Shown here: positions 1 to 64,000 of the stretch, one piece after another
How positions within the stretch are numbered: the stretch's first letter is position 1
Layout of the letters: every line of letters begins with the position of its first letter
Assembly: GCF_000411455.1 (NCBI RefSeq)
Contig: NZ_KE150457.1
Coordinates: 810,474-874,473 of the forward strand
DNA from: Microbacterium sp. oral taxon 186 str. F0373
GTDB taxonomy: Bacteria > Actinomycetota > Actinomycetes > Actinomycetales > Microbacteriaceae
Reading direction: 5' to 3'
Length of the DNA: 64,000 nucleotides
Position numbers and translations under genes: made by a program
The notes under the pieces: model-generated
The model's input: the letters and a program-made list of their open reading frames with translations, nothing else
The model's database searches: none
What the model was told of the DNA's origin: nothing

Positions 1-1027
1 ACTTGCTCAGCGCCGTGATCATGACGGTGCGGATGGGCACGTTGATGCCGACCCCGAGCGTGTCGGTGCCGCAGATCACCCGCAGCAGCCCGCGTTGGGC
101 GAGGGTCTCGACGAGTCGCCGATAGCGCGGCAGCATGCCCGCGTGGTGCACGCCGATGCCGGCCCGAACGAGCCGCGACAGCGTCTTGCCGAAACCCGTC
201 GTGAAGCGGAATCCGCCGATGGCGTCGGCGATCTCGTCGCGCTGGGCGCGTGTGGTGAGGGTGACGGATGCCAGGGCCTGCGCACGCTCGAGGGCCGCCG
301 CCTGTGCGAAGTGCACGATGTAGACCGGCACCTCACGCTCGTCGACGAGCATCGTCAGCACCTCGTGCACCGGCCGGCGCTCGTACGAGAAGTGCAGCGG
401 CACCGGCCGCTCGACGCCGGTGACGAGCGCCACGGGGCGCCCCGTGCGGCGCTCGAGGTCTTCGGCGATCGGCGTCACGTCGCCGAGGGTGGCCGACATC
501 AGCAGGAACTGCGCCTGCGGCAGCAGCAGGAGCGGCACCTGCCACGCCCATCCCCGGTCGGGGTCGCCGTAGTAGTGGAACTCGTCCATGACGACCTGAT
601 CGACCTGCGCATCCGCGCCGTGACGGAGGGCGATGTTGGCGAGGATCTCCGCGGTGCAGCAGACGATCGCGGCATCCGGGTTCACCGACGAGTCGCCGGT
701 GACCATGCCGACGTTCTCGGCGCCGAACACCTCGACCAGCGCGAAGAACTTCTCACTGACCAGCGCTTTGATCGGCGCGGTGTAGTACGAGCGGCCGCCC
801 GCGGCGAGGCAGGCCGCGTGAGCGGCGATCGCGACGAGCGACTTGCCGGTACCCGTCGGTGTCGACAGGATCACGTTGGCACCCGAGACCAGCTCGATGA
901 CGGCCTCGTCCTGCGCGGGGTACAGTGCCAGCCCACGGCCGGCGGCCCACGCGACGAAGCCCTCATACGCGGCATCCGCCGTCGCTCCGACGGGCACGAG
1001 GTCGGTCAGTGCCGCAGGCGAGGTCAT
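1..1027 (-). CDS. DEAD/DEAH (Ski2-like) helicase, 3' part missing
   Basis: An ATP-dependent RNA or DNA helicase, truncated by the window edge, with the N-terminal 342 residues visible. It starts at an ATG whose complement is at 1025-1027. The Walker A motif STPTGTGKS lies at residues 55-63, the DExH box is MDEFHYY near residue 150, and a motif III LMSATLGD follows. This is the DExH signature of the Ski2-like group, and the sequence closely resembles the actinobacterial helicases that carry a C-terminal DUF3516 domain; that domain would lie off the window. Substrate and partner are unknown. A CAGACT element six bases before the ATG suggests a leaderless transcript. Confidence 0.9.
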   Translation of the reverse strand, partial: MTSPAALTDLVPVGATADAAYEGFVAWAAGRGLALYPAQDEAVIELVSGANVILSTPTGTGKSLVAIAAHAACLAAGGRSYYTAPIKALVSEKFFALVEVFGAENVGMVTGDSSVNPDAAIVCCTAEILANIALRHGADAQVDQVVMDEFHYYGDPDRGWAWQVPLLLLPQAQFLLMSATLGDVTPIAEDLERRTGRPVALVTGVERPVPLHFSYERRPVHEVLTMLVDEREVPVYIVHFAQAAALERAQALASVTLTTRAQRDEIADAIGGFRFTTGFGKTLSRLVRAGIGVHHAGMLPRYRRLVETLAQRGLLRVICGTDTLGVGINVPIRTVMITALSK

Positions 1028-1085
1028 TCCCCGAGTCTGCCAGGCGCGGCGGCGCCCGCGGTCGCGCGGCGCTGCGGCGGTGCAG

Positions 1086-2288
1086 TCAGGGGCGCGCAGC
1101 CTTGGCGGCGAGCACGTGCCGCGCGGCGTCGTCCACCCGCTGCGCGAACACGGGGTCGGCCTGCGCTTTGGCGAGCACCGCGTCGTACATCTCCGCGAAC
1201 ACGCTCGGATCGGTCGATGCCAGCACGACGTCGACCCCGGCGCTCACGGCGAGCACGGCGCGATCGGCCGGGCTCCACGCCTGCACCGCCTGGGCGGCGG
1301 AGAGGTCGTCGGTGACGAGCATCCCGTCCGTGCCGACGAGGGCCCGGGCAAGGCCCACGACCGTCGGCGAGAACACCGCCGGGGTCGAGGGGTCGATGTT
1401 CTGGTAGATCGCGCTCGAGACCATCACGGCGGCGGGGCCGCCTCGCAGGAGGCTGCGGTAGACCGCGACGTCGGGGCCGTCCGCGGTGACGGTCGTGTCG
1501 ACCACGTTCGCCGTGGTGTCGGTGTTGGCGGTGACGTGGCCGAGCCCCGGAAAGTGCTTGAACACCGGCATGACGTCCGAGGCCCGCATCCCGTCGGCGA
1601 ACGCACCGGCCTTCGCGACCACGGTCGCCTCGTCGTACCCGTACTGACGGCCGAGCGCCCCGATGGGCGGATTGTCGAAGCGGGTCGCCTCGCTCGTGAC
1701 GATGTCCACGACGGGCGCGAGGTTCAGCGTGACGCCGGCGGCGGCGAGCTGCTGTCCCCACGTCGTGGCCGATGCGCGCAGCTGGTCGTCGGGCAGGTCG
1801 GCCTGCCGGATCGCGTACGGGATGTCGTCGAACCCCGGCCCGGTGAGCACCTGGACCTCGCCGCCCTCCTGGTCGGTGGAGACCCAGATCGGGATGCCGT
1901 CGGCATCCGCGCTCGTGAACGAGCCGACGAGCGCGGCGACCGCCGCGGCCCCCGCCTGCGAGCGCCCGTGCAGGAAGATGCCGCCCGCGTGCCGGTCCGT
2001 GACGGCCGACATGGTCGCGGGCATCGCCGCGTCGATCTGCGTACCGACGATGAAGAGCTGTCCGACGCGCTGGCGCAGGTCGAGCCCGGCGAGCGGGTCG
2101 ACCGTGGGCGTCGGGGTGGGAGTCGGAGACGGGCTCGGCGCCGACGGAGACGGAGACGGTGACGGAGACGGAGACGGGCCGTAGGCGCCGCAACCGGTCA
2201 GCGCGACGGCGATGACGGCGGCTGCCGCGGCAGAGCGCACGGCGCGCACAAGGGGTCGCGAACGGCGGCGGGGGGAGAGGGATGTCAC
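1086..2288 (-). CDS. Glycoside hydrolase family 3 lipoprotein, NagZ-like
   Basis: A secreted, lipid-anchored GH3 N-terminal-domain protein of 400 residues, related to beta-N-acetylhexosaminidases that act on peptidoglycan-type sugars. The GTG at 2288 is preferred over an ATG at 2318 because GGAGG sits eight bases before it. A signal peptide ends in the lipobox LTGC, followed by a Ser/Pro/Thr-rich linker (PSPSPSPSPS). The GH3 landmarks KHFPGLGHV and the nucleophile region LVTDDLSA are present. The catalytic His dyad segment usual in NagZ (DSH after KHFPGHG) reads NTD here, so hydrolase activity on the standard substrate is not certain. The gene is followed on the same strand by the helicase gene. 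Confidence 0.85.
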   Translation of the reverse strand: MTSLSPRRRSRPLVRAVRSAAAAAVIAVALTGCGAYGPSPSPSPSPSPSAPSPSPTPTPTPTVDPLAGLDLRQRVGQLFIVGTQIDAAMPATMSAVTDRHAGGIFLHGRSQAGAAAVAALVGSFTSADADGIPIWVSTDQEGGEVQVLTGPGFDDIPYAIRQADLPDDQLRASATTWGQQLAAAGVTLNLAPVVDIVTSEATRFDNPPIGALGRQYGYDEATVVAKAGAFADGMRASDVMPVFKHFPGLGHVTANTDTTANVVDTTVTADGPDVAVYRSLLRGGPAAVMVSSAIYQNIDPSTPAVFSPTVVGLARALVGTDGMLVTDDLSAAQAVQAWSPADRAVLAVSAGVDVVLASTDPSVFAEMYDAVLAKAQADPVFAQRVDDAARHVLAAKAARP

Positions 2289-2385
2289 CCCGCCATCCTC
2301 CCCATTCACGCCTCGCAACGACAGGCCTGGTGCCGTTGCGCAGAACCGGCCTACGGTGGGAGGACATCTTCACGAAAGGGACGTC

Positions 2386-2760
2386 ATGAGCGACGACATC
2401 CGCATCGCCCGCAACGACGACGCCGACCGCTACGAGATCCTCGTCGACGGCCGGGTCGCCGGTTTCACCGAGTACGAGGAGGATGCCGAGGGCCGCCACG
2501 TCTTCCCGCACACGGAGATCGACCCCGCCTACGGCGGACGCGGGCTCGGCACGAAGCTCGTCGCGGCGGCGATGGAGGGTGAGGCCGCACGCGGCGTGAG
2601 CGTGGTGCCGGTGTGCCCCTTCGTCGTGCGATACCTGCAGAAGAACGAGGTGCCCGGCCTCGCTGTCGCGTGGCGCGAGGGTGACGTCGAGGCGGCGGCC
2701 CACGCGTCGACGGCCGAGCCGACCCCGGGCGACGAAGGAGTCGGGTCGTCCCGCGGATGA
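2386..2760 (+). CDS. GNAT-like N-acetyltransferase (NATD1/YidJ type)
   Basis: A small (124 aa) GCN5-related acetyltransferase fold protein of the short NATD1-like group. The core signature is YGGRGLGTKLV, the acetyl-CoA pyrophosphate loop, preceded by HVFPHTEIDP and followed by VVPVCPFVVRYL. The substrate is unknown. The ATG at 2386 has GAAAGGG upstream. The last four bases (ATGA) overlap the start of the pirin gene, so the two are translationally coupled. The last ~25 residues are an acidic, poorly structured tail. Confidence 0.88.
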   Translation: MSDDIRIARNDDADRYEILVDGRVAGFTEYEEDAEGRHVFPHTEIDPAYGGRGLGTKLVAAAMEGEAARGVSVVPVCPFVVRYLQKNEVPGLAVAWREGDVEAAAHASTAEPTPGDEGVGSSRG

Positions 2761-3764
2761 CGAGGCTCGACGACGCGGCCCCTGGCCTGGCCGGACCGAC
2801 CGCCTGCGACGGACCCCGCGCACTGCTGCTCGAGGCCCGCGAGGTCCCTCTCGGCGGCGTGCGGGCGATGGAGGTGCACCGCAGTCTGCCCCAGCGTGCC
2901 CTGCCGATGGTCGGCGCCTGGTGCTTCCTCGACCGATTCGGTCCGCAGACGGCGCGCATGCGCGTGGAACCGCACCCCCACATCGGCCTGCAGACGGTGA
3001 CCTGGCCGCTCGTCGGCGAGGTGCGCCACCGCGACACCCTCGGCAACGACGTGGTGGTCAGCCGCGGCGTGCTGAACCTCATGACCAGCGGTGCCGGGAT
3101 CGCGCATTCCGAGTACTCCCTGGGTGAAGACGCCGTGCCGCTGGACGCGCTGCAGCTGTGGGTGGCCCTCCCCGAGACGCGTCGGCACGGTGCGGCGGAG
3201 TTCGAGCGCCACGAGGACCTCCCGACCGTCGCCCTCGACGGCGGGCCGGACGCCGGCGGCGCCACGGCGACGGTCGTCGTCGGCGACTTCGCCGGCGCAC
3301 GCTCGCCCGCGACGATGCACACGCCGATCGTCGGCGCCGAGATCCACGTGCCCGCAGGATCGCGTGTGCGCCTTCCACTCGATCCGGTCTGGGAGTACGC
3401 CCTCGTCGGCGTCGCCGGAGCGCCCGAGGTGCACACCGCGCCGGATGCCGCGACCGCCCTCCCCGACCAGGGACTGCTGTACCTCGGCATCCATCGAGAC
3501 GGCGTCGAGGTCAGCGCGCAGCGCGAGACGACACTGTTCCTGATCGGCGGCGAGCCGTTCGAGTCGGACATCGTCATGTGGTGGAACTTCGTGGGCCGTT
3601 CACACGATGAGATCGTCGCCGCGCGCGACGCGTGGGAGAGCGAAGCGGACGACACCGGCACGGCCGGCGCACGCTTCGGGCACGTCATCGGGCACGCCTG
3701 CGAACGGGTGCCGGCACCGCCCCTGCCGGCAGTGCGACTGACCCCTCGACGCCGCACGGTCTGA
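2757..3764 (+). CDS. Pirin family protein
   Basis: A bicupin of the pirin family (335 aa). Metal-binding His residues of the N-terminal cupin appear in EPHPHIGLQTVTW and VRHRD, and the family sequence GVLNLMTSGAGIAHSE is intact. Pirins bind Fe(II); some show quercetinase activity, others act as regulators, and the sequence does not say which applies here. It overlaps the upstream GNAT gene by ATGA, so the two are probably one operon. The C-terminal pirin domain contains FLIGGEPFESDIVMWWNFVGRSHDEI, a conserved family region. Confidence 0.93.
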   Translation: MTRLDDAAPGLAGPTACDGPRALLLEAREVPLGGVRAMEVHRSLPQRALPMVGAWCFLDRFGPQTARMRVEPHPHIGLQTVTWPLVGEVRHRDTLGNDVVVSRGVLNLMTSGAGIAHSEYSLGEDAVPLDALQLWVALPETRRHGAAEFERHEDLPTVALDGGPDAGGATATVVVGDFAGARSPATMHTPIVGAEIHVPAGSRVRLPLDPVWEYALVGVAGAPEVHTAPDAATALPDQGLLYLGIHRDGVEVSAQRETTLFLIGGEPFESDIVMWWNFVGRSHDEIVAARDAWESEADDTGTAGARFGHVIGHACERVPAPPLPAVRLTPRRRTV

Positions 3765-3812
3765 GGTTTTTTCCCGGTCCGAGGCCGATGGCAGCGCGGC
3801 TACGCTGGAGGC

Positions 3813-4373
3813 GTGGCCCGAAAAACCGTCCTGTCGACGCGCGTCCTGCTGGTGTGCGCGGCGATCGGTGTGGCCACCGGCATCCTGGGCGGCTTCGCCG
3901 GACTCGTGACGCCGATCGTCCTCACCGTGCCCGGTCTGGCCATCGTCTACGGCCTCGTCCTCGGCGCGCACGTGCTCCCCGGCATCATCGCGCAGGAGGT
4001 GCTGCGCCTGCCCCTGGTTGCTGTGCTCACGCACGTCCTGGCCGCGCTCGTCGCCAGTGCGTTCGCGCCGATCTGGACCACGCGTTTCCTCGGCACGGCG
4101 CTGCTGTTCGGCGCGATCCAGGAGGGTGTCGCCGCACTCACCCGCTACCGCGTATGGGGAGCGTGGCGGTTCTTCATCTCCGCGATCGTGATCGGTGTGC
4201 TCGTGGCCGTCGCGGTCTTCTTCGCGGCGCACCTGAGCGCGTACCCCCTGTGGGCCCAGGTCGCCTATCTCGCCCTGTCGGTGTGCGGACCGGTGGTCTG
4301 GACGGCGATCGGACTCAGAGTCGGCGCGTCGCTGCGTCGAGCCGGAGTCGCACGGCAGACCGTCCGCCGTTGA
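3813..4373 (+). CDS. ykoE: ECF transporter S component, YkoE-like
   Basis: An integral membrane substrate-binding (S) component of an energy-coupling-factor vitamin importer, 186 aa with five to six hydrophobic segments. It is assigned to the YkoE family from its length, the pattern around GAHVLPGIIAQEVLRLPLVA, and the position directly before a double-ATPase gene and a T-component gene, as in ykoEDC. In Bacillus that system imports thiamin or hydroxymethylpyrimidine. No TPP riboswitch fits in the 48 bases upstream. A TACGCT -10 box at 3801-3806 lies six bases before the GTG start, so the message is probably leaderless. The true cargo is uncertain. Confidence 0.78.
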   Translation: MARKTVLSTRVLLVCAAIGVATGILGGFAGLVTPIVLTVPGLAIVYGLVLGAHVLPGIIAQEVLRLPLVAVLTHVLAALVASAFAPIWTTRFLGTALLFGAIQEGVAALTRYRVWGAWRFFISAIVIGVLVAVAVFFAAHLSAYPLWAQVAYLALSVCGPVVWTAIGLRVGASLRRAGVARQTVRR

Positions 4374-4405
4374 GCGGGTTCTGCTCACGCGTGAGGCTCG
4401 GCAAG

Positions 4406-4424
4406 TTAGGTTCGGCTAACCTGA
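4406..4424 (+). promoter_or_regulatory. IdeR/DtxR-type iron box upstream of ykoD
   Basis: The 19-mer TTAGGTTCGGCTAACCTGA matches the remembered IdeR/DtxR consensus TTAGGTTAGSCTAACCTAA at 17 of 19 positions. It lies between the S-component gene and the ATPase gene, about 34 bases before the ykoD start. It would make the ATPase/T module iron-repressed independently of ykoE. Binding is inferred from sequence only. Confidence 0.75.
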
Positions 4425-4457
4425 GAGGACACCCCTGACCGACCGCTGGGACGACCC

Positions 4458-6254
4458 GTGACATCTGCCGACTTCGGAGCGGACGCCGCGGCGCCCGACG
4501 CCCGCACGCCCGCGCCGCTGCTGCGCGTGCGCGATCTCGGCATCCGGCACGACGGTGCGGATGCCGAGGCTCCCGCCGGCGCCTCGTTCGTCGTGAACCG
4601 CGGCGAGGTCGTGCTGCTGCTCGGTCCGAGCGGGGCCGGGAAGTCGACGCTCGCGCTCGCCCTGAACGGCCTGATCCCCCACGCGGTTGCGGCGACCATC
4701 CGCGGCCTCGTCGAAGTGGACGGTCTCGACACGGCGACGACGGCGGTGTCGGTGCTGAGCGAGCGGGTCGGCATGGTGTTCCAGGATCCCGATGCGCAGC
4801 TGGTGACCGGGACGCTCCTCGACGAGGTGGCTTTCGGGCCCGAGAACCTGCGCCTGCCCGTCGCGGAGGTGCTGGCTCGCGCCGAAGAAGCCCTGCGACG
4901 TGTCGGGCTCTGGGAGCGGCGCCACGAGAACCCCGACCGCCTGAGCGGCGGCGGCCGCCAGCGCCTGGCGATCGCCTGCGCGCTCGCAATGGGTTCACCC
5001 CTGCTGGTGCTCGACGAGCCGACGGCGAACCTCGACCCGCAGGGCGTCGAGGAGGTCTACGCGACACTCGGCGAGCTGGTCGCCGCCGGCGATCGGGCGA
5101 TCGTGCTCGTGGAACACAACCTCGACGCCGTGGTCGGCATCGTCGACCGGGTCGTCGTGCTCGACCGCACCGGACGCACCGTGGCCGACGGAACCGTCGA
5201 CGAGGTGCTGCGCTCCCGCGCCGCGGAGCTGCATGAGATGGGTGTCTGGCTGCCCGTCTCGACCCTCGCCGCGATGCGGCTGCGGGCAGCCGGGTGGGCG
5301 CTCGAGCCGCTGCCGCTCGATCCCGCCGAACTGCGCACCGCCCTCGATGCGGCTTCGGCCCCCGCCGCGGCATCCGCCCCGGCCCCGTCGCCCGTTCGTC
5401 CCTCGGCGGCGGCGGCGGTGTCGCCGGCAGTGCCGATCGCCGAAACCCCGCTGATCCGCGTCCGCGGACTGCGCACCCGCCGGGGCCGCCGCGAGATCCT
5501 GCACGGCGTCGATCTCGATGTCGCGGCGGGCGAGTTCGTCGCGATCGTCGGCGCCAACGGGGCCGGCAAGACGACGCTGCTGCAGTCGATCGCCGGGGTC
5601 GTCCCGGTGGCGCGGGGGCAGGTTCTTCTGGACGGGATCGATGTCGCGCGCAGCGACCCGCGCGAACTGTCGCGGAGGATCGGCTTCGTCTTTCAGAATC
5701 CGGAGCACCAGTTCATCGCGCATACGGTGTTCGACGAGCTGGCCCACGGGCTGCGGCGGCAGGGGCTCGCCGAGGACGAGGTGCGGGAGCGGACGGTCGA
5801 CGTGCTCCGCCGGTTCGATCTCGACGACAAGGCCGACGTGCACCCGTTTCTGCTCTCCGGCGGACAGAAGCGGCGCCTGTCGGTGGGCACCGCGCTGGTC
5901 GCGGGCGCACCCGTGCTCGCCCTCGACGAGCCCACGTTCGGGCAGGACCGCGCCCGCGCGGACGAACTCATGGGCCTGCTCGAAGGGCTGAATGCGGGCG
6001 GCACGACCATCCTCGTCGTCACCCACGACATGCAGCTGGTCACCGAGCATGCGCATCGCACGATCATCGTCGGCGACGGACGTGTGCTCGCGGATGCTGC
6101 GACCGCCGCGGTCTTCGCGGACGACGCCCTGGTGCGCGCGGCGGGTCTGCGCCAGCCGCCGCTGCGACGCGCGTTCGCGGGGATGACGCGGCATCCCTCT
6201 CTCGCCGGCGTCACGCGCCTCGCCGACCTACCTGTTCCGGAGACGGCACCGTGA
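4458..6254 (+). CDS. ykoD: ECF/YkoD-type ABC ATPase with two nucleotide-binding domains
   Basis: The energising ATPase of an ECF importer: two fused ABC domains in 598 residues, as in YkoD. Domain 1 has Walker A GPSGAGKS (about residue 55), a signature LSGGGRQRLA with Gly in place of the usual Gln, and Walker B LLVLDEPTANLD. After an Ala/Pro linker (about residues 300-330), domain 2 has Walker A GANGAGKTT (about 365), signature LLSGGQKRRLS and Walker B VLALDEPTFGQD. Start is GTG 4458. It overlaps the T-component gene by GTGA at 6251. The iron box at 4406-4424 lies directly upstream. Confidence 0.9.
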   Translation: MTSADFGADAAAPDARTPAPLLRVRDLGIRHDGADAEAPAGASFVVNRGEVVLLLGPSGAGKSTLALALNGLIPHAVAATIRGLVEVDGLDTATTAVSVLSERVGMVFQDPDAQLVTGTLLDEVAFGPENLRLPVAEVLARAEEALRRVGLWERRHENPDRLSGGGRQRLAIACALAMGSPLLVLDEPTANLDPQGVEEVYATLGELVAAGDRAIVLVEHNLDAVVGIVDRVVVLDRTGRTVADGTVDEVLRSRAAELHEMGVWLPVSTLAAMRLRAAGWALEPLPLDPAELRTALDAASAPAAASAPAPSPVRPSAAAAVSPAVPIAETPLIRVRGLRTRRGRREILHGVDLDVAAGEFVAIVGANGAGKTTLLQSIAGVVPVARGQVLLDGIDVARSDPRELSRRIGFVFQNPEHQFIAHTVFDELAHGLRRQGLAEDEVRERTVDVLRRFDLDDKADVHPFLLSGGQKRRLSVGTALVAGAPVLALDEPTFGQDRARADELMGLLEGLNAGGTTILVVTHDMQLVTEHAHRTIIVGDGRVLADAATAAVFADDALVRAAGLRQPPLRRAFAGMTRHPSLAGVTRLADLPVPETAP

Positions 6255-7072
6255 GCGCGGCGATCACCGATCCGTGGGCGACCGCCGGCCGCGAGAACGC
6301 ACGTGCGCTGGAGCGCATCAATCCCCTCGCGAAGCTTGCGGCGCCGCTGCCCGCGATGGTGCTGCTGGTGTTCACCCGCGATCTCGCCACCCCGCTCGCC
6401 TTCATCGCGATCGCGTACGTCGTCGTGCTCCTCGGTGCGCGACTGACCGCTCGGGTCATGCTGCTCTTGTTCGTCGCGCTCCCCGCGGCGGCCGTCGTCA
6501 TCGGAGCGTCGATGAGCCTCTGGACCGACCCCGCTCGCGTCGGAGGCACGGTGCTCGCGCACGTCGGCTCATGGACCTTGACCAGTGGAGCCCTGGCGGT
6601 CGGGTTCGCGACGGGGCTGCGGCTCGCCGCGATCGTCGCCCTCGCGCTGATCGCGGGGCTGACGACCACGGGCCCCGACCTCGTGCGGTCGAGCGTGCAG
6701 CAGCTGCGCGTGCCATACCGGGTCGGCTACACGGCGCTGGCGGCGTTCCGCTTCGTGCCGCGGTTCGGGCACGAGCTCGACGTGATCCGTCAGGCTCACC
6801 GGGTGCGCGGATCGCACGGCGGCCGGGGGCCTTTTGCCGCGATCGCCCGCTGGTGGGGCTACCTCGTGCCGCTCCTCGCCGGCGCGATCCGCCACGCCGA
6901 GCGCGTCGCTCTCGCGATGGATGCCCGCGCCTTCGGCGCCCACCCCGACCGCACCGAGCGCCACGGGGTGCCGTGGCGGACGCGCGACACCGTGTTCGTC
7001 GTCGCGTTCTGGCTGGTGAGCGCCGGCATCCTCCTCGCCCTCTTCCCCTGGGCTCCTCCGTCTGTCAGCTGA
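6251..7072 (+). CDS. ykoC: ECF transporter T component (YkoC/CbiQ-like transmembrane protein)
   Basis: The membrane scaffold (T) component coupling the YkoD ATPase to the S component; 273 aa with about five to six hydrophobic segments. The cytoplasmic coupling motif of T proteins is seen as AMDARAFGA near residue 222, and a FVPRFGHELDVIRQAHRVRG segment is typical of the family. The GTG start at 6251 overlaps the end of ykoD, which implies translational coupling. The 3' end overlaps the convergent GIY-YIG gene by eight bases. Confidence 0.88.
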   Translation: MSAAITDPWATAGRENARALERINPLAKLAAPLPAMVLLVFTRDLATPLAFIAIAYVVVLLGARLTARVMLLLFVALPAAAVVIGASMSLWTDPARVGGTVLAHVGSWTLTSGALAVGFATGLRLAAIVALALIAGLTTTGPDLVRSSVQQLRVPYRVGYTALAAFRFVPRFGHELDVIRQAHRVRGSHGGRGPFAAIARWWGYLVPLLAGAIRHAERVALAMDARAFGAHPDRTERHGVPWRTRDTVFVVAFWLVSAGILLALFPWAPPSVS

Positions 7073-7490
7073 CCGCACCGCGGAGAGCATCGGCGACCCA
7101 GCGCGCATAGCGATGCCAGGGTGGGATGCCGTCGGCGAGCGCCGCCGCGTGCGCGCGGAGTTCCGGCGCGGCACGGAACCACTCGCCGCCCTCGCGGAGG
7201 TGCGCGAACTGCACGTGGCGCGCGTGCTCGACCGCGCGCCCGCCAGGCTCGAATGCGAGCAGCTCCTGATGCCAGATCGCGGCGAGGCGCCGGCGCGGCT
7301 CCCGGGTGGTGCCGATCTTGATGCGATCGTCCCACCGCGCGTAGTAGACGACGTCGACACGCGGGCGCGGCAGGTCGGGGTCGGGGCTGTCGCCGAGGCG
7401 CCACCCGCACACCGGGCAGGTCAGGATGCCGCCGGCATCCGCCTCTGGCCGTGCGAGCCCGCACAGCACGCACCGCTCGGCATCCGCCAT
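7065..7490 (-). CDS. GIY-YIG-type protein (T5orf172/MUG113-like) with N-terminal zinc ribbon
   Basis: A 141-residue protein with two parts. Residues 1-35 hold two CxxC pairs (CVLCGLA and CPVCGWRL), a likely zinc ribbon. Residues 45-120 match the T5orf172/MUG113 branch of GIY-YIG nucleases: VVYYARWDDRIKIGTT, then RRRL, a Glu in VEHARHVQF and the closing GEWFR. Members are common but uncharacterised in actinobacteria, and nuclease activity is inferred. It is convergent with ykoC, overlapping it by eight bases. Confidence 0.8.
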   Translation of the reverse strand: MADAERCVLCGLARPEADAGGILTCPVCGWRLGDSPDPDLPRPRVDVVYYARWDDRIKIGTTREPRRRLAAIWHQELLAFEPGGRAVEHARHVQFAHLREGGEWFRAAPELRAHAAALADGIPPWHRYARWVADALRGAVS

Positions 7491-7541
7491 GCCCGCACGC
7501 TACCCGCGCCCGCCGACACCCGCCCGCGCCCACGGCCCCCG

Positions 7542-7579
7542 CCCGCGCCTGCGGTCCGCGCCCGCGCCTGCGGTCCGCG
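7542..7579. repeat. Perfect 19-bp tandem duplication
   Basis: The 19-mer CCCGCGCCTGCGGTCCGCG occurs twice head to tail (7542-7560 and 7561-7579). The second copy runs into the left arm of the adjacent hairpin, so the hairpin's outer arm has been partly duplicated. Confidence 0.9.
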
Positions 7580-7649
7580 AGACACCCTCTGCGCACCGAA
7601 ACACCGGTGGTAGGCCCGTTTCTCGGTGCAGCGCTGGTGTCTCGCGGAC
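7573..7649. repeat. Intergenic hairpin element, arms GTCCGCGAGACACC
   Basis: Perfect 14-bp inverted arms, GTCCGCGAGACACC at 7573-7586 and GGTGTCTCGCGGAC at 7636-7649, enclose an inner imperfect stem (GCACCGA...TCGGTGC). It sits between the 5' end of the GIY-YIG gene and the 3' end of the acyl-CoA dehydrogenase gene. It lacks a T tract, so it is a hairpin element or a factor-independent-like terminator without U run. Confidence 0.85.
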
Positions 7650-7713
7650 GCCGACGGACGCTCGCGGACGCCGCGGATGCCGCGCCGAGGCGCGGGCCTC
7701 GGCGCGGCTCGAC

Positions 7714-8877
7714 TCAGCGCTTGCCGACGATCTGCCGCGACACGATGTCGCGCATGATCTCGTTCGTGCCGCCGTAGATGCGGTGGACGCGAGCGTCGAG
7801 GTACGCGCGCGCGATCGGGTACTCGGTGATGTAGCCGTACCCGCCGTGCAGCTGCACGCCGATGTCGAGCAGCTCCGCCTCGCGATCGGTCGACCAGAAC
7901 TTGACCTTCGCGGCCTCTTCGGCGGTGAGCTTCTTGTCCTTGTAGAGCATCATGGCGCGATCGTTGTAGGTCCACATGACGTCGACTGTCGTGGCCATGT
8001 CGGCGAGAAGGAACCGCGTGTTCTGGAAGTCGGCGATCCGCTCACCGAACGCCTCGCGGCTGAGCACGTATTCGCGCGTCCACGCGAACGCGGCCTCGCC
8101 CGCCGCGGCGGCCGCGACACCGATCGACAGACGCTCGAGCGGCAGGTTCATCATGAGCTGGATGAAGCCCAATCCCTCCTTGCCGCCGATGAGGTTCGCC
8201 TCGGGGACGAACACGTCGGTGAAGCTGAGCTCGGCGGTGTCCCACCCGTGGAAGCCCATCTTCTCGAGCTTCTTGCTGTGGTCGAAACCCTCCATGCCGT
8301 CCTCGAGGATCAGCAGGCTGAAGGCATCCGGGCGGTTGCCCTCGCCGGTCTTCACGAACGTGACGACCATGTCGGCGGTCTTTCCCGACGAGATGAACGT
8401 CTTCGCACCGTTGACGAGGTAGCCGCCGTCGACCTTCTTCGCGGTCGTCTTGATGCCGCGCAGGTCGCTGCCCGCGCCCGGCTCCGTCATCGCGAGCGCC
8501 CCGAGGATCTCGCCGGTCGCCATGCCGGGCAGCCACTTCTCCTTCTGCTCCTGCGTCCCCATGTGCACGATGTACGGCACGGCGAGGTCGTCCTGGATGC
8601 CGAAGGCACCGGCCAGCGACCCCTGCCCGGCGCCGATGGTCTCCTCGAGGACGATCGAGCGGAATCGATAGTCCTGCAGCATGCCGGCGCCACCGAACTC
8701 CTCGGGAACGCTCAGGCCGATGATGCCGGCCTCGCCGGCGGCGAGCATGGTGGCGCGGTCGATCTCGCCGTCCGCCTCCCACTGCTTGCGCTTCTCTTCG
8801 GTGGCGAAGCGCTTGAGGAACTCCTTCACGACGTCGCGGAACGCCTCGTGGTCCTCGTCGTAGATCTCGCGCTCCAT
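7714..8877 (-). CDS. Acyl-CoA dehydrogenase
   Basis: An FAD-dependent acyl-CoA dehydrogenase (387 aa) that introduces a trans-2 double bond into acyl-CoA thioesters during beta-oxidation or branched-chain catabolism. The internal ATG at 8877 is chosen because GAGAGGAC precedes it and the N-terminus MEREIYDEDHEAFRD fits the family. Family patterns AMTEPGAGSDLRGIKTTAKK and, near the C-terminus, QLHGGYGYITEYPIARAY with GGTNEIMRDIV are intact. Chain-length preference cannot be told. It stands alone, without an adjacent ETF or thiolase gene. Confidence 0.94.
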   Translation of the reverse strand: MEREIYDEDHEAFRDVVKEFLKRFATEEKRKQWEADGEIDRATMLAAGEAGIIGLSVPEEFGGAGMLQDYRFRSIVLEETIGAGQGSLAGAFGIQDDLAVPYIVHMGTQEQKEKWLPGMATGEILGALAMTEPGAGSDLRGIKTTAKKVDGGYLVNGAKTFISSGKTADMVVTFVKTGEGNRPDAFSLLILEDGMEGFDHSKKLEKMGFHGWDTAELSFTDVFVPEANLIGGKEGLGFIQLMMNLPLERLSIGVAAAAAGEAAFAWTREYVLSREAFGERIADFQNTRFLLADMATTVDVMWTYNDRAMMLYKDKKLTAEEAAKVKFWSTDREAELLDIGVQLHGGYGYITEYPIARAYLDARVHRIYGGTNEIMRDIVSRQIVGKR

Positions 8878-9005
8878 GGTGCGCCCGTCCTCTCGTCCTC
8901 GAGTGTGGAATCTGCCGGATGCCGCGGGAAGGACCCCGGATGCCGATGGCATTGCATCTCAGCATCCATGGTACTGGGTTTCACCGCGAGCGCGACGAGC
9001 GGGAT

Positions 9006-10034
9006 TCAGTAGCCGGGCGCGGCAGGAAGACCGAAGAAATCCTCCAGCGTGTGGAACCCGCCGTCGTGGTACGCCTTGGCGAGCTCGGGGCCGACGTAGC
9101 GCAGATGCCAGGGCTCGGCCTCGTAGCCCGTGATGTCGGTGTAGCCACTCTCGTAGCGCACGATGTAGCCGAACCGCCACGCATTCGCGGCGACCCAGGC
9201 GCCCTGACGCGTGCCGCCGAACGATTCGATGGCGCCGCATCCGCTGTCGCAGGCGGCGACATCGGTGGCCAGCCCCGTCTGGTGCTCACTGAAACCGGGG
9301 CGGGCGCTCTGCTGGTCCGCCGCGTCGCGGCCGAGCGAGTTCACGTAACCGTTGTACGTGCGCGTCTGAGATGCGAACGACCGGTACGCACTGTTCAGAC
9401 CGATCGCACCGACACCCTCCTGAGCGGCGGCGGCCACGAGAGCCGTCAGCGCCTCGGCAGCCGTCGGCTGCAGCCGGCCGTCGACCGTGCGCTGCATGTC
9501 GGCGGGGGCGACCAGCTCGCTGGGCTCGACATCCAGCGGGTTGAGGGGACGCTTCTTGTCGACGACGACCCAGAGCCGGTGCGGGTCGCCGAGATCGACG
9601 CAGGGTGCGACGCCGTCGACGACGGCGCCGCGGAAGGCCGCGCCGCCACCGAAGGCGGTGACGACGTCTTCGTCCTTGCCGGCGGCGAGCGCGGCGACCA
9701 CAGCGGGATCGTCGCACCGTGCCGCCGCGCCGGTCTGAGCGGGAACCGGCAGCCCTGTGGCGGGTGCCGCCGTCGCATCCGCTCCACCGGGCAGCGCGAC
9801 AGCGGCCGCCGCCGCGTTCGATGTGGCCACGGACGCGGCGCCACCCGGACCGCGGGCGCCGCTGAGGGAGAACGCCGAGACGGCGAAGATCGCCGCCACA
9901 GCCCAGAAAGCGATCGCGAACGCCGTCCACCGCACCCGCAGCGGCACCTTCGACTTCCACGCTCCGCGGGCGCGCGGGGCCGCAACGGCGGCGCGCGCGG
10001 CGCGGCGACTGATCGGCTGGTCGGGGTGCGGCAC
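9006..10034 (-). CDS. VanY-type D-alanyl-D-alanine carboxypeptidase, membrane anchored
   Basis: A zinc D,D-carboxypeptidase of the M15B (VanY) family acting on peptidoglycan stem peptides outside the membrane. One membrane segment (WTAFAIAFWAVAAIFAVSAF) follows an Arg-rich cytoplasmic N-terminus, then a low-complexity linker. The zinc motifs are SEHQTGLATD and EPWHLRYVG, and the N-side LNSAYRSF is also typical. The GTG at 10034 is taken as start (342 aa); an upstream ATG at 10091 would leave almost no room before the divergent radical SAM gene. Confidence 0.88.
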   Translation of the reverse strand: MPHPDQPISRRAARAAVAAPRARGAWKSKVPLRVRWTAFAIAFWAVAAIFAVSAFSLSGARGPGGAASVATSNAAAAAVALPGGADATAAPATGLPVPAQTGAAARCDDPAVVAALAAGKDEDVVTAFGGGAAFRGAVVDGVAPCVDLGDPHRLWVVVDKKRPLNPLDVEPSELVAPADMQRTVDGRLQPTAAEALTALVAAAAQEGVGAIGLNSAYRSFASQTRTYNGYVNSLGRDAADQQSARPGFSEHQTGLATDVAACDSGCGAIESFGGTRQGAWVAANAWRFGYIVRYESGYTDITGYEAEPWHLRYVGPELAKAYHDGGFHTLEDFFGLPAAPGY

Positions 10035-10110
10035 CCGCCCATTCTGCCCGCCGAGCCCGTGCGGCGCCTGCACATTGCGCATTTGTCGCATCTATGTTCG
10101 AATGTACGAC

Positions 10111-11175
10111 ATGCGGTGGCGCGGACAGAGTATCGATGCGACGGATGCCGCTGCCCTGCCCGGCATGGAGCGCCTCGACGGTCTGGTCCGCACCGTCACG
10201 ACCCCGGAGTTCGCGGGCATGACCTTCCACGAGGCGGCGGCGAAGTCGGCGCTGAATCATGTGCCCTCGGCATCCGCGATGCCGTTCGACTGGACCGTCA
10301 ACCCCTACCGCGGGTGCAGCCACGCCTGCTCGTACTGCTTCGCGAGGGGCACCCACACCTACCTCGACCTCGACGCCGGGCGCGACTTCGACGAGCAGAT
10401 CGTCGTGAAGGTCAACGTGGCCGAGGTGCTGCGACGCGAGCTGGCCGCACCGTCCTGGCAGCACGAGCCGGTCGCGCTCGGCACCAACACCGACCCGTAT
10501 CAGCGGGCTGAGGGGCGCTACCGGCTCATGCCCGAGATCATCGACACCCTCGCGGCCAGCGGCACGCCGTTCTCGGTGCTCACCAAGGGCACGCTGCTGC
10601 GACGCGATCTTCCGCTGCTCGCGGAGGCGCGACGTCGAGTGCCCGTCCACCTCGCGATGTCGATCGCCATGCCCGACGAGCAGTTGCGGCAGACCCTCGA
10701 AGCCGGAGCACCCACGTTCCAGGCACGGTTGGACACCGTGCGGGCCGCGACCGAGGCGGGGTTCGCCGTGACCGTGTTCCTCATGCCGATCGTGCCGCAC
10801 CTGACCGACTCCGTGACGGTGCTCGACGATGCGCTCGCGCGCATCGCGGCATCCGGAGCGGTTCGTGTCGTCTTCGGAGCACTGCACCTGCGTCCCGGTG
10901 CCCGGGAGTGGTTCTGGCAGTGGCTGGAGCGCGAGCACCCGGGACTCGTGCCCGCGTATCGCGGGCTCTACCCCGGCGCCACGGTCTACGCGCCCGCCGG
11001 GTACCGGAAGTGGCTTGCGGCTCGCGTGCGCCCGCTGCTGAGACGGCACCGGCTCACCGGTGGTCCCGAAGACGAGGTCGAGACCCGGCCCGCACGACCG
11101 GGCCCGGTACGGACGACCGCCCGGGCGGCGGCATCATCGGCGTCCGCGGCATCCGCCCCCGCGATGCTGTTCTGA
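10111..11175 (+). CDS. Radical SAM protein, Rv2578c family
   Basis: A radical S-adenosylmethionine protein of the Rv2578c/spore-photoproduct-lyase-like group (354 aa). The [4Fe-4S] ligand motif is CSHACSYC, preceded by VNPYRG and followed by FARGTHTYLDLD; GTNTDPYQRAEGRYRLM and SVLTKGTLLRRD are conserved family stretches. The reaction is not known for this branch. Start ATG 10111 (MRWRGQ) is preferred; ATG 10102 is in frame. It is divergent from the carboxypeptidase gene and ends in an Ala/Ser-rich tail. Confidence 0.88.
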   Translation: MRWRGQSIDATDAAALPGMERLDGLVRTVTTPEFAGMTFHEAAAKSALNHVPSASAMPFDWTVNPYRGCSHACSYCFARGTHTYLDLDAGRDFDEQIVVKVNVAEVLRRELAAPSWQHEPVALGTNTDPYQRAEGRYRLMPEIIDTLAASGTPFSVLTKGTLLRRDLPLLAEARRRVPVHLAMSIAMPDEQLRQTLEAGAPTFQARLDTVRAATEAGFAVTVFLMPIVPHLTDSVTVLDDALARIAASGAVRVVFGALHLRPGAREWFWQWLEREHPGLVPAYRGLYPGATVYAPAGYRKWLAARVRPLLRRHRLTGGPEDEVETRPARPGPVRTTARAAASSASAASAPAMLF

Positions 11176-11204
11176 CCGGACGGCTCTGCTCCGCCGGGAC
11201 GGCG

Positions 11205-11236
11205 GAGGGGCCGCGACGCGAACGCCACGGCCCCTC
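11205..11236. terminator. Putative bidirectional terminator hairpin
   Basis: GAGGGGCCG (11205-11213) and CGGCCCCTC (11228-11236) form a 9-bp GC stem between the convergent radical SAM and DEAD-box helicase genes. No T run follows, as is usual in high-GC actinobacteria. Confidence 0.6.
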
Positions 11237-11249
11237 TGGAAAGCGCGAC

Positions 11250-13487
11250 TCAGCGGTCGACGTGCGCGGCCTGACGGCCCGAGATCTCCTCGAGCACGTC
11301 GTCGCCCGGGCGGGCGTCCTCGAACGGTGCGTCGATCTCGGCGCGGTCGAGCATCTCCGTCATGCGACGGCGGCGCTGGCGGGGGATGAGCGTCACGACC
11401 GTGCCGACGCGGCCCGCACGGCCGGTGCGGCCGGAGCGGTGCAGGTAGGTCTTGTACTCGTCGGGGGCGTCGGCCTGGACGACCAGGTCGATGTCGTCGA
11501 CGTGGATGCCGCGCGCGGCGACATCCGTGGCGACGAGCACGCTGACCCGACCGGACGTGAGGCGCTCGAGGTTGCGCGTGCGCTTGGCCTGGTTCAGGTC
11601 GCCGTGGAGGGCGACGGCGTGGATGCCGGCGTCGTCGAACTGCTCGGCGAGCATCTCGGCGTAGGCACGGGTGCGGGCGAACACGAGGGTCTTGCCGGCG
11701 CGGTCGACGAGCGAGGTGAGGATCTCCGCCTTGTCACGGTGATCGATCACGAGCACGCGGTGGTCGATCGTGCCGGAATCCTGGTCTTCGCCGGCCACCT
11801 CGTAGACGGCCGGGTCGACGAGGAACTCATCGACGAGGGCCGCGACCTCGCGGTCGAGTGTCGCGGAGAACAGGAGCTTCTGCGCGTCAGGGTCGACGAG
11901 TCGGAGGATCCGCTGCATCGGCTCGAGAAAGCCCAGCTCGCTCATGTGATCGGCCTCGTCGAGCACGACGATTCCGACCTCGGAGAGGTCGAGCTTGCCC
12001 TGGTTCTGCAGGTCTTCGATACGCCCGGGGGTGCCGATGATGATGTCGACGCCCTTCTTCAGGGCCCCGACCTGGCGCCCGGCGGGCACACCGCCGTAGA
12101 TCTGCGTCGTGAAGAGGCCGACGCTACGGGCGATCGGCTGGATGGTGCGGTCGATCTGCAGCGCGAGCTCGCGCGTCGGGGCGAGGATCAGCGCCTTCGG
12201 GCTGCGCCCGAACGCACGGCGCTTGCCGGCCTGGCTGCGCAGCACCGCCTCGACGAGCGGAGCGCCGAACGCGATGGTCTTGCCCGAGCCGGTGCGACCG
12301 CGGGCGAGCACGTCCTTGCCCGCGAGGATCGGCGCGATCGTGGCGGCCTGGATCGGGAACGGCGCCGCGGCGCCGAGTTCGGCGAGGGTCCGCACGATGT
12401 TGTCGCCGAGGCCGAGGCTCGAGAAGCTCACGTCCGCGACCTCTTCGGCCTGCACGGCCTGCGCCTGCAGCTTCTCGTGCACGACGTCGGCGTGCTCCTC
12501 GTAGGCCTTGCGTGCCGCGGCATCCTTCGCGTCGGAGTTCCAGTCGGAGCGGTTGCCGCCGGCAGTGCGGACGGGACGGTCGTCACGACGCGGGCGGTCG
12601 TCACGGGCCGGACGGTCGTCACGTGCCGGACGGTCGTAACTCCTCCGATCCGCGTCCCGAGAGCCGAAAGCAGGCCGCTCGCGGCGCTCCGCGCCCGACG
12701 TGGAGGAGTTGCGGCCGCGGTCGTCGAACGAGCGAGCCGGACGGTCATCGCGACGCGGGCGGTCATCGAACGAGCGAGCCGGACGATCAGTACTCCGGAA
12801 ATCGCGGCCTTCACGGGGCACACGGGCGCCATCACGACCGCCGCGCGCCGATTCTCCGGAGTTGCGAACGTAGCCACCGCGGTCATCGCGACGCGGGCGG
12901 TCATCGAACGAACGGGCCGGACGGTCGTCACGGGCCGGGCGGTCATCGAACGGCCGAGCCGGACGGTCGTCACGGGCCGGACGGTCGTAACTCCTCCGAC
13001 CCGCGTCCCGAGAGCCGAAAGCAGGCCGCTCGCGGCGCTCCGCGCCCGACGTGGAGGAGTTGCGGCCGCGGTCGTCGAACGAACGGGCCGGGCGGTCATC
13101 GCGACGGGGGCGGTCGTCGAATGAACGAGCCGGGCGGTCATCGCGACGCGGGCGGTCATCGAACGAGCGGGCGGGACGCTCGTCGCGCGCGGGCCGGAAG
13201 CCGTCGCGGTCGTCGCGACGCGGGCGTTCGCCGTTGGCGCGCGAGCGGATGCCGCGAGCCTCGTCGCGACCGGCGCGCTCCTGCGCGCTCCAGCGCTGCT
13301 TCGGGGCGGATGCCGCGTCGGTCGCCTCGGCGGCGCGGTAGCCGCGGTGACTCGGGCTCTTGCTGCCGGGCTTACCGGCGGACGACTGGCCGGGACGGCG
13401 CTTGGCGTCTTGGTAGCTGGTCTTCGACCCGTAGCGGGGCTCGAAGTTCTGGGCGCGGCCGCCGGCCGGCTTCTTGCTCTTGGGCAT
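11250..13487 (-). CDS. DEAD-box RNA helicase with long repetitive disordered N-terminus
   Basis: An ATP-dependent RNA helicase (745 aa) of the DeaD/RhlE type. The core starts near residue 350 with the Q-motif region FSSLGLGDNIVRTL...FPIQAATI; Walker A ARGRTGSGKT, PTRELA, VLDEADHMSELGF, SAT, and the C-terminal ATDVAARGIHVDD and HRSGRTGRAGR motifs are all present. Residues 1-345 are highly charged and repetitive, built of units like RPARSFDDRPRRDD, with a roughly 35-residue block (RGRNSSTSGAERRERPAFGS onward) present twice. Most relatives carry such RGG-like tails at the C-terminus. A leader of about 210 bases precedes the gene. Confidence 0.95.
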   Translation of the reverse strand: MPKSKKPAGGRAQNFEPRYGSKTSYQDAKRRPGQSSAGKPGSKSPSHRGYRAAEATDAASAPKQRWSAQERAGRDEARGIRSRANGERPRRDDRDGFRPARDERPARSFDDRPRRDDRPARSFDDRPRRDDRPARSFDDRGRNSSTSGAERRERPAFGSRDAGRRSYDRPARDDRPARPFDDRPARDDRPARSFDDRPRRDDRGGYVRNSGESARGGRDGARVPREGRDFRSTDRPARSFDDRPRRDDRPARSFDDRGRNSSTSGAERRERPAFGSRDADRRSYDRPARDDRPARDDRPRRDDRPVRTAGGNRSDWNSDAKDAAARKAYEEHADVVHEKLQAQAVQAEEVADVSFSSLGLGDNIVRTLAELGAAAPFPIQAATIAPILAGKDVLARGRTGSGKTIAFGAPLVEAVLRSQAGKRRAFGRSPKALILAPTRELALQIDRTIQPIARSVGLFTTQIYGGVPAGRQVGALKKGVDIIIGTPGRIEDLQNQGKLDLSEVGIVVLDEADHMSELGFLEPMQRILRLVDPDAQKLLFSATLDREVAALVDEFLVDPAVYEVAGEDQDSGTIDHRVLVIDHRDKAEILTSLVDRAGKTLVFARTRAYAEMLAEQFDDAGIHAVALHGDLNQAKRTRNLERLTSGRVSVLVATDVAARGIHVDDIDLVVQADAPDEYKTYLHRSGRTGRAGRVGTVVTLIPRQRRRRMTEMLDRAEIDAPFEDARPGDDVLEEISGRQAAHVDR
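12627..13084. repeat. Duplicated ~105-bp block with AACTCCTCC/GGAGGAGTT arms inside helicase gene
   Basis: About 105 bp at 12627-12733 recur at 12978-13084, nearly identical and 351 bp apart (a multiple of three). Each copy carries inverted arms AACTCCTCC and GGAGGAGTT, at 12638-12646/12702-12710 and 12989-12997/13053-13061, so each hairpin is 73 bp. The arms match an intergenic element at 43547-43626 and one inside kdpB. Confidence 0.85.
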
Positions 13488-13790
13488 GGTGTTCTTCCTG
13501 GGTTTTCTCGCGCGAGAACAGCGCCGCCGCGCAGCGAGAGCCGAGGCGACCAGGAGGTCGGACGGATCGGGGCGGCGGGCAACCCGGTGCTCCGGGGGCC
13601 ATTCAACAGTGATGGTTCATGCGCGTCGATCGACGCTCACCATCGGCCCCTTGGACTCACAAACCCACCCGCACCACAGTGCGGTGTCCAGAGCCGACCG
13701 CACCACTGTACTCGCCTCACCTGTGAGAGCGCCGGTCGCCTCCCGTGACGCCGTGAACGAGGCTCGCCGGCGGGCCCCTACACTGGCGCC
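13488..13790. other. Intergenic region: helicase leader and divergent promoters
   Basis: No gene seen. On the minus strand a TACAGT -10 box (complement of 13705-13710) would start a helicase leader of about 210 bases. The leader contains three palindromes: TTCTCGCGCGAGAA (13505-13518), GCGTCGATCGACGC (13623-13636) and CCGCAC-CACA-GTGCGG (13669-13684). On the plus strand TACACT (13779-13784) is the -10 box of the DUF998 gene. Structured leaders are known for some DEAD-box genes, but regulation here is inferred. Confidence 0.5.
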
Positions 13791-14870
13791 ATGACCGCAG
13801 CCGAACCCTCCCGACTCCCGGCCGAGGCCGAGGCCGATCGCGCCCCGGCGCCGTCGTTGCGCGTCGAGGCGGAGGCCCTCCTCGCCGCCGCGATCGCCGC
13901 CGTCTCCGGCGGCGTCGTCGGGCTCATCATCGGACTGCTGGGTGTCGGTGTGCGCCTCTGGGGCGATGCGAGCCTCGCCTCCTGGGCCGCGGCCGGGGCA
14001 GGCCTGGCGGCGGCCGTCAGCTCCGCGCTCGGATACTGGCGCGCCCGCACGACCGACGGCCAGGAGTGGCGGCGCAGGATCGCGAGCTGGCGCTACGTGG
14101 TGTCGACGGCATCCGTCGTCATCGCGCACGGCGCCCTCGCCATGATCGGGACGGTCGCCCTGTTCGCGGTGCTCTCGCGGGCCTTCATCAACGTCGAGCT
14201 CACCGCGTTCTGGACGACGGTGCTGGCCGCGACGGCGACGGGGCTGTCAGGCTGGCTGAGCTACCTCTCCGCCTCGCGGATGACGACCCAGCGTCTCACG
14301 ACGCTGCTCGTCACCTTCATCGGGATCGGGACGCTGGCAGCCATGATCACGACCTCCGACCCGATGTGGTGGACGTACCACTTCAGCCAGCTGGGCACGT
14401 TCGGCGACATGTCGAGCTTCCTCTTCAACGGCACGCTCATCGCCGGAGGCCTGCTCGTGACGACCTTCACGCTGTACGTCTCCCACGACCTCGCCGCGCT
14501 GGGCGAAGGGCCACGCGGCATCCGTGTCGTCGGCACAGCGCTCGCGATCATGGGCGTCATGCTGGCCTGCGTCGGCATCTTCCCCGTCAACGTGAACATG
14601 CTGCTGCACAACCTGTCGGCGTCGGGGATGGCTCTGATGTTCCTGCTGCTCCTCGTCGGCGGCCCGTGGATCGTGCGGCGGATGCCGCGCGCCTACTTCC
14701 TCGCGTCGTGGGCGTTCCTCGCCGGTCTCCTCGTCTCGATCGCGCTGTTCGCCACGGGCTACTTCGGGTTGACGGCCTTCGAGATCATCGTGTTCGCGCT
14801 GATCTTCGGCTGGCTCGCCGTCTTCATCCGCTTCATGGTCGTCGCCGATCAGCCCGAGCCGCGCAGCTGA
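13791..14870 (+). CDS. DUF998-like polytopic membrane protein
   Basis: A 359-residue membrane protein with about nine to ten hydrophobic segments, resembling the DUF998 family. Distinctive stretches are SDPMWWTYHFSQLGTFGDMS, then FNGTLIAGGLLVTTFTLYVS and GIFPVNVNMLLHNLSASGMA, which fit DUF998 proteins of unknown function. The TACACT -10 box ends six bases before the ATG, so the message is likely leaderless. The stop codon abuts the end of the convergent RND gene. Confidence 0.82.
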   Translation: MTAAEPSRLPAEAEADRAPAPSLRVEAEALLAAAIAAVSGGVVGLIIGLLGVGVRLWGDASLASWAAAGAGLAAAVSSALGYWRARTTDGQEWRRRIASWRYVVSTASVVIAHGALAMIGTVALFAVLSRAFINVELTAFWTTVLAATATGLSGWLSYLSASRMTTQRLTTLLVTFIGIGTLAAMITTSDPMWWTYHFSQLGTFGDMSSFLFNGTLIAGGLLVTTFTLYVSHDLAALGEGPRGIRVVGTALAIMGVMLACVGIFPVNVNMLLHNLSASGMALMFLLLLVGGPWIVRRMPRAYFLASWAFLAGLLVSIALFATGYFGLTAFEIIVFALIFGWLAVFIRFMVVADQPEPRS

Positions 14871-17800
14871 CTACTTGCCACGCAGGTCGCGGCGCGGGTG
14901 CAGCGCGGCGGCACCGGATGCCGGGGCGACGGGGCCTGCATCGGCATCCGCAGCCGCCTTGCGGCCACCGCCGTCGCCCGCCCGCCGCGCAGCCCGACGC
15001 TCGCGTGCACCCTCGACGAGGTTGTAGAGCGTCGGCAGCACGAGCAGCGTCAGCACGGTCGAGGAGACCAGTCCGCCGATCACGACGATCGCGAGGGGCT
15101 GCGAGATGAAACCGCCGTGGCCGGTGATGCCGAGCGCCATCGGCGTGAGGGCGAAGATCGTCGCGAGCGCGGTCATCAGGATGGGGCGCAGTCGTCGCGA
15201 ACCGCCCGCGACGGTCGCGTCATGGGTACTGAGCCCCTTCTCGCGATACTGGTTGACGAGGTCGACGAGAACGATGGCATTCGTGACGACGATGCCGATC
15301 AGCATCAGCACACCGATCAGCGAGGCGACCCCGAGCGGCACACCGGTCGCGATCTGCAACAGGATCGCTCCGGTCGCCGCGAACGGCACCGACACGAGCA
15401 GCAAGAGCGGCTGACGCAGCGACTTGAACGTCGCGACCATCACGATGTAGACGATGAGGATGGCGGCGAGCATCGCGAGGCCCAGCTGACCGAACGCATC
15501 GGACTGCTGCGTCACCACACCGCCGACCTTCGCGGCCGCGCCGGTCGGCAGCTCGAGCCCGGCCAATGCCGTGCGCACGCTCGCCGAGGCGGTGTTCAGG
15601 TCGTCCGTCGACGGGGTCACCGTCACCGTCGCGGTGCGCTGACCGCGCTGCGTCGTGATCGAGGTCGGGCCCTTGCTCTGCTCGACGGTCGCGACCTGAT
15701 CGAGACGGACGAGCCCGTTCGCAGACGCGATCTGCAGTCCCTTGAGCTCGTCGATCGTCTTCGGCACCGACGACGATTGCAGGTAGACGGTCAGCGACGT
15801 GCCGTCGATCTCGACCGATCCGATCTGGCGCGGCTGCATCGTGTTCGAGACGAGTCCGCCGACGGCGACCTCCGACAGCCCCAGCTGCGCGGCCTTGGCG
15901 CGGTCGACCGTGACGGCGACGAAGGGGAGGGATGCCGAGAGGTTCGAGGTGACCTGGCCGATGCCGTTCTTGCCCTGCAGACCGGTGACGACCGCGTCGG
16001 TCGCGGTCTGCAGCGCGTCGGCCGACGGCGCCGTCACGTCGACCTCCACGTTGCTGGAGCCGAAGCCGCCCTGGCCGGACGAGACGGTGACGGTGCCGAC
16101 ATCGGTGAGGTCGGCGAGCGCCTGCTCCACGTCATTGCGCACGGTCACCTGATCGGCCGACGTGTCGGTGGTCACCGAGTAGGTGATGCCGGTGCTGCCG
16201 CCACGGAACGCATCGCGCACGGCCGAACCGCTCGATCCGATCGAGGTCTGCACCGTGGTGATGCCGGCCACGCCCTTCAGCGCGGTCTCGACCTTCTTCG
16301 CGGCGGCATCCTCGGCGTCGAGGCTGGGGGCCTGTCCAACCTGCTGGGTGATGGTGAACGTGTTCTGTCCGCTGTCGCCGAGGAAGTTCGTCTTCATGAA
16401 CGGCGCCGCGGCGATCGTGCCACCGAGCACGAGAACGGCCACCAGCAGCGTCACCCACGAATGCTTCAGGGTCCAGCCGAGAACCGGCAGATAGGCACGC
16501 TGCAGGCGCGAGGGGGGCGCCGCGGGGTCTTCCGGGTCGACCTGGTTGCCCTCGGCGTCGCGCACCGGCTTGCCGGGTCGCAGGAACCAGTACGCGAGCA
16601 CGGGAACGATCGTCAGCGCCACGAACAGCGACGCCGCCATCGCGATCGTCACCGTCATCGCGAACGGCCGGAACAGCTCGCCGGTCACGTCGCCCACGAA
16701 CGCGATCGGCAGGAACACCGCGACGGTGGTGATCGTCGAGGCCGTGATCGCGGCGGCGACCTCACGGACGGCGAGCAGGATCGACGAGAGCTTGTCGGCA
16801 CCCTCGACGTAGTGACGTTTGATGTTCTCGATGACCACGATGGAGTCGTCGACGACGCGGCCGATCGCGATCGTGAGGGCACCCAGGGTCAAGATGTTCA
16901 GCGAGTAGCCGAACGCCTGGATGCCGACGAACGTGATGAGGACGCTGGTCGGGATGGAGATCGCGGTCACGAGCGTCGAGCGCACCGACAGCAGGAAGAG
17001 AAGGATCACGAGCACGGCGAAGACGAGGCCCAGCAGCCCCTCCTGGGCCAGCGACTCGATCGACTGCTCGATGAAGGGAGCCTGGTCGAAGACGACACTG
17101 AAGCGGGCATCGCCGCCGATGTCGCTCTGCAGCTTCGGCAGGAGAGCGGTGACGGCGCGGCTGACGTCGACGGTGTTGGCGGCGGGGAGCTTCGTGATGG
17201 AGACGGTGAGTGCGGGCTCGCCGTTCACGCGCGAGATCGAGGTCACCGGGTCCTGCGCGAGCGCCACGGTGGCCACGTCGCCGATCTTCAGCGGACCGTT
17301 CTTGGCCGCCCCCTCGAACTGGGCCGCCGAGGTGGGCACGAGCGGCAGGGCGGAGATCTGATCGACCGAGGTGAGCTTGCTGCCGGTTTGCACCGTGAGG
17401 GTCTGGTCGCCCTCGGTGACGGTGCCGCCGGGAAAGAGCACACCGTTCTGCTTGAGGGCGTCGGTGAGCGCGTTCTGGGTGAAGCCGGCGGCGGCGAGCT
17501 TCGCCTGGTCCGGGGTGATCGTGACCCGCTGGCCCTGGCCGCCGACGATCGTGGCGGCGCTGACGCCCTTGACGTCTTCGAGATCGGGGATCGTCGTGGC
17601 CTGCAGCTGCGCCTGGATCGTCTTCTCGTCGCTGTAGCCGGTGACGGCGAGCGCAATGACGGGCAGGTCGTCGATCGAGAAGGAGACCACATTGGGTTCG
17701 ACGCCGGTGGGCAGCGTCGACTTGATGCGGTTGATCGCCTGCAGGATCTTCTGCTCCGCGGTCGCCAGGTCGGTGCCGTAGGTGAAGGACGCCTGGATGA

Positions 17801-18071
17801 TCGAGGCGTTCGTCGTGCTCGTCGCGGTGGTCGACTCGAGGCCGGGAATGCCCTGGATCGCCGTCTCGATGGGCGTCGACACGTCATTGTTGACCACATC
17901 TGGCGACGCACCGGGGTACGTCGACAGGATCGAGAGCTGCGGGAACTCGACCGAGGGGATGAGCTCCTGCTTGAGGCTCGTGAGGGCGAGGCCGCCGAAG
18001 ATGGCCGCGACGATCGTGATGAGGGCGATCAGCGCCCGGTTCTTCAGGCTCAGGACGGCGAGGTGCGACAC
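14871..18071 (-). CDS. RND-superfamily efflux transporter (HAE1/SwrC type)
   Basis: A proton-driven RND efflux pump, 1066 aa, in the Gram-positive HAE1-like branch. It has the usual duplicated layout: TM1 (ALIALITIVAAIFGGLAL), a large external loop, TM2-6, TM7, a second loop and TM8-12. The proton-relay Asp pair is visible in TM4 as GRVVDDSIVVIENI near residue 406. The GTG start at 18071 follows GAGAGCAAGG. Neither a membrane-fusion protein nor a regulator gene lies beside it. The palindrome at 18112-18127 lies about 41 bases upstream and probably binds a TetR-type repressor encoded elsewhere. Substrates are unknown. Confidence 0.93.
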   Translation of the reverse strand: MSHLAVLSLKNRALIALITIVAAIFGGLALTSLKQELIPSVEFPQLSILSTYPGASPDVVNNDVSTPIETAIQGIPGLESTTATSTTNASIIQASFTYGTDLATAEQKILQAINRIKSTLPTGVEPNVVSFSIDDLPVIALAVTGYSDEKTIQAQLQATTIPDLEDVKGVSAATIVGGQGQRVTITPDQAKLAAAGFTQNALTDALKQNGVLFPGGTVTEGDQTLTVQTGSKLTSVDQISALPLVPTSAAQFEGAAKNGPLKIGDVATVALAQDPVTSISRVNGEPALTVSITKLPAANTVDVSRAVTALLPKLQSDIGGDARFSVVFDQAPFIEQSIESLAQEGLLGLVFAVLVILLFLLSVRSTLVTAISIPTSVLITFVGIQAFGYSLNILTLGALTIAIGRVVDDSIVVIENIKRHYVEGADKLSSILLAVREVAAAITASTITTVAVFLPIAFVGDVTGELFRPFAMTVTIAMAASLFVALTIVPVLAYWFLRPGKPVRDAEGNQVDPEDPAAPPSRLQRAYLPVLGWTLKHSWVTLLVAVLVLGGTIAAAPFMKTNFLGDSGQNTFTITQQVGQAPSLDAEDAAAKKVETALKGVAGITTVQTSIGSSGSAVRDAFRGGSTGITYSVTTDTSADQVTVRNDVEQALADLTDVGTVTVSSGQGGFGSSNVEVDVTAPSADALQTATDAVVTGLQGKNGIGQVTSNLSASLPFVAVTVDRAKAAQLGLSEVAVGGLVSNTMQPRQIGSVEIDGTSLTVYLQSSSVPKTIDELKGLQIASANGLVRLDQVATVEQSKGPTSITTQRGQRTATVTVTPSTDDLNTASASVRTALAGLELPTGAAAKVGGVVTQQSDAFGQLGLAMLAAILIVYIVMVATFKSLRQPLLLLVSVPFAATGAILLQIATGVPLGVASLIGVLMLIGIVVTNAIVLVDLVNQYREKGLSTHDATVAGGSRRLRPILMTALATIFALTPMALGITGHGGFISQPLAIVVIGGLVSSTVLTLLVLPTLYNLVEGARERRAARRAGDGGGRKAAADADAGPVAPASGAAALHPRRDLRGK

Positions 18072-18111
18072 AGAAGACCCTTGCTCTCGGACGGGCGCGG
18101 ACGAAGCGTTC

Positions 18112-18127
18112 GATACACGCGTGTATC
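18112..18127 (-). promoter_or_regulatory. Perfect 16-bp palindromic operator of RND gene
   Basis: GATACACGCGTGTATC is a perfect 16-bp palindrome upstream of the RND pump gene. Size and symmetry fit a TetR-family operator. No TetR gene is present in the window. Confidence 0.7.
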
Positions 18128-18233
18128 CGCCTCATTCTCGCACGCGGACCGGCGGCGGGCGGCGGCGGGAGCCGGGGGATAACCCGACAATCCGAACAGT
18201 CGACACCCAGGGGTGCCGACGCTCAGCCGGCGC

Positions 18234-18611
18234 TCAGCGCGGGAAGAGCTCGCCGATGACGAGGCCGGCAGCGGCGGCGATGAGGGCGAGCACGAGCGTG
18301 CCGATGAGGTTGACCCACGCCCAGTCACGGCGTCCGCGCTCGGCCAGCAGAGCCGTCTCGGTGGACACGGTGCTGAACGTCGTGAACCCGCCCAGCACGC
18401 CCACTCCGAGAATGCTGGCCCACGCCGGCGAGACGTTCGGTCCGAGACCGGTGACCAGACCCAGCAGGAACGACCCGAGGACGTTCACGAGAAGGATGCC
18501 GAGCGGAAAGGCGCCGGATCGCCCGCGCATGATCGCGGCATCCATCACATACCGCGCGCCGGCGCCGAGCCCGCCGCCGACGACGAGCGCTGCCATCTCG
18601 AACGGGTTCAT
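18234..18611 (-). CDS. crcB: Fluoride channel CrcB/FluC, second subunit gene
   Basis: A small (125 aa) four-helix fluoride exporter of the Fluc family. The family core GGFTTFSTVSTE and the N-terminal GGGLGAGARYVMD are present, as is the helix-break region NVLGSFLLGL. Its ATG overlaps the stop of the preceding crcB gene (ATGA at 18608-18611), so the pair is co-translated and likely forms a heterodimeric or dual-topology channel, as in other Gram-positives with two crcB genes. Confidence 0.94.
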   Translation of the reverse strand: MNPFEMAALVVGGGLGAGARYVMDAAIMRGRSGAFPLGILLVNVLGSFLLGLVTGLGPNVSPAWASILGVGVLGGFTTFSTVSTETALLAERGRRDWAWVNLIGTLVLALIAAAAGLVIGELFPR

Positions 18612-19042
18612 TCGGCATCCTCCGGCTGTTCGATCTCGCCCGGCCGATCGGCGATCCGTCGTCCGAAGGCAAGACCGACGACGGCCGCGAAGACACCGCC
18701 GAACAGCGAGACCACGACGAGGATGATGCCGACATAGGGCGAGGCGCTGGAGGTCGACAGCGCCTGCACGGCGAAGGCGCTGTACGTCGTGAAGCCGCCC
18801 ATGACTCCCGTACCGAGGAAGAGGCGGGCGCGGGGATGCCGGTCGGCGAGCCAGCCCACGATGACGCCGAGCAGCAGCGAACCGACGAGGTTGATCACGA
18901 GTGTGACGGCCGGCACCACGAGCGGATGCGGGTTCGCAGCGCCCAGGGGCACCACCACGACGGCGCGGATCGCGACACCGATCATTCCGCCGAGGATCAC
19001 CAGCACGAGGGCGACCGGCGAGAACCAGCGAGGACGAGTCAC
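18608..19042 (-). CDS. crcB: Fluoride channel CrcB/FluC, first subunit gene
   Basis: The partner fluoride channel subunit (144 aa), with four hydrophobic segments, IGVAIRAVVVV, NLVGSLLLGV and the core GGFTTYSAFAVQ. It has a longer acidic C-terminus than its neighbour. The complement of 19049-19054 gives a TAGTCT -10 box six bases before the GTG start, so this pair has its own leaderless promoter although topoisomerase lies just upstream on the same strand. There is no room for a fluoride riboswitch. Confidence 0.94.
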   Translation of the reverse strand: MTRPRWFSPVALVLVILGGMIGVAIRAVVVVPLGAANPHPLVVPAVTLVINLVGSLLLGVIVGWLADRHPRARLFLGTGVMGGFTTYSAFAVQALSTSSASPYVGIILVVVSLFGGVFAAVVGLAFGRRIADRPGEIEQPEDAE

Positions 19043-19062
19043 GTCCGCAGACTAGCGTCGCC

Positions 19063-20025
19063 TTACGGGGACAGCAGCGCACGGATCGCCGATTCCGGCG
19101 AAACGGTCGTGTCCAACAGCTCGCCGCGTCGATACCGCGCGAACACGCGGGGGTCGATGTAGGAGCTCTTGGCCACCGTCGGCGTGTTGCCCAGACCCGC
19201 GGCCGCCGCCTTGATGGCCAGCACCTCGGCGCGCTTGCGGTCGGTCTTGGTCGCGGTGGTCCCGATGCGCGCCAGGGCGTCGGCGGCGAGAATGGTGCCG
19301 CGGAGCGTGCGGAAGTCCTTCGCGGTGAAGCTGCCGCCGGTCATCGTGCGGACGTACACGTTGACATCCCGCGGGGTGAGGGGAACGCGGCGTCGGCCAC
19401 GCACATACGCCAGCAGCGGTGCGGCCGGTCGGCCCGCCGCGAGCAGCTCGACGACGACGGCGAGATCCTCGTCATCCACCTCGAGGCTCTGCCGCTTGCC
19501 GCTCTTGCCCGGAAACCGCAGGCTCGTGACCGTGCCGCTGACGGCGGCATCCCGCCGCTGCAGCGTGGTGAGACCGCGGCTGCCGTGCGCCGTGAAGTAG
19601 CGCTCGCTGCCCACTCGAGGTGCCGCCTGATCGAGCAGCCGGAAGGCGGTCGCCAGCACCCGCTCGCGGTCGAGGCCGTCGCGGCGGAGCGACGCGGTGA
19701 TGCGGCCCCGGGCGCGTGGGAGGCACTCGGCGAGCTGCAGCGCCCGTGCGTACTTGCCCTTGTCGCGGGTCGTCGACCAGTCCGGGTGATAGAGGTACTG
19801 CATCCGTCCGGCCTCGTCGACGCCGGTGGCCTGGACGTGCCCGTTCGCGGCGGCACAGATCCAGACGTCGTTCCAGGCGGGCGGGATGACGAGCGCGACG
19901 ACGCGTTCACGCTCCGCGGCGGGGAGAGCGGCCCCGTCGGCATCCACGTATCGGAATCCCGAACCGGACCGCAGGCGCCGGTAGCCGAGGTCGCGTCCGG
20001 GGCGGACGCGGCGAAGGCGCGGCAC
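19063..20025 (-). CDS. DNA topoisomerase IB
   Basis: A type IB topoisomerase (320 aa), poxvirus/bacterial class, which relaxes supercoils by a transient 3'-phosphotyrosyl nick. Family motifs are VIPPAWNDVWI, GHVQATGVDEAGRMQYLYH, GLTTLQRRD and FTAKDFRTLRGT. The active-site Tyr is in TVAKSSYIDPRV. The GTG at 20025 is taken as start because it follows the stop codon of the upstream gene directly and MPRLRRVRPG fits the family. The N-terminus lies next to a Rho-N-like gene, and the two are probably cotranscribed. Confidence 0.93.
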   Translation of the reverse strand: MPRLRRVRPGRDLGYRRLRSGSGFRYVDADGAALPAAERERVVALVIPPAWNDVWICAAANGHVQATGVDEAGRMQYLYHPDWSTTRDKGKYARALQLAECLPRARGRITASLRRDGLDRERVLATAFRLLDQAAPRVGSERYFTAHGSRGLTTLQRRDAAVSGTVTSLRFPGKSGKRQSLEVDDEDLAVVVELLAAGRPAAPLLAYVRGRRRVPLTPRDVNVYVRTMTGGSFTAKDFRTLRGTILAADALARIGTTATKTDRKRAEVLAIKAAAAGLGNTPTVAKSSYIDPRVFARYRRGELLDTTVSPESAIRALLSP

Positions 20026-20026
20026 G

Positions 20027-20296
20027 TCAGGAGTCTCGGAGCATGTCGATGAGCTCCGCCTTGCGCGCCCCGGAGTATCCGCGGATGCCGAGCTGCTTCG
20101 CACGGGCACGCAGCTCGGCGACCGTCCAGTCCTCGTATGAGCCGGACGCGCCGCCCCGTCGCCCCACGGCTTCACGGCCGTCCCGCGCGGCGGCGTTGGA
20201 GATGCGGGCGGCCTTCTGCTTCGACGCGCCGTCCGCGCGCAGCTCCTCGTAGAGCTCGGGATCCTTGAGCGAAGGAGATGTTCCGTTCTGGGGCAT
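20027..20296 (-). CDS. Small Rho-N/SAP-like protein (DUF7218 type)
   Basis: An 89-residue protein. The N-terminal half (SLKDPELYEELRADGASKQK...AARISNAAARDG) matches small actinobacterial proteins with a plasmid-stabilisation-like helix. The C-terminal 40 residues (WTVAELRARAKQLGIRGYSG, then ARKAELIDMLRDS) are a Rho N-terminal or SAP-like nucleic-acid-binding motif. It ends immediately before the topoisomerase IB gene on the same strand, which suggests a DNA-related role, but no function is established. Confidence 0.8.
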   Translation of the reverse strand: MPQNGTSPSLKDPELYEELRADGASKQKAARISNAAARDGREAVGRRGGASGSYEDWTVAELRARAKQLGIRGYSGARKAELIDMLRDS

Positions 20297-20405
20297 GCAT
20301 CCGTCCCTATCGCAGTTTCGGGGGCTGCGGCAAGGGGGGTGTCCGCCCCACAGAACACGGCTAGTTTCAGGGGGTCATGGAGTCCCTCGAGAATGGAGCA
20401 ATCAC

Positions 20406-20567
20406 ATGAATCTCGCTCTGATCATCATCATCGTCGTCGCGATCGTCCTCGCTATCGTCGGCGGCATGAACGCCGCCCTGAACTGGCTGCTGTGGGTCGC
20501 CCTGATCGTTGCCGTGATCGCGATCATCGCGTTCCTGCTGCGACTCGTTCGCGGCGGTCGCGCGTAG
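20406..20567 (+). CDS. Small hydrophobic membrane protein, 53 aa
   Basis: Two hydrophobic helices (NLALIIIIVVAIVLAIVGGM and LLWVALIVAVIAIIAFLL) followed by an Arg-rich end. GGAG lies eight bases before the ATG. I do not recognise a family. It stands alone between the divergent Rho-N-like gene and the DUF4097 gene. Confidence 0.65.
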   Translation: MNLALIIIIVVAIVLAIVGGMNAALNWLLWVALIVAVIAIIAFLLRLVRGGRA

Positions 20568-20643
20568 CGACGCCGCTCAACCGGACAACGCGCCGGCTCA
20601 CCTCACGGTGGGCCGGCGCGTCTGCGTTGCGGGCCACGAATCG

Positions 20644-20715
20644 CTCCCGTCGTCCGTCCCTTGTTGTCGGTGACGCCGCCCGTCAGCGTCAACAAGGGAC
20701 GGACGAACCCGGGAG
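20644..20715. repeat. Intergenic hairpin element, arms CGTCCGTCCCTTGTTG
   Basis: Perfect 16-bp arms at 20651-20666 and 20690-20705, extended outward by CTCCCG...CGGGAG and inward by TGACG...CGTCA. It lies downstream of the 53-aa membrane protein gene and just before the PadR-type operator. There is no T tract. Confidence 0.85.
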
Positions 20716-20733
20716 TCGGCGCGCACTGGTAAG

Positions 20734-20778
20734 TCGAGATATATCGTGTTATCGTTGATTCAACGCGATATATCTCGA
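20734..20778 (+). promoter_or_regulatory. PadR-type operator pair upstream of DUF4097-padR operon
   Basis: Perfect 13-bp inverted repeats TCGAGATATATCG (20734-20746) and CGATATATCTCGA (20766-20778) flank the likely promoter core, whose AT content stands out from its surroundings. The ATATAT-centred symmetry fits PadR-family operators, and a padR gene is the second gene of the downstream operon, so autoregulation is likely. Confidence 0.75.
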
Positions 20779-20802
20779 ATCGCCTCGTGTCAGGAGAACA
20801 CC

Positions 20803-21654
20803 ATGACTCTGGAGAAGTGGCTCATCAAGCCGGGCGAGACCCGGGTGATCGACCTCGAAGACATCCGCAAGCTGAAGGTGGGCCTCGTCGGCGGCCAGAT
20901 CGATGTCGTCGCGCACGATGAGCCCGGCGTCCGCATCGAAGTGCATGCCGTCACCATCAAAGACCTCCGCATCGAGGCCTCCGGCGACGTGGTGGAGATC
21001 GATCACCCGCAGCTGCGCTGGGACAACTTCCTCGAGGTGTTCCGCAACTTCGGCTCCGGCGGTCCCAAGGCGGAGATCAGCGTGGCGGTCCCCCGCGGCA
21101 TCCTGCTGAACCTCGGCGTCGTCTCCGCGAGTGCGCTCGTGTCGGGGCTCACCTCTGGCGCGCGCCTGAACACCGTCTCCGGCGACATCATCGTCGACGG
21201 CCTCGCCGGCGATCTCTCGGTCAACGCCGTCTCGGGCGACGTGCAGATCCGCGGCCTGGACGGCGCGCTCAGCGCCAACTCGGTCTCGGGTGATGTGGCG
21301 GCCACCGGCAGCATCCGCAAGGCCACGATCGACACGGTGTCGGGCGGCATGCTCGTCGACTCGACCGATCGGGTCGATCTCGTCAGCCTCAACACGGTGT
21401 CGGGTGACGCCACCGTCCGTCTCGACGAAGGCCACCCAGCGAACTTCGTGCTGCGCAGCGTCAGCGGCCGCCTCATGGTCGACGGCGTCAAGCGATCGAG
21501 CTCCGGGCCGTCGAACTACGTCGACTCCGTCGGAGAGCTCAGCGGCAGTTTCGCAGATGTGCGCGCGAACTCCGTGTCGGGCGATGTCACGGTGCTGCGC
21601 CGTTCGCCGGCGGCTCCGGATGCCGCAGCATCCGCGACCGCAGAGGAGAACTGA
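20803..21654 (+). CDS. DUF4097 beta-strand-repeat protein
   Basis: A 283-residue protein of the DUF4097 (bactofilin-like beta-helix) type. Its middle is a run of about 20-residue turns marked by repeated VSGD (NTVSGDIIVDG, NAVSGDVQIRG, NSVSGDVAATG, NTVSGDATVRL). It has no signal peptide or membrane segment. Function is unknown; in actinobacteria it commonly pairs with a PadR regulator, as here. AGGAG lies before the ATG and the stop is two bases from padR. Confidence 0.88.
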   Translation: MTLEKWLIKPGETRVIDLEDIRKLKVGLVGGQIDVVAHDEPGVRIEVHAVTIKDLRIEASGDVVEIDHPQLRWDNFLEVFRNFGSGGPKAEISVAVPRGILLNLGVVSASALVSGLTSGARLNTVSGDIIVDGLAGDLSVNAVSGDVQIRGLDGALSANSVSGDVAATGSIRKATIDTVSGGMLVDSTDRVDLVSLNTVSGDATVRLDEGHPANFVLRSVSGRLMVDGVKRSSSGPSNYVDSVGELSGSFADVRANSVSGDVTVLRRSPAAPDAAASATAEEN

Positions 21655-21656
21655 GC

Positions 21657-22292
21657 ATGCCTCCCGTCTTCTCGCACGGCGACCTGCGCCTCTACCTGCT
21701 GAACCTCCTCGACGAGTCACCGCGTCACGGCTACGACCTGATGCAGGCGCTGTCGGATCGCACCGGCGGCACCTACACGCCGAGCGCCGGCACCATCTAT
21801 CCGCGGCTGTCGAAGCTCGAGGAGGAGGGTCTGGTCACCAAGACCGTCGACGGCCGCAAGACCGTCTACGCGATCACCGAGGCGGGACGCGCCGAGGTGG
21901 CCGCTCGCGCCCACGAGCTCGAGGGGATCGAGGCCGGACTCGCCGACAGCGTGCGCCTGATCGCCGACGAGGTTCGCGGCAGCGTCCGGGAGGCGATGAA
22001 GAGCCTGCGCGCCGACCTGGCCGCCTCAGCGCAGTCCGAGCGCGACAACGCCGAGCGTGACCGCGACGACGCACGCGCCTCGGCATCCGCGTCGGGGTGG
22101 GACGAGGCGCGGGCGTCGTCGCGCGAGCAGATGAGGCGGGCCGAGGCGATCGTCGCCGAGTTCCGCGGCACCGTGCGGGCGGATCTGCGCACCCATCTGG
22201 CGCACGGCGGACGGCTCGCGGCCGACGCCGTCGACGACCTGTCGCGCGCGCTGGATGAGGCCCTCGCCGCCCTCACGCGCACGCTCCGCTGA
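21657..22292 (+). CDS. PadR-family transcriptional regulator
   Basis: A 211-residue regulator. The N-terminal winged helix (residues 5-80) shows LYLLNLLDESPRHGYDLMQ, SAGTIYPRLSKLEEEGLV and the wing KTVYAITEAG. The C-terminal half is charged and helical (ESERDNAERDRDDAR-like), probably the dimerising coiled coil. It very likely represses its own operon through the sites at 20734-20778. The inducer is unknown. Confidence 0.92.
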   Translation: MPPVFSHGDLRLYLLNLLDESPRHGYDLMQALSDRTGGTYTPSAGTIYPRLSKLEEEGLVTKTVDGRKTVYAITEAGRAEVAARAHELEGIEAGLADSVRLIADEVRGSVREAMKSLRADLAASAQSERDNAERDRDDARASASASGWDEARASSREQMRRAEAIVAEFRGTVRADLRTHLAHGGRLAADAVDDLSRALDEALAALTRTLR

Positions 22293-22315
22293 CCCCGCCC
22301 CCACCCCCCTGTCCC

Positions 22316-22380
22316 CGCCGAGCCGCCATCATTCCGCCGAGCCGCCACGTTCCGGCGCGTCAAAGGATGGCGGCTCGGCG
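22316..22380. repeat. Intergenic hairpin element, arms CGCCGAGCCGCCATC
   Basis: Perfect 15-bp arms CGCCGAGCCGCCATC (22316-22330) and GATGGCGGCTCGGCG (22366-22380). A second partial copy of the left arm lies at 22335-22347. It sits between the convergent padR and universal stress protein genes and may act as a shared terminator. Confidence 0.85.
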
Positions 22381-22414
22381 AGTTCGTAGTGGCTCGCGGG
22401 AGGGAGCGGCGGGG

Positions 22415-22933
22415 TTAGGACGGGGGCCAGAGGTCCTCGTCGTCGTCCACCGGGTCTTCCAGGGGGACGACGAGGATCGGGCGTGACTGGCGGTGGGCGA
22501 GACGAGCGGCGACCGACCCCGTGAAGAACTCGCGCACCGACTCGCCGAACCCGCGACGGCGCGTGCCGACGACGATCAGGCGCGCCTGCGCCTTCTCGGA
22601 GAGGTGCTTGATCGCCAGAGCCGGGTCGCCGACGAGCTGGGTGACGCTCCAGTCGACGCCCGAGCCGTCGAGGACGGATGCCGCGGCGCTGGTGACCGCA
22701 CTCAGCTGCGCCTCCCCGATGGCGAGGTCGATGTCGATCGGCGCGGTGTGCATGTAGCCGTCGGGGTCCTCGTACGTGACGAAGCGTGTGACGTCGACGT
22801 GCGCGACGATCAGCGGTGCCGAGAACAGCTTCGCGTAGCGGGCGGCTTCCTTCAGGACGCGCGTCGGCTGATCGGGAATCGCGCCCACGATCACCGCTCG
22901 CTGAGGAACCGCGCTCTCGTCTGTCTCGGCCAT
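22415..22933 (-). CDS. Universal stress protein (UspA family)
   Basis: A single-domain universal stress protein (172 aa). The start is the ATG at 22933 (MAETDES). Family features are RAVIVGAIPDQPTRVLKEA at the first strand, APLIVAHVDV, and a C-terminal nucleotide-binding segment ARLIVVGTRRRGFGESVREF followed by FTGSVA and a final RPILVVP strand. ATP binding is likely but not proven. Confidence 0.9.
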   Translation of the reverse strand: MAETDESAVPQRAVIVGAIPDQPTRVLKEAARYAKLFSAPLIVAHVDVTRFVTYEDPDGYMHTAPIDIDLAIGEAQLSAVTSAAASVLDGSGVDWSVTQLVGDPALAIKHLSEKAQARLIVVGTRRRGFGESVREFFTGSVAARLAHRQSRPILVVPLEDPVDDDEDLWPPS

Positions 22934-23099
22934 GCGACACTCCCCGTCCTCCCCCGCACCGCGAGGCGCCGGGGGCACCGTGTTATTCTGAATGCTACTC
23001 TTCCCGGCAGGAAGCCGGATCGTCAATCGCATCGTGAATGCGCCGGACGAAATGCGGGAAACCCGCATCGTCCGTGACTCAGAAATGAGGGGGTCTCGC

Positions 23100-23279
23100 A
23101 TGGGGCGTGGCCGTCAGAAAGCGAAGCACACCAAAATCGCTCGCGAGCTGAAGTACGACACCTATAACGTGAACTACTCCGCGCTCGAAAAGGAGCTCGG
23201 ACACCACGAGGAAGACCCGTACGTCGACAAGTGGGCCGATCAGTATGCCGACGACGAGGACGAGCTGGAGACAGCCTGA
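23100..23279 (+). CDS. DUF3073 domain protein
   Basis: A small (59 aa) highly charged protein conserved in actinobacteria: MGRGRQKAKHTKIARELKY at the N-terminus and a very acidic tail (DDEDELETA). DUF3073 genes lie next to purM/purF in mycobacteria (Rv0810c) and here lie close to the same purine genes. Function is unknown. GAGGGGG precedes the ATG. Confidence 0.93.
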   Translation: MGRGRQKAKHTKIARELKYDTYNVNYSALEKELGHHEEDPYVDKWADQYADDEDELETA

Positions 23280-23312
23280 CGCGTCGGGAGTCGCTCGCGC
23301 GCTGAGAGGCGC

Positions 23313-24554
23313 TCACCACGTTCCGTGACGGTGTTCCCACTCGTCCTCGATCGTGCGCGGTCTCGTCACGATCAGGCCGGTGGGGATCGTCGCGAGAAAC
23401 AGCAAGCCGAAGACGGTGAGCACCGGTTGCCACTGTCCGGTCAGCTCGTGGACGACGGCGAACATGAGCGGGAACAGCGCGGCGATGCCGTAGCCGACGC
23501 TCTGCGCGAAGCCGCTGAGCGCTACGGAGCCCTCGTGCGTGCGCGAGCGCAGCTGGATGAGCACCAGCACCGCCGGGAACAACGCCTGAGGGGTACCGAG
23601 CAGCACGACCCAGAGGATCGTGGCCGCGGCGGGCGCGATCAGCATTCCGGCCACCCCCGTCAGCCCCGCGATCAGAGCGGCGGCGTACACGACGCCGACC
23701 CGACGCCACCGGGTGATCAGGATCGGCACGATGATCGACCACGGCAAGCCCATCGCACCGAACAGTGACAGCAGCGCGCCGGCCTCGGCGTGCGAGACGC
23801 CGGCGATGTCGACGAGAACGACCGGCAGCCAGGCGAAGCACGCGTAGACGCTCGCCGCGGAGATGCCGAAGGTCCCGGCCAGCGCCCACGCGAGCGCCAG
23901 CCGAGGCAGACGTCCCAACACCCCGGGCGCGGGGGCGTCGAGATCCACGGTGACGGGCGCCTGCGCGCGGGCGACGTTCGCGCGCGCCACCAGCGTCACC
24001 CAGGGCACGACCGCCAGAAGCGCGAGGATCGCCCACATGCCCAGCGAGAACCGCCAGCCCGCGGCATCCGCGACCGGCACCGCCACCAGCGGCGGCACGA
24101 ACGCGGCCATCGCGAGAAGAGCGGAGTACAGCGCGGTCATCGTGCCCACGCGATCGGGGAAGTACGTCTTGATCAGCGGCGGCAGGACGACGTTGCCCAC
24201 GCCCACGGCGGCGAACAGGACCGTCGTCGCCAGCAGCAGCGTGGCCGCATCCCCCGCGAGGGAACGCGCGATGAGGGCGGAGGTGACGATGAGCATGGAT
24301 GCCGCCGCCAGCCGTTCCAGCCCGAACCGGCGCTCGAGGATCGGGGTCACGATGCCGAAGACGGCGAAGCAGACCGGTGGCGCGGTGCCGATGAGACCGG
24401 CCACCCATGTCGGCACGGCGAAGTCGGCCTGCACCTCCGAGATGATCGGCGACAGCGCGGCGACGGCCGAACGCAGGGAGAACGCGACGAGCACGACGCC
24501 GACGAGCGCGAGGAGCCGGCCCCGCCAGAGGGAGCGGGGGCGGGGATCGGTCAC
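23313..24554 (-). CDS. MFS transporter, CynX/NimT-like
   Basis: A 12-helix major facilitator exporter or importer of the CynX/NimT group (413 aa). The first helix carries FSLRSAVAALSPIISEVQ and the second PTWVAGLIGTAPPVCFAVFG, both typical of this branch. Start GTG 24554 is chosen because a TAGGGT -10 box (complement of 24562-24567) lies seven bases away, giving a leaderless message. The substrate is unknown. Confidence 0.88.
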   Translation of the reverse strand: MTDPRPRSLWRGRLLALVGVVLVAFSLRSAVAALSPIISEVQADFAVPTWVAGLIGTAPPVCFAVFGIVTPILERRFGLERLAAASMLIVTSALIARSLAGDAATLLLATTVLFAAVGVGNVVLPPLIKTYFPDRVGTMTALYSALLAMAAFVPPLVAVPVADAAGWRFSLGMWAILALLAVVPWVTLVARANVARAQAPVTVDLDAPAPGVLGRLPRLALAWALAGTFGISAASVYACFAWLPVVLVDIAGVSHAEAGALLSLFGAMGLPWSIIVPILITRWRRVGVVYAAALIAGLTGVAGMLIAPAAATILWVVLLGTPQALFPAVLVLIQLRSRTHEGSVALSGFAQSVGYGIAALFPLMFAVVHELTGQWQPVLTVFGLLFLATIPTGLIVTRPRTIEDEWEHRHGTW

Positions 24555-24713
24555 CCGATCCACCCTAGGGCGCGGGGCGCAGCACGTTTCGACTCGCTCC
24601 GCTCGCTCAACGACCGGGGGCAGCACCACCGCCGCTCAACGACCGGGGGCAGCGCCACCGCTCGTTGAGCGAGGCGCACGGCGCCGAGTCGAAACGCCGC
24701 GCGCGGCCGACGG
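24555..24713. other. Intergenic region with CGTTTCGACTCG-family inverted repeat
   Basis: The stretch holds outer arms CGTTTCGACTCG (24585-24596) and CGAGTCGAAACG (24684-24695), inner arms CGCTCGCTCAACG and CGTTGAGCGAG, and a 20-mer starting GCTCAACGACCGGGGG repeated at 24605 and 24634. The same outer arms occur at 42066-42106, and single relatives lie near 30253 and 38274. Confidence 0.85.
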
Positions 24714-24839
24714 TCAGTACCGGCCGGAGAGGGCTCGGGCGAGCCTTCCGACGACGTCCGCCACGGCACCGAGCGCCTTCGTGAGGCCGCGGGCCAGTCT
24801 CTGAGCACGAGTCGCGGGTTCACCGGATCGGCTGTTCAT
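24714..24839 (-). CDS. Possible 41-residue cationic amphipathic peptide
   Basis: An open frame from an ATG (complement of 24837-24839) encodes 41 residues: an Arg-rich start, then RAQRLARGLTKALGAVADVV and GRLARALSGRY, which would form an amphipathic cationic helix. The ribosome-binding site is weak (GAGAGTGAG). It lies downstream of purF on the same strand, with no homologue recognised. It could be a real small membrane-binding peptide or chance. Confidence 0.4.
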   Translation of the reverse strand: MNSRSGEPATRAQRLARGLTKALGAVADVVGRLARALSGRY

Positions 24840-24931
24840 CGCTGCACTCACTCTCATCGAGCTGTCGCGGACGGGCGACGATGTTGGACTTAGAGTATCG
24901 GCGCCGGGGCAGGACGGGAGAAAGACCCGGG

Positions 24932-26413
24932 TCAGCTCTCCTGCGTGCCTTCGACCCAGGCGAGGTACTCCTCCGAGACGGTGCCGGTGACGTACCGGCC
25001 GTCGAAGCAGCTCATGTCGAGGTCCTGGACGTCGGTCGAGCCCTCGAGGATCGCGGCCTTCAGATCGTCGATCTCCTGATAGACCATGTAGTCGGCACCG
25101 AGTTCTTCGGCGATCTCGGGGATCGTGCGGCCGTGCGCGACGAGTTCGTGGCGCGAGGGCATGTTGATGCCGTAGACGTGCGGGTAGCGCACCGGCGGGG
25201 CGGCCGAGGCGAACGTGACCGTCTTGGCCCCGGCATCCCGGGCCATCTGGATGATCTCCTTAGACGTCGTGCCGCGGACGATCGAGTCGTCGATGAGCAG
25301 CACGTTCTTGCCCTTGAACTCGCTCGACATCGCGTTGAGCTTCTGCCGCACGCTCTTCTTGCGCACCGCCTGGCCGGGCATGATGAACGTGCGACCGACG
25401 TAGCGGTTCTTGTAGAAGCCCTCGCGGTATTCGATGCCGAGCTTGCGCGCAACCTGCATGGCCGCCGGTCGCGAGCTGTCGGGGATGGGCATGACGACGT
25501 CGATCGTGCCGGCGGGGGTGTACTTCGCGATCGTGTCGGCCAGGCGCTCCCCCATCCGCAGCCGCGCCTCGTACACCGAGATGCCGTTCATGATCGAGTC
25601 GGGACGGGCGAGGTAGACGTACTCGAACGAGCACGGGACCAGCTGCGGGTTCGTCGCGCACTGCTGGGTGTGAAGGTTGCCCTCGACGTCGATGAACACG
25701 GCCTCGCCGGGCTCGACGTCGCGGACGACCTCGAAGCCGCCGTTCTCCAGCACCAGCGACTCGGACGCGACGATCCACTCGTAGCGGCCGGTGGGGGCTC
25801 CCTCGGCATCCACCGCGGGGCGCGTGCCGAGGATGAGGGGACGGATGCCGAAGGGGTCGCGGAACGCGAGCAGACCGTACCCGGCGATCAACGCGATGGT
25901 CGCGTACGAGCCTTCGACGCGCTCGTGCACCCGCGTGACCGCCTGGAACACCTGCGCCGGGTCGAGCTCGAGCCCGGAGATCGAAGACTGCAGTTCGTTG
26001 GCGAGCACGTTGACGAGCAGCTCGGTGTCGGAGCTCGTGTTGAGGTGACGGCGGTCTTTGCTGAAGAGCTCCTGCGTCAGCTCACGCGTGTTGGTGAGGT
26101 TGCCGTTGTGTACCAGGACGATGCCGTAGGGGGCGTTGACGTAGAACGGTTGCGCCTCTTCCTCGCTCGACGCGGTGCCCTTCGTGGCGTAGCGCACGTG
26201 TCCGAGGCCGATGTTGCCCAAGAGGGCACGCATGTCGCGGGTGCGAAACGCCTCGCGCACCTGTCCCTTGGCCTTGAACAGGTGGAAGACGCCGCTGGTC
26301 TCGGCCGTCGCGATACCCGTCGAGTCCTGCCCGCGATGCTGCAGCAGCAGCAGCGAGTCGTAGATGTCCTGATTGACCGGGCCCTGTCCGACAACGCCGA
26401 CGATTCCGCACAT
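24932..26413 (-). CDS. purF: Amidophosphoribosyltransferase
   Basis: Catalyses the first committed step of purine synthesis: PRPP + glutamine to 5-phosphoribosylamine. The protein (493 aa) begins MCGIVGVVG, so Cys2 becomes the N-terminal glutaminase nucleophile after Met removal. GHVRYATKG, HNGNLTNT and SSDTELL mark the glutaminase domain, and VLLIDDSIVRGTTSKEI is the PRPP-binding loop. The start is fixed by the Cys requirement. purM lies 61 bases upstream on the same strand. Unlike the Bacillus-type enzymes, no long propeptide precedes the Cys. Confidence 0.97.
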   Translation of the reverse strand: MCGIVGVVGQGPVNQDIYDSLLLLQHRGQDSTGIATAETSGVFHLFKAKGQVREAFRTRDMRALLGNIGLGHVRYATKGTASSEEEAQPFYVNAPYGIVLVHNGNLTNTRELTQELFSKDRRHLNTSSDTELLVNVLANELQSSISGLELDPAQVFQAVTRVHERVEGSYATIALIAGYGLLAFRDPFGIRPLILGTRPAVDAEGAPTGRYEWIVASESLVLENGGFEVVRDVEPGEAVFIDVEGNLHTQQCATNPQLVPCSFEYVYLARPDSIMNGISVYEARLRMGERLADTIAKYTPAGTIDVVMPIPDSSRPAAMQVARKLGIEYREGFYKNRYVGRTFIMPGQAVRKKSVRQKLNAMSSEFKGKNVLLIDDSIVRGTTSKEIIQMARDAGAKTVTFASAAPPVRYPHVYGINMPSRHELVAHGRTIPEIAEELGADYMVYQEIDDLKAAILEGSTDVQDLDMSCFDGRYVTGTVSEEYLAWVEGTQES

Positions 26414-26474
26414 GTGGTGTTGCTCAATCCGTTTCTGCGCCGAGGTGGCTGATGAACCTCGGCAGCCGATGAAC

Positions 26475-27587
26475 CTAGACGGCTGATGAATACGCGCCGA
26501 CGAGACGCACGGCGCCGCCGTCCACGCCCTTGGCGCCCTGCTCGAAGTGGCCCTCCGGGCGCGCACCCTCCTGGACGACGCCGACCTGCCACGTCGCGAT
26601 GCCGGCGGCCGACAGGAGGGATGCCGCGGCATCCGCCTTCTCGGCCGAGACGACGGCGACGAAACCGATGCCGAGGTTCCAGGTGCCCTCGGTGTCTTCC
26701 AGCCGCAGCCCGCCCAGGTCGGCGAGCACGCGGAACACGGGGCTGGGCGACCACGTCGAGCGGTCGAGTTCGACCCACGCCTGCGGCGGTAGCACGCGGG
26801 CGAGGTTCGCGGCGATGCCGCCACCGGTCACGTGGCTGAGCGCGTGGATCGCACCCGGCAGCGAGGTGAGAAGGTCCAGCAGCGGCAGCGTGTACAGGCG
26901 GGTGGGCTCGAGCAGCTCCTCCCCCCACGTGCGGCCGAAGTCGGCGGCGTGGGCGCCGTAGCTGATGCCCTTGCCCGCGACGATGTGGCGGACGAGCGAG
27001 TAGCCGTTCGAGTGCGGCCCGCTGGAGGCCAGGGCCAGCACCACGTCGCCCGGCTGCACGCGGTCGGCCCCGAGTACGTCACCGGCATCGACGACACCGG
27101 TCGCCGCTCCCGCGACGTCGTAGTCGTTGATGCCGAGCAGGCCGGGGTGCTCCGCGGTCTCGCCGCCGACGAGTGCCGTGCCGGTCAGCTCGCAGCCGGA
27201 GGCGATGCCGCGGACGATGTCGGCGATGCGCTCGGGGAAGACCTTGCCGCAGGCGATGTAGTCGGTCATGAAGAGCGGCTTCGCGCCGACCACGACGATG
27301 TCGTCGACGACCATGCCGACCAGGTCGTGGCCGATCGTGTCGTGCTTGTCGATCGCCTGCGCGATCGCGACTTTGGTGCCGACGCCGTCGGTCGACGTGG
27401 CCAGCAGCGGCTTCTCGTACGACTTCAGCGCCGAGGCGTCGAACAGGCCGGCGAACCCGCCGACACCGCCCAGCACCTCGGGCCCGTGGGTGCGACGAAC
27501 GGCCGACTTCATCAGTTCGACGGCGAGATCTCCCGCCGCGGTGTCGACGCCGGCTTCGGAATAGGGATTCTGTGGGGCTTCTGCCAC
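26475..27587 (-). CDS. purM: Phosphoribosylformylglycinamidine cyclo-ligase (AIR synthetase)
   Basis: Step five of purine synthesis: FGAM + ATP to AIR. It is 370 aa with the family motifs HGPEVLGGVGGFAGLFD, STDGVGTKVAIA, GHDLVGMVVDDIVVVGAKPL, GGETAEHPG and HVTGGGIAANL. Start is GTG 27587. It is the upstream gene of a purM-purF operon; purL is found separately at 50.6 kb. Confidence 0.97.
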   Translation of the reverse strand: MAEAPQNPYSEAGVDTAAGDLAVELMKSAVRRTHGPEVLGGVGGFAGLFDASALKSYEKPLLATSTDGVGTKVAIAQAIDKHDTIGHDLVGMVVDDIVVVGAKPLFMTDYIACGKVFPERIADIVRGIASGCELTGTALVGGETAEHPGLLGINDYDVAGAATGVVDAGDVLGADRVQPGDVVLALASSGPHSNGYSLVRHIVAGKGISYGAHAADFGRTWGEELLEPTRLYTLPLLDLLTSLPGAIHALSHVTGGGIAANLARVLPPQAWVELDRSTWSPSPVFRVLADLGGLRLEDTEGTWNLGIGFVAVVSAEKADAAASLLSAAGIATWQVGVVQEGARPEGHFEQGAKGVDGGAVRLVGAYSSAV

Positions 27588-27686
27588 GCGAACAGCCTAC
27601 CGGCAGGGGCGGGGCGCGCGGACCGTGGGAGCTGCGCAGCAGACGCACCCTGTCGCCCGGCGAACCCCTGTCCCTAGGATGGCGGC

Positions 27687-28295
27687 ATGGCAGCCGCGGA
27701 AGCACCGGAGTGGATCGTCCGCGAGGACGCCACCCTCCCGGTCCTCGTCGCACTGTATCTGCGCCAGGTGCTCGGCATCCGCTTTCCGGAGGAGCTGCCG
27801 CACCTGCGGGGCGTCCCTCCGCGCAGCGCACCGATCAGCGAGTACGACGACCGCTCCGCGATCGAGCGGCAGTGGCGCGCGTACTGGGATCTGACGGTCG
27901 AACCGCAGGCCAACCCCTCCCCTGTACCGCTCGAACTCATCGACGGCTTCGAGACCGTGGTCGCACTTCCCGTCGAGGGCTTCGAGGAGCTCGCCGACGC
28001 GATCATGCCCCACGGGCCGGATGCCGTGGCGTATGCCCGTGCGGAACATCAGCACTACCGGTCGCGTCTGGGAACGGGAGCGTCGTACCGCGCCTACGCC
28101 AGCGCGATCGCCGAGCACGAGCGCGTCGTGGGGCGGCGGGCGCACTCGTTCGAGCTCAACGTCCAGGTGTTGCCGTTCACGCAGCGCGGCGTCTGGTGGA
28201 TCGGAGCGCTCACGATCGCGGTGACCGACGGCCTGCGCGGCGACATCGCCGCCTTCGACGCCGCGGTCGCGCCGATCATCGCCGACATCGCGTAG
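27687..28295 (+). CDS. Conserved hypothetical protein next to purM
   Basis: A 202-residue soluble protein that I do not recognise. It is rich in Trp and Arg pairs (ERQWRAYWDLTVEP, RGVWWIGALTIAVTDGLRGD) and contains AEHQHYRSRLGTGASYRAYA. It is divergent from purM, with a TAGGAT -10 box six bases before the ATG (leaderless). Confidence 0.7.
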   Translation: MAAAEAPEWIVREDATLPVLVALYLRQVLGIRFPEELPHLRGVPPRSAPISEYDDRSAIERQWRAYWDLTVEPQANPSPVPLELIDGFETVVALPVEGFEELADAIMPHGPDAVAYARAEHQHYRSRLGTGASYRAYASAIAEHERVVGRRAHSFELNVQVLPFTQRGVWWIGALTIAVTDGLRGDIAAFDAAVAPIIADIA

Positions 28296-28352
28296 CGGCG
28301 GCATCCGGCAGCGGCGGCATCCGGGAGCGGCATCCCCGGCTCGACCGAGCAG

Positions 28353-28413
28353 AGGCAATCTGCCGGGGGCAGGCCATTGCGCGGCTGATCGGCCTGTTCT
28401 GGGCAGATTGCCT
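28353..28413. repeat. Intergenic hairpin element, arms AGGCAATCTGCC
   Basis: Perfect 12-bp arms at 28353-28364 and 28402-28413 with an inner CAGGCC...GGCCTG stem. It sits between two convergent genes and may serve as their shared terminator. Confidence 0.85.
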
Positions 28414-28446
28414 GTCGCCGGCGACTCCGGGGCAAGCGGCGGGCGG

Positions 28447-28770
28447 TTACTCCGCGTCGTCGATCGTGATGACCTCGCGCTCGACGCGCACCTCGTGGGC
28501 ACGACGGGCCAGCGAGCGGTCGAGAACGAGCGCGACCACGCCGCCGACGGCGACGCCGATCGGGATCGCGAACAGGCAGATGAACCCGAAGACCTGCGTC
28601 GTCGAGTACGAGACCCCCGTGCTCGCACTCTCATTGTCACCGCCGAAGGCGAACGTGAGCACGAGGGCGGCCAGGATGCCGACAAACGCGCCCGCCAGCA
28701 GGAAAACCGTGTACCGCGGGCTGCGGCGCACCTGCGCGGTCTCGATGCGGCGGTCGTCGGAAGGGCTCAT
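28447..28770 (-). CDS. Small two-helix membrane protein
   Basis: A 107-residue protein with two membrane segments (FLLAGAFVGILAALVLTFAF and VFGFICLFAIPIGVAVGGVV) flanked by an Arg-rich N-terminus (VRRSPRYTVF) and a charged C-terminus. Relatives next to purine genes in Microbacteriaceae are sometimes labelled Trk potassium transporter, but nothing in this sequence supports that. Function is unknown. It is divergent from NDH-2. Confidence 0.75.
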   Translation of the reverse strand: MSPSDDRRIETAQVRRSPRYTVFLLAGAFVGILAALVLTFAFGGDNESASTGVSYSTTQVFGFICLFAIPIGVAVGGVVALVLDRSLARRAHEVRVEREVITIDDAE

Positions 28771-28843
28771 CCCCTTATTCTCCCACCCCCGCATCGGCCG
28801 CGAGGGACAGGGGTCTGACACGTGGTCGCGGTAATCTGCGGCT

Positions 28844-30235
28844 ATGACGGCATCCGCATCGCAGGCTCCCGACGACTCGACGAACCCGACGCACGACGCG
28901 AGGCCGCACGTGGTCATCATCGGCGGCGGCTTCGCCGGCATCAGCGCCGCGCGGGCCCTGCGTCACGCCGACGTGCGGGTGACGCTCGTCGACCGCCGCG
29001 TCTACAACACGTTCCAGCCGCTGCTGTACCAGGTCGCCACGGGCGGTCTGAACCCGGGCGACGTCACCCACTTCCTCCGCAGTCTGCGGGTGCGCCAGCC
29101 CAACCTCGACGTCGTGCACGAGCACCTGATGGAGATCGACACGGATGCCCGCACGGTGCGTCTGCTGGACGGTCAGGAGATGTCCTACGACTACCTGCTC
29201 GTCGCCAACGGGGTGACGACGGCGTATCACGGTACGCCGGGCGCGAAGGAGAACTCCTTCGCGGTCTACTCCCGCTCGCAGGCGATCGCGATCCGTGACG
29301 CCCTCTTCACACGGCTGGAGCGCGTCGCCGTGCAGGGCGAGCGCACCAAGGGCCTCTCGGTCATCGTGATCGGCGGCGGGCCGACCGGCATCGAGATGGC
29401 GGGTGCCCTCGCGGAACTGCGCGACCAGGGCCTCGAGCCGGCGTACCCCGAGCTCGACGGCGATGCGTTCCGCATCACGCTCGTGCAGCGCAGCGAGATC
29501 CTCAAGCCGTTCATCCCGAAGCTCCGCGACTACGCGGCCGCCCAGCTGCGCCGCCGCGACGTCGAGCTGCGCCTCGGCTCCGGCGTCGACGAGGTGCGAC
29601 CGGATGCCGTCGTGCTCTCGGACGGCACGGTGCTGCCGTCCGATCTCACCGTGTGGGCGACGGGCGTCGCACCGCATGAGGAGGTGCGGGACTGGAGCCT
29701 GCCGCTGGACAAGGGCGACCGCATTCGCGTCGGCGAGGATCTGCAGGTCGTGGGGTTGCCGGGAGTCTTCGCCGCCGGCGACGTCGCGATCGCGCCGCAG
29801 GACCTGCCTCAGCTGGCACAGCCGGCGATCCAGGGCGGTGAGCACGTGGCGCGCCAGATCGTGCGGCTGATCGCGGGACAGCCGACGCAGCCGTTCTCGT
29901 ACTACGACAAGGGACAGCTGGCGATCATCGGCCGCCGCGCCGCCATCGGGGAGCTGCCCGGCATCGCCAACCTCCCCGGGCTGCATGCTCTGCGCTTCCT
30001 CTCGAAGATCCCATTGCTGCGAAAGACGGTCACCCTCACGGGCTCGTTCGGGTGGATGACGTGGCTGTTCGTCCACATCGTGAGCCTGCTCGGCCCGCGC
30101 AACAAGCTGATGGTGCTCATCGGGCTCGTGGCGCGCTACGGCGTGCACCTGTACCGCACGCCGGTGCCGATCGTCGGCGACGTGCCCGCGATCCGCCCGT
30201 CGAAGGCGCAGCGCCGGCGCACCCCCGAGGCCTGA
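28844..30235 (+). CDS. ndh: Type II NADH dehydrogenase (NDH-2)
   Basis: A membrane-associated FAD enzyme that transfers electrons from NADH to quinone without pumping protons (463 aa). The FAD site is VIIGGGFAGISAARAL (about residues 24-39) and the NAD site VIVIGGGPTGIEMAGALAEL (about 171). The quinone-side PLLYQVATGGLNP and the conserved GVFAAGDVA and LAQPAIQGGEHVARQI are present, with a hydrophobic, amphipathic C-terminal region for membrane docking. A TAATCT -10 box six bases before the ATG points to a leaderless transcript. Confidence 0.93.
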   Translation: MTASASQAPDDSTNPTHDARPHVVIIGGGFAGISAARALRHADVRVTLVDRRVYNTFQPLLYQVATGGLNPGDVTHFLRSLRVRQPNLDVVHEHLMEIDTDARTVRLLDGQEMSYDYLLVANGVTTAYHGTPGAKENSFAVYSRSQAIAIRDALFTRLERVAVQGERTKGLSVIVIGGGPTGIEMAGALAELRDQGLEPAYPELDGDAFRITLVQRSEILKPFIPKLRDYAAAQLRRRDVELRLGSGVDEVRPDAVVLSDGTVLPSDLTVWATGVAPHEEVRDWSLPLDKGDRIRVGEDLQVVGLPGVFAAGDVAIAPQDLPQLAQPAIQGGEHVARQIVRLIAGQPTQPFSYYDKGQLAIIGRRAAIGELPGIANLPGLHALRFLSKIPLLRKTVTLTGSFGWMTWLFVHIVSLLGPRNKLMVLIGLVARYGVHLYRTPVPIVGDVPAIRPSKAQRRRTPEA

Positions 30236-30252
30236 GCACGCCGGGCGCCGGG

Positions 30253-30292
30253 GCGTTTCGACTCGGCGCCCGGCGCCTCGCTCAACGACCGG
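30253..30292. repeat. Single CGTTTCGACTCG-family repeat
   Basis: The sequence GCGTTTCGACTCGGCGCC followed by CTCGCTCAACGACCGGG matches the left half of the 24585-24695 element. No complementary right arm is present, so it looks like a degraded or half copy, lying between the convergent ndh and hmuV genes. Confidence 0.65.
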
Positions 30293-30316
30293 GAAGCGCG
30301 CGGGGAGCGGGCCGCG

Positions 30317-31102
30317 TCACGACCCGCGGCGCGGGAGTACGAGAGGTCGCCCCGTGTCGGGGTCGGCCAGCACCCGCACCGGCGTCCCGTACACGTCCTC
30401 CACCCGCGCCGCGGTGAGCACTCGCTCGGGGGCGCCGGAGGCGACCAGACGGCCCCCGTCGAGCATGGCGACCTCGTCCGCGTAGGCTCCCGCCAGCGAC
30501 AGGTCGTGCAGCACCACGACGACCGCCCGTCCCGCGGCGGCGAGATCGCGTGCGATGCGCAGCACGTCCTCCTGATGGCGCAGGTCGAGCGCCGCCGTGG
30601 GCTCATCGAGCAGCACGATCCGCGTGTCCTGCGCGAGCACCCGCGCCAGACCCACCCGGGCGCGCTCACCGCCCGACAGCGAGGGGTAGGCGCGATCGGC
30701 GAGGTGCGTCACGTCGGCACGCGCCATCGCCGCCGCGATCCGCTCCTCATCGGCATCCGCCCGCTCCGTGCCGGTCCACGGCGCGCGCCCCATCTCCACC
30801 ACCTCGCGGGCCGTGAACGAGAACGCGACGTGCTGCGCCTGCAGCAGCACGGCTCTCGTGCGGGCCAGCTCACGGGTGCGCCACGCGGCGAGCGGACGCC
30901 CGTCGAGCAGGACGCTGCCGGTGGATGCCGCGGCATCCCCCGTCAGCACGCTCAGCAGCGTGGACTTGCCCGCGCCGTTCGGTCCGACCAGCGCGAGCAC
31001 GCGACCGTAGACGATCTCCAGACCGACTCCGGCGAGCAGCTCGTGTGCGCCGACCCGGCGACCGACCCCCTCCAGCGCGTACGCGACGCCGCTCACGCCC
31101 AT
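30317..31102 (-). CDS. hmuV: Heme/siderophore ABC transporter ATPase
   Basis: The ATPase of a FecCD-type importer (261 aa). Walker A is VGPNGAGKSTLL, signature LSGGERARVGLARVL, Walker B IVLLDEPTAALDL, and the switch His is in VLHDLSLA. The family assignment to HmuV rests on AQHVAFSFTAREVVEMGRAP and on the gene order. The ATG at 31102 overlaps the permease stop. It is the third gene of the hmuTUV operon controlled by the iron box at 33343-33361. Confidence 0.87.
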   Translation of the reverse strand: MGVSGVAYALEGVGRRVGAHELLAGVGLEIVYGRVLALVGPNGAGKSTLLSVLTGDAAASTGSVLLDGRPLAAWRTRELARTRAVLLQAQHVAFSFTAREVVEMGRAPWTGTERADADEERIAAAMARADVTHLADRAYPSLSGGERARVGLARVLAQDTRIVLLDEPTAALDLRHQEDVLRIARDLAAAGRAVVVVLHDLSLAGAYADEVAMLDGGRLVASGAPERVLTAARVEDVYGTPVRVLADPDTGRPLVLPRRGS

Positions 31103-32178
31103 CCTCCCGACCGGCGCCGGTTGCGCCGCAGCAGCGCGTAGAAGAACGGGCCGCCGACGAGCGAGGTGAGGATGCCGATCGGAAGATCGGCCGAGGGGAT
31201 CACCGTGCGCGCGAGCAGGTCGGCGTACACGAGCACGACCGCGCCGCCGAGGAGCGTTGCGGGCAGCAGCGCACGGTTGGACGGGCCGAGCAGCATGCGC
31301 ATGACGTGCGGGACGACGAGACCCACGAACGCGATGATCCCGATGAACGCCACCGCGACACCGGTCAGCAGCGCGACGAGCACGATGCTGACGACCCGCA
31401 GCCGCTCCACGCGCACGCCGAGGTGCGCGGCCGTGCGGTCGCCGAGCGCGAGGAGGTCGAGCGGCCGGGCGAGCGAGAGAGCGATGGCCGTGGCGAAGAG
31501 GCCGATCAGTGCGACGAGCGCCACCTCGGGCCACCGCGACCCGTTCATCGATCCGAGCTGCCAGAACACGATCTGCTCCCGCGACGCCGTGTTGCCGAGG
31601 AACATCATCACCGCGAGCGCCGCGCCCGTGAACGCGTTGACCGCGATGCCGGTGAGGATCAGCGTGACCGCCTCCGTGCGCCCCTGCGATCGCGCGGTCG
31701 CGTAGACGATGAGGGTCGCCGCGAGCCCGCCGAGGAAGGCGAGCGCCGCGGTCGTCCATCCGCCGAACGTGCTCAGCCCGAGGGTGATCGCGAGCGCCGC
31801 ACCGACGGCGGCTCCCGACGACACGCCCACGACCCCGGGTTCGGCCAGGGGGTTGGCGAAGATCGCCTGCATGATCGCGCCGGCGACGGCGAGGAGCGCA
31901 CCGACGAGCACGGACATCACGACCCGGGGGAATCGGATCTGCCACAGGGTCTGCTCGACGAGGGCGTCCGTCGGTGCCCACCCGTTCGGAACGCCGACGG
32001 CGCGCAGCAGCGAGCCGACGACCTCGGCCGGACCGATGGGCAGCTGACCGCTCCCGGCGGAGAGGATCACCCCGGCCACCAACAGGATCCCGGTGACGAT
32101 CCCGACCACGGCGCGGCGCCCCGGGGACGAGGCCGTCGCGACGGCGGCCCTCACGAGGGGTGGCGCAGCGGCCCTCAC
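31093..32178 (-). CDS. hmuU: FecCD-type heme/iron ABC transporter permease
   Basis: A polytopic permease (361 aa, about ten helices) with FecCD landmarks: RFPRVVMSVLVGALLAVAGA, FANPLAEPGVVGVSSGAAVG, RTEAVTLILTGIAVNAFTGA, FIGIIAFVGLVVPHVMRMLLG and ADLPIGILTSLVGGPFFYAL. GTG 32178 overlaps the stop of the binding-protein gene (GTGA), which supports this start. Another in-frame GTG lies 24 bases downstream. Confidence 0.9.
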   Translation of the reverse strand: MRAAAPPLVRAAVATASSPGRRAVVGIVTGILLVAGVILSAGSGQLPIGPAEVVGSLLRAVGVPNGWAPTDALVEQTLWQIRFPRVVMSVLVGALLAVAGAIMQAIFANPLAEPGVVGVSSGAAVGAALAITLGLSTFGGWTTAALAFLGGLAATLIVYATARSQGRTEAVTLILTGIAVNAFTGAALAVMMFLGNTASREQIVFWQLGSMNGSRWPEVALVALIGLFATAIALSLARPLDLLALGDRTAAHLGVRVERLRVVSIVLVALLTGVAVAFIGIIAFVGLVVPHVMRMLLGPSNRALLPATLLGGAVVLVYADLLARTVIPSADLPIGILTSLVGGPFFYALLRRNRRRSGGWA

Positions 32179-33320
32179 GGCGCGGGCGCCGGGCTCGTCC
32201 CGGAGGTGGAGGGCGCGGCATCCGGAGCGTAGACGGCGCGCGCGAGGGCGTCGATCACGTCGGCCGAACGGGGCCCGAACGAGAGGATCTGCCCGTCCGC
32301 CATGTCGACGAAACGGCGGTGCTGGCCGGCGGCCGTGAGGGCGATGGCCGGCTTCGCGGCGAGCAGGCCGTCGACGCCGCCGACGGAGGCGAGGCCGTCG
32401 GTCATCACCAGGATGAGGTCGGGGTCGGCGGCGACCATCGCCTCGTCGGTGAGCGGCTGCATGCCGCGCCATCCCAGCTCCCCGGCGACATCCACGCCGC
32501 CCAGCGCCGCGATGAGGTCGTCGGCGCCCGACTCTTTGCCGAACAGGTAGTAGATACCGGCGGACCCGCGCAGGTAGACGAACGCCATGCGCACGCGGTC
32601 GGATGCCGCGGCCGGCGCGAGCCGTGCGACCTCCGCCGTCACCCGCTGGACGTCGTCCTGGATGCGCGTGGCCAGCAGCTCACCGGTCTCGGGCACGCCG
32701 AGTGCCTGCGCGACCTGCCGAGCCTGCGCGACGGCACCGGCGAACGACGTCGAGCGTTCGACGAAGACGACCGTGATGCCGACGTCGCGCAGCTGCTGGA
32801 CGACGTCGGCGGGTCCGATGCTGCCGTCGGTGATGACGAGGGTCGGGGCGAGCGCGATGACGGCTTCGGCGTTGACGGAGTGTCCGCCGGCGGTGACGAG
32901 GGGCAGCTCGCGCGCCTCGGGGAAGGTCGTCGAGATGTCGCGTCCGACGAGCCCGCCCGCGAAGCCGAGGCCCGCAACGGTCGCGGCGAGCGACCCGGAC
33001 AGGTCCATCGCGATGATGCGGGAGACGTCCGTCACCGTCACGGGCACGTCGCCGGACAGGTCGTGCGACGTGACGGTGACGGGCAGGCTCGGGGTGGGGC
33101 TCTCGGCCACCCGCAGGATCCGCGCGTCGGTGAGGGTCGCGGTCGACGGACCGACATGGCTGCGCGGATCGGCCAGCGGCGTCAGTTCGGTCAGCCGCGC
33201 GCGCGGCGCACTCGCCTCGGTGTCGGCGGGAGTGGCGACGGCCGCGCACCCCGTGAGCAGGGCGGCGACGAGCAGCAGAGCCGCGGCGGCGGATGGACGC
33301 GACGAGACGGAACCGCGCAC
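32175..33320 (-). CDS. hmuT: Heme/iron ABC transporter substrate-binding lipoprotein
   Basis: A secreted, lipid-anchored TroA-type binding protein (381 aa). A signal peptide ends in lipobox LLTGC. The domain contains DVSRIIAMDLSGSLAATVAG, the paired APTLVITDGSIGP, YYLFGKESGADDLIAALGG and DPDLILVMTDGLASVGGVDG. This pattern fits HmuT-type heme-binding proteins, but the ligand could be another iron chelate. Gene order T-U-V and the iron box upstream support iron acquisition. Start GTG 33320. Confidence 0.87.
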   Translation of the reverse strand: MRGSVSSRPSAAAALLLVAALLTGCAAVATPADTEASAPRARLTELTPLADPRSHVGPSTATLTDARILRVAESPTPSLPVTVTSHDLSGDVPVTVTDVSRIIAMDLSGSLAATVAGLGFAGGLVGRDISTTFPEARELPLVTAGGHSVNAEAVIALAPTLVITDGSIGPADVVQQLRDVGITVVFVERSTSFAGAVAQARQVAQALGVPETGELLATRIQDDVQRVTAEVARLAPAAASDRVRMAFVYLRGSAGIYYLFGKESGADDLIAALGGVDVAGELGWRGMQPLTDEAMVAADPDLILVMTDGLASVGGVDGLLAAKPAIALTAAGQHRRFVDMADGQILSFGPRSADVIDALARAVYAPDAAPSTSGTSPAPAP

Positions 33321-33342
33321 GGGACCTCCTACGATCTTTGAG

Positions 33343-33361
33343 TAAGGATTGCCTTACCTAA
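33343..33361 (-). promoter_or_regulatory. IdeR/DtxR-type iron box of hmuTUV
   Basis: TAAGGATTGCCTTACCTAA closely resembles the diphtheria tox operator TTAGGATAGCTTTACCTAA as remembered (16 of 19) and lies 22 bases before the hmuT start. It predicts iron-dependent repression of the heme importer. Confidence 0.8.
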
Positions 33362-33429
33362 GGTAGCGGATGCGGCAGGCTGCGCCGGATCGGCGTTTCG
33401 GCGCGGCCCCCGCCCGCGACGTGAGCGAG

Positions 33430-33475
33430 CCGTGAGGACATCGCGAGCACCCGTAGGGAAACCGTAAGGACGTCG
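33430..33475 (+). promoter_or_regulatory. Direct repeats upstream of kdp, candidate KdpE sites
   Basis: CCGTGAGGACATCG (33430-33443) and CCGTAAGGACGTCG (33462-33475) are direct repeats 32 bp apart, about three helical turns, upstream of the kdp operon. Direct repeats at this spacing fit an OmpR-type response regulator such as KdpE, which is encoded downstream. No clear -35/-10 pair was identified. Confidence 0.45.
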
Positions 33476-33569
33476 GAAGCCGCCGCGGCAGCGGAGTTGT
33501 ATCGGATCCCGTGCCCATGGTGGGCGCCCGCGCGGAATCAGCGAGCGCGGTCAGTGTCCGGGAGTTCCT

Positions 33570-33653
33570 GTGCTCGATGTGATCTACGTCGTCGTGACGA
33601 TCGCGGTGTTCGCGATCGTCGCCCTCGTCGCGAAGGGGGCGGAGCGGCTCTGA
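33570..33653 (+). CDS. 27-residue membrane peptide leading the kdp operon
   Basis: A GTG-initiated frame encodes [20 protein letters not shown] and AKGAERL: one membrane helix followed by a short basic end. Its stop overlaps the ATG of kdpF (TGATG). It resembles KdpF in size and shape but lacks the KPERF end, and a true KdpF follows. It may be a second regulatory subunit of the KdpFABC complex. I recall similar unannotated peptides in other actinobacterial kdp operons. Confidence 0.65.
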
Positions 33654-33742
33654 TGGACATCTTCTCGATCATCGGCGCCGTCCTCGGTGTCGCCAGCGTC
33701 GTCTACCTGGTCGTCGCCCTCGTGAAGCCGGAGCGCTTCTGA
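33653..33742 (+). CDS. kdpF: KdpF, small subunit of potassium ATPase
   Basis: A 29-residue single-helix peptide ([20 protein letters not shown], then VALVKPERF) with the classic KdpF ending (L-x-x-P-E-x-F). KdpF stabilises the KdpABC complex in the membrane. Start overlaps the preceding stop and its own stop overlaps the kdpA ATG, so F and A are translationally coupled. Confidence 0.9.
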
Positions 33743-35430
33743 TGGGCGTCGATTCCGCAGACATCTGGTTCGGCGTGCTCCAGATCGCCACCCTCATCCT
33801 GCTGCTCGCTCTGCTGTACCGCCCGGTCGGCGACCTCATGTTCCGCATCTTCACGGGTGAGAAGGATGCCGCCGCAGAGCGGGTCGTCTACCGTCTCATC
33901 GGCGTCGACGCGCGCAGCGAACAGACCTGGCAGGCCTACACCCGCGGCGTGCTCGCCTTCTCGCTCATGGGCGTGCTCTTCGTCTACGCGCTGCAGCGCC
34001 TGCAAGCCTTCCTGCCCGCTTCGCTCGGGCTCCCGGCCGTGCCGGAGGGCCTGGCGTTCAACACCGCGGCATCCTTCGTCACCAACACCAACTGGCAGTC
34101 GTACTCTCCCGAGGCGACCATGGGCTACCTCGTGCAGCTCGCCGGCCTCACCGTGCAGAACTTCGTCTCCGCCGCCGTCGGCATCGCGGTCGCCATCGCG
34201 CTCGTGCGCGGCTTCGCGCGGCGCGGGCAGAGCACGATCGGCAACTTCTGGGTCGACCTCACGCGCGGACTCGGTCGGCTGCTGCTGCCGATGGCGGTCG
34301 TGGCCGCGGTGGTCCTGCTGTCCGGCGGCGTCATCCAGAACCTGAACGGATTCGTCGACGCGCACACCCTCACCGGAGCGACGCAGTCGATCCCGGGCGG
34401 ACCGGTCGCCTCGCAAGAGGCGATCAAGATGCTCGGCACCAACGGCGGCGGGTTCTTCAACGCCAACTCCGCCCACCCGTTCGAGAACCCGACGCCGTGG
34501 ACGAACCTGGTCCAGCTGCTGCTGATCCTCGTGATCCCGATCTCGCTCCCCCGCACGTTCGGCCGCATGGTCGGCGACAACCGTCAGGGCTACGCGATCC
34601 TCGCGGTCATGTCGACGCTGGCGATCGCGTCGATCGCCGCGGTGAGCGCGCTCGAGGTCGCCGGACACGGCACCGCCCCGCAGCTCGCGGGCGGCGCGAT
34701 GGAAGGCAAGGAGCAACGCTTCGGCATCGTCGGCTCGGCGCTGTACGCAGCCGTGACGACCCTCAGCTCGACCGGCGCCGTGAACTCGATGCACGACTCG
34801 TACACCGCCACCGGCGGCATGATTCCGCTGCTGAACATGATGCTCGGCGAGGTCGCCCCCGGCGGTGTCGGGTCGGGCCTGTACGGCATGCTCGTGCTCG
34901 CGATCATCGCCGTGTTCGTCGGCGGACTGCTCGTGGGTCGCACCCCCGAGTACCTCGGCAAGAAGATCGGCCCCACCCAGATCAAGCTCGCGAGCCTCTA
35001 CATCCTGGTGACTCCGACCCTGGTGCTGGCGGGAACGGCGTTGAGCTTCGGCATCCCCGCCGTGCGGGCCGATGTCGAGGCGACGTCGATCCTCAATCCC
35101 GGCATCCACGGCATGACCGAGGTGCTCTACGCGTTCACGTCGGCCGCGAACAACAACGGCTCGGCCTTCGCCGGGCTCACCGCCAACACGCCCTGGTTCA
35201 ACACGGCGCTCGGGGTGGTGATGCTGCTCGGGCGGTTCGTACCGATCGTGCTCGTGCTCGCCCTGGCCGGCTCGCTCGCCGCGCAGGAGCGCGTGCCCGC
35301 CACCGCCGGCACCCTCCCGACGCATCGCCCGCAGTTCGTCGGCCTGCTCGCGGTCGTGACGGTCGTCATCACCGCTCTCACCTACTTCCCCGTTCTCGCG
35401 CTGGGTCCCCTGGCAGAAGGTCTCTCCTGA
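33742..35430 (+). CDS. kdpA: Potassium-transporting ATPase subunit A
   Basis: The channel-like potassium-binding subunit of KdpFABC (562 aa, about ten helices), related to Trk/Ktr channels. Selectivity-loop regions are seen in [50 protein letters not shown] and [16 protein letters not shown]. Length and motifs match the family. The stop is one base from kdpB. Confidence 0.97.
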
Positions 35431-35431
35431 C

Positions 35432-37603
35432 ATGAACACGTCCGCTCCGGTCCTCGACCGTCCGCAACCCGCCGGTGACGACGCCGCGTCGTCGCCCGCT
35501 CCCACCCGCCGCGCGTTCGGCTGGACACAGCTGGTCGGCGCCCTTCCCGGGGCCCTGCGCAAACTCAACCCCGCCGAGCTGTGGCGGAGCCCCGTCATGT
35601 TCCTCGTGTGGGTCGGCGCGGCCCTCACCACCGCCATCGCCATCGCCGAACCCTTCCTCGGCGGTCCGCAGAACTCGGGCGGCACGCCCGTGCCGGCCGG
35701 TTTCACCTGGGGCATCGCCGTCTGGCTCTGGCTGACCGTGCTGTTCGCCAACCTCGCCGAGTCGGTGGCCGAGGGCCGCGGCAAGGCGCAGGCGCAGGCC
35801 CTGCGCACGACCCGCACCGCGACGGTCGCGCACCGGGTGCGCGCCTACGACGCCGCCACGGATGCCGCGGCCACAGCTGCCGCCACCGACGACGTGGCCT
35901 CCTCGGAGCTCGCCCTCGACGACGTCGTGGTCGTGTCGGCCGGCGAGCTCATCCCCGGCGACGGCGACGTGATCTGGGGCATCGCCACGGTCGACGAGTC
36001 CGCGATCACCGGCGAATCGGCGCCCGTCGTCCGGGAGTCCGGCGGCGACCGCAGCGCCGTCACCGGCGGCACCCGCGTGCTCAGCGACCGCATCGTCGTG
36101 CGCATCACCTCCCAGCCGGGCCAGACCTTCGTCGACCGCATGATCGCGCTCGTCGAAGGCGCGAACCGTCAGCGCACCCCCAACGAGATCGCCCTCGGCA
36201 TCCTGCTGGCCAGCCTGTCGATCGTGTTCGTGATCGTCGTGCTGACGCTCAACCCGATCGCCTCGTACGCGGCGAGCCCCGTCAGTATCCCCGTGCTCGT
36301 CGCCCTGCTGGTGTGTCTGATCCCGACCACGATCGGCGCGCTGCTGTCGGCGATCGGCATCGCCGGCATGGACCGACTGGTGCAGCACAACGTGCTCGCC
36401 ATGTCGGGGCGCGCCGTCGAGGCCGCCGGCGACGTGACCACGTTGCTGCTCGACAAGACCGGAACGATCACCTACGGCAACCGCCGCGCGAGCGCCTTCG
36501 CCGCGCTCACCGGTGTCGACGGCGACGAGCTGGCCCGCGCGGCCGTGCTGTCGTCGCTCGCCGACCCGACTCCCGAGGGTGTGTCGATCGTCGAACTCGC
36601 CGCGACTCAGGGGGTCGCCCCCGCCGCACCCGAGGGATCGACTCCCGTGCCGTTCACCGCACAGACGCGCATGAGCGGTCTGGACCTGGCCGACGGCACG
36701 CAGGTGCGCAAGGGTGCGGCATCCGCCGTGCTCGCCTGGCTCGAGGCGGAGGGGCAGCCCGTGGCGCCGCAGCAGCGCGCCGAACTCCTCCAATTCACCG
36801 ACGCCATCGCCCAGTCCGGCGGAACCCCGCTGGTGGTCGCCACGCTCGACCCCCGAACTGGAGGAGTTCCGCTCGGCGCCGTGCACCTGAAGGACGTCGT
36901 CAAGGAGGGCCTCGCCGAGCGGTTCACGCAGTTGCGCGCGATGGGCATCCGCACCGTGATGATCACGGGCGACAACCCGCTCACCGCGCGGGCGATCGCC
37001 GCGGAGGCGGGCGTCGACGACTTCCTCGCCGAGGCGACCCCCGAAGACAAGCTGGCGCTCATCCAGCGCGAGCAGGCCGGCGGCGCGCTCGTCGCGATGA
37101 CCGGTGACGGCACCAACGACGCCCCCGCGCTCGCGCAGGCCGACGTCGGCGTCGCGATGAACACGGGCACCTCCGCCGCGAAGGAGGCCGGCAACATGGT
37201 CGACCTCGATTCCGACCCGACGAAGCTCATCGACATCGTCCGGATCGGCAAGCAGCTGCTCATCACCCGGGGAGCGCTGACGACGTTCTCTCTCGCCAAC
37301 GACATCGCGAAGTACTTCGCGATCATCCCGGCGATGTTCATGGGCGTCTTCCCCGGACTCGCGGCGCTGAACCTCATGCAGCTGCACTCGCCCGCGTCGG
37401 CGGTCACCAGCGCCATCATCTTCAACGCGATCATCATCGTCGTCCTGATCCCGCTGGCGCTGAAGGGCGTCGCGTACCGGCCGGCGAGCGCCTCGCAGAT
37501 CCTCGGGCGCAACCTCCTCATCTACGGCCTGGGCGGCGTCATCGCCCCCTTCGTCGGCATCAAGCTCATCGACCTCGTCGTGAGCCTTCTCCCGGGCTTC
37601 TGA
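35432..37603 (+). CDS. kdpB: Potassium-transporting P-type ATPase subunit B
   Basis: The catalytic P-type ATPase (723 aa) driving high-affinity potassium uptake. The phosphorylated Asp is in [13 protein letters not shown] near residue 340; [19 protein letters not shown] and [14 protein letters not shown] complete the cycle motifs. Between the nucleotide-binding domain strands ATPLVV-like and LGAVHLKD there are about four to five extra residues relative to the E. coli protein as I recall it, exactly where the hairpin element at 36782-36869 lies. The frame is intact. Confidence 0.97.
36782..36869. repeat. AACTCCTCC-family hairpin inside kdpB coding sequence
   Basis: GAACTCCTCCAATTC (36782-36796) and GAACTGGAGGAGTTC (36855-36869) are inverted repeats pairing at 14 of 15 positions, in frame within kdpB. 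The arms match the intergenic element at 43547-43626 and the two copies in the helicase gene, but are read in a different codon phase from the helicase copies. Confidence 0.8.
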
Positions 37604-37627
37604 GCCGGGTTCTCGAAAGGCATCGTC

Positions 37628-38248
37628 ATGTCCACCCGTACCTCCACCCGTACATATGCCCGCCACCTCGGCGTCGCCGCCCGTGCGATGCTCGTCGCCA
37701 CGGCCGTGCTCGGCATCGCGTACACGGCCGTGATCACGGGCGTCGGCCAGCTGGCCCTTCCCGCGCAGGCGAACGGCTCGCTCGTCCGCGACGCCGACGG
37801 GCAGGTCGTCGGCAGCGCGCTGATCGGCCAGTCCTTCACGGATGCCGACGGCGCAGCCCTCCCGCAGTACTTCCAGTCGCGGCCATCGGCCGCGGGCAGC
37901 GGCTATGACGGCACGGCCTCGAGCGGGTCGAACCTCGGGCCCGAGAACAGCGACCTCGTGACCGCGATCGGTGAGCGTCAGGCCGCGATCGCCTCGGCGG
38001 ACGGCGTGCCGGTGGGCGACATCCCCGCCGATGCCGTCACGGCATCCGGTTCCGGGCTCGACCCGCACATCTCGCCGGCGTACGCGAAGCTGCAGGTGGC
38101 GCGTGTGGCGGCGGCGCGCGGCCTCGACCCGGCCGTGGTGACGGCGCTCGTCGATCAGCACACCACGGCGCGGGACCTCGGCTTCCTGGGCGAGGCCCGC
38201 GTCGACGTGCTCGAGCTCAACATCGCCCTCGACGCCCTCGGACGCTGA
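37628..38248 (+). CDS. kdpC: Potassium-transporting ATPase subunit C
   Basis: The single-span KdpC subunit (206 aa) that assists ATP binding. After a short basic start there is one helix (ARAMLVATAVLGIAYTAVIT), then the family signatures ALIGQSFTDADGAALPQYFQSRPSAAG, SGSNLGPENSDL, DAVTASGSGLDPHISPAYA and the C-terminal DLGFLGEARVDVLELN. CGAAAGG precedes the ATG. Confidence 0.96.
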   Translation: MSTRTSTRTYARHLGVAARAMLVATAVLGIAYTAVITGVGQLALPAQANGSLVRDADGQVVGSALIGQSFTDADGAALPQYFQSRPSAAGSGYDGTASSGSNLGPENSDLVTAIGERQAAIASADGVPVGDIPADAVTASGSGLDPHISPAYAKLQVARVAAARGLDPAVVTALVDQHTTARDLGFLGEARVDVLELNIALDALGR

Positions 38249-38331
38249 CGCGTGCGGGACGGCGGCAAGCGGCGCTTCGACGCGCTGCGTCGCTCAACGA
38301 GCGGGGCCGAGTCGGAACTCGCGGGAGCAAC

Positions 38332-38408
38332 CGGACTGCAAGGTCGACGCCGGGACACGCCGCCGGTGCGACGGATGCCACGGCGTGCCCCCCGGCATCC
38401 CTTGCAGT
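38332..38408. repeat. AACTGCAAGG-family hairpin, copy 1
   Basis: Outer arms ACTGCAAGG (38333-38341) and CCTTGCAGT (38398-38406), inner arms CACGCCG and CGGCGTG, with GGATGCCACGGCG in between. The layout is the same as copies 2 and 3. Confidence 0.85.
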
Positions 38409-38490
38409 TCGGGTCGGTTGCGGTTGGTTCAGCTCGGGCAGGTGGCGGTGGCCGGGTCGGGTCGGTCTCGTCGGGTCGGTCTGGCCGGTT

Positions 38491-38530
38491 CGGGCAGGTC
38501 GGGCAGGTCGGGCAGGTCGGGCAGGTCGGG
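38491..38530. repeat. Tandem 9-bp repeat CGGGCAGGT, four copies
   Basis: Four exact copies of CGGGCAGGT from 38491 to 38526, followed by a partial copy. Such a run is prone to slippage and may vary between strains. Confidence 0.85.
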
Positions 38531-38575
38531 TCGGGCCTACGGCGGGAGCCCCGTCCGGGCCGCGGACCGCACCCC

Positions 38576-38651
38576 AACTGCAAGGTCTACGCGCCGACAC
38601 GCCGCCCCCGGAAGGGATGCCACGGCGCGTCGCCGGGCATCCCTTGCCGTT
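38576..38651. repeat. AACTGCAAGG-family hairpin, copy 2
   Basis: Outer arms AACTGCAAGG (38576-38585) and CCTTGCCGTT (38642-38651, one mismatch), inner GACACGCC...GGCGCGTC and the core GGGATGCCACGGCG shared with the other copies. Confidence 0.8.
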
Positions 38652-38683
38652 CGGGCGGGCGGCGGGAGAACTAGGGTGAACGC

Positions 38684-41236
38684 ATGAAGCGCGGCAGTCT
38701 GCGGGTGCTGCTCGGAGCCGCGCCCGGCGTCGGCAAGACGTACGAGATGCTGTCCGAGGGCCATCGCCTGCTCGCCGACGGTCGTGACGTCGTCGTGGGC
38801 ATCGTCGAGACCCACGGCCGTGCGGCGACCTCGGCGCGCGCGGAAGGCCTGCCCACGCTCGGACGCCGGCGTCTGCGCCACCGCGAGGTCGAGCTCGACG
38901 AACTCGACCTCGACGGCCTGCTCGATCGGCATCCGGAGATCGCGCTCGTCGACGAGCTCGCCCACACCAACGCACCCGGCTCCCGCAACGAGAAGCGGTG
39001 GCAGGACGTCGAAGAGCTGCTGGCCGCCGGTATCGACGTCATCACGACCGTCAACGTCCAGCACATCGCCTCGCTCGGCGGAGTGGTCGCGCAGATCACC
39101 GGGGTCACGCAGCGCGAGACGGTACCGGATGCCGTGGTGCGCGCCGCCGACCAGATCGAGGTCGTCGACCTCGCACCCCAGTCGCTGCGAGATCGCCTCG
39201 CCGCCGGCGCGGTGTATCCCGCGGAGCGGATCGATGCCGCCCTGTCGAACTACTTCCGCCTCGGGAACCTCACGGCGCTCCGAGAACTCGCGCTGCTGTG
39301 GCTCGCCGACGAGGTCGACAGCGCGCTGCAGAGTTACCGCGAGGAGCACGGCATCCGCGGGGCGTGGCAGGCGCGCGAGCGCGTCGTCGTCGCCCTCACC
39401 GGCGGCCCGGAGGGCGACACGCTGCTGCAGCGCGGGGCGCGCATCGCCGCGCGTGCTGCCGGCGGCGAGCTGCTCGCCGTGCACGTGACGACGCAGGAGG
39501 GGCTGCGTGCCGCCGCTCCCGGAGCCCTCGCTGCCCAGCGCGCACTCGTCGAGTCGCTCGGCGGCAGCTACCACCAGGTGATCGGCGAGGACGTGCCGCG
39601 GACCCTCGTCGAGTTCGCGCGATCGGTCAACGCGACGCAGCTCGTGCTGGGCGCCAGCCGCCGCAGCCGCCTCGGCGCGGCGTTCACCGGCCCGGGCATC
39701 GGGGCCACGGTCATCCGCGAGTCGGGCGACATCGACGTGCACATCGTCACCCACGCCGCCGCGGGCGGAACCCTGCATCTGCCGCGCGTGACGGGCGGAG
39801 CGCTCGGCTGGCGCCGGCGCATCCTGGGTCTGGTCGTCGCGCTCACCGGCGGGCCGCTGCTGTCGTGGCTGCTGTTCGCGACCTCCAACGAGGAGACGAT
39901 CACCTCCGACGTGCTCTCGTACCAGCTGCTCGTGGTCGTCGTGGCATTGATCGGCGGCATCTGGCCGGCGCTGTTCGCGGCGGTGCTGTCGGGGTTGACG
40001 CTCGATTTCCTCTTCATCCATCCGCGTTTCACGGTGACGATCGACAACCCGCTGCATGCGCTGGCGCTCGTGCTCTACGTCGTCATCGCGATCCTGGTGA
40101 GCTGGATCGTCGATCAAGCCGCACGTCGCACGCGCCGTGCTCGGCGCGCGGCCGCCGAGTCGGAGCTGCTGGCGACGGTGTCGGGCAGCGTGCTGCGCGG
40201 CGAGAGCGCCGTCCCGGCCCTGGTCAGCCGCACCCGCGAGGCGTTCGGCGTGAGCGGGGCGCGCCTGCTGGCCGGAGACGGATCCACCCAGCAGGTGCTG
40301 GCGACCGACGGCGAGCCGGTGCGCGACGGCCGGGCGATCGTGGTGCCCGTCGGCACGGATGCCGCGGGGGGCCCTCGCGCCACGCTCGAGCTGCACGGCG
40401 GCGATGTCGGCGCCCCGGAAAGACGCCTCCTCGATGTCATCACCGCCCAGCTCGCCGCAGCTCTGGAACACAGCGAGCTCACGCAGACGGCCCGCACCGC
40501 CGACGCCCTGGCCGCCACCGACCAGGTGCGCACGGCGCTGCTGTCGGCGGTCAGCCACGACCTGCGCCGCCCGCTCGCCGCGGCCATCGCGGCCGTCGGC
40601 GGCCTGCGTGCGGCGGGGCCGTCGCTGAGCGCCGCCGATCACGACGAGCTCGTCGCGACCGCCGACGAGTCGCTCGCCGCGCTCGCGGCGCTGGTCACCG
40701 ATCTGCTCGACGTCAGCCGCGTGCAGGCGGGCGTGCTCGCCGTCTCGCTCTCCCCCGTCGACCTTGCGGGAGCAGTCCTCGAAGCCCTCGATGAGCTCGG
40801 CATCGGACCCGACGTCGTCGAGCTCGCGCTCGATCCGACCGTCCCTGCGGTGCGCGCCGACCCCGTGCTGCTGCAGCGGGTCATCGTCAATGTGCTCGCC
40901 AATGCGCGCCGCTACGCGCCGCCCGGCACGCGCGTGCGCATCGCATCCAGCCGGCTCGGACCGACCGTCGAACTGCGTATCGTCGACCACGGCCCCGGCG
41001 TCAGCGCCGACCGGCAGGACGACATCTTCACGCCCTTCCAGCGGCTCGGTGACACCGACAACACCACCGGGCTCGGACTCGGGCTCGCCCTGTCGAAGGG
41101 TTTCACCGAGGGCATGGGCGGCACCCTGACACCCGAGACCACGCCCGGCGGCGGGCTGACGATGGTGGTCTCGCTGCCGGTGGATGCCGCGGCATCCGAC
41201 CTCGCCGCCCCGCCGGCGGCCGAGGCGGGAGGATGA
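38684..41236 (+). CDS. kdpD: Potassium sensor histidine kinase KdpD
   Basis: Membrane sensor kinase (850 aa) for the kdp operon. The N-terminal KdpD domain (about 1-210) has Walker A GAAPGVGKTYEM and LVDELAHTNAPGSRNEKRWQ; a universal-stress-like domain follows (about 225-350, QLVLGASRRSR), then four helices of DUF4118 (about 385-480), then HisKA with the phospho-acceptor in SAVSHDLRRPLAAA and an ATPase domain (NVLANARRYAPPGTR, VDHGPGVSADR, GLGLGLALSKGF). The TAGGGT -10 box six bases before the ATG suggests separate, leaderless expression from kdpFABC. Confidence 0.96.
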   Translation: MKRGSLRVLLGAAPGVGKTYEMLSEGHRLLADGRDVVVGIVETHGRAATSARAEGLPTLGRRRLRHREVELDELDLDGLLDRHPEIALVDELAHTNAPGSRNEKRWQDVEELLAAGIDVITTVNVQHIASLGGVVAQITGVTQRETVPDAVVRAADQIEVVDLAPQSLRDRLAAGAVYPAERIDAALSNYFRLGNLTALRELALLWLADEVDSALQSYREEHGIRGAWQARERVVVALTGGPEGDTLLQRGARIAARAAGGELLAVHVTTQEGLRAAAPGALAAQRALVESLGGSYHQVIGEDVPRTLVEFARSVNATQLVLGASRRSRLGAAFTGPGIGATVIRESGDIDVHIVTHAAAGGTLHLPRVTGGALGWRRRILGLVVALTGGPLLSWLLFATSNEETITSDVLSYQLLVVVVALIGGIWPALFAAVLSGLTLDFLFIHPRFTVTIDNPLHALALVLYVVIAILVSWIVDQAARRTRRARRAAAESELLATVSGSVLRGESAVPALVSRTREAFGVSGARLLAGDGSTQQVLATDGEPVRDGRAIVVPVGTDAAGGPRATLELHGGDVGAPERRLLDVITAQLAAALEHSELTQTARTADALAATDQVRTALLSAVSHDLRRPLAAAIAAVGGLRAAGPSLSAADHDELVATADESLAALAALVTDLLDVSRVQAGVLAVSLSPVDLAGAVLEALDELGIGPDVVELALDPTVPAVRADPVLLQRVIVNVLANARRYAPPGTRVRIASSRLGPTVELRIVDHGPGVSADRQDDIFTPFQRLGDTDNTTGLGLGLALSKGFTEGMGGTLTPETTPGGGLTMVVSLPVDAAASDLAAPPAAEAGG

Positions 41237-41240
41237 GAGC

Positions 41241-41930
41241 GTGAAGATCCTGGTCGCCGACGACGACCCGCAGCTCGTGCGGGCGCTGCGCATCACCCTC
41301 GCCGCGCACGGCTACGACGTCATCGCCGCGCCCGACGGCGCCGCCGCGATCGCCGCCGCGGCACAGGCGCGCCCCGACGTCGTCATGCTCGACCTCGGAA
41401 TGCCGCGTCTCGACGGCATCGAGGTGATCCACGCGCTCCGCGGGTGGACCGACGTGCCGATCCTCGTCGTCTCCGGACGCACAGGCTCGGCCGACAAGGT
41501 CGAGGCTCTGGATGCCGGGGCCGACGACTACGTCACGAAGCCGTTCCAGATCGACGAGCTGCTCGCGCGCCTGCGGGCCCTCGCGCGCCGGCGGGGCGTG
41601 GCATCCGCGGCATCCGCGGATACCCCGGTCGTGCGCTTCGGTGATGTCGAGGTCGACCTGGCCGCGACCCGCGTCGTCCGCGGCGGCGAGGTCGTGCACC
41701 TGACGCCGACGGAGTGGCGGATGCTCGAGTTCCTGGCCCGCAACCCCGGAACGCTCGTGACCCGGCAGAACCTGTTGAAGGACATCTGGGGCACCGACCA
41801 GGTAGCCGATTCGGGATACCTGCGCCTGTACATGTCGCAGCTGCGCAAGAAGCTGGAGCGCGACCCCGCGCACCCGCAGCATCTGCTCACGGAGCAGGGG
41901 ATGGGCTACCGCCTCGTGCTCGGGGACTGA
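41241..41930 (+). CDS. kdpE: Response regulator KdpE
   Basis: OmpR-class response regulator (229 aa), partner of KdpD. The receiver domain has the acidic pair in VADDDPQ, the phospho-acceptor in VVMLDLGMPRLDG, then VVSGR and Lys in YVTKPF; the C-terminal winged helix contains LTPTEWRMLEFLARNPGTLV and YMSQLRKKLERDP. GTG 41241 starts four bases after kdpD ends. It should activate kdpFABC, perhaps through the repeats at 33430-33475. Confidence 0.97.
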   Translation: MKILVADDDPQLVRALRITLAAHGYDVIAAPDGAAAIAAAAQARPDVVMLDLGMPRLDGIEVIHALRGWTDVPILVVSGRTGSADKVEALDAGADDYVTKPFQIDELLARLRALARRRGVASAASADTPVVRFGDVEVDLAATRVVRGGEVVHLTPTEWRMLEFLARNPGTLVTRQNLLKDIWGTDQVADSGYLRLYMSQLRKKLERDPAHPQHLLTEQGMGYRLVLGD

Positions 41931-41965
41931 CCGCGATCGAGTCGCGCCGCCCCCGCCCCCATCCG

Positions 41966-42042
41966 AACTGCAAGGCCGTAGCCGCGACACGCGGGCAGGG
42001 ACAAGGGATGCCGCGGCGTGTCGGGCAGTATCCCTTGCAGTT
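41966..42042. repeat. AACTGCAAGG-family hairpin, copy 3
   Basis: Perfect outer arms AACTGCAAGG (41966-41975) and CCTTGCAGTT (42033-42042), perfect inner arms CGACACGC and GCGTGTCG, and the core AAGGGATGCCGCGGCG. This is the best-preserved copy, directly downstream of kdpE. Confidence 0.9.
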
Positions 42043-42065
42043 GCGTCGCGGAGCGACCGCGCCCG

Positions 42066-42106
42066 CGTTTCGACTCGCTGCGCTCGCGCAGCGCCGAGTC
42101 GAAACG
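42066..42106. repeat. CGTTTCGACTCG-family hairpin
   Basis: Perfect 12-bp arms CGTTTCGACTCG (42066-42077) and CGAGTCGAAACG (42095-42106) with an inner CTGCGC...GCGCAG stem, giving an almost fully paired 41-bp hairpin ten bases before the stop codon of the convergent SRPBCC gene. It is probably a terminator for both flanking genes. Confidence 0.85.
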
Positions 42107-42115
42107 CGCCGCCCC

Positions 42116-43078
42116 TCAGCCGGCGACGACCGCCTCCAGGCGCACGTACGAGGCCTCCATACCGTCGGTCATGCCGGTGGCGAGGATCATGTCGCGCGTC
42201 TCCCTGTCGGGGTACTCGAGCAGCAACGTCAGCAGGGTCGCACCATCCTCCTCGTAGAGCTGCAGGTCGTTGAGGGTGGCCGGTCCCGGCATCCCGATCA
42301 TCCGCTCGGTGGAGACCTCGCGCCAGATCGGCTCACTGAGCACGGTCTCGCTCTCGAACCCGAACCGGGTCGACTCGTCGTCGCCCTGCTGCCAGACGAA
42401 GCGGGTGGTCTCGCCGACCTCGCACTCGATCATCTGCCAGCCGTCGGGTCCCAGCAGCCACTGCCGCAGCAGCTCGGGCTCGTGGTGGGCGCGCCACACC
42501 AGCTCGCGCGAGCCCTCGATGAGTCGGGTGATGCGCACGTGCTGATCGGTCAGCAGCTCGGTGCGGGTGCCCTTGCCCTGCGCGTAGGCGCGGAGGTCCT
42601 GCAGCACCGCGTCGAGCTGGCTCATCGCCAGACGCGAACCCTCGATCGCGCCCATCGCGACGACCTGCTCGAGCGCTTCGAGCGACGTGAAGAAGGTGGT
42701 GTTGGTGAGGCGCGAGCCCTCGGCGGTCGCCTCGAATGAGAAGAGCATCCGCATCGACGGGAAGCCGTCGAGCTTCTCACCGTCGTCGCCGATGAACGAG
42801 TCGAGCACCTCGAAGCTGCGTCCGGGCTCGACGTTCAGCACCTCCCACGATCCGGCGGAACGCTCGCCCTGCGGGCTCGTCATGCGGTAGTCGACGCGTC
42901 CGCCGGGACGCAGATCGAACGACGTGAAGGTGGCGGGCCAGCCGGGAGGGCCCCAGAAGCGCTCGAGCTGCCGGGGGTCGGTGAAGGCCTCCCAGAGGCG
43001 GGCGACGGGCGCCGCGGCATCCGCGACGAGGGTCATCGTGAGGTTCTCGGGGTCGGTCGTGATGTCGGTGACGGGCAT
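42116..43078 (-). CDS. Tandem SRPBCC (AHSA1-like) domain protein
   Basis: A 320-residue protein with two START-like/AHSA1 domains. Domain 1 (about 1-150) has VARLWEAFTDPRQLERFWGP and FDLRPGGRVDYRMTSP; domain 2 (about 165-315) has RELVWRAHHEPELLRQWLLGP and MIECEVGETTRFVWQQ. Such proteins next to ArsR genes are common in Gram-positives, and the ligand is unknown. It follows the arsR gene by one base and is cotranscribed with it. Confidence 0.88.
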   Translation of the reverse strand: MPVTDITTDPENLTMTLVADAAAPVARLWEAFTDPRQLERFWGPPGWPATFTSFDLRPGGRVDYRMTSPQGERSAGSWEVLNVEPGRSFEVLDSFIGDDGEKLDGFPSMRMLFSFEATAEGSRLTNTTFFTSLEALEQVVAMGAIEGSRLAMSQLDAVLQDLRAYAQGKGTRTELLTDQHVRITRLIEGSRELVWRAHHEPELLRQWLLGPDGWQMIECEVGETTRFVWQQGDDESTRFGFESETVLSEPIWREVSTERMIGMPGPATLNDLQLYEEDGATLLTLLLEYPDRETRDMILATGMTDGMEASYVRLEAVVAG

Positions 43079-43079
43079 G

Positions 43080-43442
43080 TCAGTCTCCTTGCGTGGGACG
43101 GGGATCGTGCGGTTCAGCCAGCAGAGCGTCGAGGCGGTCGATGCGCGAGCGCCACAGGTCTTCGTAACGGGCGAGCAGCGCCCGGGCGCGGGAGATCATG
43201 CGCGGGTCGGCGCGCACGAGACGCTCGCGTCCCTCAGCCCGCTTGATGACGAGGCCGGCGGCTTCGAGCACCGCCACGTGCTTCTGCACCGCGGCGAACG
43301 ACATGTCGTAATCCGCGGCGAGTGTCGAGACCGACTGCTCGTCGACGATCGTGCGCCGCAGGATGTCGCGTCGCGTCGCCGCCGCGAGGGCGTGGAACAG
43401 GCGGTCGGTCTCATCGTCGCTCAACTCAATTTGTGCAACCAT
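43080..43442 (-). CDS. ArsR-family transcriptional regulator
   Basis: A 120-residue winged-helix repressor: LFHALAAATRRDILRRTI, then the recognition helix MSFAAVQKHVAVLEAAGLVI and wing KRAEGRERLV. It lacks the Cys ligands of metal sensors and belongs to the ArsR group that pairs with AHSA1 proteins. The palindrome CAACCATTTGGTTG (43436-43449) covers its start codon, which suggests autoregulation of a leaderless or nearly leaderless message. Confidence 0.92.
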   Translation of the reverse strand: MVAQIELSDDETDRLFHALAAATRRDILRRTIVDEQSVSTLAADYDMSFAAVQKHVAVLEAAGLVIKRAEGRERLVRADPRMISRARALLARYEDLWRSRIDRLDALLAEPHDPRPTQGD

Positions 43443-43449
43443 TTGGTTG
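43436..43449 (-). promoter_or_regulatory. Palindrome over the arsR start codon
   Basis: CAACCATTTGGTTG has perfect 6-bp arms and includes the start codon (complement of 43440-43442). A TAACGT or TACAAC -10-like box lies next to it. It is probably an operator of the ArsR protein. Confidence 0.6.
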
Positions 43450-43546
43450 TACGTTAGGACAGTGGATGCCGGGCGTCAATACCCTCGGTGGGTCGACCGG
43501 CGCCTCCCGGCCAGGCGCTGCCACCGCGTTGCGTGCGGAGGGCGCG

Positions 43547-43626
43547 CCGAACTCCTCCATCTCGGCCCGATCCTGCAGCTGAGGCCGCTCCACACCGCCG
43601 TGAACCGGCCGAATGGAGGAGTTCGG
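43547..43626. repeat. AACTCCTCC-family hairpin, intergenic copy
   Basis: Perfect 14-bp arms CCGAACTCCTCCAT (43547-43560) and ATGGAGGAGTTCGG (43613-43626). The core arms AACTCCTCC/GGAGGAGTT span 74 bp, against 73 in both helicase copies and 86 in kdpB. It lies between the arsR start and the end of the DksA/TraR-type gene. Confidence 0.88.
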
Positions 43627-43696
43627 GACGCCGCGTCATGCGTCACACACGATGTCGGGAGGCTCGGAGCCTCGGGCGCGCAGGATCGGCTACGGG

Positions 43697-44026
43697 TCAG
43701 GCGGCGCAGGCGATGCAGGTGGTGGCCATCGGCCGGGCTTCCAACCGGCCGGGCGCGATCACGTTCCCGCAGACGACGCAGATGCCGTAGGTCCCGGCAT
43801 CCACGCGGGCGAGCGCGGCGTCGACCTCCGCCCGCTCGTCGAGCACGGAACGACGAAGCGCATCGATGCGCTGCCACTCGCCGGAGAGCGTCGAGCCCTC
43901 GGGGTCGTGCTCGTCATCGGCGGTCGCAGCCGACCGGTCGGCGCGCACGGCCGCGTCATCGGTGTCGAGCCGCATCAGCAGGGCATCGAGCTCCCGCCGC
44001 CGTGCGGAGAGGACGTCACGGGACAT
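43697..44026 (-). CDS. DksA/TraR C4-type zinc-finger protein
   Basis: A 109-residue protein of the TraR/DksA family. A helical N-terminal region (SARRRELDALLMRLDTDDAA, RIDALRRSVLDERAEVDAAL) is followed by the zinc finger CVVCGNVIAPGRLEARPMAT ending TCIAC. DksA-type proteins insert into the RNA polymerase secondary channel; this short version is commonly annotated but untested. Start ATG 44026. Confidence 0.88.
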   Translation of the reverse strand: MSRDVLSARRRELDALLMRLDTDDAAVRADRSAATADDEHDPEGSTLSGEWQRIDALRRSVLDERAEVDAALARVDAGTYGICVVCGNVIAPGRLEARPMATTCIACAA

Positions 44027-44108
44027 GCCCCGAGGGTACGTCAGGCCTCCCCCACCGGGACGCAGGGGGTGCACCCGCAGGACGGACGCACCCCTTGCGA
44101 CGAGGGGA

Positions 44109-47100
44109 TCAGTGCGCGTGACGGCGACGCCGCCTCACGACGACCAGGCCGACGAGCATCAGCAGGATGCCTCCCGCCAGAACCGCCCCCAGGTCGTCAC
44201 CGTGTCCACCGGTGGCGGCCAGGCCCGCCGCCGTGACCGTCACGGCAGCGGACGCCACGACCGTGTCGGGAGCGTCGGCGCGCGACAGCTGCAGGGTGTG
44301 CGCTCCGGGCGTGATGGACTGCGGTATCAGCACGGTCACGTCGATCGAGCCGTCCGCGGCGGCGGTCACTGTCGCGAGGAGCACCGGCGTCGAATGCAGC
44401 ACCAACCGGTAGGAGGCCGCGGGCGTGAGCCCCTGCACCATCACGCGCACGGTTGCTCCCGCGCTCACGCGGTCGAGCGACAGAGCGAGCGCGACCGCCG
44501 GGGTAGCGCCGCCGGTACTCGGCAGATCGGTGCCGCCTCCCGTGCCCGGCTGCGGAGCGCCACCGCCCGTCCCGGGCTGCCCGGTGCCGCCCCCCGCGCC
44601 CGGATCGGTCGAACCGCCCGTGACCGCGGTGAAGGTGCGCACCTCGGAGTACTCCAGTCCGCCGTGCGGGCCGGTGGCCGTGACGTACCATCCGCGCTCG
44701 CCCGCCGTCAGACTCTTCCAGTCGACCGTGGAGACCGAGCCGGAGGGCGCCTGGGCGACCTTTCCGACCTCGTCGGCAGTGAGGATGTCGGCCCGGAACG
44801 AGTCGGTCGCGAGCGTCTTGGTCTGCGTCTTCAGCCCGATCGCGGAGTAGGGGATCGTGAACTCCTGCATGCCCTCGGGGCTCGTGAGCGCCGGGTCCTG
44901 CGAGTCGAACATGTCCAGCGACGGCGAGTAGGTGCGGACGATCATCCGCCCGTCCTTGTTGTCGAAGTGCAGCAGACGCAGGTAGCCGAGGCCGCCCTCC
45001 TGCAGACCCTGATAGTCGAACAGCATCGAGTAGACCGTGCGGTCGGGCTGGCCGTCGCCGTTGTCGTCGATCGCGTCGGTGCGCGTGTACGCATCGTGGT
45101 AGTGGCCCGAGCTGACCGCGAAGACGTTCGGGTTGGCCTTGACGACCTCGTCGAAGATGCGCTGCGGGATCGGCCCCAGACCACCGGTGGTGAGCATGTA
45201 TTCGTGCAGGTCGATCCACACCTTGCGCTCGGGGTAGCGCTGGATGACGGCGTTCATCCACGCGATGTCCTCGTCGTTGGACGCCGCGTTGTTGACCGCG
45301 GGCCAGCCCATGTACAGCATCAGGAAGTCGACTCCGCCGACCGTGATGAGGTCGTAGTGGCCACGGTTGTCCTTGTACGACCCGCCGTACCAGGGGTTGC
45401 CGCGGTAGCGGCTCTCGCCGAAGTACGTCGAGAAGTTCGAGTAGTCATCGGCCGCGTGGCCCACGTCGTGGTTCCCGGCGAGGACGCCGTACGGCAGCCC
45501 CGCCTCGTCGAAACGCTTGTACTGCGCGTCGGCGTTCTTCCACTCGTACTCGGGGTCGTCGTTGCCGACGGCCCGGTCGGTGGCGACGTAGTCGTCGACG
45601 ATGTCGCCGGTGTGCATGACGTACTGCAGGTTGAGGCTGTCGCGCTGCTTCAGCAGGAAGTCGTGGATGTCGACCTGGTGCTGGTAGAAGGTGTCGTCAC
45701 CGGTGGTACCGGCCAGGTAGCCCTGGTTCTCGTTGTAGTACTGCGTGTCCGACTCCCAGCCGATCGTGAAGTCGTACTGGTCGCGCGGGGTGGCCCCCGC
45801 GTTGTACGCGGTCACGGCATCCGTCCGGCTCGAGCGCGCGGTGCCGGCGAAGCCTTCGGAGTGCTGCACGAGGAAGGTGAGCGTGCCGCCGTCGGCGTGA
45901 GTGTCGACGGGGACGAGCGCATTGAGGGTGAAGTCGGTGGCCGCACCCCCGGTCGTCAGGTACTGGTCGACCTTCTCCCACGATCCGTCGGTCTTGCGGG
46001 CGTACAGCAGCACCTTCGCGTCGGCGTTGGCGCGCCCCTTCCAGGTGACGCGGGCGAGCGCGCCCGAGCCGGAATCGGCCGGCACGTCGATCGTGAACAG
46101 CTGGTACGGGAAGGCCGTGTCGCTCGTGGCGGCGACATCCACCCCGTCGGTCGCGGAGAGCGTGGCGAGGTCGTCGGCGCTCAGCGGCACGGCATCCGTG
46201 CGGTCGCCCGCCGCTGCCGTCGTCGTCGCTCCGGATGCCACGTGCACCTGGCTCTGCGCGGGCGTGAACGTGTACCCCCGGCGGAAGCTCAGGTCGAGCG
46301 CGTCGGCCTCGGCCGAGGTCGCAGTGGCGGAGAGCGTCGCCTTGTCGCCCGTGACGGTGCCGCCCGCCGAGGGCGCCAGCAGCGTGATGCCCGGGCGCTC
46401 GTCCGCCGTGCGGAAGGCTATCGTCCGCGTGGCGGTGTTGCCGACGTGGTCGCGCGCCGTGAAGACGGCCGTGTGGTCGCCCGGGGCGAGCGTCAGCGAC
46501 GAGGTGGTCAGCGGCAGCGTGACCGCGGCGCCGTCCAGTGTCGCGGTCAGCGTGTCGAGACCCGAGCCGGCATCCGCGGCCGAACCGTCGACCGAGAACT
46601 CGCCGCGGTAGAGCCGACCGTCGGTGAGGGCCGTCGTGATGACGGGCGCGGTGTTGTCGACCCGCACCGACCGTGCGACGCGGTCCGCGCCGTCGGTGGC
46701 CGCGACGGTGTGGGCACCGTCGACGACCTTCGTGGTGTCCCACGTGGCGGCGATCGAGTCGAACGCGTCGGCCGGGATGTCGAACGTGAGATCGATCGAG
46801 ACGAGCGCGTCGTCGCTGAAGTTCACGCGCTTGTCGCCCGTGGCGCACGTGTACGGCGCCGGAGCGGTCACCGCCCCGTCGGCCTCCCAGCTGGTCGCGC
46901 AGCTGACCGGGCGCAGCACGCGTCCGTCGGGCAGCGCCAGGCGAAAGTTCAGCGCCGAGAAGTCGTCGTTGTTCTCGTTCGGGTCGCCGCTGGGCTGGGC
47001 CTTGGTGCCCGACGTGACGGTGAGGGTGAGGGGCTTGCCCTTCTCCACACGGGTGACCGGCACCGCCGCGTCGACGGTGACGATGCGCTCGTAGTAACCC

Positions 47101-49631
47101 TCGTCGAAGATCTTTAGCACGTCGTCACCGAGCTTGACGCCGTTGCGGAAGAACGCGTCGGTGTTGGTCGCCTCGAAGGCGAAGATCGGCCCGGCCTCCA
47201 GCGACGGGGTCGCCGAGTCCAGCGCCGCACCGTCGGCGCTGAGCGCCAGAGCGCCGGGTGCGGCGTCGCTCGTGCCCTGCACGCGCACCGGGCCCGACAC
47301 GAACTGCCCCTCGGTGAGGTTCAGCCGCACCGGGTCGGTCGCGGCATCCGTCAACGTGACGCGCACGGGCCCCAGGGTCGTGGTCTGCGAGCCGTCGGTC
47401 GCGGTCAGGGTGTACTCCACCCACCGCTTGCCGAACAGGTCGACCTGAGGCACGGAGTACAGGTAGCGGTTCGCGGCGCCGAAGGTGAGATTGCGCGTGA
47501 TCGTCGCACCCAGGTTGTCGGTGAGAGTGAGGGTGACGGTACGCACCTCGTGATCGTCGGTGATGTCGAACCCGAGGTCCAGGCCCGGCGTACTGGGTGT
47601 CTCCGTGCCGCCGGTGAGGTCGGTGATGACGGGTGCGGTACCTGCGGCGGGAGCGGGGCGCAGCCCGGAGCGCACCTGGTCGTCGCTGACGGACCCGGGC
47701 GTCGGGGTGTCGAGGCGCAGCAGCGCCTGGACCGTGCCGTCGGCGGGCTGGGGAGACCAGATCGGCGCGGCGCCCTGCGGATTCCAGGCGTACTGGATCG
47801 CCGTCGTGGACGTCGTCTGGTCGTCGCTGAAGTAGTAGGCACGGCTCACATCGGTGCCGACGTTGGTGGAGATCTGGATGCCGCGCGATCCGCCATTGGC
47901 CATGCCACCGGACGACACTTCGATCAGGTTCTGGCCGGAGACCAGTGACGTGCCAAACTGCGCATTGAAGTCAGCGGCTGTCAGCGCGGTGTTGTTGCCG
48001 TTCTTCACCCACAGGACCAACGCCGTGCCGGGCTGGATGACCGGGTTCGCGGGCGTCGCCGGCCACTGCGTCGATCCTTGCGAGACCGGGCCGCTGAGCG
48101 AGTTGTCCGTGTAGATGTAGTTGAGGACGTAGTCGCCGAAGTTCACCGGCGCGTCGGAGGCGTTGTAGACCTCGACGAACTCGTAGCCGTCGGACCCGTG
48201 CACGTTCACGGTGTCGGGGGCGAGCTCGGTGATCTGCAGGATCGGCGAGGTCAGTGCCGCGTCGGTCGGGCGCGTGAGCGCGCTCGTGACCTGAGCGGTC
48301 GTGATCGCACCGGGGGTGCGCGGGGCGTTCTCGGCGACGACGACCGCGTCGGTGCCGCCGATGGTCGAGGGCACGCCGAACTGCACGACCCCGCCTGCGC
48401 TGTCGATCTTGCCTGCGCCCACCCAGGCGCGGTTGATCACGGCGCCGTCCTTGACAAGGCTGAAGCCCCGGTTCCCGCCGTTGGCGAAGCCCTCCTGGGT
48501 TCCGAAACGGTAGACCGGCACGTCGGCGCCGAGGCTGTAATAGTCCCGGAACTGCTGAATGCTCATGGAGCGCTGCGTGCTGCTCTCCTTGTAGTTCATC
48601 CAGAACAGGGCCACACCGCCGGCGGGGATCACCGTGGCGGTGGTGCCGTCGCCGTCCTGGCGGAAGATGGGCTGGTCGCTGCCGGCGTTCCACTGCGACG
48701 TGTTGTAACGGATGCCGATCTTCTGCGCGTCGAGATCGATCGGCTGATCGGTCGTGTTGGTGACCTCGAGGTACTCGTACAGGTCGGTGCCCGGGTTGTC
48801 GCCGAGGATCTCGGTGATCGCGAGCGGGAAGTAGCGGGCCGCGTTGCCGGCGGCGCCGGGACCCACGGTGGGAGCTGTGGCCGTGGGGGTCGGGGTGGGG
48901 GTCGGGGTGGGCTCGGTCGGGGTGCTGACGGCGGGCTTTCTCTGCGCGTCCGTCACGGTGCCGGCCGTGTACACGCCGTCTCCGAGCGACAGCGCGCCCC
49001 GCGAGGATGCGTCCGTCGGGACGCCGAAGTGGGTGGAGCGACCCTTGTCGGTCGCGTCTCGTGTGTACGAGGACCACGTGACCGTCTCGCCGTTGCGTGC
49101 GATGCGGATGCCGCGAGTGCCGGTGTTGGACATCCCCGCCTGTCCTGTCACGTGGAACAGGGGCACCTCGTCGGTGGCTCCCACGTGTGCGCGGAACTGC
49201 GCATCGGTGAAGCGCGTGCTGTCCGCCGTCGAGCCGCTGGTGTACTGCATCCAGAACACGGCGGACGCGCCCGCGGGGATCACGGGGCTCGCCTCGGTGA
49301 CGATGAGGGGCTTCTCGGCGGTGACGTCGGTGGGGGAACCCGTCGCGTTGTAGATGTAGCTGAGCGCGTACCCGCCCGCGCGCACATCGATCGGCGCCGA
49401 GGAGAGATTGGTGATCTCGAAGAACTCGAACTGGTCCTGATCCCCCGTGCTGCCGCCCGTGAGGTCGGGGGTGCCCGCGTTGTCAGGCGCAATCTCGGAG
49501 ACAAGCAGAGGCCACGCCGCGGGCTGCTCGGCCGCAACCGCTCCGGTCGCGGTCAGAGTTCCGAAGGCCAGAGCGACGACGAGCGCTCCGGCCCCATGGG
49601 TGCGAAGGAAGGACGGTACGTTGAGGGACAC
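44109..49631 (-). CDS. Large surface metallophosphoesterase with lamin-tail domains and sortase-like signal
   Basis: An 1840-residue secreted protein. After a signal peptide (ends near TGAVAAEQ) there are three lamin-tail-like domains (about 40-170, 270-420, 480-640; WPLLVSEIAPDN, LAITEILGDNPG, LQITELAPDT), a series of Ig/FN3-like domains, then a calcineurin-like phosphoesterase (about 1290-1590) with SDTQYY, HTGDIVDD, LAGNHDVG and SSGHYHD. A Gly/Pro linker contains LPSTGG, and the C-terminus is LAATGG, a hydrophobic helix and RRRRRHAH, a typical LAxTG sortase signal. Substrate unknown. GTG start. Confidence 0.88.
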   Translation of the reverse strand: MSLNVPSFLRTHGAGALVVALAFGTLTATGAVAAEQPAAWPLLVSEIAPDNAGTPDLTGGSTGDQDQFEFFEITNLSSAPIDVRAGGYALSYIYNATGSPTDVTAEKPLIVTEASPVIPAGASAVFWMQYTSGSTADSTRFTDAQFRAHVGATDEVPLFHVTGQAGMSNTGTRGIRIARNGETVTWSSYTRDATDKGRSTHFGVPTDASSRGALSLGDGVYTAGTVTDAQRKPAVSTPTEPTPTPTPTPTATAPTVGPGAAGNAARYFPLAITEILGDNPGTDLYEYLEVTNTTDQPIDLDAQKIGIRYNTSQWNAGSDQPIFRQDGDGTTATVIPAGGVALFWMNYKESSTQRSMSIQQFRDYYSLGADVPVYRFGTQEGFANGGNRGFSLVKDGAVINRAWVGAGKIDSAGGVVQFGVPSTIGGTDAVVVAENAPRTPGAITTAQVTSALTRPTDAALTSPILQITELAPDTVNVHGSDGYEFVEVYNASDAPVNFGDYVLNYIYTDNSLSGPVSQGSTQWPATPANPVIQPGTALVLWVKNGNNTALTAADFNAQFGTSLVSGQNLIEVSSGGMANGGSRGIQISTNVGTDVSRAYYFSDDQTTSTTAIQYAWNPQGAAPIWSPQPADGTVQALLRLDTPTPGSVSDDQVRSGLRPAPAAGTAPVITDLTGGTETPSTPGLDLGFDITDDHEVRTVTLTLTDNLGATITRNLTFGAANRYLYSVPQVDLFGKRWVEYTLTATDGSQTTTLGPVRVTLTDAATDPVRLNLTEGQFVSGPVRVQGTSDAAPGALALSADGAALDSATPSLEAGPIFAFEATNTDAFFRNGVKLGDDVLKIFDEGYYERIVTVDAAVPVTRVEKGKPLTLTVTSGTKAQPSGDPNENNDDFSALNFRLALPDGRVLRPVSCATSWEADGAVTAPAPYTCATGDKRVNFSDDALVSIDLTFDIPADAFDSIAATWDTTKVVDGAHTVAATDGADRVARSVRVDNTAPVITTALTDGRLYRGEFSVDGSAADAGSGLDTLTATLDGAAVTLPLTTSSLTLAPGDHTAVFTARDHVGNTATRTIAFRTADERPGITLLAPSAGGTVTGDKATLSATATSAEADALDLSFRRGYTFTPAQSQVHVASGATTTAAAGDRTDAVPLSADDLATLSATDGVDVAATSDTAFPYQLFTIDVPADSGSGALARVTWKGRANADAKVLLYARKTDGSWEKVDQYLTTGGAATDFTLNALVPVDTHADGGTLTFLVQHSEGFAGTARSSRTDAVTAYNAGATPRDQYDFTIGWESDTQYYNENQGYLAGTTGDDTFYQHQVDIHDFLLKQRDSLNLQYVMHTGDIVDDYVATDRAVGNDDPEYEWKNADAQYKRFDEAGLPYGVLAGNHDVGHAADDYSNFSTYFGESRYRGNPWYGGSYKDNRGHYDLITVGGVDFLMLYMGWPAVNNAASNDEDIAWMNAVIQRYPERKVWIDLHEYMLTTGGLGPIPQRIFDEVVKANPNVFAVSSGHYHDAYTRTDAIDDNGDGQPDRTVYSMLFDYQGLQEGGLGYLRLLHFDNKDGRMIVRTYSPSLDMFDSQDPALTSPEGMQEFTIPYSAIGLKTQTKTLATDSFRADILTADEVGKVAQAPSGSVSTVDWKSLTAGERGWYVTATGPHGGLEYSEVRTFTAVTGGSTDPGAGGGTGQPGTGGGAPQPGTGGGTDLPSTGGATPAVALALSLDRVSAGATVRVMVQGLTPAASYRLVLHSTPVLLATVTAAADGSIDVTVLIPQSITPGAHTLQLSRADAPDTVVASAAVTVTAAGLAATGGHGDDLGAVLAGGILLMLVGLVVVRRRRRHAH

Positions 49632-49757
49632 AAAGGGTGAGCAAAGCGGTCGGAAGCAGACGGCCGGAAGCGAGCAGGTTAACCGCCGATGACCGCGAGG
49701 GCACCGTCTGTTCGACTCGGGATACCATCCCCTTCCGCCGCGCAGCGACCGGGTCGC

Positions 49758-50153
49758 TCATCCCCGGTAGCCGATGAGCCAGGCCACCCCGAACCGGTCG
49801 CGCACCTGACCGTCATGGTCGCCCCAGGGTCGCAGCGCGAGTGGGCCGAGCACGTCGCCGCCCTCGGCGAGCGCCGCGAACCACTCCTCGAGCGTCGCCG
49901 GCTCGGCGGTGCCCAAGAGGGAGAACAGGATGCCGCGAAGCTCCAGAGTCGGCTCGCCGCGAGCGGCATCCGACGCGAACAGCTCGACGGGACCCTGCAG
50001 CATGCCGTGCGCGATGTGGTCGGCGGGCCCGTCGTCGCGCCCGAAATCGCCGAACGTCGCGAGGACGAGCTCGCCGCCGAACACCCCGCGGTAGAACTCG
50101 AGGGCCGCGCGAGCCGTGCCGTCGAAGGAGAGATACGGGGTGAGTCCGGTCAT
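49758..50153 (-). CDS. VOC/PhnB-like glyoxalase-fold protein
   Basis: A 131-residue vicinal-oxygen-chelate fold protein of the PhnB/YjdN-like group: MTGLTPYLSFDGTARAALEF, YRGVFGGEL, then GPLALRPWGDHDGQVRDRFG with the typical closing WGD..G..DRFGV..W. The substrate is unknown; these are usually annotated from fold alone. Start ATG 50153. Confidence 0.9.
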   Translation of the reverse strand: MTGLTPYLSFDGTARAALEFYRGVFGGELVLATFGDFGRDDGPADHIAHGMLQGPVELFASDAARGEPTLELRGILFSLLGTAEPATLEEWFAALAEGGDVLGPLALRPWGDHDGQVRDRFGVAWLIGYRG

Positions 50154-50261
50154 GGGGGCGAGGATACGTCGCAGCGGCAACATCCACGAGCCCTCTTGTC
50201 AACCCCCGTGCGTCACCGCCGATGGCGGCGAACAGTGGAGGTCATGACGCAGGAGGACCAC

Positions 50262-50531
50262 ATGACCGACCCGCACACATCCCCCGACAACACGCCTGGT
50301 GTGGGAACCGAAGACGCGCCCGCGACGACCGAGCCCGACACTGAAGAGCTGACCGCGCCGAGCACGGAGAAGGATCCGGGCGAGGAGCCCTTGGCGCCGC
50401 ATCCCGAAGAGCCGCTGGCGCCGCATCCCGACGAGCCGCTCGCGCCGCACCCGACCGAGCCCACGCTGCCGCAGGCCGCCGAGCCCAGCCATCACGCCGT
50501 CGGCATCGGCGTGATCGACGACGAGGCCTGA
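50262..50531 (+). CDS. Small acidic protein with EEPLAPHP repeats
   Basis: An 89-residue, very acidic, Pro/Thr/Glu-rich protein. Four similar units, EEPLAPHP, EEPLAPHP, DEPLAPHP and a diverged TEPTLPQA, follow one another. AGGAGG lies directly upstream of the ATG at 50262, which favours it over an in-frame ATG at 50244. It ends with HHAVGIGVIDDEA. It has no signal peptide, is predicted to be disordered, and its function is unknown. It lies just upstream of purL on the same strand. Confidence 0.65.
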   Translation: MTDPHTSPDNTPGVGTEDAPATTEPDTEELTAPSTEKDPGEEPLAPHPEEPLAPHPDEPLAPHPTEPTLPQAAEPSHHAVGIGVIDDEA

Positions 50532-50620
50532 ACGGCACGGCCCGACCCGCGCCGCCCGGTCGACGGCCGCCCGGCTAGACTGAGGCCGTCCCCGGCACCC
50601 GAGTCTTGGAGTCCCGCCGC

Positions 50621-52957
50621 GTGAGCACCCCCGCATCCGACAGCAAGGTCGCAGACACTGTCGAGAACGCCGTCCAGACGCCGGAGAAGGAGCAGCCGTA
50701 CGCGGCGCTCGGCCTCAAGAGCGATGAGTACGCGCAGATCAAGGAGATCCTCGGTCGCCGTCCCACCAGCGGCGAGCTGGCGATGTACTCGGTGATGTGG
50801 AGCGAGCACTGCTCCTACAAGTCGTCGAAGATCTACCTGCGCCGCTTCGGCCAGAAGGTCTCCGAGGAGATGAAGAAGCGGCTCATGGTCGGCATGGGCC
50901 AGAACGCGGGTGTCGTCGACGTGGGCGAGGGCTGGGCGGTGACCTTCAAGGTCGAGAGCCACAACCACCCGAGCTACATCGAGCCGTTCCAGGGCGCCGC
51001 AACGGGTGTGGGCGGCATCGTCCGCGACATCATCTCGATGGGCGCCCGTCCGGTGGCCGTCATGGACCAGCTCCGTTTCGGCGCGATCGACAACCCCGAC
51101 ACCGCCCGCGTCGTGCACGGTGTGGTCAGCGGCATCAGCTTCTATGCGAACTGCCTGGGCCTGCCGAACATCGGCGGCGAGACGGTGTTCGACGCCGTCT
51201 ACCAGGGCAACCCGCTGGTCAACGCCCTCGCGGTCGGCGTCATGCGCCACGAGGACATCAAGCTCGCCAACGCCACCGGCGCGGGCAACAAGGTCGTGCT
51301 CTTCGGCGCCCGCACGGGCGGCGACGGCATCGGCGGCGCATCGATCCTCGCGTCCGACACCTTCGCCGACGGCGGCCCGACCAAGCGTCCCGCCGTGCAG
51401 GTCGGCGACCCGTTCGCCGAGAAGGTGCTCATCGAGTGCTGCCTCGAGCTGTACCGCGACGAGCTCGTCGAGGCGATCCAGGACCTCGGCGCCGCGGGTA
51501 TCTCCTGCGCCACGAGCGAGCTGGCCGCCAACGGCGGCTCGGGCATGCGCGTCGACCTCGAGAACGTGCTGCTGCGCGACCCCACGCTCACGCCGGAGGA
51601 GATCCTCATGAGCGAGAGCCAGGAGCGCATGATGGCGATCGTCGCGCCCGAGAAGCTCGACGCGTTCCTGGCAGTGACCGGCAAATGGGATGTCGAGACC
51701 AGCGTGCTCGGCGAGGTGACCGGCGACGGCCGCCTGCAGATCTTCTGGCACGGCGAGCAGATCGTCGACGTCGACCCCTCCACGGTCGCGGTCGACGGCC
51801 CGGTCTACGAGCGCCCCGTGGCCTACCCGACCTGGATCGACGCCCTGCGCGACGACTCGGCATCCGCCCTGCCGCGCACCGACGACCCCGCCACCCTGCG
51901 CACGCAGTTCCTCGATCTGCTCGGCAGCCCGAACCTCGCCGACACGAGCTGGGTGACCAACCAGTACGACTACTACGTCATGGGCAACACCGCCCTCAGC
52001 TTCCCCGACGACGCCGGCATGATCCGCGTCGACGAGGAGAGCGGCCTGGGCTTCGCCATCGCCACCGACTGCAACGGGCGCTTCTGCCAGCTCGACCCCT
52101 ACGCGGGCGCGCAGCTGGCCCTCGCCGAGGCGTACCGCAACGTCGCCGTCACGGGCGCCGTTCCGACCGCCGTGACCGACTGCCTCAACTTCGGCAGCCC
52201 GGAGAACCCCGAGGTCATGTGGCAGTTCGGCCAGGCCGTCGACGGTCTTGCCGACGCGTGCCTCGAGCTCGGCGTCCCGGTCACCGGCGGCAACGTCAGC
52301 TTCTACAACCAGACCGGCGACACCCCGATCTTCCCGACGCCCGTCGTCGGCGTGCTCGGCATCATCGACGACGTCGCCCGCCGCATTCCGAGCGGCTGGC
52401 AGGATGCCGGCGAGAACATCTACCTGCTGGGCGTCACGGCCACCGAGCTGAGCGGCTCGGCGTGGGCCGAGACCGTGCACGGCCACCTCGGCGGACGTCC
52501 GCCGGCGGTCGACCTCGCCCAGGAGAAGCGTCTCGCGGAGCTCATCCACGCGGCATCCCAGCAGGAGCTCGTCTCCAGCGCCCACGACCTCTCGTCGGGC
52601 GGACTCGCCCAGGCCCTGGCCGAAGCGGTGACGCGTTTCGGCGTCGGCGCCCGCGTCTGGCTGCGCGAGATCATGGAGCGCGACGGCGTGGATGCCGCGA
52701 CCGCCCTGTTCAGCGAGTCGACCGGCCGCGTCATCGTCTCGGTGCCGCGCGAGGAGGACGTGAAGTTCCGCGGACTGTGCGAGGGCCGGGGCTATCCGGT
52801 ACTGCGCATCGGCGTCACCGACGCGACCGCCGACACAGCGGAGAACGCCCTCGAGGTGCAGGACGTGTTCACGGTCGCGGTCTCGGAGCTGCGGGCGCGC
52901 TCGCAGGCGACACTGCCGGCCGCCTTCGGACCGACGGTCGTCGAGCCCGTAGGCTGA
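50621..52957 (+). CDS. purL: Phosphoribosylformylglycinamidine synthase, large subunit
   Basis: Step four of purine synthesis: FGAR + glutamine + ATP to FGAM, with ammonia supplied by PurQ (not in this window). The 778-residue length is that of the small-type PurL. Motifs include [38 protein letters not shown] and [21 protein letters not shown] 50621 has TTGGAG upstream and the TAGACT -10 box lies at 50576-50581, so this gene is leadered, unlike many neighbours. Confidence 0.97.
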
Positions 52958-52962
52958 GGCGC

Positions 52963-53097
52963 ATGAGCGAGCCGGACGAGTACGAGGGCATGAACGAGGC
53001 GCGCACGCGCCGCACCCGCATCATCGCCTGGGTCACGATCGTCGCGCTGATCCTCGTCGGCGGCGGCGCCACGGTGCTCGCGTTGCTCTTCGGCTGA
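52963..53097 (+). CDS. 44-residue single-span membrane protein
   Basis: A charged N-terminus (MSEPDEYEGMNEARTRRTR) followed by one helix (IIAWVTIVALILVGGGATVL). It starts six bases after purL, yet a TAGGCT -10 box at 52950-52955 lies inside the purL stop region seven bases before the ATG, so it may have its own leaderless promoter. No family recognised. Confidence 0.7.
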   Translation: MSEPDEYEGMNEARTRRTRIIAWVTIVALILVGGGATVLALLFG

Positions 53098-53105
53098 GCC
53101 GCCCC

Positions 53106-53166
53106 ACGAGCTCCGCGCACAGGCACGTCCTCCGCACCCGCGTGCCCGGATGCGTGCGGAGTTCGT
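53106..53166. repeat. Intergenic hairpin element, arms ACGAGCTCCGC
   Basis: ACGAGCTCCGC (53106-53116) and GCGGAGTTCGT (53156-53166) pair with one mismatch around an inner GGCACG...CGTGCC stem. A further copy of the right arm, GCGGAGTTCGT, follows near 53175. It has the same general layout as the other hairpin elements here. Confidence 0.75.
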
Positions 53167-53292
53167 CACAATCTGCGGAGTTCGTCGACGTTCACGCGTG
53201 CGGGCGAGGGGCGGGACGAGCGGAGGCGAGGGGCGGATGCCGCGGCATCCCGCTCTGCGAGCGCTCCCAGCCGGCCTCGCTAGGCTGAGGGC

Positions 53293-54300
53293 GTGGATCC
53301 GCTCTGGGCGACGATCGCCGAGTTCTGGTGGATCGGGCCGGCGACGATCGGTACCGGCACCCTCGGCTGGCTCGGGCTGCGCCGCGAACGCCGCGCGCGT
53401 CGCCGTCGCATCGAGCTGGACGCGGCCCGGCTGGAGCTGCGAACGGCGAAGCGCGATGCGGCGACAGCCCGTGCCGCGGTGCGGGTGGCGCGCACAGAGC
53501 TCGATCGGCTGCAGGCCGAACGCGCGACCGGTCGCGCGAGTGCGACAGATGTCGCCGCGGCGCGGCGGCAGCTCGACCGCGCCACCGACGAGGTCCGCGT
53601 CGCGACGGCGACGGCCCGGTCGCGGCGCGCGCACGTGACCGCCGCGCGGGCCGCGCTGCCGGCGGCCGGCGACGACGCCCACCTACCGGTCGCGCGCATG
53701 ATGCGCGCACACGACGAGATCATCGCCCGATGGATGACCTATGAGACCGATCCGGCGCGGCTCATCGCCTTCCCCGCGATGACCGATGCGCGCCAGCCGC
53801 TGACCGCCGCCTTCCTCGCCGCTGACAAGGCGGCGCGGGAGCAGCGTCCGGCCTCCGCGCACGCCCGCGTCACGCCCGCGCAGTTCACCGCGTACCGCGA
53901 CGCGGTGGCCGCCGCCGGGCGCGCCTTCGCCGTGGCCGAGGCCGAGGCCTGGCGGCAGGCGCGCGCGGCGGGCGACGCGCCCGCGAGACCCGCGCCCGGC
54001 GATCCGGATGCCTCGCGCGCGGGCACGGACACCGTCGGGCAGTGGACCGTCATCGCGCAGAACCTCACCCAGACCTTCGCGCAGACGGTGCTCGCGAAGG
54101 GCGCCGAGGCCGTCGGCCGCGCGATGTCGAACCCCCCGCGCACCGCGCCGAATGACGCCGCCGCGCCGCGCTCGGGTGCGCCCCGGCATCCATCCCCTCC
54201 GCCCGCGGAAGGTCCAGACGTCGCCGCGCCGGGCGGGGCGGACACGACGGAGCGCGGCGCACGCCCGATCTGGCCCGTTCCCCGACGCCCGCGCGCATAG
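53293..54300 (+). CDS. Unknown membrane-anchored coiled-coil protein, paralogue 1
   Basis: 335 residues, not recognised. One hydrophobic N-terminal segment (FWWIGPATIGTGTLGWLGL) is followed by an Arg/Ala-rich helical region (about 35-125, probable coiled coil). A conserved block follows (about 140-225) with RWMTYETDPARLIAFPAMTD and RQPLTAAFLAADKAA, then an Ala/Pro-rich tail. The next gene is a paralogue sharing the N-terminal anchor pattern and this block. Start GTG 53293 lies six bases after TAGGCT (leaderless). The shared IAFPxMxDxRQPLTAAFL motif defines an unnamed domain. Confidence 0.7.
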   Translation: MDPLWATIAEFWWIGPATIGTGTLGWLGLRRERRARRRRIELDAARLELRTAKRDAATARAAVRVARTELDRLQAERATGRASATDVAAARRQLDRATDEVRVATATARSRRAHVTAARAALPAAGDDAHLPVARMMRAHDEIIARWMTYETDPARLIAFPAMTDARQPLTAAFLAADKAAREQRPASAHARVTPAQFTAYRDAVAAAGRAFAVAEAEAWRQARAAGDAPARPAPGDPDASRAGTDTVGQWTVIAQNLTQTFAQTVLAKGAEAVGRAMSNPPRTAPNDAAAPRSGAPRHPSPPPAEGPDVAAPGGADTTERGARPIWPVPRRPRA

Positions 54301-54310
54301 GGTTGAGGCC

Positions 54311-55072
54311 GTGGACCAGTTCTGGATCTTCGCCCAGCACTATTGGTGGCTGGTGTTCCCCGTTCTCGGCATCGCGAGCGGGTTCGTACGCCGCTGGGAC
54401 GTGCTCGCGCAGCGCCGCCACGCGCGCCGGCTCGAGGTGATGCGCGCGAAGGCCGAGTTGAAGACCGTCACCGCGTCCACCCGGGTCACCCGTCCCGACG
54501 ACCCGCAGCCGATCACCAAGCCATCGCCCCTTCCCGACCAGCTCGAGAAGCTCTTCGCGGTGCACGACGACGTCACGGCGCGCTGGCTGGAGTACGAGCT
54601 CGACGTCGCCCGGATGATCGCCTTCCCGACCATGAGTGACGGTCGGCAGCCGCTCACCGCGGCCTTCCTACGCGCGAAGAAGGTCGCCGACCGCCTGCGC
54701 CCGCCCTCGGCCGAGGCCCGGGTGAATCCCGATCAGGTCGCCGAGTACCGCGCGGCCGTGACCGACTACGAGGTGGCCTTCGATCTCGCCGAGCGGGAAG
54801 CGCGCCGCGTGCGCGACTCGCAGTTCAGCGAGACGGAGCGCAAGCGGCTCGCCACCGCCCAGCAGCTGCTCACCGTCGCGCTCGACGACTCGGCGACACC
54901 CGCCGAGCGGCAGGTGGCCTACCGGCGCGTGCGCGAAGAGGTCGACGGCCTGCTGGCCCTCTCCGACGAGGCCGTCGAGATCCTCGAGACGAAGGTCGCC
55001 CTGCAGCTCGAGCGTCCGCAGCCGACGCCCGACGACGAGCGGGGCCCGACCGACGCCGGACCCCGTTCGTGA
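54311..55072 (+). CDS. Unknown membrane-anchored protein, paralogue 2
   Basis: 253 residues, not recognised, paralogous to the preceding gene. MDQFWIFAQHYWWLVFPVLG is the N-terminal membrane segment. The conserved block reads ARWLEYELDVARMIAFPTMS then DGRQPLTAAFLRAKK and PPSAEARVNPDQVAEYRAAV. The C-terminal half is helical and charged, without the Ala/Pro tail of paralogue 1. Its TAGGGT -10 box (54298-54303) includes the stop codon of paralogue 1, so each may have its own leaderless start. Confidence 0.7.
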   Translation: MDQFWIFAQHYWWLVFPVLGIASGFVRRWDVLAQRRHARRLEVMRAKAELKTVTASTRVTRPDDPQPITKPSPLPDQLEKLFAVHDDVTARWLEYELDVARMIAFPTMSDGRQPLTAAFLRAKKVADRLRPPSAEARVNPDQVAEYRAAVTDYEVAFDLAEREARRVRDSQFSETERKRLATAQQLLTVALDDSATPAERQVAYRRVREEVDGLLALSDEAVEILETKVALQLERPQPTPDDERGPTDAGPRS

Positions 55073-55081
55073 GTGACAGCG

Positions 55082-55255
55082 TCAGGACGTGAGGCTGTCC
55101 ACCCACTCCTGGTGCTGGGCGATCCACTGCGTGACGACCGGCGCGTAGTCCGGGCACAGGCCGCCGACCCTACGTCCGCCGGTGCCTGCGAGCACGACAG
55201 CGGTCACGGACTGGTCTGGGGTCGGCCCCGAGAAGGGCCAGCACCACCGTTTCAT
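55082..55255 (-). pseudogene. Possible gene remnant, 57-residue frame
   Basis: A short frame from ATG (complement of 55253-55255) reads MKRWCWPFSGPTPDQSVTAV and ends CPDYAPVVTQWIAQHQEWVD then SLTS. The last part looks like the C-terminal helix of a solute-binding protein. With no clear start signal or full domain, it is either a decayed gene end or an orphan small gene. It overlaps no other feature. Confidence 0.3.
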
Positions 55256-55293
55256 CCGCCTGAATGCGCACGCAAATTGGACGCGGCGCGGGG

Positions 55294-55333
55294 TTGACGA
55301 GACGATTGTTCTGTGGTTACTTAGTCAAGTAAC
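55294..55333 (+). promoter_or_regulatory. Promoter and GntR/YtrA-type operator
   Basis: TTGACG (55294-55299) and TTACTT (55317-55322) form a -35/-10 pair 17 bp apart. The perfect palindrome GTTACTTAGTCAAGTAAC (55316-55333, 7-bp arms) overlaps the -10 box, an ideal site for the GntR protein encoded next. Confidence 0.75.
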
Positions 55334-55363
55334 TAACCAACCCACCGGATGCCGGGAGGCCAC

Positions 55364-55756
55364 GTGATCGATGAGGGACGCGCGCTCTTCGTGCAGATCG
55401 CCGAGAGCGTCGAGGACTCCATCGTGGACGGGAGCCTTCCCGAAGACACCCGCGCGCCGTCGACGAACGAACTGGCGGCGTTCTACCGCATCAACCCGGC
55501 CACGGCCGCGAAGGGAGTGAACATGCTCGTGGAAAAGGGCGTGCTCGTCAAGCGCCGCGGAATCGGCATGTTCGTGGCGGTCGGCGCCCGCGAGAGCCTG
55601 CGCGCCGAGCGCCGCGCCGCCTTCGCCGCGCGATTCATCCAGCCCCTGCTCGCGGAGGCGCACACGCTCGGCCTCAGCGCCGACGAACTCGCTGCCATGG
55701 TCCGCGACCAGGCGGCGGCCCACCCCACATCGACCCCGGAAGGAGGCGCCCGATGA
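55364..55756 (+). CDS. GntR-family regulator, YtrA type
   Basis: A short GntR regulator (130 aa) of the YtrA class, with a winged helix (ALFVQIAESVEDSIVDGSLP, then RAPSTNELAAFYRINPATAA and the wing GVLVKRRGIGMFV) and only a small C-terminal dimerisation tail. Such proteins control adjacent ABC transporters, as here. Start GTG 55364 has GGGAGG upstream. It overlaps the ATPase gene by ATGA and probably represses the operon through 55316-55333. Confidence 0.92.
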   Translation: MIDEGRALFVQIAESVEDSIVDGSLPEDTRAPSTNELAAFYRINPATAAKGVNMLVEKGVLVKRRGIGMFVAVGARESLRAERRAAFAARFIQPLLAEAHTLGLSADELAAMVRDQAAAHPTSTPEGGAR

Positions 55757-56679
55757 CCGTCGTCCAGGTGACCGACCTCGTCAAGCGCTACAAGAACGCC
55801 GCTGCTCTGGACGGGGTGTCCCTCACCCTCCACGAGAACGTCATCTACGGTCTGCTGGGCCGCAACGGCGCCGGCAAGACGACCCTGATGTCGATCATGA
55901 CCGCACAGAACTTCGCGACGAGCGGCGAGGTCAGCGTCTTCGGTGAGAATCCGTACGAGAACAGCCGCGTGCTGGGGCGCATCTGCTTCGTGCGCGAGAG
56001 CCAGCGCTACCCCGACGATGCTCGGCCCGTCCACGCTTTCCGCATGGCGGCGATGTTCTTCCCCAACTGGAACCAGGAGCTCGCCGACGAGCTCATCGAC
56101 GCGTTCCAGCTGCCCATGAAGACGCGGATCAAGAAGCTCTCGCGCGGGCAGCTGTCGGCGGTCGGCGTGATCATCGGACTCGCCTCGCGTGCCGAGCTCA
56201 CGTTCTTCGATGAGCCCTACCTCGGCCTGGATGCCGTCGCGCGCCAGATCTTCTACGACCGTCTCCTCGCCGACTACGCCGAACACCCCCGCACGATCGT
56301 GCTGTCCAGCCATCTCATCGACGAAGTCGCCGACCTCATCGAACGGGTGATCGTGATCGACCGCGGACGCATCATCCTCGATGAGGAGACCGATGCCGTG
56401 CGTGGTCGAGCCTCGACGATCATCGGCGACGCCGTCGCCGTCGACGCCTTCACCGCGGGGCGCGAGGTGCTGCACCGCGAGAGCCTCGGCCGCGTGGCCA
56501 GCGCGACCCTGCTCGGCGAACTCGACACGCAGGACAGGGCACAGCTGGCGGCATCCGGGCTCGAGGTGGGTGCGGTCTCTCTGCAGCAGCTGATCGTCCG
56601 CCTCACCCAGCACGACGCCGAATCCTCGGTCGCGGCGAGCGCCGCCGCGACCACCCCCGCCGAAGGAGCACGCCGATGA
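55753..56679 (+). CDS. ABC transporter ATP-binding protein
   Basis: A 308-residue ABC ATPase with Walker A LGRNGAGKTTLMS and Walker B LTFFDEPYLGLDA; the signature KLSRGQLSAVGV has Arg and Gln in the LSGGQ positions, as in some exporters of this type. The C-terminal ~80 residues lie outside the ABC core. It is co-translated with the regulator upstream and the permease downstream (ATGA overlaps on both sides). It resembles YtrB/BcrA-type systems for antibiotic or lipid-II-associated stress; substrate unproven. Confidence 0.9.
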   Translation: MTVVQVTDLVKRYKNAAALDGVSLTLHENVIYGLLGRNGAGKTTLMSIMTAQNFATSGEVSVFGENPYENSRVLGRICFVRESQRYPDDARPVHAFRMAAMFFPNWNQELADELIDAFQLPMKTRIKKLSRGQLSAVGVIIGLASRAELTFFDEPYLGLDAVARQIFYDRLLADYAEHPRTIVLSSHLIDEVADLIERVIVIDRGRIILDEETDAVRGRASTIIGDAVAVDAFTAGREVLHRESLGRVASATLLGELDTQDRAQLAASGLEVGAVSLQQLIVRLTQHDAESSVAASAAATTPAEGARR

Positions 56680-57362
56680 ACCGGGTTCTCACCGTCACCC
56701 GCATGCAGTTCGTCAACAAGTACACGTTCGTGTGGCTGCCGCTGATCATCCTCGTCGTCAGCCTTGTGCTCTCGATCGCGATCTTCGCGCTCATCCCCTA
56801 CGGCGGGGCGAAGTACGGCGGCGGAAGTCAGGCCCCGATCTGGTACTTCTTCGGCCTCGGCATCATGTCGCTGAGCTACACGTTCCCGTTCTCTCAGGCG
56901 CTCAGCATCACCCGTCGGGAGTTCTTCTTCGGCACGATGCTCGCGGCCCTGGCGACAGCCGTCCTCCTGGGCGCGGTCTTCGCCGTCGGCGGCGCGATCG
57001 AGCGCGCCACCGGAGGCTGGGGCGTCAACGGCTACTTCTTCTCGCTGGACTGGGTGTGGACCGCCGGCCCCGTCGGGGCGGGCGTCTTCTTCGCCGTGGT
57101 GGGAATGGTGCTGTTCGTGGCCGGCTTCTGGGGAGCGACGCTCTACCGCCGCTTCGGGGCTCTCGGCCTGACGCTGACGCTGTCGGGTCTCGGAATCGTG
57201 CTGGTCGCCGCGCTGTGGCTCGTCGGGCGGATGGATGCCTGGGCGTCGGTATGGACATGGCTCGCCGGCCTGGGACCGATGGGGCTGACGGCGGTGCTGG
57301 CTGCGCTCACGGTCGTCCTCGGCGCCGCATCGTTCCTCACGCTGCGGCGCGCCACCCCCTGA
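56676..57362 (+). CDS. ABC transporter permease, six helices
   Basis: A 228-residue membrane protein with six hydrophobic segments (FVWLPLIILVVSLVLSIAIF first), the partner of the preceding ATPase. GIMSLSYTFPFSQALSITRR between helices 2 and 3 is typical of YtrC/ABC-2-like permeases. It is the last gene of the gntR-ATPase-permease operon. Confidence 0.85.
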   Translation: MNRVLTVTRMQFVNKYTFVWLPLIILVVSLVLSIAIFALIPYGGAKYGGGSQAPIWYFFGLGIMSLSYTFPFSQALSITRREFFFGTMLAALATAVLLGAVFAVGGAIERATGGWGVNGYFFSLDWVWTAGPVGAGVFFAVVGMVLFVAGFWGATLYRRFGALGLTLTLSGLGIVLVAALWLVGRMDAWASVWTWLAGLGPMGLTAVLAALTVVLGAASFLTLRRATP

Positions 57363-57392
57363 CCCGGCGACGCCGTCGCCCGGCCGCAGGAA

Positions 57393-57683
57393 TCAGTCGG
57401 CGGCCGCGGCGGCGGCGTGGTGGCGGATCACTTCGGCGACGACGAAGTTGAACCACTTCTCGGCGAACTCGGGATCGAGGTCGGCCTCCAGCGCGAGCCG
57501 ACGCAGACGCGCGATCTGCTGCTCTTCACGAGCGGGGTCGGATGCCGGCATCCGATGCTCCGCTTTGAGCACCCCGACCTGCTGGGTGCAGCGGAAGCGT
57601 TCGGCGAGCATGAAGATCAGCGCCGCGTCGATGTTGTCGATGCTGGCACGCAGGCGCTGCAGGTGAACGGCGGCGTCGGTCAT
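57393..57683 (-). CDS. Chorismate mutase, AroQ fold
   Basis: Converts chorismate to prephenate for Phe/Tyr synthesis. A 96-residue all-helical AroQ-type protein: LRASIDNIDAALIFMLAERF, then CTQQVGVLKAEHRMPASDPA with the active-site Lys region, and REEQQIARLRRLALEADLDP. The length is that of the small actinobacterial mutase, which is usually inactive alone and activated by DAHP synthase. It has no neighbour in the pathway here. Confidence 0.93.
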   Translation of the reverse strand: MTDAAVHLQRLRASIDNIDAALIFMLAERFRCTQQVGVLKAEHRMPASDPAREEQQIARLRRLALEADLDPEFAEKWFNFVVAEVIRHHAAAAAAD

Positions 57684-57755
57684 GGGCTTCCTCTCGTCCT
57701 CGCCGACATTACCGCCTCTCCGGACGGCATCCGCTGACAGCCCTAGAGTGTGACC

Positions 57756-58946
57756 ATGGCAGCAGCATCGAACGAGCCCCGCTCGCGTTCGCTCCGGCGC
57801 GGCACGAAGACCGCGGCGGGTTCCGACCGCGCGAACCCGGCCGACAGTGCGGCGTCATCCGATGCCCCTGCGCACCGCTCACACGCGGGGCGAGCGGTGT
57901 GGACGACCCTGAACCGCCCCTTCGCCGTGGGCTTCTTCCTGACGCTCGGCGGGCTGGTGGCGATCCTTCTGGGCATGGCCGTCACGAGCCTGGTCACGGT
58001 GTGGATCTACGTCGCCTTCGCCCTGTTCGTCGCCCTCGGGCTCAACCCCGTCGTGCAGCGACTGCAGCGGCACGGCGTCGGTCGCGCGTGGGCGATCGTG
58101 ATCGTCTATTTCGCCCTGGCGCTGCTGCTGGTCGCGGTTCTGTGGCTCATCGTGCCGACGGTGGTGCGCCAGATCGCCCAGTTCATCACGGACGTTCCCA
58201 CCCTCGTGACGTCCTTCCAGCAGACCGACCTCTACCACTGGGCCCGCGATCAGTTCGGCGACCAGGTGCCCGCGATCGTCGCCGAGGTGCAGAAGTTCCT
58301 CACCGACCCGGGCCATCTCGCGGCGATCGGCGGAGGCGTGCTGCAGATCGGCATCTCCATCGGCACCACGATCTCCGGGATGATCATCATCATCGTGCTG
58401 AGCCTGTACTTCCTCGCCTCGCTGCCCGAGATCAAGCAGGCGTTCTACCGCCTGATGCCCGCGCGCAGTCGCTCACTGACCGCCGACCTGACTGAGCAGA
58501 TCACCGAGTCCGTCGGTGGCTACCTGGGCGGCATGGTGGTGCTCGCCTTCTTCAACGCCGTGGTGAGCTTCATCCTCTACACGGTGCTGGGTCTGCCCTT
58601 CCCCGCCCTGATGGCCGTGGTCGCCTTCTGCCTCACGATCATCCCGCTCGTCGGTACGGTGCTGTTCTGGGGCATCGCCTCGGTGGTCGCCCTCTTCGCC
58701 AGCCCCCTGTCGGCGCTGATCTTCGCCGTCGCATATCTGGTCTACATGCAGCTCGAGGCATACGTGCTCACCCCGAAGGTGATGAACAAGGCCATCGCCG
58801 TGCCCGGCGCACTCGTGGTGATCGGCGCCCTCGTGGGCGGCACGCTCATGGGTCTGCTCGGCGCCCTCGTCGCGATTCCCGTGACGGCATCGATCCTGCT
58901 CATCATCAAGAAGGTCTTCATCCCCAAGCAGGATGCCGCGACCTGA
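57756..58946 (+). CDS. AI-2E family (PerM-like) membrane protein
   Basis: A 396-residue polytopic protein of the AI-2E/PerM family, with about eight helices. Family features are TVWIYVAFALFVALGLNPVV, LWLIVPTVVRQIAQFITDVP, GGYLGGMVVLAFFNAVVSFI and the C-terminal LEAYVLTPKVMNKAIAVPG. Despite the name, most members are Na+/H+ antiporter-like or of unknown substrate. The TAGAGT -10 box lies six bases before the ATG (leaderless). Confidence 0.92.
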   Translation: MAAASNEPRSRSLRRGTKTAAGSDRANPADSAASSDAPAHRSHAGRAVWTTLNRPFAVGFFLTLGGLVAILLGMAVTSLVTVWIYVAFALFVALGLNPVVQRLQRHGVGRAWAIVIVYFALALLLVAVLWLIVPTVVRQIAQFITDVPTLVTSFQQTDLYHWARDQFGDQVPAIVAEVQKFLTDPGHLAAIGGGVLQIGISIGTTISGMIIIIVLSLYFLASLPEIKQAFYRLMPARSRSLTADLTEQITESVGGYLGGMVVLAFFNAVVSFILYTVLGLPFPALMAVVAFCLTIIPLVGTVLFWGIASVVALFASPLSALIFAVAYLVYMQLEAYVLTPKVMNKAIAVPGALVVIGALVGGTLMGLLGALVAIPVTASILLIIKKVFIPKQDAAT

Positions 58947-58966
58947 GCACATTTGTAATTGCTGGG

Positions 58967-58977
58967 CTTATTTTAAG
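58967..58977 (+). promoter_or_regulatory. CTTAnnnTAAG operator-like site before GH5 gene
   Basis: CTTATTTTAAG lies within a wider imperfect repeat GGGCTTA...TAAGTCC in an unusually AT-rich patch, directly before a TTGACA (58981-58986). The same CTTAnnnTAAG core occurs in the promoter of the sugar ABC operon at 61981-61991. Confidence 0.55.
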
Positions 58978-59057
58978 TCCTTGACAAAGTAGACGTCGGC
59001 TCGCGATGCTGACCAGCGACGGAACCCAGTCAGGTTCCGCGCTGATCAAGGAGGATC

Positions 59058-61895
59058 GTGAAACGACATGTTCTCGCCGCGCTGGTGACAGCCGCGGCCG
59101 TGGCGGCGACCGCCGTCCTACCCGTGGCGGCGGCGCATGCCGCCGCCCTCACCTCCCCCGACTTCCTCAAAGCCAGCGGCAACGTCCTGAAGAAGTCGTC
59201 GGGGACCGGGGCCGCGGTGAACCTCCGCGGCACGAACATCGGCGGATGGCTCACCCAGGAGGATTGGATGTCGCCGCTGGGCGAGTTCGCCGCCGACCGC
59301 ACCGGCTGGACCGCGACGGCCTCGGCGGGGACCCCCGCAAACGCGTTGGACGGATCGGGCACGAGCCGATGGACGACCGGAGCGAACCAGGCCGGCGGCG
59401 AATGGATCCGCATCGACCTGGGGGCGCCCACCCTCTTCAACCGGCTCACGATCGACAACACGGCCAACGGCGGACAGTGGCCGCGGGCGCTCACCGTCGA
59501 GACCTCGGCGAACGGCTCGACGTGGACGAGCGTGGCGACGCAGCCCGGAGCGGACGGTCTCACGACGGTGAAGTTCAGCCCGCAGGTGGCGCGGTACGTG
59601 AGGGTCACGCAAACCGGCGCCGCCGCGGCGCCGTGGTCGGTCGGAGAGATCAACCTCTATAGTGACCCGGTGCTGTTCAACGGCACGCACACGGCCACCG
59701 CGACCTCCAGCGCCCCCGGCACGAACGCCCAGATGACGCTCGACGGCAACGTCTCCACCGTGTGGCAGAGCGGCGCCCCGCAGGCGCCCGGCCAGTCCCT
59801 GACGGTCGACCTGGGCCGCAACGTCGACATGGACAAGGTGCTGTTCGACGCCGGCGCGGCCACGGCGAACGACTATCCCCGGGTGTACGACGTTTTCACG
59901 TCGTACGACAACGCGAGCTGGACGAAGGTGGCAAGCGGGTACGGCGCGAACCGTGTGGTGCAGGCCGACTTCCAGGGATCCAAGAACGGTCGCTATCTGC
60001 GGATCACCTCGAACGGCACCTCGTCGCAGTGGTGGTCGGTCGCGGAGATCGCCATCTCGAGCGGGACTTCCGTCGACCGTGGCGGATGGGCCGTCACCTC
60101 CTCGGTGGGCACCTCCCCCGCGAACATGCTCGACGGAACGACCTCGACGCGGTGGAGCACCGGCACCGCGCAGGCACCGGGACAGTCGGTGACGGTGGAC
60201 ATGGGCGCCCTCATCACGCTCAACAACGTCACGACCGACACGGCCAAGAACACCACCGACGAGGACGACTGGCCGCGCGGCTACACACTCCAGCTGTCGC
60301 GCGACGGGTCGAGCTGGAGCACCGTGGCCACCGGCGCGGGAACCAAGAAGGCCTCGACGATCGGGTTCACGGCGCAGGCGGCGCGCTACTTCCGACTCAC
60401 CCAGACCGGCAGCGCGGGCAACTGGTGGTCGATCGGCGAGCTCACCGCCGGTCTCTACAACGACGACTACTCGCTGACCAACACGATGACCGCGCGCTTC
60501 GGCACCGCCACCACAGCCGCCGTCGTCGGCACGCACCAGGACACCTGGTTCACGGCGAACGACCTCGACACGATCCAGGCCACGGGGATGAACTTCATCC
60601 GCGTGCCGATCGGGTGGAACGTGTTCCTGAACCTCGACGGCACCTGGAAGTCGAACCCCTGGTCGAAGATCGACTGGGTCGTGAACGAGGCCGCAGCGCG
60701 CGGAATCTACGTCCTCATCGACCTGCACACGGTGCCGGGCGGCGGCTGCCCGTGGGGTTCATGCGGTCGCATCGGCCCGAATCCCAACGGGTTCTGGGGC
60801 AGCGCGACGTATCAGAACTGGGTCGAGGACATCTGGAAGAAGATCGCGACGCGCTACAACGGCAACCCCGCTGTCGCCGGCTACGACCTCATCAACGAGC
60901 CGCTGATCGACTACAACGAGGATAGCGACGACGTGGCGCAGAAGAGCGACTACTACAACCGGCTGTACACCGCGGTGCGCGCCATCGATGCGGATCACGC
61001 GATCTTCCTCGGCGCGTTCTTCGGACTGGACAAGCTGGCTGCGCCTTCGACTTACGGGTGGACGAACGTGGTCTACGAGTACCACCCGTACGACATGCCG
61101 AACTCGAAGGACTGGACGGCGCAGAACCAGCTCGTGACGAACGAGCTGGGCGGGCTGGCCGCGAAGCTGTCCAATCCCGGCGTGCCCATCCTCTACGGCG
61201 AGTACTCCCTGTATTACAACGATGACGTCTGGGCGCGGTTCATGGCGGGACTCAACGCCTCGCAGGTGTCGTGGTCGAGCTGGTCGTACAAGGTCAAGGG
61301 TTCCGCCGAGGACGGGTTCGCGTACTGGGGCATGTACTACGACGATCGCAAGCCGGTGCCGGTCATCAACAGTGATGACGCGGCGACCTTCCAGTCGAAG
61401 CTGTCGCAGTTCGGCACGGCCAACTTCACGCAGAACGCGCGCTTCGTCGCCACCATCGCGAAGTACGCCGGCGGCCTGTCGGCGTTCGCCCCGTCCGCGG
61501 TGAGCCACACCGGCTGGACCGCGACGGCATCCACCACCGCGGCGGGCAGCTCGCCGGCCGCGGGGATCGACGGTGCGAACGGCACATCGTGGAAGAGCGG
61601 GCAGGCCATGGCGGGCGGGGAGTGGTACCGCATCGACATGGGCGCCGCCCGCACCGTCGCGATGGTGACGGTACAGACCGACAGCTCGTCGACCTGGGAC
61701 TATCCCCGCGGGTTCACCGTGGAGACCTCCCTCGACGGCACGACGTGGTCGACGGCCGCGACGGGTATCGCCTATGGGTGGAAGCGGCCGATCTCGATCG
61801 CACCGGCGAGTGCGCGCTACATCCGGATCACGCAGACCGGTGTCGCGCCGCAGTGGTGGTCGATCGACGAGGTGACGGTCTACTCGTCCTACTGA
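59058..61895 (+). CDS. Secreted GH5 glycosidase with four discoidin (F5/8C) domains
   Basis: A 945-residue exported enzyme. After a signal peptide (ends AAHAA) the GH5 first strand reads VNLRGTNIGGWLTQEDWMS (about 51-70). Three discoidin/CBM32-like domains follow (about 80-200, 200-330, 335-470). The GH5 barrel then resumes with HQDTWFTANDLDTIQATGMN and FIRVPIGWNVF. The acid/base Glu is in YDLINEP (about 613) and the nucleophile in ILYGEYSLY (about 714). A fourth discoidin domain ends the protein (about 812-945). The pattern fits exo-beta-1,3-glucanase-type GH5 enzymes. AAGGAGG precedes GTG 59058. Confidence 0.9.
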   Translation: MKRHVLAALVTAAAVAATAVLPVAAAHAAALTSPDFLKASGNVLKKSSGTGAAVNLRGTNIGGWLTQEDWMSPLGEFAADRTGWTATASAGTPANALDGSGTSRWTTGANQAGGEWIRIDLGAPTLFNRLTIDNTANGGQWPRALTVETSANGSTWTSVATQPGADGLTTVKFSPQVARYVRVTQTGAAAAPWSVGEINLYSDPVLFNGTHTATATSSAPGTNAQMTLDGNVSTVWQSGAPQAPGQSLTVDLGRNVDMDKVLFDAGAATANDYPRVYDVFTSYDNASWTKVASGYGANRVVQADFQGSKNGRYLRITSNGTSSQWWSVAEIAISSGTSVDRGGWAVTSSVGTSPANMLDGTTSTRWSTGTAQAPGQSVTVDMGALITLNNVTTDTAKNTTDEDDWPRGYTLQLSRDGSSWSTVATGAGTKKASTIGFTAQAARYFRLTQTGSAGNWWSIGELTAGLYNDDYSLTNTMTARFGTATTAAVVGTHQDTWFTANDLDTIQATGMNFIRVPIGWNVFLNLDGTWKSNPWSKIDWVVNEAAARGIYVLIDLHTVPGGGCPWGSCGRIGPNPNGFWGSATYQNWVEDIWKKIATRYNGNPAVAGYDLINEPLIDYNEDSDDVAQKSDYYNRLYTAVRAIDADHAIFLGAFFGLDKLAAPSTYGWTNVVYEYHPYDMPNSKDWTAQNQLVTNELGGLAAKLSNPGVPILYGEYSLYYNDDVWARFMAGLNASQVSWSSWSYKVKGSAEDGFAYWGMYYDDRKPVPVINSDDAATFQSKLSQFGTANFTQNARFVATIAKYAGGLSAFAPSAVSHTGWTATASTTAAGSSPAAGIDGANGTSWKSGQAMAGGEWYRIDMGAARTVAMVTVQTDSSSTWDYPRGFTVETSLDGTTWSTAATGIAYGWKRPISIAPASARYIRITQTGVAPQWWSIDEVTVYSSY

Positions 61896-61959
61896 GCGCG
61901 ATCGATGCAGGGGGTCGCGCGGGTCGCGACTCCCTGCGTCGTGTGCGGCGAATCTGCTC

Positions 61960-61993
61960 TTGCTTCACCATCGAACATGCCTTAATCTAAGGC
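61960..61993 (+). promoter_or_regulatory. Promoter and operator of sugar ABC operon
   Basis: TTGCTT (61960-61965) and TAATCT (61983-61988) are a -35/-10 pair with 17-bp spacing. The perfect inverted repeat GCCTTAATCTAAGGC (61979-61993) covers the -10 box and contains the CTTAnnnTAAG core shared with the GH5 promoter region. Confidence 0.65.
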
Positions 61994-62084
61994 TTAGAGA
62001 AAGGACGACGACGTCTGCTCCCGTCCTCTCGCCGCCGAATCCCGATTCGGCATCGCACCTCCTGCACCCCGAAAGGACATCTCG

Positions 62085-63332
62085 ATGAAGAGAATGCGCT
62101 GGATCGCTCTGGGCGTCACCGCCGTGACCGCAGCCACCCTCGCCGGATGCTCGTCATCCGCACCCGGCGACAGCGGCACCGCCCCGAAGGAACTGACCGT
62201 CTGGGTCATGGGCGACAGCTCGGCCCACTTCGATGCGCTGGTCAAGCCGTTCGAAGACAAGACGGGGATCGACGTGAAGACCGTCGCCATCCCCTGGGAC
62301 AGCGTCGACCAGAAGTTCACGACGGCCGTCGCCTCCGGCGGCGGCCCCGATGTGCTGCAGATCGGACTCTCCAAGCTGCGCACGTACGCCGACAGCGGCG
62401 CGCTGCTCACGCTCGACGACGCCGCGCTCTCCGGTCATGAGAACCTCGCGGCATCCAACTTCGTCGACGGCGTCGCCGGCGATGCGACAGCCATCGGCGG
62501 CAAGGTCGTCTCCGTGCCGTGGGTGTCGGACACACGCGTTCTCTTCTACCGCAGCGACATCCTCCAGGCAGCGGGTATCAGCTCTCCGCCCGCGACCTGG
62601 GATCAGCTGCGCGCCGACGCGAAGACCCTCGCGGGGCGCGGCAACGGCTCGTACGGCTACTACATCCCCCAGTGGGACAGCGCGCTTCCTGTCATCATGA
62701 CGTGGGACCAGGGCGGCGACATCGTCGACAGCCAGGGCAAGATCGACTTCGACACCCCCGCGTTCGGCAAGGCCGTCGACCTGTACACCGGGCTCTACGC
62801 CGACAAGAGCGTGCCGACGAACAGCGACTTCGACCAGACGCAGGGCTTCATCACGGGAAGCACGCCCATGCTCGTCAGCGGCCCCTACCTCGCAGCCGCC
62901 ATCTCGCAGTCGGCACCGGAGCTGGCCGGCAAGTGGAACGTGACCACCGTTCCGTCGGGAGCTAAGGACACCTCGCTGCTCGCGGGTTCGAACCTGGGCA
63001 TCTGGGGCTCGACCAAGAACAAGGAGGGCGCTCTCCAGCTACTGGATTACCTGTCGCAGCCCGATGTGCAGGTGAGCTGGTACCAGTCCGACGGTCAGCT
63101 TCCCACCGTGAAGAAGGCGCTCACCGACACCACGCTCACCGGTGACCCCATGGTGTCGGTCTACACGAAGCAGCTCGCGTCCTCCCGCCTGCTGCCGCTC
63201 GTACCGAACTGGGACGGCGAGACGGGGAAGGCGCTGCTCGACTCGCTGAACTCGATTGTGCTCACCGGTGCGAACCGCGAGGACGCACTGAAGACGCTGT
63301 TCACGACCACCGCCGGGACCCCCGCGAACTGA
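62085..63332 (+). CDS. Sugar ABC transporter substrate-binding lipoprotein
   Basis: An extracellular binding protein of the carbohydrate family 1 type (415 aa). Signal peptide and lipobox LAGC precede LTVWVMGDSSAHFDALVKPF; FTTAVASGGGPDVLQIGLSK and the WVSDTRVLFYRSDILQAAGI region are typical. The ligand is probably an oligosaccharide released by the GH5 enzyme encoded just upstream. CGAAAGGA precedes the ATG. Confidence 0.93.
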   Translation: MKRMRWIALGVTAVTAATLAGCSSSAPGDSGTAPKELTVWVMGDSSAHFDALVKPFEDKTGIDVKTVAIPWDSVDQKFTTAVASGGGPDVLQIGLSKLRTYADSGALLTLDDAALSGHENLAASNFVDGVAGDATAIGGKVVSVPWVSDTRVLFYRSDILQAAGISSPPATWDQLRADAKTLAGRGNGSYGYYIPQWDSALPVIMTWDQGGDIVDSQGKIDFDTPAFGKAVDLYTGLYADKSVPTNSDFDQTQGFITGSTPMLVSGPYLAAAISQSAPELAGKWNVTTVPSGAKDTSLLAGSNLGIWGSTKNKEGALQLLDYLSQPDVQVSWYQSDGQLPTVKKALTDTTLTGDPMVSVYTKQLASSRLLPLVPNWDGETGKALLDSLNSIVLTGANREDALKTLFTTTAGTPAN

Positions 63333-63335
63333 GCT

Positions 63336-63374
63336 CCGGGGGTGCGTGGTGACCCGATCACCGCGCACCCCCGG
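63336..63374 (+). terminator. Stem-loop between binding-protein and permease genes
   Basis: CCGGGGGTGCGTGGTG (63336-63351) and CACCGCGCACCCCCGG (63359-63374) pair at 15 of 16 positions with a 7-base loop. Placed right after the binding-protein stop, it may stabilise or partly terminate the message so that binding protein exceeds permease. Confidence 0.7.
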
Positions 63375-63384
63375 CCCTGAGGCC

Positions 63385-64000
63385 ATGAAGAACCGCATCG
63401 TCCCCTATACGTTCATCGCTCCAGCGATGCTCCTGCTCATCGTCTTCGGCATCCTGCCGATCGCCGTGGCGCTCCTCGTGAGCTTCACCGACATGAACCT
63501 CGCGGGCCTGGGCAACTGGTCGCGCATTCACTTCATCGGCGCCGACAACTACACGGCGCTGTTCGCGGACCCTGACTTCTGGCAGGCACTCGGAAACACG
63601 GCGCTGTTCGCGGTCGTCGGCGTGCCCAGCGTGATCGTCCTCTCACTGGCGATCGCGCTCGCGCTCAACAGGTCGCAGGGCCGCTTCTTCCGCGCACTGC
63701 GCTCGTTCTATTTCGTCCCGGCCATCACCGCCATCGTCGCCGTGGCCCTCGTCTGGGGCTACCTCTACAACACGCAGTTCGGCCTGTTCAACTACCTGCT
63801 CTCGCTCGTCGGGCTGCCGCCGGTTCCCTGGCTCTCCGACCCCACGGTGGTGAAGTTCTCCGTCGGGCTCGTCGCCGTCTGGCGCGGCCTGGGGCTGAAC
63901 GTGATCATCTTCCTCGCCGCGTTGCAGGGCGTGCCGAAGGAGTACCTGGAGGCGGCGGCGATCGACGGCGCGTCCGGGCTGCGACGGATCTTCTCGATCA
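63385..64000 (+). CDS. Sugar ABC transporter permease, 3' end missing
   Basis: The first permease (MalF/UgpA-like) of the sugar importer, 205 residues visible. Helix 1 is YTFIAPAMLLLIVFGILPIA, ALFADPDFWQALGNTALFAV follows, and the ATPase-contact EAA loop begins KEYLEAAAIDGASGLRRIFS at the window edge. ATG 63385 is chosen because the stem-loop at 63336-63374 occupies the space before it; GTG 63349 is an in-frame alternative. A second permease gene is expected beyond the window. Confidence 0.9.
   Translation, partial: MKNRIVPYTFIAPAMLLLIVFGILPIAVALLVSFTDMNLAGLGNWSRIHFIGADNYTALFADPDFWQALGNTALFAVVGVPSVIVLSLAIALALNRSQGRFFRALRSFYFVPAITAIVAVALVWGYLYNTQFGLFNYLLSLVGLPPVPWLSDPTVVKFSVGLVAVWRGLGLNVIIFLAALQGVPKEYLEAAAIDGASGLRRIFSI

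Follow-up and report, generated by a model that had tools for sequence, protein, structure and literature searches.

The 64,000-nucleotide window of Microbacterium sp. oral taxon 186 str. F0373, that is, the whole stretch of DNA analysed, encodes what we read, with a probability of about 0.72, as a secreted GH5 β-glycosidase whose barrel strand 1 lies at the N-terminus, followed by three discoidin domains (D1 to D3) in the β-1/α-1 loop on the catalytic face and then by strands 2 to 8. This reading is supported computationally by the split barrel, the insertion at a single point, the invariant active-site residues, the conserved position of the insertion, and the presence of two or three inserts among relatives.

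The gene (59058 to 61895, forward strand, from ORF, Pfam, alignment and model) codes for 945 amino acids and starts with a GTG codon preceded by AAGGAGG at 59048 to 59054. Residues ~1-30 (59058 to 59147) form a probable signal peptide, judged by eye from a hydrophobic segment ending AHA/A, and none of its 30 columns is invariant in 16 aligned sequences. The N-terminal barrel piece (residues 31-79, 59148 to 59294), delimited by alignments, profile and model, carries strand β-1 (57-60) and Glu68. It is followed by D1 (residues 80-203, 59295 to 59666), D2 (204-336, 59667 to 60065), and D3 (337-466, 60066 to 60455), all recognized from Pfam and relatives, with D2 also defined by a domain tree. The second barrel piece (residues 467-812, 60456 to 61493; Pfam, profile, model and VIA) comprises α-1, strands 2 to 8 and a linker, and a fourth discoidin, D4 (813-945, 61494 to 61892; Pfam and relatives), closes the protein. 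The four F5_F8_type_C stretches (PF00754) found by Pfam are placed as the first-pass annotation had described them, three between strand 1 and the rest of the barrel and one at the C-terminus. Its distance of about 400 residues to the next barrel element needs adjusting: VNLRG (residue 54) and HQDTW (residue 493) lie about 440 residues apart, and the insert accounts for about 389 of these (roughly 80-468). Assignment of these domains to the CBM32/discoidin family is based on the PF00754 matches and a mostly-β pattern in the predicted model. The Cellulase match (PF00150) is confined to residues 498-744, with 112.9 bits against a cut-off of 23.5, and begins at profile position 22 of 272. No fascin family is present among the five Pfam matches of the protein at E<=1, the insert being of the F5_F8_type_C type, and NCBIfam has no model naming the split enzyme, one of its discoidin domain models being matched. 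The GH5 (clan GH-A) assignment combines the Pfam score, eight active-site residues and a predicted (β/α)8 barrel from models and VIA.

The split of the GH5 barrel by a one-point insertion is confirmed at the sequence level. The solved GH5 proteins 9ku5, 8z2w, and Xog1 (1eqp) match residues ~37-74 and ~453-680, the first stretches being weak taken singly (7.6, 7.4, and 2.3 bits, respectively); the fourth aligned solved-structure match is a discoidin. From the loci we took 28 further GH5 ORFs; 21 of them match a strict motif and were aligned into a profile of uninterrupted GH5. On the protein, profile positions 9-40 correspond to residues 49-79 (14.1 bits) and positions 40-303 to residues 469-745 (143.1 bits). 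The two pieces are consecutive in the profile, and therefore about 389 residues have been inserted at one point. The remaining seven ORFs lack the strict motif; the profile matches each of them without a break, so that these also look uninterrupted. Moreover, a 45-position N-terminal profile of the uninterrupted relatives scores 21.8 bits on residues 49-78, against a maximum of 8.0 in 2000 shuffles of the protein, which rules out a chance occurrence of the motif. Together with the one-point insertion and a predicted strand at 57-60, this bears out the proposal that the N-terminal segment is strand 1 of a GH5 barrel.

An AlphaFold model of the 945-aa protein (P0001) was built from 16 sequences, all members of the split family, and has a mean pLDDT of 77.9 and a pTM of 0.70 (the five models span 65.8-77.9 in mean pLDDT). 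It shows strand 1 at 57-60, three β-sandwiches, and then seven more strands alternating with helices (513-519, 551-558, 606-610, 648-653, 671-675, 709-712, and 739-740), the last consisting of two residues only in the DSSP assignment. Barrel confidence is moderate in places, with residues 564-575 and 751-756 below 50. The model of a relative with two inserts (L017; pLDDT 77.3, pTM 0.73), not fully independent of the former as the two alignments share most sequences, has strand 1 at 40-43 and seven strands across 367-596, strand 8 covering 592-596. VIA aligned P0001 to 9ku5_A with Z 31.5 and rmsd 3.7 over 365 residues (span 30..804); residues 467-804 number 338, and the match therefore draws on residues before the second barrel piece. 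The L017 model aligns to 9ku5_A with Z 29.5 and rmsd 3.4 over 355 residues (span 13..658), and Xog1 entries reach a Z of about 27 with both models. Foldseek was run on the whole chain, and its list mixes discoidin and GH5 matches. The predicted structures support the placement of strands 2 to 8 after the insert, of strand 1 before it, and of three discoidin domains in the β-1/α-1 loop.

Eight residues (R515, H557, N613, E614, H676, Y678, E715, and W742) are invariant in 16 of 16 aligned sequences and were mapped onto the GH5 active-site residues listed for Xog1 (PMC10304600) through solved-structure and profile alignments. E715 and W742 were paired by profile alignment only, because the Xog1 sequence alignment stops before them. 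Both catalytic glutamates are thus in place, as had been noted from the sequence: Glu614 in NEP (60897 to 60899, from alignment) as acid/base and Glu715 in GEY (61200 to 61202, from profile alignment) as nucleophile, roles assigned by homology to Xog1 Glu192 and Glu292. Glu68, also invariant in 16/16, is aligned to residue 21 of the 1eqp chain; with a chain start at 7, as in the numbering of the VIA match, this residue would be Glu27. Glu27 is named in the glucose-binding site of Candida Xog1 (PMC10304600), and by this pairing Glu68 would be its glucose-contacting counterpart, so that the N-terminal piece, which brings Glu68, would belong to the active site. D1 starts about 12 residues past Glu68, and from topology the inserted domains should therefore begin at the active-site rim. 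The earlier suggestion of sugar-binding surfaces around the active site agrees with this predicted topology of putative binding domains.

Conservation was compared over the same 16 sequences. Of the regions tested, residues 55-79 show the highest conservation (20/25 columns invariant), the values elsewhere being 6/24 in residues 31-54, 121/340 in the second barrel piece, 22/124 in D1, 18/130 in D3, and 17/133 in D4, this last figure being lowered by L014, which ends within D4. D2 has 0/133 because L017 is without it; 42/133 columns are invariant when L017 and L018 are left aside. In addition, a CPWxSC motif is found in the loop after β-3 (residues 564-569, 60747 to 60764), with Cys564 and Cys569 invariant in 16/16; a disulfide between them at this active-site loop, in a low-confidence stretch of the model, is possible.

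The family comprises 24 distinct members: the window's own, 19 from a peptide-pattern search, L025 from a family search, and L041-L043 from a class search, L022 (the window's own) and L023 and L024 (apparent repeats of L016 and L008) being set aside. Three discoidins are inserted in 20 members and two in L017 and L025; L020, where the barrel is absent in frame, and L021, ended by a contig end, could not be scored. The profile reports the N-terminal barrel piece in 20/24 members, that is in all save L018, L019, L020, and L021, the motif being nonetheless visible by eye in L018, L019, and L020. The single-ORF split layout is present in Microbacterium, Agromyces, Homoserinibacter, Actinotalea, Rathayibacter, Leifsonia, and Pseudolysinimonas (63-97% identical), and the closest named relatives are Microbacterium hominis and an uncultured Microbacterium (97% identity each). 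With the window's own genome, which has one copy, always included, the gene was found in 4/249 genomes of the same family at orthologue level (13 more have only a distant GH5, E<=1e-20), in 4/394 genomes of the class at E<=1e-60, and in 1/396 genomes of the phylum at E<=1e-40. Beyond the phylum, short exact peptide patterns of the protein found one MAG labelled Bacillota (L019). Only 3 of the 31 GH5 places in 60 family genomes have the split architecture, and in the 30 loci fetched from these places the discoidin profile matched none of the further ORFs of 150 residues or more. When the family was searched with the second barrel piece, E fell from 5.1e-178 to 1.3e-27, with no uninserted relative bearing the same barrel among those genomes.

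Some members are damaged or divergent. In L019, a stop at 6580-6582 breaks the gene within the first discoidin, leaving two pieces in order, and in Nonomuraea cypriaca (L020:5920-7248) a single 443-aa frame carries the N-terminal motif and discoidins without the barrel, which suggests either an in-frame deletion between two discoidins of similar sequence or an error of assembly. L018 (3-3602) and L019 (6583-9630) have three C-terminal discoidins instead of one, and module number therefore varies both in the loop and at the end of the protein; among the three inserted domains of L018, two are partial matches. One GH5 close to the uninterrupted relatives (L073, G009:C1:2794945-2795514) has a TGA inside the match and lies in two frames, probably because the copy is broken or the sequence contains an error. 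We also built a tree of 88 discoidin domains, after dropping near-identical loci and fragments below ~85 residues; it is based on few columns. Domains group by position into four sets, save several L018 and L019 domains that fall outside. In L017 and L025, the second of the two inserts clusters with D3, and therefore D2 is the domain missing from these two.

Downstream of the split GH5 lie a solute-binding protein of an ABC transporter (SBP_bac_1, 62085 to 63332, forward strand), with a homologue in 14/19 loci, and after it an ABC permease (63346 to 63999, forward strand) that continues past the window end. Just beyond, an uninterrupted GH5 of ~480 aa without discoidins is present (L002, G000:C1:875819-876364), with no signal peptide by eye and no NCBIfam model above cut-off; a third GH5 of this genome lies at C1:127676. 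Across the 19 loci, several of which end at contig ends, an uninterrupted GH5 also occurs in 14, and both neighbours in 13. The divergent L019 has the order SBP, permease, unlabelled ORF, GH5, split GH5, GH3. Such a neighbourhood agrees with a cutter acting outside the cell, an importer, and a finisher inside.

The split GH5 would probably be secreted and is expected to follow the retaining two-step mechanism of the family, a double displacement (PMC3526467). By structure matches, its predicted barrel fold is nearest to a GH5_22 exo-β-xylosidase and to GH5_9 exo-β-1,3-glucanases: the nearest PDB sequence and VIA match of the barrel is the GH5_22 structure, and Xog1 (GH5_9) has the fold and active-site residues in common with it. 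The three CBM32-type discoidins, threaded into the β-1/α-1 loop on the predicted catalytic face, may bind the polysaccharide cut by the barrel and hold the polymer at the active-site rim. Uptake of the freed sugars could then go through the ABC transporter next to the gene, and the uninterrupted GH5 nearby could complete their breakdown.

Other explanations of the architecture were considered. The barrel might be complete after the insert, the N-terminal motif being a leftover or a separate small fold; the Cellulase match starting late in its profile and the very short strand 8 of P0001, for which the strand count rests partly on L017, speak in this direction. However, in both AlphaFold models strand 1 precedes the insert and seven strand-helix units follow it, the uninterrupted-GH5 profile continues over the gap at one position, and the strongest conservation of the protein falls on the very piece that would be dispensable. 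A barrel complete within residues ~472-810 with a free N-terminal segment, the outcome that would have undone the split, did not appear in either model, and we regard this explanation as very improbable and rejected by the models. An assembly or gene-fusion artefact may be suggested by the broken L019 and the barrel-less L020, but is contradicted by the single split ORFs in seven named genera, which leaves it next to no likelihood.

A more serious competitor, which we hold to be possible if unlikely, is that D1-D3 are spacers or stability modules that bind no sugar. The two ends of a discoidin domain are close together, so that a variable number would be tolerated in the loop, and F5/8C-type domains elsewhere may bind lipid or protein. 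The occurrence of two or three inserts among relatives and their lower conservation compared with the barrel are in line with this. On the other hand, in most members the three inserted positions keep separate identities in the discoidin tree, and the best solved-structure matches of a four-domain discoidin profile are AlyQ and galactose oxidases, which on sequence grounds points to the kinship of D1-D4 rather than to binding. The GH10 precedent is double-edged: removal of the CBMs left the xylan-degrading profile almost unchanged, so that inserted domains may act apart from catalysis, whereas most of the affinity for soluble substrates came from the CBMs, which also appear to help on insoluble ones (PMC7848910).

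The arrangement itself is known from plant and gut-bacterial enzymes. In plant GH5_14 (rice GH5BG, cotton GhGH5BG), the barrel is likewise interrupted after β-strand 1, by a fascin-like module (PMC3526467); in the AlphaFold model of GhGH5BG, GH5 residues 25-53 and 194-495 flank a module at 64-176 (PMC10858996). In contrast to the two or three discoidins described here, GH5_14 carries one β-trefoil fascin-like module, and its members in PMC3526467 are from plants only. GH10 Xyn10C-like xylanases such as Pm25 harbor tandem CBMs in one barrel loop, one to three among homologues (PMC7848910), and thus resemble the split GH5 in having binding modules in tandem and in varying number within one TIM-barrel loop. 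They differ in being GH10 enzymes with CBM4, CBM22 or unclassified modules inserted between β-3 and α-3, and in sitting in Bacteroidetes xylan loci, whereas the split GH5 lies in an ABC-transporter cluster. The SusG α-amylase also has a CBM inserted in its catalytic domain (PMC7848910), but is a GH13 with a single CBM58 in domain B. The best PDB sequence and VIA barrel match, the GH5_22 exo-β-xylosidase of Geobacillus thermodenitrificans OS27 (9ku5/9kua), is contiguous, with nothing between the two matched stretches, and is 24% identical over the structural alignment. Candida albicans Xog1 (GH5_9, 3N9K) has in common the eight active-site residues, the Glu27/Glu68 pair and a Z of about 27, but is fungal, uninterrupted, and about 19% identical over the structural alignment. 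Our search of open-licence papers found no GH5 that carries discoidins in tandem, two or three of them, at the β-1/α-1 site.

With the split GH5, the TIM-barrel glycosidases that have binding domains inside the catalytic domain gain a bacterial example in which two or three modules lie in tandem, and the loop used is the same as in plant GH5_14. It is also a trap for annotation: the Pfam match covers only the second barrel piece, and a construct truncated at the Pfam bounds would lose an active-site Glu together with strand 1. The relatives found in nature, with two or three inserts, represent ready constructs to ask if modules at the active-site rim alter catalysis. More speculatively, the β-1/α-1 loop could be a socket for stackable binding domains in what would be an undescribed GH5 lineage, the two or three discoidins forming a collar at the entrance of the active site and feeding the chain in or restricting it, with plant GH5_14 using the same socket, perhaps independently. 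If this tentative idea were true, substrate range would be set by swapping loop modules and not by altering the barrel.
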